Source: a bacterium
GTDB lineage: Bacteria > JAHJDO01
Assembly (NCBI GenBank): GCA_030652805.1
Contig: JAUSPT010000087.1
Coordinates: forward strand, 1-14,646
DNA length: 14,646 nt
Direction: 5' to 3'
Shown: positions 1-14,646 of the stretch, one piece after another
Layout of the letters: each line of letters starts with the position of its first letter
Position numbering within the stretch: the stretch's first letter is position 1
Made by a program: the position numbers and the translations under genes
The notes under the pieces: generated by a model
Seen by the model: only the letters and a program-made list of their open reading frames with translations
What the model was told of the DNA's origin: nothing
The model's database searches: none

Positions 1-90
1 CAAGGAGTTATCCACAATATGCACATAATTAACAAAAAGAAAAAGTTTGATCAAAAAGAAAAATTTACTACTACTAATCTTAACAAAATA

Positions 91-131
91 GGACATTTCT
101 AAATGTTTTAAAAGCGGACATTTCTAAATGT
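91..131. repeat. Pair of 16-bp direct repeats with a near-palindromic core
   Basis: The 16-mer GGACATTTCTAAATGT occurs at 91-106 and again at 116-131, a 25-bp period. Its core ACATTT-CT-AAATGT is itself an inverted repeat with 6-bp arms. The pair lies just upstream of the promoter of the toxin-antitoxin operon, so it could be a regulator binding site or a remnant of a mobile-element end. I cannot tell which. The rest of 1-183 holds no convincing coding sequence. Confidence 0.7.
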
Positions 132-133
132 GG

Positions 134-175
134 TTGACAAATAGTCTTGTCAATGTATCCCAATTGTGCTATATT
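134..175 (+). promoter_or_regulatory. Promoter and probable autoregulatory operator of the dinJ-yafQ-like operon
   Basis: TTGTCA (147-152), a 17-bp spacer and TATATT (170-175) form a good sigma70-type promoter. TGC directly before the -10 makes it an extended -10 element. A perfect inverted repeat, TTGACAA (134-140) and TTGTCAA (147-153) separated by 6 nt, covers the -35. RelB/DinJ-type antitoxins usually repress their own operons by binding such palindromes, so this is the likely operator (inference). Predicted transcription would begin near 182, giving a very short leader before the ribosome binding site. Confidence 0.65.
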
Positions 176-195
176 GATGGCAAATGGAGGATAAA

Positions 196-456
196 ATGTC
201 TAAGACAGCAACAATCAGAGCTCGAATTGAACCAGATTTGAAGAACAATGCGGAACGTCTATTCCATAGACTTGGTATTTCAGCAACTCAGGCGATTACA
301 ATGTTCTATCGTCAGGCAACATTGCGAAAAGGGCTCCCTTTTGATGTTGTAATTCCTAATAAAACCACGCTCAATACATTCGAAAGCGCCGATTCCGGAC
401 GAGATCTAATCGTGTGCAAGAATGCAGACGACATGTTTAAGAAGCTGGGAATCTGA
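196..456 (+). CDS. dinJ: RelB/DinJ-family antitoxin
   Basis: This is an 86-residue antitoxin of a type II toxin-antitoxin pair, expected to bind and neutralise the toxin encoded next and to repress the operon. The N-terminus (TATIRARIEPDLK) has the ribbon-helix-helix pattern of DinJ, and the C-terminus ends in DADD/NADD-like residues followed by a K-LGI tail, as E. coli DinJ does. I chose the ATG at 196 because GGAGG lies 5 nt upstream at 186-190; an in-frame ATG at 184 overlaps that ribosome binding site and would add only four residues. The stop codon overlaps the toxin start by one base (TGATG), indicating translational coupling. The family assignment is strong. The exact regulatory partner sites are inferred. 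Confidence 0.9.
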   Translation: MSKTATIRARIEPDLKNNAERLFHRLGISATQAITMFYRQATLRKGLPFDVVIPNKTTLNTFESADSGRDLIVCKNADDMFKKLGI

Positions 457-728
457 TGCTCGCACCTGTCTATACCAGACAGTTTGAGAAGGATATCAAA
501 CGAAGCAAGAAGCGGGGCAAAAATCTCGAAAAATTCAAGATCATTGTCAGCACACTTCTTGAAGGCAGGTCTCTTGATCCAATTCATCGTGACCATGGTC
601 TTACTGGAAACTATACAGGTCGTCGAGACTGCCATATTGAATCTGACTGGTTACTGATTTATAAGAAAGACAAGAAGTATATCAGATTTGAACGAATGGG
701 AACTCACTCCGACCTCTTTAAAAAGTAA
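456..728 (+). CDS. yafQ: YafQ-family mRNA interferase toxin (RelE superfamily)
   Basis: This 90-residue protein matches YafQ closely in length and pattern. YafQ is a ribosome-dependent endoribonuclease that cuts mRNA in the A site. The residues that matter in E. coli YafQ have counterparts here: His47, His60, Asp64-Trp65, Arg80, His84 and Phe88, within the motifs RDCHIESDWLLIYK and RFERMGTHSDLF. The catalytic set is therefore complete and the toxin should be active. It starts inside the antitoxin stop codon (1-base overlap), so it depends on antitoxin translation. A palindrome followed by a T-rich run (787-823) lies about 60 nt downstream and could end the transcript. Confidence 0.92.
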   Translation: MLAPVYTRQFEKDIKRSKKRGKNLEKFKIIVSTLLEGRSLDPIHRDHGLTGNYTGRRDCHIESDWLLIYKKDKKYIRFERMGTHSDLFKK

Positions 729-757
729 ATATTTACACAACTTAAAACAATTTCTTT

Positions 758-787
758 GTCATTCTCTGACTTGGTCGAGGAATCCAG
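758..787 (-). repeat. Dispersed 30-bp GGATTCC...GAGAATGAC repeat, copy 1
   Basis: Read on the minus strand this 30-mer begins CTGGATTCC and ends GAGAATGAC. It matches the plus-strand copy at 2525-2554 at 25 of 30 positions. The ends are partly complementary (GGATTC and GAATG), giving an imperfect hairpin. Repeats of this general look are widespread in many bacterial genomes. It directly abuts the REP palindrome that follows. Confidence 0.7.
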
Positions 788-810
788 TAGGGGACAGGCA
801 TGCCTGTCCC
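787..810 (+). repeat. GTAG-headed REP-like palindrome 1 (possible terminator)
   Basis: The element starts with GTAGGGG and then forms a perfect palindrome with arms GGGACAGG and CCTGTCCC around CATG. A GTAG tetranucleotide next to the hairpin foot is the hallmark of REP sequences mobilised by RAYT proteins, and a RAYT gene is present at 12943. On the plus strand the hairpin is followed by TTTGCTTTTCTTT (811-823), so it may also act as an intrinsic terminator for the toxin-antitoxin operon. A near-identical inverted copy lies at 2568-2591. Confidence 0.8.
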
Positions 811-838
811 TTTGCTTTTCTTTAATCTCAGACAGATA

Positions 839-867
839 TTTAAAATAATAGGGTTATGTGATACAAT
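839..867 (+). promoter_or_regulatory. Predicted promoter of the GT39 glycosyltransferase gene
   Basis: TTTAAA (839-844), a 17-bp spacer and TACAAT (862-867), with TG one base before the -10 (859-860), form an extended -10 promoter. The start point would be near 874, inside the inverted repeat that follows. Confidence 0.5.
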
Positions 868-904
868 TTAATCAATATTCAAGGAGCAAAAATATTGATT
901 AAAT
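866..904. repeat. Perfect 14-bp inverted repeat with a Shine-Dalgarno sequence in its loop
   Basis: ATTTAATCAATATT (866-879) is exactly complementary to 891-904, with an 11-nt loop that contains AAGGAG (881-886). Eight nt after AAGGAG a TTG (895-897) opens a tiny frame, Met-Ile-Lys-Ser-Gly-Ser-Leu-Leu, ending at TAA 919-921. The repeat may be a regulator binding site or a leader hairpin, but because the predicted start point falls inside it, a full RNA hairpin would need an earlier start. The leader peptide is speculative. Confidence 0.65.
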
Positions 905-944
905 CAGGGAGCCTTTTGTAAATTGACGAGGATTATAAAATAGC

Positions 945-2474
945 ATGAATGCATCCCCAATCAGACGTTGGAAATCTCCCTATATTTATCTGGGCATCAT
1001 CCTTATTTTTGCTTTCTCTCTTAGACTCTCTTACCTTCTTGAATTCTACCCAACTGTCTTCTTCAATGCCAGTTTAATGAAAGGACTGGACCAAAAAACC
1101 TTTGATGTCTTGGCAAACAATATTGTAAAAAATCCATGGATTGGGGACGGTAACGTTTTTTATATAGCTCCAGGCTATCCCTATTTTGTTGCTGGAATTT
1201 ATAAAATGTTCGGTAGTAGTAATTATTTTGCCGTTGCTTTTATTCAAATTCTTCTGGACACCCTTCTTTGTCTCCTTTTATTCTTCCTGGGTAAATGGCT
1301 TTTTAATAAAAGAGTGGGCCTTCTTGCCGCTTTCTTTGCCGCCTTTTATCGACCATCCATCTTTTATTCTGTGCCCCTTTTAAGCGATAGTTTGATTCTA
1401 TTTTTAAATATTTTTACTATCTTTATCATTTATTGGGCATTAAGGAAAAAAGATTATAAAAGGTGGATTTTAGGGGGTTTGGTGCTGGGATTGGCCGCTT
1501 TGGCTAAACCAACCATTCTGCTGTTTCTTCCTTTTTTGCTCATTGGATTGTTGGTATATCCAAAAAAGAAATTTAATCCATTTTTATCCTGGACAATTGT
1601 CGTTCTCTTAATGTTAATAATCATCTCTCCTGTGACAGTCAGGAATTGGCAAACATCTTCTGAATTTATTCCTATCTGCTCCAATGGACCGATTAATTAC
1701 AAGATTGGCAATAGCATTGATTCAATCGGTCTTTTTATGTATCCCAAGGAACCTTTAGCACCTGTTTTTTCCAAGGTTTTCTGGAAACTTCAGGGAAAAA
1801 AATTTATGTTCTTTTTCAACAGTTATGAATGGCCGCAGAATCTGAATATCTACCTCTTGACCAAAATCACCAAAAGCCTTAAATTTCCATTATTTAGTTT
1901 TGGTCTTCTCATCCCCCTGGGTATTCTTGGTCTATTTCTTTCTTTAAATAAAAAATCTCTTCTTTTATTCTTCTTTACCCTATGCAATATCCTCTGGGTT
2001 GTCGCCTTTCTTGTTACCTCCCGTTATCGGCTCCCTGCAGTAGGGTGTTTAATTTTGTTCGCTGCCTTCTCAGTAGATTGGTTGATTAATAATAGTAGAA
2101 TAAGAAAACAGCGTCACTTATTTTGCCTTGTTCTTTTAACAACGTTGATTTTATTCCTTTTTATTAATCGTGATTTTAAAAGGCCAAAAATCAGGAAAAA
2201 GGATTTTTCAAATTTAAAGTATTTAACCCCAGAAAATGTTAATTATGATACTAAACAAGGTAGATTAGGGCTTGCCTGTAAAAAGGCGAAGACATTTGTT
2301 AATCTCTGTCCTAATGAATCAGAAAGTCATCAAGCATTGTCCATTGTTTATTTAAATCAGAAAAAATTCGCTCCAGCTTTTTTAGAAATTAAAGAAGCTC
2401 TTCGCCTTAATCCTTCAAGTCAATCGGCTAAAGAAATTTTGAGTTTTTTTCAGGAGAAAAATGATTCTAAATAA
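945..2474 (+). CDS. ArnT/PMT-like (GT39-type) membrane glycosyltransferase with C-terminal TPR-like tail
   Basis: This 509-residue protein has about ten or more hydrophobic segments. Its N-terminal layout is typical of the glycosyltransferase 39/PMT superfamily: a first membrane segment near residues 14-32, then a periplasmic loop with acidic residues (Asp49, Asp54) followed by APGYPYFVAGIYKMFG. Such enzymes transfer sugars from polyprenyl-phosphate donors to lipids, glycans or proteins on the outer face of the inner membrane. The donor and acceptor cannot be read from sequence. The last 80 or so residues are soluble and look like one or two TPR units (residues about 455-500), a common tail in uncultured bacteria. 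The start ATG has GAGGA about 12 nt upstream (928-932), longer than ideal. The gene stands alone between two repeat-rich spacers. Confidence 0.8.
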   Translation: MNASPIRRWKSPYIYLGIILIFAFSLRLSYLLEFYPTVFFNASLMKGLDQKTFDVLANNIVKNPWIGDGNVFYIAPGYPYFVAGIYKMFGSSNYFAVAFIQILLDTLLCLLLFFLGKWLFNKRVGLLAAFFAAFYRPSIFYSVPLLSDSLILFLNIFTIFIIYWALRKKDYKRWILGGLVLGLAALAKPTILLFLPFLLIGLLVYPKKKFNPFLSWTIVVLLMLIIISPVTVRNWQTSSEFIPICSNGPINYKIGNSIDSIGLFMYPKEPLAPVFSKVFWKLQGKKFMFFFNSYEWPQNLNIYLLTKITKSLKFPLFSFGLLIPLGILGLFLSLNKKSLLLFFFTLCNILWVVAFLVTSRYRLPAVGCLILFAAFSVDWLINNSRIRKQRHLFCLVLLTTLILFLFINRDFKRPKIRKKDFSNLKYLTPENVNYDTKQGRLGLACKKAKTFVNLCPNESESHQALSIVYLNQKKFAPAFLEIKEALRLNPSSQSAKEILSFFQEKNDSK

Positions 2475-2524
2475 GGATAAATATGGACAGCGACCTTTAA
2501 AAAACAATGTCAAATCTTAAACAT

Positions 2525-2554
2525 CTGGATTCCCCGATTAAATCGGAGAATGAC
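2525..2554 (+). repeat. Dispersed 30-bp GGATTCC...GAGAATGAC repeat, copy 2
   Basis: This is the same repeat as the minus-strand copy at 758-787 (25 of 30 positions), in opposite orientation. The arms CCGATT and AATCGG make a clearer hairpin here. The spacer 2475-2703 is otherwise made of palindromes, with no gene or clear promoter visible in it. Confidence 0.7.
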
Positions 2555-2567
2555 GTAATAAAGCAAA

Positions 2568-2591
2568 GGGATAGGCATGCCTGTCCCCTAC
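2568..2591 (-). repeat. GTAG-headed REP-like palindrome 2
   Basis: Read on the minus strand it begins GTAGGGGACAGG, has the core GGCATGCC and ends CCC. It differs from the copy at 787-810 at one base. The similarity continues outside the palindrome (TTTGCTTT on the minus strand), so more than the hairpin was copied. Confidence 0.8.
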
Positions 2592-2619
2592 ATAAAAATC
2601 ACAAGAAGAAAAGGGGATT

Positions 2620-2643
2620 GGGCTCAAAATATTGAGCCCCTAC
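2620..2643 (-). repeat. GTAG-headed REP-like palindrome 3 (AT-rich core)
   Basis: On the minus strand this element begins GTAGGGG. Its arms GGGCTCAA and TTGAGCCC enclose TATT. The head matches the other REP-like palindromes but the core is unrelated to the GGC-NN-GCC core of the others, so it may be a separate subfamily. It lies 61 nt upstream of the mnmE start and is the reason a spurious upstream in-frame ATG (2632) exists. Confidence 0.65.
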
Positions 2644-2703
2644 TACACAATCCCGAAAGCGTTAGGGACTTTGTCTCTCGGCAATGACGGAAGGAACATT
2701 ATT

Positions 2704-4080
2704 ATGACCACAGATACAATAGCAGCAATATCAACTTCGCTTGGCGAGGGTGGAATAGGGATTATAAGGCTAAGCGGGCCGGATGCAATAAAGATTGCCT
2801 CAAAAATATTCAAGCCAAAGAAAAACATAAATCTAGAAAAGCAAAAATCTCATACGCTTCATTTTGGATATATTATTAAGGGAAAAACTGTTCTTGATGA
2901 AGTACTGGTTTCCGTAATGAAGGCTCCTCATTCATACACAAAAGAAGATGTTGTGGAGATTAATTGTCATAGCGGGGTTTTAATTTTAATATCTATTCTA
3001 GAGCTTGCATTAAGACACGGTGCACGTACAGCGCAGCCGGGTGAATTTACTAAAAGAGCGTTTTTAAACGGTAGAATAGACCTGTCACAAGCTGAGTCAG
3101 TAATAGACTTGATAAGAAGCATGTCGTCAAAAGGATTGAAATTAGCAGCGCAGCAGCTATCAGGCAAATTATCTGTTAAAATAAAAAAATTACGTATAGA
3201 ATTGCTTGATTTACTGGTGCGTATAGAAGCATTACTTAACTTTCCCGAGGATGAAGTTAGCTCAATAAGCAGAGGTACTATATTATCTTCAGTTAAGAAG
3301 ATGCAGAAAAAGATTGAGGCTTTAATTGACACTGCTGATCAGGGGGAGATTTTTAGGCATGGGGTAAGGACTGTTATTGCTGGCAAACCAAATGTTGGGA
3401 AATCCAGCCTTTTGAATATGCTTATGGAAGAAGAGAGAGCCATAGTAACAGAGATTCCCGGAACCACAAGAGACACAGTAGAGGGGCACATTCACATACA
3501 AGGACTTTCCTTCATACTAATAGACACTGCCGGCTTACAACCTGTAAGCAATATTGTAGAAAGAATAGGCATTGCCAGAAGCAAGAAAAAACTCTTAGAA
3601 GCTGACCTTATACTCTTCATGTTAGATGCAAACACCACGATTGATTCCAATGATAAGAAACTGTTTGAACTTGTTGAAGGGAGGCATACTATTGTACTGC
3701 TTAATAAAATAGATCTACCATCTAAAACAAAGATATCTGATATTTATAAACTTGTTCCTAAAGGGATAATTTTAAGAATATCTGCAAAGGAGGAAATTGG
3801 AATCGATGAGCTCAAAAACACAATGTTTGATATAACATTATCTAAGTTTAAGCACCATCAGTCCTCTGTATGTGTTAATATGAGACATAAGGAATCGCTG
3901 TTAAATGCGCAAAAGAGTTTAGATCATGTTATTCATACTATGACAAGAACAAAATTAACCGAAGAGTTTGTCTCTCTTGACCTGAAGAATGCTCTGGACT
4001 CTCTTGGCCAAATAACAGGAGAAACAGTGAATAATGAAGTGCTGGATAGAATATTCGCAAAATTCTGTATAGGAAAGTAA
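2704..4080 (+). CDS. mnmE: tRNA uridine-5-carboxymethylaminomethyl(34) synthesis GTPase MnmE
   Basis: With MnmG, MnmE installs the carboxymethylaminomethyl group at U34 of certain tRNAs, using GTP hydrolysis and a 5,10-methylene-THF cofactor. The 458-residue product shows the whole family layout. The N-terminal tetrahydrofolate-binding domain begins DTIAAISTSLGEGGIGIIRL and contains PGEFTKRAFLNGRIDLSQAE. A G domain follows, with P-loop GKPNVGKS at residues 227-234, PGTTRD, DTAG and NKID. The helical domain ends in the invariant FCIGK. I chose the ATG at 2704 because homologues begin at this point and GGAAGGA (2689-2695) sits 8 nt upstream. An in-frame ATG at 2632 would add 24 residues encoded by repeat DNA. 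No mnmG is present in the window. Confidence 0.97.
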   Translation: MTTDTIAAISTSLGEGGIGIIRLSGPDAIKIASKIFKPKKNINLEKQKSHTLHFGYIIKGKTVLDEVLVSVMKAPHSYTKEDVVEINCHSGVLILISILELALRHGARTAQPGEFTKRAFLNGRIDLSQAESVIDLIRSMSSKGLKLAAQQLSGKLSVKIKKLRIELLDLLVRIEALLNFPEDEVSSISRGTILSSVKKMQKKIEALIDTADQGEIFRHGVRTVIAGKPNVGKSSLLNMLMEEERAIVTEIPGTTRDTVEGHIHIQGLSFILIDTAGLQPVSNIVERIGIARSKKKLLEADLILFMLDANTTIDSNDKKLFELVEGRHTIVLLNKIDLPSKTKISDIYKLVPKGIILRISAKEEIGIDELKNTMFDITLSKFKHHQSSVCVNMRHKESLLNAQKSLDHVIHTMTRTKLTEEFVSLDLKNALDSLGQITGETVNNEVLDRIFAKFCIGK

Positions 4081-4082
4081 CT

Positions 4083-4856
4083 ATGAAGTTTGATATTTAT
4101 TTTCATGCGCCGTTTGATATGCTTCTTAAACACCTGAAGGATATAGCGGATTATCACATTAATCTTGAAATATATATAAATCCTGCTGAGCTGGATTGCT
4201 TACCTCTTAAGGAAATGAGAAAGGTTAAAAACTTTTGTTTAGAAGAAGATATAAGAACCAGTTGTCACGGCCCATATATTGACTTAAATCCGGGAAGCGA
4301 GGATCCAAAAGTAAGAAGTCTAACAAGGGAAAGATTTGTTCAGTCTATTCAGTTTTGTAATAAAATGGACATAAAGAATCTGGTGTTGCATACTGGATAT
4401 TCACCAGCTTTTCATGAATCAATTAAAGATATCTGGTTTGAGACATCATTGGATTTGTGGAAAGAGATAAAAACTATTGCAGAAGAAAAAGAAATTAAGA
4501 TAGCAATTGAAAATTGCCTGGAAAATTCTCCGGAAATAGTTATCCGACTTCTTAATGAAATTGGTTCAGAGAACTTTGGTATGTGTTTTGACATTGCGCA
4601 TTTTAATGTATTTGGAGATAAACCTGTTCTTGATTATTTTGACATATGCGCAGACAGAATATTTAAAATTCATCTCTCAGACAATAACGGTGATAGAGAT
4701 TCTCATCTTGCATTTGAAAAGGGCAACATAAATTTTCAACAAATATCTCACAGGTTAAAAGAGAAGAATCTGAATCCTATAATAACAGTAGAAGCAATGA
4801 GTGTAGAAGATGTTATTTATGATATAGAATATTTAGAGAATGTGGACTGGTTTTAA
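4083..4856 (+). CDS. Sugar phosphate isomerase/epimerase-like TIM-barrel protein
   Basis: This 257-residue protein belongs to the xylose-isomerase-like / AP endonuclease family 2 TIM-barrel superfamily. The strand ends carry candidate metal ligands: His62 (CHGPY), His103 (LHTGY), Glu143 (IEN), Asp170 and His173 (CFDIAHFN), His197 (KIHLSDN), His208 and Glu237 (TVEA). This set fits a di-metal site such as that of endonuclease IV or related isomerases. The gene begins 2 nt after the mnmE stop, so the two are almost certainly co-transcribed and probably translationally coupled. A nucleic-acid role next to a tRNA modifier is possible, but a sugar isomerase or epimerase is equally likely. The substrate is unknown. 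Confidence 0.8.
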   Translation: MKFDIYFHAPFDMLLKHLKDIADYHINLEIYINPAELDCLPLKEMRKVKNFCLEEDIRTSCHGPYIDLNPGSEDPKVRSLTRERFVQSIQFCNKMDIKNLVLHTGYSPAFHESIKDIWFETSLDLWKEIKTIAEEKEIKIAIENCLENSPEIVIRLLNEIGSENFGMCFDIAHFNVFGDKPVLDYFDICADRIFKIHLSDNNGDRDSHLAFEKGNINFQQISHRLKEKNLNPIITVEAMSVEDVIYDIEYLENVDWF

Positions 4857-4884
4857 TATTTTTTCACTTTTTTCTATTTTCCTC

Positions 4885-4913
4885 TTGACATGGGTAGAGA
4901 AAGTTGCTATTTT
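4885..4913 (+). promoter_or_regulatory. Sigma70-type promoter of the groES-groL-groES operon
   Basis: TTGACA (4885-4890), an exact 17-bp spacer and TATTTT (4908-4913) form the promoter. TGC before the -10 makes it an extended -10 element. The -10 abuts and overlaps the CIRCE operator, so bound HrcA would block RNA polymerase. Confidence 0.85.
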
Positions 4914-4939
4914 TAGCACTCTAGACGAAAGAGTGCTAA
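4913..4939. promoter_or_regulatory. CIRCE operator (HrcA binding site)
   Basis: TTAGCACTC (4913-4921), 9 nt, then GAGTGCTAA (4931-4939): a perfect match to the CIRCE consensus. The complementarity extends to 12-bp arms (4910-4921 and 4931-4942). The operator is bound by the heat-shock repressor HrcA, whose folding depends on GroEL, so chaperonin shortage derepresses the operon (established for the family). The hrcA gene is not in this window. Confidence 0.97.
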
Positions 4940-4969
4940 AAATTTGATGAAATTTATAATAAGTTAGAA

Positions 4970-4981
4970 GGGGGGGGGTGA
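4970..4981 (+). promoter_or_regulatory. Ribosome binding site of the first groES embedded in a nine-G tract
   Basis: Nine consecutive G residues (4970-4978) run into TGAGGA just before the ATG at 4988. GGGGTGA (ending 4981) resembles the end of an AGGAGGTGA-type ribosome binding site with a 6-nt spacer. A homopolymer this long is prone to replication slippage, and also to sequencing error. Confidence 0.6.
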
Positions 4982-4987
4982 GGAAAT

Positions 4988-5275
4988 ATGACGGTTAAGC
5001 CACTAGCTGATAGGATCTTAGTTAAGAGATTAGAAGAGGAGGACAAGATAGGAAGCATAATAGTTCCTGATACGGCTAAGGAAAAGTCTCAAAAAGCAGA
5101 GGTTATTGCTGTAGGAGAGGGGAGAAGGACAGATGAAGGAAAACTAGTTTCTCTTGAGGTTAAAAAGGGGGACAAGCTACTTATTGGTAAGTATGCAGGT
5201 ACGGATATAAAGATTGATGGCGAAGAGTATATAATTATGAAGCAGGAAGATGTAATGGGAATTTTTAAGAACTAA
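4988..5275 (+). CDS. groES: Co-chaperonin GroES, first copy
   Basis: GroES forms the heptameric lid of the GroEL folding chamber. This 95-residue protein has the usual N-terminal strand (KPLADRILVKRL) and the C-terminal IDGEEYIIMKQEDVMGI. In the mobile loop that docks on GroEL, most GroES proteins have GGI followed by two hydrophobic residues. Here the loop reads EDKIGSIIVPD and is one residue shorter than in the second copy at 7015, which has [12 protein letters not shown]. The hydrophobic docking residues (IIV) are kept, so binding is plausible but affinity may differ. It is the first gene after CIRCE; groL follows 32 nt downstream. It could be specialised relative to the second copy (inference). 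Confidence 0.95.
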   Translation: MTVKPLADRILVKRLEEEDKIGSIIVPDTAKEKSQKAEVIAVGEGRRTDEGKLVSLEVKKGDKLLIGKYAGTDIKIDGEEYIIMKQEDVMGIFKN

Positions 5276-5301
5276 AGATAAAAACATAAAGAAAGGAGTA
5301 A

Positions 5302-6948
<1,647 letters not shown>

Positions 6949-6966
6949 GATAGAAACTAGTTAGTT

Positions 6967-6992
6967 TAGGGGCATGGTTTTCCGTGCCCCTA
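6967..6992. repeat. Intercistronic hairpin between groL and the second groES (eroded REP-like)
   Basis: Arms TAGGGGCATGG (6967-6977) and CCGTGCCCCTA (6982-6992) form an 11-bp stem with one G-U pair and a TTTT loop. The TAGGGG foot resembles the GTAGGGG head of the REP-like palindromes elsewhere, but the first base is not G. No T run follows, so it is not a classical terminator. It could protect upstream groL mRNA or reduce read-through into the second groES. Confidence 0.75.
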
Positions 6993-7014
6993 TAAATTTA
7001 CGAGGAGACAAGAT

Positions 7015-7302
7015 ATGAAATTAGTACCTTTAGAAGACAGAGTTATTATAAAGAGATTAGAAGCTGAAGATAAGACAAAGGGAGGTATAATTCTTCCCGA
7101 TACAGCTAAGGAAAAACCGCAAAAGGGTAAGATTATAGCTGTTGGCAGTGGAAAAGTGTTGGAAGATGGGAAGAAACAATCAATGAGTGTTAAAAAAGGC
7201 GACAAAGTTATTTTTGCATCATACGCAGGCACAGAAGTACAAATTGACGGGGAAGAGCATCTGATAATGAAAGAGGAAGACATCTTAGCTGTTATAGAAT
7301 AG
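7015..7302 (+). CDS. groES: Co-chaperonin GroES, second copy
   Basis: This is a second GroES paralogue of 95 residues, clearly similar to the first copy but divergent. It begins [15 protein letters not shown], has the more canonical mobile loop KGGIILPD, and ends [24 protein letters not shown] (7003-7007) is 7 nt before the ATG. It follows groL by 66 nt that contain a stable hairpin, and a strong terminator lies just after it, so it is the last gene of the operon. Having groES on both sides of groL is unusual. The canonical loop suggests this one is a fully functional GroEL partner. Confidence 0.96.
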
Positions 7303-7317
7303 CAGCATATGTTTTTT

Positions 7318-7366
7318 AAGCCTCCTGCACCCCGAATGCTTTGGGGACAGGAGGCTTATTTGTTTT
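7318..7366 (+). terminator. Intrinsic terminator of the chaperonin operon
   Basis: AAGCCTCCTG (7318-7327) pairs perfectly with CAGGAGGCTT (7348-7357). An inner CCCC/GGGG stem (7330-7333 with 7343-7346) extends the hairpin. ATTTGTTTT follows. Upstream TTTTTT and downstream T-rich sequence suggest it may work in both directions, though the opposite strand has no convergent gene here. Confidence 0.9.
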
Positions 7367-7390
7367 GACTATTTTAGGGAGGGAATAGAA

Positions 7391-8569
7391 TTGGCTGGAG
7401 AAAACAGGTTCCATAATCTTCAGAAGCTGACGTATCTTTTAATTGTTGTTCTATTGATTTATGGAGGTCGAAATCTATGGAGAAATTTTGCAACTCCCGG
7501 GTATAAAAGAACAAAAATTTTCTTAAAGACTTTTGATATTATCCAGGTCCGCTACATAGATAAAACAGAACCCAAAGATCTTATATATAGTGCTGTTGAT
7601 AGTATGGTTAAGAGTCTTGGGGATCCGTACAGCCAGTTTATACCACAGGAAGCGTATGGCGAAGTTAAGATATTTGAAAAAGGGGAATATGGGGGACTGG
7701 GCATAGTTATAGGAATAAGGGATAATAAAGTTATAGTTATTTCACCTATAGAAGGTACTCCTGCAGATAAAGTTGGAATAAAGCCCGGGGATGTTGTTGT
7801 GAAAATAGACGGAATAAGCTGCGTTGGATGGTCATTGTCAGAAGTGGTAAAAAAACTTAGAGGAGAAGAAGAGACAAAAGTTTTATTGCATATAGAACGC
7901 GGGAAACATCAAAAGCTTTTACATTTTGAAATTATTAGAAAAATCATAGAACTTAAATCAGTTTATTCTAAATTAATAAACGATAGCATTGGATATATTA
8001 GAATTGTAGATTTTGGAAACGGAACATTAAAGAGTTTTAAAGATGCCATAAATAGTTTAAATAAAAAAGAGATAAAGTCTCTTATTTTAGATTTAAGAAA
8101 TAATCCGGGTGGATTTATTGACCAGGCGGTAGAGATATCAGAATGTTTTTTATCTAATGGATTAATAGTTAAGACAAAGGGACGGAGCAAAGATCAGACT
8201 AAGACATATAGAGCAACAAAGAGCAAAGAAGATATACTCTTGCCGTTAGTTGTGCTGATAAATAAAGGCAGTGCCAGCGCAGCGGAGATTGTTGCCGGTG
8301 CCTTGCAGTGTAATAAGCGCGCAACCATAATAGGAACAACCAGTTTTGGAAAGGGATCAGTACAAGGCATTTTTCATTTGCCTGATAAAACAGCTCTTTG
8401 TCTAACTGTTGCCAGATATTATATTCCTGATGGCAGCTTAATCGATGGTAAAGGGATACAGCCTGATATAGAAATCAAAATTCCCGACTCATGGTACAAA
8501 AAAACAATGAAAGAACAGATCGAGTCAATGGATCCTCAGTTAGAAAAAGCAGTTGAAATATTATTTTAG
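7391..8569 (+). CDS. S41-family C-terminal processing peptidase (CtpA-like)
   Basis: This 392-residue serine protease of the CtpA/Tsp family cleaves exported proteins near their C-termini. A single hydrophobic segment (about residues 13-25) anchors it in the inner membrane facing the periplasm. A PDZ domain follows (about 88-170, with GGLGI and GTPADKVGIKPGD). The S41 protease domain carries DLRNNPGG, Ser296 in NKGSASAAEI as nucleophile and Lys321 in TSFGKGSVQG as general base, so the Ser-Lys dyad is intact. It begins with TTG: AGGGAGGG (7376-7383) is 8 nt upstream and no in-frame ATG would keep the membrane anchor. It starts after the chaperonin terminator and overlaps the convergent gene at its 3' end by 9 nt. 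Confidence 0.93.
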   Translation: MAGENRFHNLQKLTYLLIVVLLIYGGRNLWRNFATPGYKRTKIFLKTFDIIQVRYIDKTEPKDLIYSAVDSMVKSLGDPYSQFIPQEAYGEVKIFEKGEYGGLGIVIGIRDNKVIVISPIEGTPADKVGIKPGDVVVKIDGISCVGWSLSEVVKKLRGEEETKVLLHIERGKHQKLLHFEIIRKIIELKSVYSKLINDSIGYIRIVDFGNGTLKSFKDAINSLNKKEIKSLILDLRNNPGGFIDQAVEISECFLSNGLIVKTKGRSKDQTKTYRATKSKEDILLPLVVLINKGSASAAEIVAGALQCNKRATIIGTTSFGKGSVQGIFHLPDKTALCLTVARYYIPDGSLIDGKGIQPDIEIKIPDSWYKKTMKEQIESMDPQLEKAVEILF

Positions 8570-9403
8570 ATTATTCACTATCTCTATAAGTTTCCTGCCG
8601 TATGTAACATAGATTTTGTAAGCCTCTTCACTAGTTGCCTCTTTGCCAAGATGCACAGCTGCCGCAAGATGAGGCTCAATAGAAACGCCGTCTTCATATC
8701 CTGCATTTTTCATATCCTGAAGAATTTCTGGGACGTAAGCACGTCCTTCTCCGCAATAGGTGGTTTGAAATTTTCCATCAGGAGTGATAATTGCGTCCTT
8801 TATGTGTACATAAACGATATCTTTCTTTACCTTTGAATAGAAATACATAGCATCCTGTCCGTGTGCCATAGTATTTCCTGTATCGAACACAAGTTTCAAG
8901 GCTGGAGAATTGATTTCTGAAAGCATTTTTAGAGAATTTTCCGGACTTTCCCCTGCCCATCCGCTGCAATTTTCATGCACCATTATAATTTCACCATCTT
9001 CTGCTATCTTTGAAAGTTCTCTTAATCTCTCAATAGCCTTCTTTTCCCATTCAGTCTCTTTTATAGGTTTGTCCTTGTCATTTGGCCAGCTCATAATGCG
9101 GATAAACTTTGTCCCAAATTTTTTCATGCGGGGAATAGCCTTTTTTAACTCATCTATATCCAGTTGAAAATCACCAGTTATAGGTCTTGACCAATTGGCT
9201 ATACAGCCTGCGAAGCATGATACCTTCATCTTGGCATCATTGACTTTTCCATACACTTCATCAAACTTAGAATCATGCATAAGCGTTAGATTCTCTCCAT
9301 CAACATTCCTAATCTCCAGATATTTCCATCCAAGTTCTTTATGTGCCTTTATCTGTGTCTCTATGGGTTTGCCTGCTTCGTCACTGATTCCTGAAAAAAA
9401 CAT
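8561..9403 (-). CDS. Sugar phosphate isomerase/epimerase-family TIM-barrel protein
   Basis: This 280-residue xylose-isomerase-like TIM barrel differs in sequence from the one next to mnmE. Candidate metal ligands follow the family pattern: Glu in MVHENCSGW, Asp in LVFDTGN, His in YVHIKDA and Glu in VSIEPH. It resembles the many uncharacterised isomerase/epimerase proteins found in carbohydrate-degrading bacteria. The substrate cannot be deduced. AGGAGG (9413-9418 on the plus-strand coordinates) lies 9 nt before the ATG. It is the last of three minus-strand genes after pal and the LysM lipoprotein (33-nt gap), so it is probably in their operon, although its role looks metabolic rather than envelope-related. 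Confidence 0.85.
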   Translation of the reverse strand: MFFSGISDEAGKPIETQIKAHKELGWKYLEIRNVDGENLTLMHDSKFDEVYGKVNDAKMKVSCFAGCIANWSRPITGDFQLDIDELKKAIPRMKKFGTKFIRIMSWPNDKDKPIKETEWEKKAIERLRELSKIAEDGEIIMVHENCSGWAGESPENSLKMLSEINSPALKLVFDTGNTMAHGQDAMYFYSKVKKDIVYVHIKDAIITPDGKFQTTYCGEGRAYVPEILQDMKNAGYEDGVSIEPHLAAAVHLGKEATSEEAYKIYVTYGRKLIEIVNNLK

Positions 9404-9436
9404 TTTATTTTGCCTCCTGTTTAGTTAAAGTTTACC

Positions 9437-10120
9437 TTATTCGCTATACTTGGGAATAATCAGCTTTTGCCCAATAGATAAAAAGTCAGGGTCTTTAATG
9501 TTGTTTGCCTGAATAATTGTTCTGGAAGGAACCCCAAAACGAACAGCAATTTCAATTAGTGTATCGCCTTTCTGAACAATGTAATATTTTCCATCTTCTA
9601 ATTTTTCAGTGCTTAATTTAGCATCATCAGGTGCTAAAATATTTATTTGTTTTTTTATCTTTCCGATTTCCACTAAAAGTTCGTCAAGCACTATTTCAAT
9701 TTTTTTGTTAAAGTTTTGCTTATCCTTCTTTTGTATGTTCAATAGGTTATTATATGCAGTCTTTAGCTGGTCCATCTGTTTTTGAATAGAGATAATGTTA
9801 TTACTTAGAGATGTAATATTTTTGTTTGTATCAATGCTATTATTATTTAATTGGTCTCTAAATTGAGTGCAAAACAGCTCAACTTGTTCCTTAAGATCAC
9901 GAAGTTGTTTGTCTTTTTCTGACAGAGAGCCCTCTATCTTACTTGTCTCATCCTTTAACAAGAGAATCTGCTCACTTAGTCCAACCTGGCTTTCCTGTAT
10001 TGTGCCAACATCTTCTTTTGTAGCTATCTTAGTTATCAGACAGCCTGATAGAAAAACAGCAACCAGTAAACAGTGAACAGTGAACAGCAGGATTTTGTTG
10101 GATAATCTAACTTTTTTCAT
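9437..10120 (-). CDS. LysM-domain lipoprotein with a coiled-coil middle
   Basis: This 227-residue predicted lipoprotein has a signal peptide ending in lipobox LSGC with the lipidated Cys27. A long polar, heptad-like region (about 35-170) is probably coiled coil, and a C-terminal LysM domain (about 178-225: YYIVQKGDTLIEIAVRFGV, then NNIKDPDFLSIGQKLIIP) binds peptidoglycan glycan strands. It sits directly downstream of pal, the place where CpoB/YbgF is found in many Tol-Pal clusters. CpoB also has a coiled coil, but this protein ends in LysM rather than TPRs, so it may be a functional stand-in (inference). The 16-nt gap after pal contains no recognisable Shine-Dalgarno sequence on the coding strand, so translation may rely on coupling to pal. 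The signal-peptide codons lie in a short tandem repeat (about 10060-10087, unit CAGTGAA). Confidence 0.88.
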   Translation of the reverse strand: MKKVRLSNKILLFTVHCLLVAVFLSGCLITKIATKEDVGTIQESQVGLSEQILLLKDETSKIEGSLSEKDKQLRDLKEQVELFCTQFRDQLNNNSIDTNKNITSLSNNIISIQKQMDQLKTAYNNLLNIQKKDKQNFNKKIEIVLDELLVEIGKIKKQINILAPDDAKLSTEKLEDGKYYIVQKGDTLIEIAVRFGVPSRTIIQANNIKDPDFLSIGQKLIIPKYSE

Positions 10121-10136
10121 AAAAGGAGTAAGATGA

Positions 10137-10676
10137 TTACTGCGAAATTAGAAGATGTGATCTTCTGTTTTTTGCCCAGGCCTTTTCATCATGTCCAGTA
10201 TCAACAGGTTTGTCTTCTCCATAGGTTATTGTGTATAATCTTGACGGAGAGATACCTAATCCTGTTAGATATCTGCGCACGCTCAAGGCTCTCTGTTCGC
10301 CGAGTATGAGGTTATACTTTCTGGAACCCCGCTCATCGCAATGTCCTTCAATCATTAGGCGTATATTTCTATGTTTTTTTAACCATGTAGCAACTTTCTC
10401 CAACGTGGATATTGTGTCTTTTCCTAGACGATAGCTATCATAATCAAAAAGGATGTCAGAAAATATTACTTTTTCCTTTGCACTAGGTTCTACAAATATT
10501 GTATCCTTAACAGGCTTTTCCAAAGGAATGTTTTCTCCTTTAATTGCAGCCATCTGAGCTTGTTTTATGTTGTCTTCATACTCTTTATCACTTGTGAACT
10601 TCTTAAATGTTGAACATCCTCCTAAGCATAGTGAAAGCAACAAAGCTATAGACATAACCAGCGAAAACTTTTTCAT
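10137..10676 (-). CDS. pal: Peptidoglycan-associated lipoprotein Pal (OmpA-like domain)
   Basis: This 179-residue outer-membrane lipoprotein of the Tol-Pal system links the outer membrane to peptidoglycan. Its lipobox is LGGC with Cys21, then comes a linker, then an OmpA-like domain (about 70-179). That domain holds the diagnostic GHCDERGSRKYNLILGEQRA segment (residues 111-130; Asp114 and Arg129 are the expected diaminopimelate ligands) and NRRSHLLI at the end. AAGGAG lies 5 nt before the ATG. It is the first gene of the minus-strand operon and diverges from the pyrophosphorylase gene. No tol genes are in the window. It is strong evidence that the organism has an outer membrane. Confidence 0.94.
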   Translation of the reverse strand: MKKFSLVMSIALLLSLCLGGCSTFKKFTSDKEYEDNIKQAQMAAIKGENIPLEKPVKDTIFVEPSAKEKVIFSDILFDYDSYRLGKDTISTLEKVATWLKKHRNIRLMIEGHCDERGSRKYNLILGEQRALSVRRYLTGLGISPSRLYTITYGEDKPVDTGHDEKAWAKNRRSHLLISQ

Positions 10677-10699
10677 AATTGCTCCTTATTTTTTTGTAT

Positions 10700-10754
10700 G
10701 CTAGAATAATCTAGCGTTATGCTAAAATCTAGCATATAGAATCAGTCATGTCAA
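10700..10754 (-). promoter_or_regulatory. pal promoter with two tandem palindromes
   Basis: On the minus strand TTGACA (10754-10749), 17 bp and TAGATT (10731-10726) with TGC just before it form an extended -10 promoter. The -10 lies inside the palindrome TATGCTA-AAATC-TAGCATA (10718-10736 on the plus strand). A second palindrome, GCTAGA-ATAA-TCTAGC (10700-10715), follows in the early transcribed region. The two share the TCTAGC half-site and centre about 20 bp (two helical turns) apart, which fits cooperative repressor binding. No regulator gene is adjacent. The promoter for the divergent gene at 10786 is not clear. Confidence 0.55.
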
Positions 10755-10785
10755 TATTTGTTATGTAGAGATAAAAGAGAATTGA

Positions 10786-12192
10786 ATGAACATAGATAAA
10801 ATTAGAAACAAGTTGCAAGATTATAATCAGGAACATGTTCTTAAATGGTGGAATCAGTTAGATGATACTCAACGCAAAGGGCTTCTTCAGGACATTGAGA
10901 GTATTGATTTTGAGCTCATGGAGAAATTAGTTAACCAATACATGGAAAGAAAGGAAATCTCTATATCATTTGATGATATTAAAAGCCCTGAAATTATTAA
11001 AATTCCAAGAACTGAACGTGAAATACTGCATCAGAGAGAGGCAAAAAAGATAGGCGAGCAATGTATAAGAGATGGTAAAGTAGCTTGCTTTGTTGTTGCA
11101 GGAGGGCAGGGTACAAGGCTTGGTTTTGAAGGTCCAAAAGGAGCGTATCCTATTGGTCCAATATCCGCTAACAGCATATTTCAATTTCATGCAGAGAAGA
11201 TACTTAAAGCACAGCAGAAATATAATGTCCGGCTCATGTGGTACATTATGACGAGCAAGCCGCTTCATAAGCAAACAATAAATTTTTTTAAACACAATAA
11301 ATATTTTGGCATGAACAAAGATCAGGTGCGATTTTTTTCTCAAAGAATGCTTCCTGCAATAAATAAAGATGGCAGGTTTCTTATGAGTTCAAAGCATGAA
11401 GTTTTTAAGAGTCCAAATGGACATGGAGGAGCCTTGCTTGCTCTCAGGGATAGTGGAGCTATTGATGAAATGATAGAAATGGGCATTGAATATATAAGTT
11501 ACTTTCAGGTGGACAATCTTATTGTCAATGTCCTGGACCCTGTTTTTATAGGTTATCATATAAAAACAGGTGCTCAGATGTCAAATAAGGTAACCCCTAA
11601 AATTGCTCCTTCGGAAAAAGTCGGAGCAGTTGTAATAATGGATAAGAAATATGCGGTTATTGAATATAGTGATTTACCCCAAGTGCATATGAGCGATAAA
11701 GATAAAGACGGCTCTTTTAAATTTAATGCAGGAAGCATAGCAATTCATATATTAAATACAGAGTTTGTAAAGTCTCTTACTGAGAAAGGGATAGGACTTC
11801 CGTATCATATAGCAGAAAAGAATATCCCTTATGTGAATAATAGCGGCGAGTATATTAAGCCAAAGGATAAGAACGGAATAAAATTTGAAACATTTATCTT
11901 TGATGCATTAAAGTTTGCTGAAAATGTCGCAAACATGGAAGTTATGCGCGAGGATGAATTCTCTCCAATAAAAAGTTTAACGGGTATAGATTCTATTGAA
12001 AGCGGAAAGCAACTCTATATAAATAGATGTGCGCGCTGGCTCATGGAAGCAGGGATTGATATTCCGTTTGACAAAAATGGAAATGCAAAAATAAAAATAG
12101 AAATCAGCCCATTATTTGCAAACTCACCGGATGATTTACAGCGTAAGGACTTGAGCTCAATAGATACTGCCAAAGATATATATCTGGCATAA
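10786..12192 (+). CDS. UDPGP type 1 family nucleotidyltransferase (UDP-GlcNAc/UDP-sugar pyrophosphorylase-like)
   Basis: This 468-residue enzyme most resembles eukaryotic-type UDP-N-acetylhexosamine pyrophosphorylases, which make UDP-sugars from UTP and sugar-1-phosphate. The nucleotide-binding loop is AGGQGTRLG (105-113), followed by PKGAYPIGP (117-125). Further family motifs are PNGHGGALLALRDSG, the metal/sugar-site YFQVDNLIVNVLDPVFIG, and FNAGSIAIHI with LPYHIAEKNIPYV. The N-terminal helical extension (1-90) is also usual for UAP proteins. Whether it uses glucose-, GlcNAc- or another sugar-1-phosphate cannot be read. The ribosome binding site is weak (AAAGAGA, 10774-10780). It may supply precursors for envelope glycans, in keeping with the glycosyltransferase at 945, but they are not linked in an operon. 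Confidence 0.88.
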   Translation: MNIDKIRNKLQDYNQEHVLKWWNQLDDTQRKGLLQDIESIDFELMEKLVNQYMERKEISISFDDIKSPEIIKIPRTEREILHQREAKKIGEQCIRDGKVACFVVAGGQGTRLGFEGPKGAYPIGPISANSIFQFHAEKILKAQQKYNVRLMWYIMTSKPLHKQTINFFKHNKYFGMNKDQVRFFSQRMLPAINKDGRFLMSSKHEVFKSPNGHGGALLALRDSGAIDEMIEMGIEYISYFQVDNLIVNVLDPVFIGYHIKTGAQMSNKVTPKIAPSEKVGAVVIMDKKYAVIEYSDLPQVHMSDKDKDGSFKFNAGSIAIHILNTEFVKSLTEKGIGLPYHIAEKNIPYVNNSGEYIKPKDKNGIKFETFIFDALKFAENVANMEVMREDEFSPIKSLTGIDSIESGKQLYINRCARWLMEAGIDIPFDKNGNAKIKIEISPLFANSPDDLQRKDLSSIDTAKDIYLA

Positions 12193-12220
12193 AAGTAGAA
12201 TGACTGTTCAATGATTAATG

Positions 12221-12924
12221 TTAGCCAGGAGAATGCAATGAAGAGCAGAAATATTGAGTGGTACAATGAAGAGTATTCAAGGCTCCAGGAAAGCGGGAGT
12301 TCTTGGAGTACTCCGCAGATGTATGAGAACAAATTAGAATGTTTAAACTGGTGTTGTGAATCGGTAGGTATTCTCAAAACAGTGTCCATTCTTGATGTTG
12401 GCTGTGGTGCGGGAGAGCTTGCAAAGTTGTTATTTAGAAATGGATACTCAAATGTAGACGGAATCGATATTTCAGAAGTCGCCATTAAACACGCGGTCAG
12501 AATACATAATAGCACATTTCTTTCCAAAGATTTTTCTTGTCCAGTAAAGCTAGAGAAGGAATATGACTGCATATATGACACAGATTGTTTGCACATGGTT
12601 GTTGGGCATCAAGCTAGGAAAGCTTTTCTTGAGAACGTAAAGCTGAACCTTAGCGAGAATGGCGTATTCTTGACTGGAATAAATTCTTCAAGAAAGGATG
12701 TCGATCCGTATGTTGTACTCGATGGTGTTGCGCAATACTTCTGGCCACAGAAGGAACAATACATTGAGGAGATATGTAAAGCAGGGCTCCATAATGATAG
12801 CATCGCGAGATATGCCGCCAAGAAACAAGAAAAGATGTGACGGATGGTCTGAAATCATATTCAAGTCAATCGGCTAACAAACCGGATACAACGGATGGCT
12901 AACTGCCACCGCTAATCCACGACG
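12221..12924 (+). mobile_element. Putative single integron gene cassette (methyltransferase cassette)
   Basis: The segment has the anatomy of an integron cassette: one gene, a very short 5' leader, and an attC-like site directly after it. Integron integrase cuts between G and TT of the core GTT. Cutting at G12220/T12221 and at G12924/T12925 gives a 704-bp unit. In the circular form, G12924 followed by TTAGCC (12221-12226) restores GTTAGCC, an exact reverse complement of the R'' box GGCTAAC (12872-12878). In place, the R' box reads GTTAGAA, where the last two bases belong to the flanking DNA and no longer match. That is what insertion of a cassette into a secondary site would leave. No integrase and no second attC are visible in the window. 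Confidence 0.6.
12238..12840 (+). CDS. Class I SAM-dependent methyltransferase
   Basis: This is a 200-residue Rossmann-fold methyltransferase. Motif I is ILDVGCGAGE (51-60), the acidic residue after strand 2 is in VDGIDISE (73-80), and DCIYDTDCLHMV (motif IV region) follows. The acceptor substrate is unknown; small-molecule methyltransferases with this short form are common. I chose the ATG at 12238 because AGGAG (12227-12231) is 6 nt upstream. An earlier in-frame ATG at 12211 would lie outside the proposed cassette boundary and lacks a good ribosome binding site. The gene appears to be the cargo of an integron cassette. The C-terminus is short (ends KKQEKM) and may be trimmed relative to homologues. 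Confidence 0.85.
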   Translation: MKSRNIEWYNEEYSRLQESGSSWSTPQMYENKLECLNWCCESVGILKTVSILDVGCGAGELAKLLFRNGYSNVDGIDISEVAIKHAVRIHNSTFLSKDFSCPVKLEKEYDCIYDTDCLHMVVGHQARKAFLENVKLNLSENGVFLTGINSSRKDVDPYVVLDGVAQYFWPQKEQYIEEICKAGLHNDSIARYAAKKQEKM

Positions 12925-12930
12925 TTAGAA
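12872..12930 (+). other. attC-like recombination site (59-base element)
   Basis: The site is exactly 59 bp. Outer boxes are GGCTAAC (12872-12878, R'') and GTTAGAA (12924-12930, R'), complementary over CTAAC/GTTAG. After an unpaired spacer (AAACC opposite ACGAC), GGAT (12884-12887) pairs with ATCC (12915-12918). Next, CGG (12892-12894) pairs with CCG (12909-12911). TGGC (12896-12899) pairs with GCCA (12905-12908), with A12895 unpaired and a TAACT loop. R box, unpaired spacer, L box, extrahelical base and terminal loop are the structural hallmarks of attC sites. R'' departs from RYYYAAC at one position. Confidence 0.65.
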
Positions 12931-12942
12931 AAAATAAAATTA

Positions 12943-13503
12943 ATGAAAAAATTCCCGAGTCGTAAAAAGAATAGATTAAAAGAATATGATTATTCAGAGA
13001 ATGGATATTATTATGTAACGATTTGTTCAAAAGACCGTCAGAATATATTTGCAAAAATTAATAATTCAGAAATTGTAGGGGCGGGGCTAGCCTCCGCCCA
13101 TGACAACAATCCTGCCCAAATACAATTAACCAAAATCGGGCAAATCATTCAAAACCAATGGGTTGATATTCCAAATCAATACCACAATGTTGATATCGAC
13201 ACATTTATTATCATGCCCAATCATATTCATGGCATAATTATAATCAATAATCGGGATGAGGCAAGCCCATCCCCTACGAATTTAGGACAAATCATTTGTT
13301 CATTTAAATCAAAATGCACAAATAAATATTTGAATTTTATAACACAAAATAATTTAGATAAATCAAGCAAAATTTGGCAACGTAATTATTACGACCACAT
13401 TATCCGAAACGATAAATCATTGCAGGAAATCAGAGAATACGTCATAAATAATCCTGCAACATGGGCGGATGATGAGAATAATATTTCACTCTGTTCGCAA
13501 TGA
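12943..13503 (+). CDS. REP-associated tyrosine transposase (RAYT, Y1_Tnp family)
   Basis: This 186-residue relative of IS200/IS605 TnpA makes single-strand cuts at REP sequences. It begins in the typical way (RKKNRLKEYDYSENGYYYVTICSK). The HUH metal motif is MPNHIHG, with His94 and His96. The C-terminal signature KIWQRNYYDHIIRN contains the candidate nucleophile within the Tyr139-Tyr140 pair; which of the two is catalytic I cannot decide. The C-terminus EIREYVINNPATWADD is standard. Two REP-like palindromes lie in frame within the gene (13075-13099 and 13253-13277), encoding VGAGLASAH and RDEASPSPT. The gene appears intact. It directly follows the attC-like site. No good Shine-Dalgarno sequence precedes the ATG, suggesting low expression. 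Confidence 0.9.
   Translation: MKKFPSRKKNRLKEYDYSENGYYYVTICSKDRQNIFAKINNSEIVGAGLASAHDNNPAQIQLTKIGQIIQNQWVDIPNQYHNVDIDTFIIMPNHIHGIIIINNRDEASPSPTNLGQIICSFKSKCTNKYLNFITQNNLDKSSKIWQRNYYDHIIRNDKSLQEIREYVINNPATWADDENNISLCSQ
13075..13099 (+). repeat. GTAG-headed REP palindrome inside the RAYT gene, copy a
   Basis: The element begins GTAGGGG, continues with arm GGGCGG, the self-complementary core GGCTAGCC and the arm CCGCCC, with one bulged T. Head, GGC-NN-GCCT core and CCC end match the palindromes at 787 and 2568. It is read through in frame (VGAGLASA). Confidence 0.8.
13253..13277 (-). repeat. GTAG-headed REP palindrome inside the RAYT gene, copy b
   Basis: On the minus strand it begins GTAGGGGATGGG, has the core GGCTTGCC and ends TCATCCC. 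It has the same 25-nt layout as copy a but opposite orientation, so the two heads point outward in a REP/inverted-REP arrangement about 150 bp apart. It is translated in frame as RDEASPSPT. Confidence 0.8.
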
Positions 13504-13535
13504 TAGAAAATGGATTTTAAGGTTAAAAATGGGTT

Positions 13536-13838
13536 TTATATATTAGCCAAAAACTGTTTTATTTGATTATGATTCCCTGCTAATATAGCAATACACTTTG
13601 AGCCTTCTCTCCTTATAAGAACGCGAATATTCCTTTCTATTCCAGTCTCATAATAAGGCTTTCTGAGTTGTTTATAAAAAAATCTTGCGGCTAATTTCTT
13701 TGCCTTCAGTAAATTACAACCACTGGAATAATAAATATTTAATGCTTCTAATATTAATCCTACTATTTTTCTCTGCCCATGACCCAGACGATTAAGGCTT
13801 CTTTCAAAAGAAGGCTGGTAATAAAGGCGTAAAGACAT
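13536..13838 (-). CDS. RelE-superfamily toxin
   Basis: This 100-residue basic protein looks like a RelE/ParE-superfamily toxin: an N-terminal YYQPSFERSLNRL strand-helix, a middle LLKAKKLAARFFYKQLRKPYYE, and a C-terminal ERNIRVLIRREGSKCIAILAGNHNQIKQFL. Most RelE-fold toxins cut mRNA on the ribosome. Which residues would be catalytic here (candidates Arg69, Arg72, Arg76, Arg77, His89) is uncertain. The ATG begins immediately after the antitoxin TAA (TAAATG), with GGAAGGAAG inside the antitoxin gene as its ribosome binding site. It is convergent with the RAYT gene, 32 nt away. Confidence 0.75.
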   Translation of the reverse strand: MSLRLYYQPSFERSLNRLGHGQRKIVGLILEALNIYYSSGCNLLKAKKLAARFFYKQLRKPYYETGIERNIRVLIRREGSKCIAILAGNHNQIKQFLANI

Positions 13839-14105
13839 TTAGTTCACGCTTCCTTCCTTTAAATTATCAACGAATTTTTTTGTTACAAGTTTTTCTTTCC
13901 CTTTTTCTTTCATGGAAAGCATGTCTAGTTTTTTATATTCTTCTTCTGTAAACACTTTTTCTATTGTCTCAAGAGGAATAAGTTCAATTCTATTCTCAGA
14001 AATTGCCACATCGAATATAGATCCTTTTCCTAGACTAAGCACATCCATTATCTTTTTCGGGATTGTTACTTGATGTTTTGATGTCATCGTAATTATCACT
14101 TTCAT
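13839..14105 (-). CDS. AbrB/MazE/SpoVT-family antitoxin
   Basis: This 88-residue protein has an N-terminal swapped-hairpin AbrB DNA-binding domain (TSKHQVTIPKKIMDVLSLGKGSIFDVAI, positions 8-35 with the typical QVTIPK core) and a charged, flexible C-terminal half that would wrap the toxin. It is expected to neutralise the downstream toxin and repress the operon. The annotated ATG at 14105 is only 2 nt after a perfect AGGAGG (14108-14113). A GTG two codons in (14099) has an 8-nt spacing and may be the true start. Pairing of an AbrB-type antitoxin with a RelE-type toxin is like PrlF-YhaV, although these proteins are not evidently close to that pair. Confidence 0.85.
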   Translation of the reverse strand: MKVIITMTSKHQVTIPKKIMDVLSLGKGSIFDVAISENRIELIPLETIEKVFTEEEYKKLDMLSMKEKGKEKLVTKKFVDNLKEGSVN

Positions 14106-14121
14106 CGCCTCCTTTTAAAAA

Positions 14122-14150
14122 ATAATACCATAAAGTAGGTAAATCGTCAA
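14122..14150 (-). promoter_or_regulatory. Promoter of the AbrB/RelE-type toxin-antitoxin operon
   Basis: On the minus strand TTGACG (14150-14145), a 17-bp spacer and TATTAT (14127-14122) form a near-consensus promoter. The start point would be near 14115, a few bases before AAAGGAGG. Short TACC/GGTA half-sites (14126-14129 and 14138-14141) flank the spacer and could bind the antitoxin, but this is weak. Confidence 0.75.
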
Positions 14151-14188
14151 GGATGAAAGTAAGGAAGGAACTCTGATTTATTTCCTTA

Positions 14189-14216
14189 TTGAATTTTTTT
14201 AGGCTGTCTATATAAT
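14189..14216 (+). promoter_or_regulatory. Promoter of proC
   Basis: TTGAAT (14189-14194), a 16-bp spacer and a perfect TATAAT (14211-14216) form the promoter, divergent from the toxin-antitoxin promoter with about 40 bp between the two -35 boxes. The start point would be near 14223. Confidence 0.75.
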
Positions 14217-14248
14217 GTGCGAGCTATTATTAGGTTACGGGAAACTCA

Positions 14249-14646
14249 ATGAAAAAACTTTTTATTATTGGTGTTGGAAATATGGGAACTGCCATATTGG
14301 AAGGAATTATTCCGCAAGTTCTTAGAGAGAAAGATATTTCTGTTTATGATGTGGATAAAAGCAGGCTGCAGTCCTTTTTAGACTCAAAAATAGAGGTCGT
14401 TGATACGATTGAAAAAGGCGTAAAAAATGCCGAAAGTATCCTTCTGGCAGTAAAACCTCAGGATATGGAAAATGTTCTTGCGAAAATGAGAGGCGCAGTT
14501 TCTGAGAGAAACCTTGTTATTTCCATTGCTGCAGGTATTACAACAAACTATATTAAGAGAATATTAGGGCAAAATACTAAAGTTGCCAGAGTTATGCCAA
14601 ATCTTTGTGTCAGCGTGAAAAAAGGAACTTCAGCATGTTGTTTTAG
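14249..14646 (+). CDS. proC: Pyrroline-5-carboxylate reductase, 5' part (runs off the window)
   Basis: The first 132 codons are present and the frame is open to the last base. ProC reduces 1-pyrroline-5-carboxylate to proline with NAD(P)H, the last step of proline synthesis. The N-terminal Rossmann motif is FIIGVGNMGTAILEGI, followed by LLAVKPQDM, VISIAAGIT and the family signature VARVMPNLCVSVKKG. The MPN segment usually continues PAxV/xG-T, and here the position after MPN is LCV rather than TPA, a mild departure. The ribosome binding site is weak (ACGGGA about 7 nt upstream). It has its own promoter and is not part of the adjacent toxin-antitoxin operon. Confidence 0.9.
   Translation, partial: MKKLFIIGVGNMGTAILEGIIPQVLREKDISVYDVDKSRLQSFLDSKIEVVDTIEKGVKNAESILLAVKPQDMENVLAKMRGAVSERNLVISIAAGITTNYIKRILGQNTKVARVMPNLCVSVKKGTSACCF

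Follow-up and report, generated by a model that had tools for sequence, protein, structure and literature searches.

An integron-type cassette at a methyltransferase gene

A methyltransferase gene followed by a hairpin that resembles an integron attC site raises the question of whether the gene arrived as an integron cassette, and what kind of site received it. The window, which is the whole analyzed stretch of 14,646 nucleotides, comes from a 2.0-Mb MAG that is 95.6% complete (G000). This genome was compared with four congeners (G001–G004). The five genus genomes represent five species and are all MAGs, 62–96% complete, while the next-nearest kin available for comparison share only the domain with them. 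The features described below indicate that positions 12221–12924 probably form a single methyltransferase integron cassette, which was put in by integron-type recombination at the 3′ end of an attI-like leader dispersed across the genus.

The left recombination point, G|TTAGCC, is located on the forward strand at 12220–12226, where the target base G12220 is joined to the six opening bases of the cassette. These seven bases are complementary at 7 of 7 positions to the R″ box GGCTAAC (12872–12878), which opens a 59-bp attC site, in place at 12872–12930 on the forward strand. The in-place R′ box is GTTAGAA (12924–12930); its first base, G12924, is the final base of the cassette, while the rest of the R′ bases are target DNA. 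The three motifs on which the first-pass annotation was built, namely GTTAGCC, R″ and the in-place R′, are thus all present in the sequence. The cassette is filled by a single compact ORF, which starts 18 bp past G12220 and ends 31 bp short of R″. It encodes a class I SAM-dependent methyltransferase of 200 aa (12238–12840, forward strand; Pfam Methyltransf_25, E 8e-12). The start codon is most likely the ATG at 12238, rather than position 12211, and follows a Shine-Dalgarno-like AGGAG, read directly from the sequence at 12227–12231 on the same strand, 6 bp 5′ of this ATG. An integron gene cassette would further be expected to be excised and inserted by an integron integrase.

The methyltransferase gave a weak match to the defence-associated methyltransferase model mad2 (E 2.7e-13), which is insufficient to name it a defence gene. 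A distant homologue is encoded by a canonical cassette in a plasmid array of Vibrio alginolyticus (10583–11297), which has the start GTTAGCAG and the R″ box CTGCTAAC. Searches of 59 other genomes, GTDB contigs, IMG/VR and a plasmid collection returned no close copy of the window cassette; the plasmids contained distant relatives alone, with at most 35% identity. An Rfam scan of the window gave zero matches.

Folding and covariance analysis of the attC site

An attC site is expected to fold better as the bottom strand. The ssDNA fold of the window site had an energy of −9.8 kcal/mol (z −2.83) for the bottom strand versus −8.7 kcal/mol (z −2.30) for the top strand. The pairing proceeds from R″/R′ to GGAT/ATCC. 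Some bases of the L″ region stay unpaired, and a second A bulges out ahead of the terminal hairpin; the L boxes contain two mismatches. The R″ box carries G at position 2, which is a mild deviation from RYYYAAC that is also present in the dfrA7 and dfrA14 attC sites of the training set described below. Hand-written attC scanners did not detect the window site, because they demanded RY..AAC in R″.

The covariance model R1 was trained on 26 sites, either attC or attC-like, the majority of which came from annotated integrons. They comprised class 1 cassettes and the Vibrio alginolyticus array from annotated plasmids, together with candidates that adjoin an integron integrase in unrelated genomes. 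Because these last candidates were chosen by our own scanner, the curation of the set is incomplete. The top R1 match in the window was exactly 12872–12930 on the forward strand, with 16.7 bits (rough E 0.042), while the runner-up had 9.0 bits. With R3, a further model whose training set excluded the window site, the score was 19.1 bits. Together with the fold, these scores uphold the attC-like site proposed in the first-pass annotation. The scores are moderate: the site is below most confirmed attC sites of the genus, and R1 has stronger matches elsewhere in G000, several of which turned out to be cassettes. In 19 genus attC sites the L″/L′ helix contained 28 cells altered on both sides versus 13.8 expected after shuffling, and 0 of 500 shuffles were as high. 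This covariation is support rather than proof, because a pair-counting measure on the same 19 sites did not exceed its control (348/500).

The match between R″ and the cassette start is weak evidence when considered by itself, as 16% of random GTTs have the exact 7-mer no more than 2 kb downstream. When the 7-mer match was combined with an attC-like fold, only 6 of 6000 random GTTs passed; the window GTT passes this combined test. Could the hairpin nevertheless be a chance structure beside an ordinary methyltransferase gene? The moderate attC score, with E of about 0.04 for the window and several such matches expected genome-wide, would allow it, but the match coincides with a leader end, a complementary cassette start, an almost empty site in a congener, and boundaries placed exactly around one ORF, which makes such a coincidence extremely improbable. 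The complementarity of R″ to the start, taken with the attC site, bears out the earlier proposal of a single integron cassette inserted precisely at G|TT.

The cassette target is the end of a repeated leader

Genus-wide attC matches led to cassettes with alike left flanks, and these flanks defined two leader families. The class A leader is about 140 bp long, with about 20 copies at E < 1e-3 using model R2, which was built from five copies. The class B leader is about 71 bp long and gave 60 BLAST matches in five species, including 12 in G000. Both families end at G|TT; the class A model ends at GTT by construction, while the pairwise comparison of sister loci, described in the next section, is independent of the model. 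In leader copies with an intact 3′ end the sequence is unrelated from G|TT onward, and an ORF usually starts within about 50 bp. The class A leader contains a sigma-70-like site on the correct strand, while class B was under the threshold of the promoter scan. The leaders could serve as attI sites, and class A may also provide a promoter. Scans of IMG/VR with both leader ends returned nothing.

In the window, the left half of the target (12188–12220, forward strand) is a truncated 3′ end of the class B leader, ending in AAAAGTAGAATGACTGTTCAATGATTAATG, with 91% identity to leader positions 38–71 of 71 (E 2.9e-6 in G000). Its segment TTCAATGATTAATG is identical at five G000 loci and also occurs in congeners. 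The UDP-sugar pyrophosphorylase gene upstream has its stop fused to this half, which lacks the promoter-like 5′ portion of the leader, so that expression of the cassette gene at this locus would probably need read-through from the upstream gene. The right half, TTAGAAAAAATAAAATTA (12925–12942, forward strand), leads into a RAYT gene (12943–13503, forward strand), encoding a Y1/IS200-like transposase (Pfam Y1_Tnp, E 3e-5); RAYT genes are also found beside leaders in congeners.

When positions 12220 and 12925 were joined, the sequence aligned on both sides of the junction to the contig C47 of G003, save for a 21-bp indel flanked by TTAATG repeats. There, an almost empty target lies upstream of a related RAYT gene, which is just upstream of proC. 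The empty site that the first-pass annotation had suggested seeking in relatives was thus found in an almost empty form, with the indel as the discrepancy. The window has the same arrangement, save for a toxin–antitoxin-like pair between RAYT and proC (13536–14105, reverse strand). A MazE-type antitoxin domain is encoded in 13839–14105, while the partner has no Pfam match; the pair is missing at the corresponding place in both G002 and G003:C47. The locus of G002, the closest relative, was dropped as an empty site and G003:C47 was used instead, because the whole of 12193–14179 is missing in G002, which makes it uninformative on the cassette alone.

These data change the view of the target. The first-pass annotation regarded the cassette as a stray one in an unremarkable non-attC site, and this part was not supported, as the sequence that received the cassette is the 3′ terminus of a leader with about 60 copies. 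Because the target is such a repeated leader, and because other copies of it and a second leader family hold cassettes, the window cassette is one of many at dispersed attI-like sites. Insertion into an arbitrary secondary site of the attG type, for which a short G|TT-like core would be enough and the likeness to other loci would be incidental, has precedents: IntI1 uses sites with little beyond GNT/GTTRRRY (PMC10127599), and attG insertion has been described, as cited in PMC12444791. One cassette in G000, on contig C43, has an exact R″ match at a target unlike either leader family, which is what such insertion would produce. At the window, however, the 34-bp left flank matches a leader present about 60 times with E 2.9e-6, and further copies of the same leader hold cassettes too, so that an arbitrary target is very unlikely here. 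Both situations share a cassette at G|TT away from an integron; the attG case involves a loose, short core (PMC10127599), whereas at the window the cassette lies in a specific, repeated sequence that is at least 34 bp long, with a 91% match.

Cassettes at leader ends and their exchange between species

To pass the leader-end test, the first seven bases needed an exact complement 100–2100 bp downstream, and this complement had to open a site in which the L boxes pair and the folding energy is past a fixed threshold. An R″-matched cassette with attC was found at 10 of 34 leader ends, compared with 6 of 6000 GTTs taken at random from the same DNA; the former is not an unbiased rate, because several leader sets were reached via attC matches. 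Leaders found only by the class A model or by class B BLAST also include passes (G003:C133, G002:C62 and G000:C31). The other 24 ends had no attC passing this strict test; some of these are truncated or degenerate, and some may be empty sites ahead of host genes. In every matched case the cassette started at one constant leader base.

Among the families encoded at leader loci, not all of which have a confirmed attC, are an esterase-like hydrolase, an NYN-domain protein, an alpha-L-fucosidase, a kinase-like protein and DUF3800. At G004:C14 a class A leader is followed by a confirmed 1.9-kb cassette with the PtuA/PtuB pair (Septu defence) and a high-scoring attC.

The comparison of sister loci showed how the content differs between species. 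Around lolA, the contigs G000:C31 and G002:C62 match over 1.6 kb at 96% identity to just past ATTAATTGTT, the GTT end, and a further aligned stretch of 3 kb at 93% starts at GTTCAGCC. These flanks enclose one cassette in G002, while in G000 they enclose a different cassette, then another leader and a third cassette. Similarly, G000:C22 and G002:C136 are aligned through the leader to GTT and then diverge. This pattern fits an exchange of cassettes at a fixed position since the species diverged.

The leaders could also have been spread by some other mechanism, for example as REP-like repeats moved by RAYT or as a repeated promoter, with cassettes landing secondarily at a usable G|TT rather than at integrase sites. 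About 7 of 11 RAYT genes in the genus have a leader on the same strand no more than about 1.4 kb upstream of them, for which the chance expectation is below 1% by a rough estimate from leader density, and some class B copies lack the 3′ end. Both observations are in line with this explanation. What it leaves unaccounted for is the constant leader base at which cassettes start in all matched cases, the alike behavior of two unrelated leader families, and three short copies (34–40 bp) that retain just the recombination end. We consider this explanation quite unlikely.

Search for an integrase

No protein exceeded the cut-off of the IntI profile (TIGR02249) in G000–G004, while in the positive control 33 of 240 unrelated genomes did. 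This agrees with the earlier statement that there is no local integrase, and extends it to the whole genome and four congeners. The window has no integrase gene, and the search of G000 with Phage_integrase recovered XerD, XerC and one 63-aa fragment, and nothing more. The arrangement of a complete integron, with intI beside attI, was not found in G000–G004. The window itself corresponds to a SALIN, as it has one attC-model match of note, with no integrase in the window or the genome. The first-pass annotation had also pointed to a genome-wide search for both an integrase and further attC sites; attC sites and cassettes were found elsewhere in G000, and the integrase was not.

The matches of genus proteins to the IntI profile skip approximately positions 205–242. 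This stretch of the profile corresponds to the extra segment of IntI. In G000:C32 and G002:C44, which belong to the two closest species, a leader and a cassette start lie directly downstream of xerD, an arrangement not seen in G001 or G004. The xerD product was demoted as the integrase of this system, as the leader pairing is not kept in the latter two genomes and the protein is a canonical XerD of 294 aa without the extra IntI segment; its involvement is a possibility only. A recombinase in G002:C121 was also set aside, since the next gene reads, from its translation, as an IS91-type transposase.

The lack of IntI across five genomes could mean that the genus once had a complete integron and lost intI, the scattered cassettes being immobile, decaying CALIN/SALIN remains. 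Degenerate or truncated attC sites, such as those in G000:C32, C71 and C99, are consistent with such decay, and we regard it as a real but minor possibility. It is difficult to reconcile with the lolA locus, where flanks of 93–96% identity in G000 and G002 enclose different cassettes, pointing to exchange since the species split, or with the differing content after the orthologous leader of G000:C22 and G002:C136. Dozens of dispersed leaders would also not be explained by decay alone. On the other side, one may envisage a dispersed integron, in which dozens of attI-like leaders, some with a promoter, each hold one to a few cassettes that can be exchanged. A recombinase other than canonical IntI would act on them in trans, for example XerC/XerD, or one aided by RAYT transposases; such a system is unlikely in our estimate.

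For integron-type insertion at the leader end, the proposed course of events is as follows. The folded bottom-strand attC of a cassette circle would recombine with the leader at its double-stranded G|TT end, and the insertion would set the methyltransferase behind the upstream gene. The recombinase would presumably act in trans, and it could be an IntI that is now lost, unassembled, or carried by another element. The leaders themselves may have spread by deltaattI-type cassettes, which are a known route, and the RAYT genes beside many leaders offer a second lead.

Comparison with known systems

The lone cassette is of a known kind, the SALIN, while the dispersed attI-like leaders look new; no description of them was found in a partial literature search. 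In Shewanella genomes 115 scattered SALINs have been reported (PMC9229058). The window resembles SALINs and CALINs in having one attC-bearing cassette without an integrase, but differs from them in that the cassettes lie at conserved, repeated attI-like leaders, with no IntI found in five species. In the deltaattI-type cassettes of class 1 and class 2 integrons a fragment of attI, with a core such as AATAAAATGTTRRRY, replaces attC at the 3′ end and can carry attI ends elsewhere (PMC12901181). A similar structure was observed in G000:C99, where the attC of a cassette is truncated and runs directly into the final 40 positions of a class B leader. The known integrons of this kind have an integrase and attI fragments of 14–18 nt, whereas here the copies are chromosome-wide and many have the upstream promoter-like part. 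The sedentary chromosomal integrons of Xanthomonas are alike in that CALINs recur at conserved loci away from intI; the available text of that study reports no shared leader sequence and describes intI as kept in many strains (PMC12444791), in contrast to the shared leaders and the lack of detected IntI here.

The meaning of these observations depends on whether the leaders are working attI sites. If they are, each genome would have many platforms, so that any of numerous loci could give immediate expression to a newly captured cassette, and cassettes could be sampled with no need for a long array. The usual picture of an integron is a single platform, in which one attI and a promoter stand beside one integrase. 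It would also become testable which recombinase moves cassettes without a detectable IntI. Detection tools that demand two attC sites or an integrase will overlook such cassettes. In these bacteria, gene shuffling may be chromosome-wide instead of limited to one integron.
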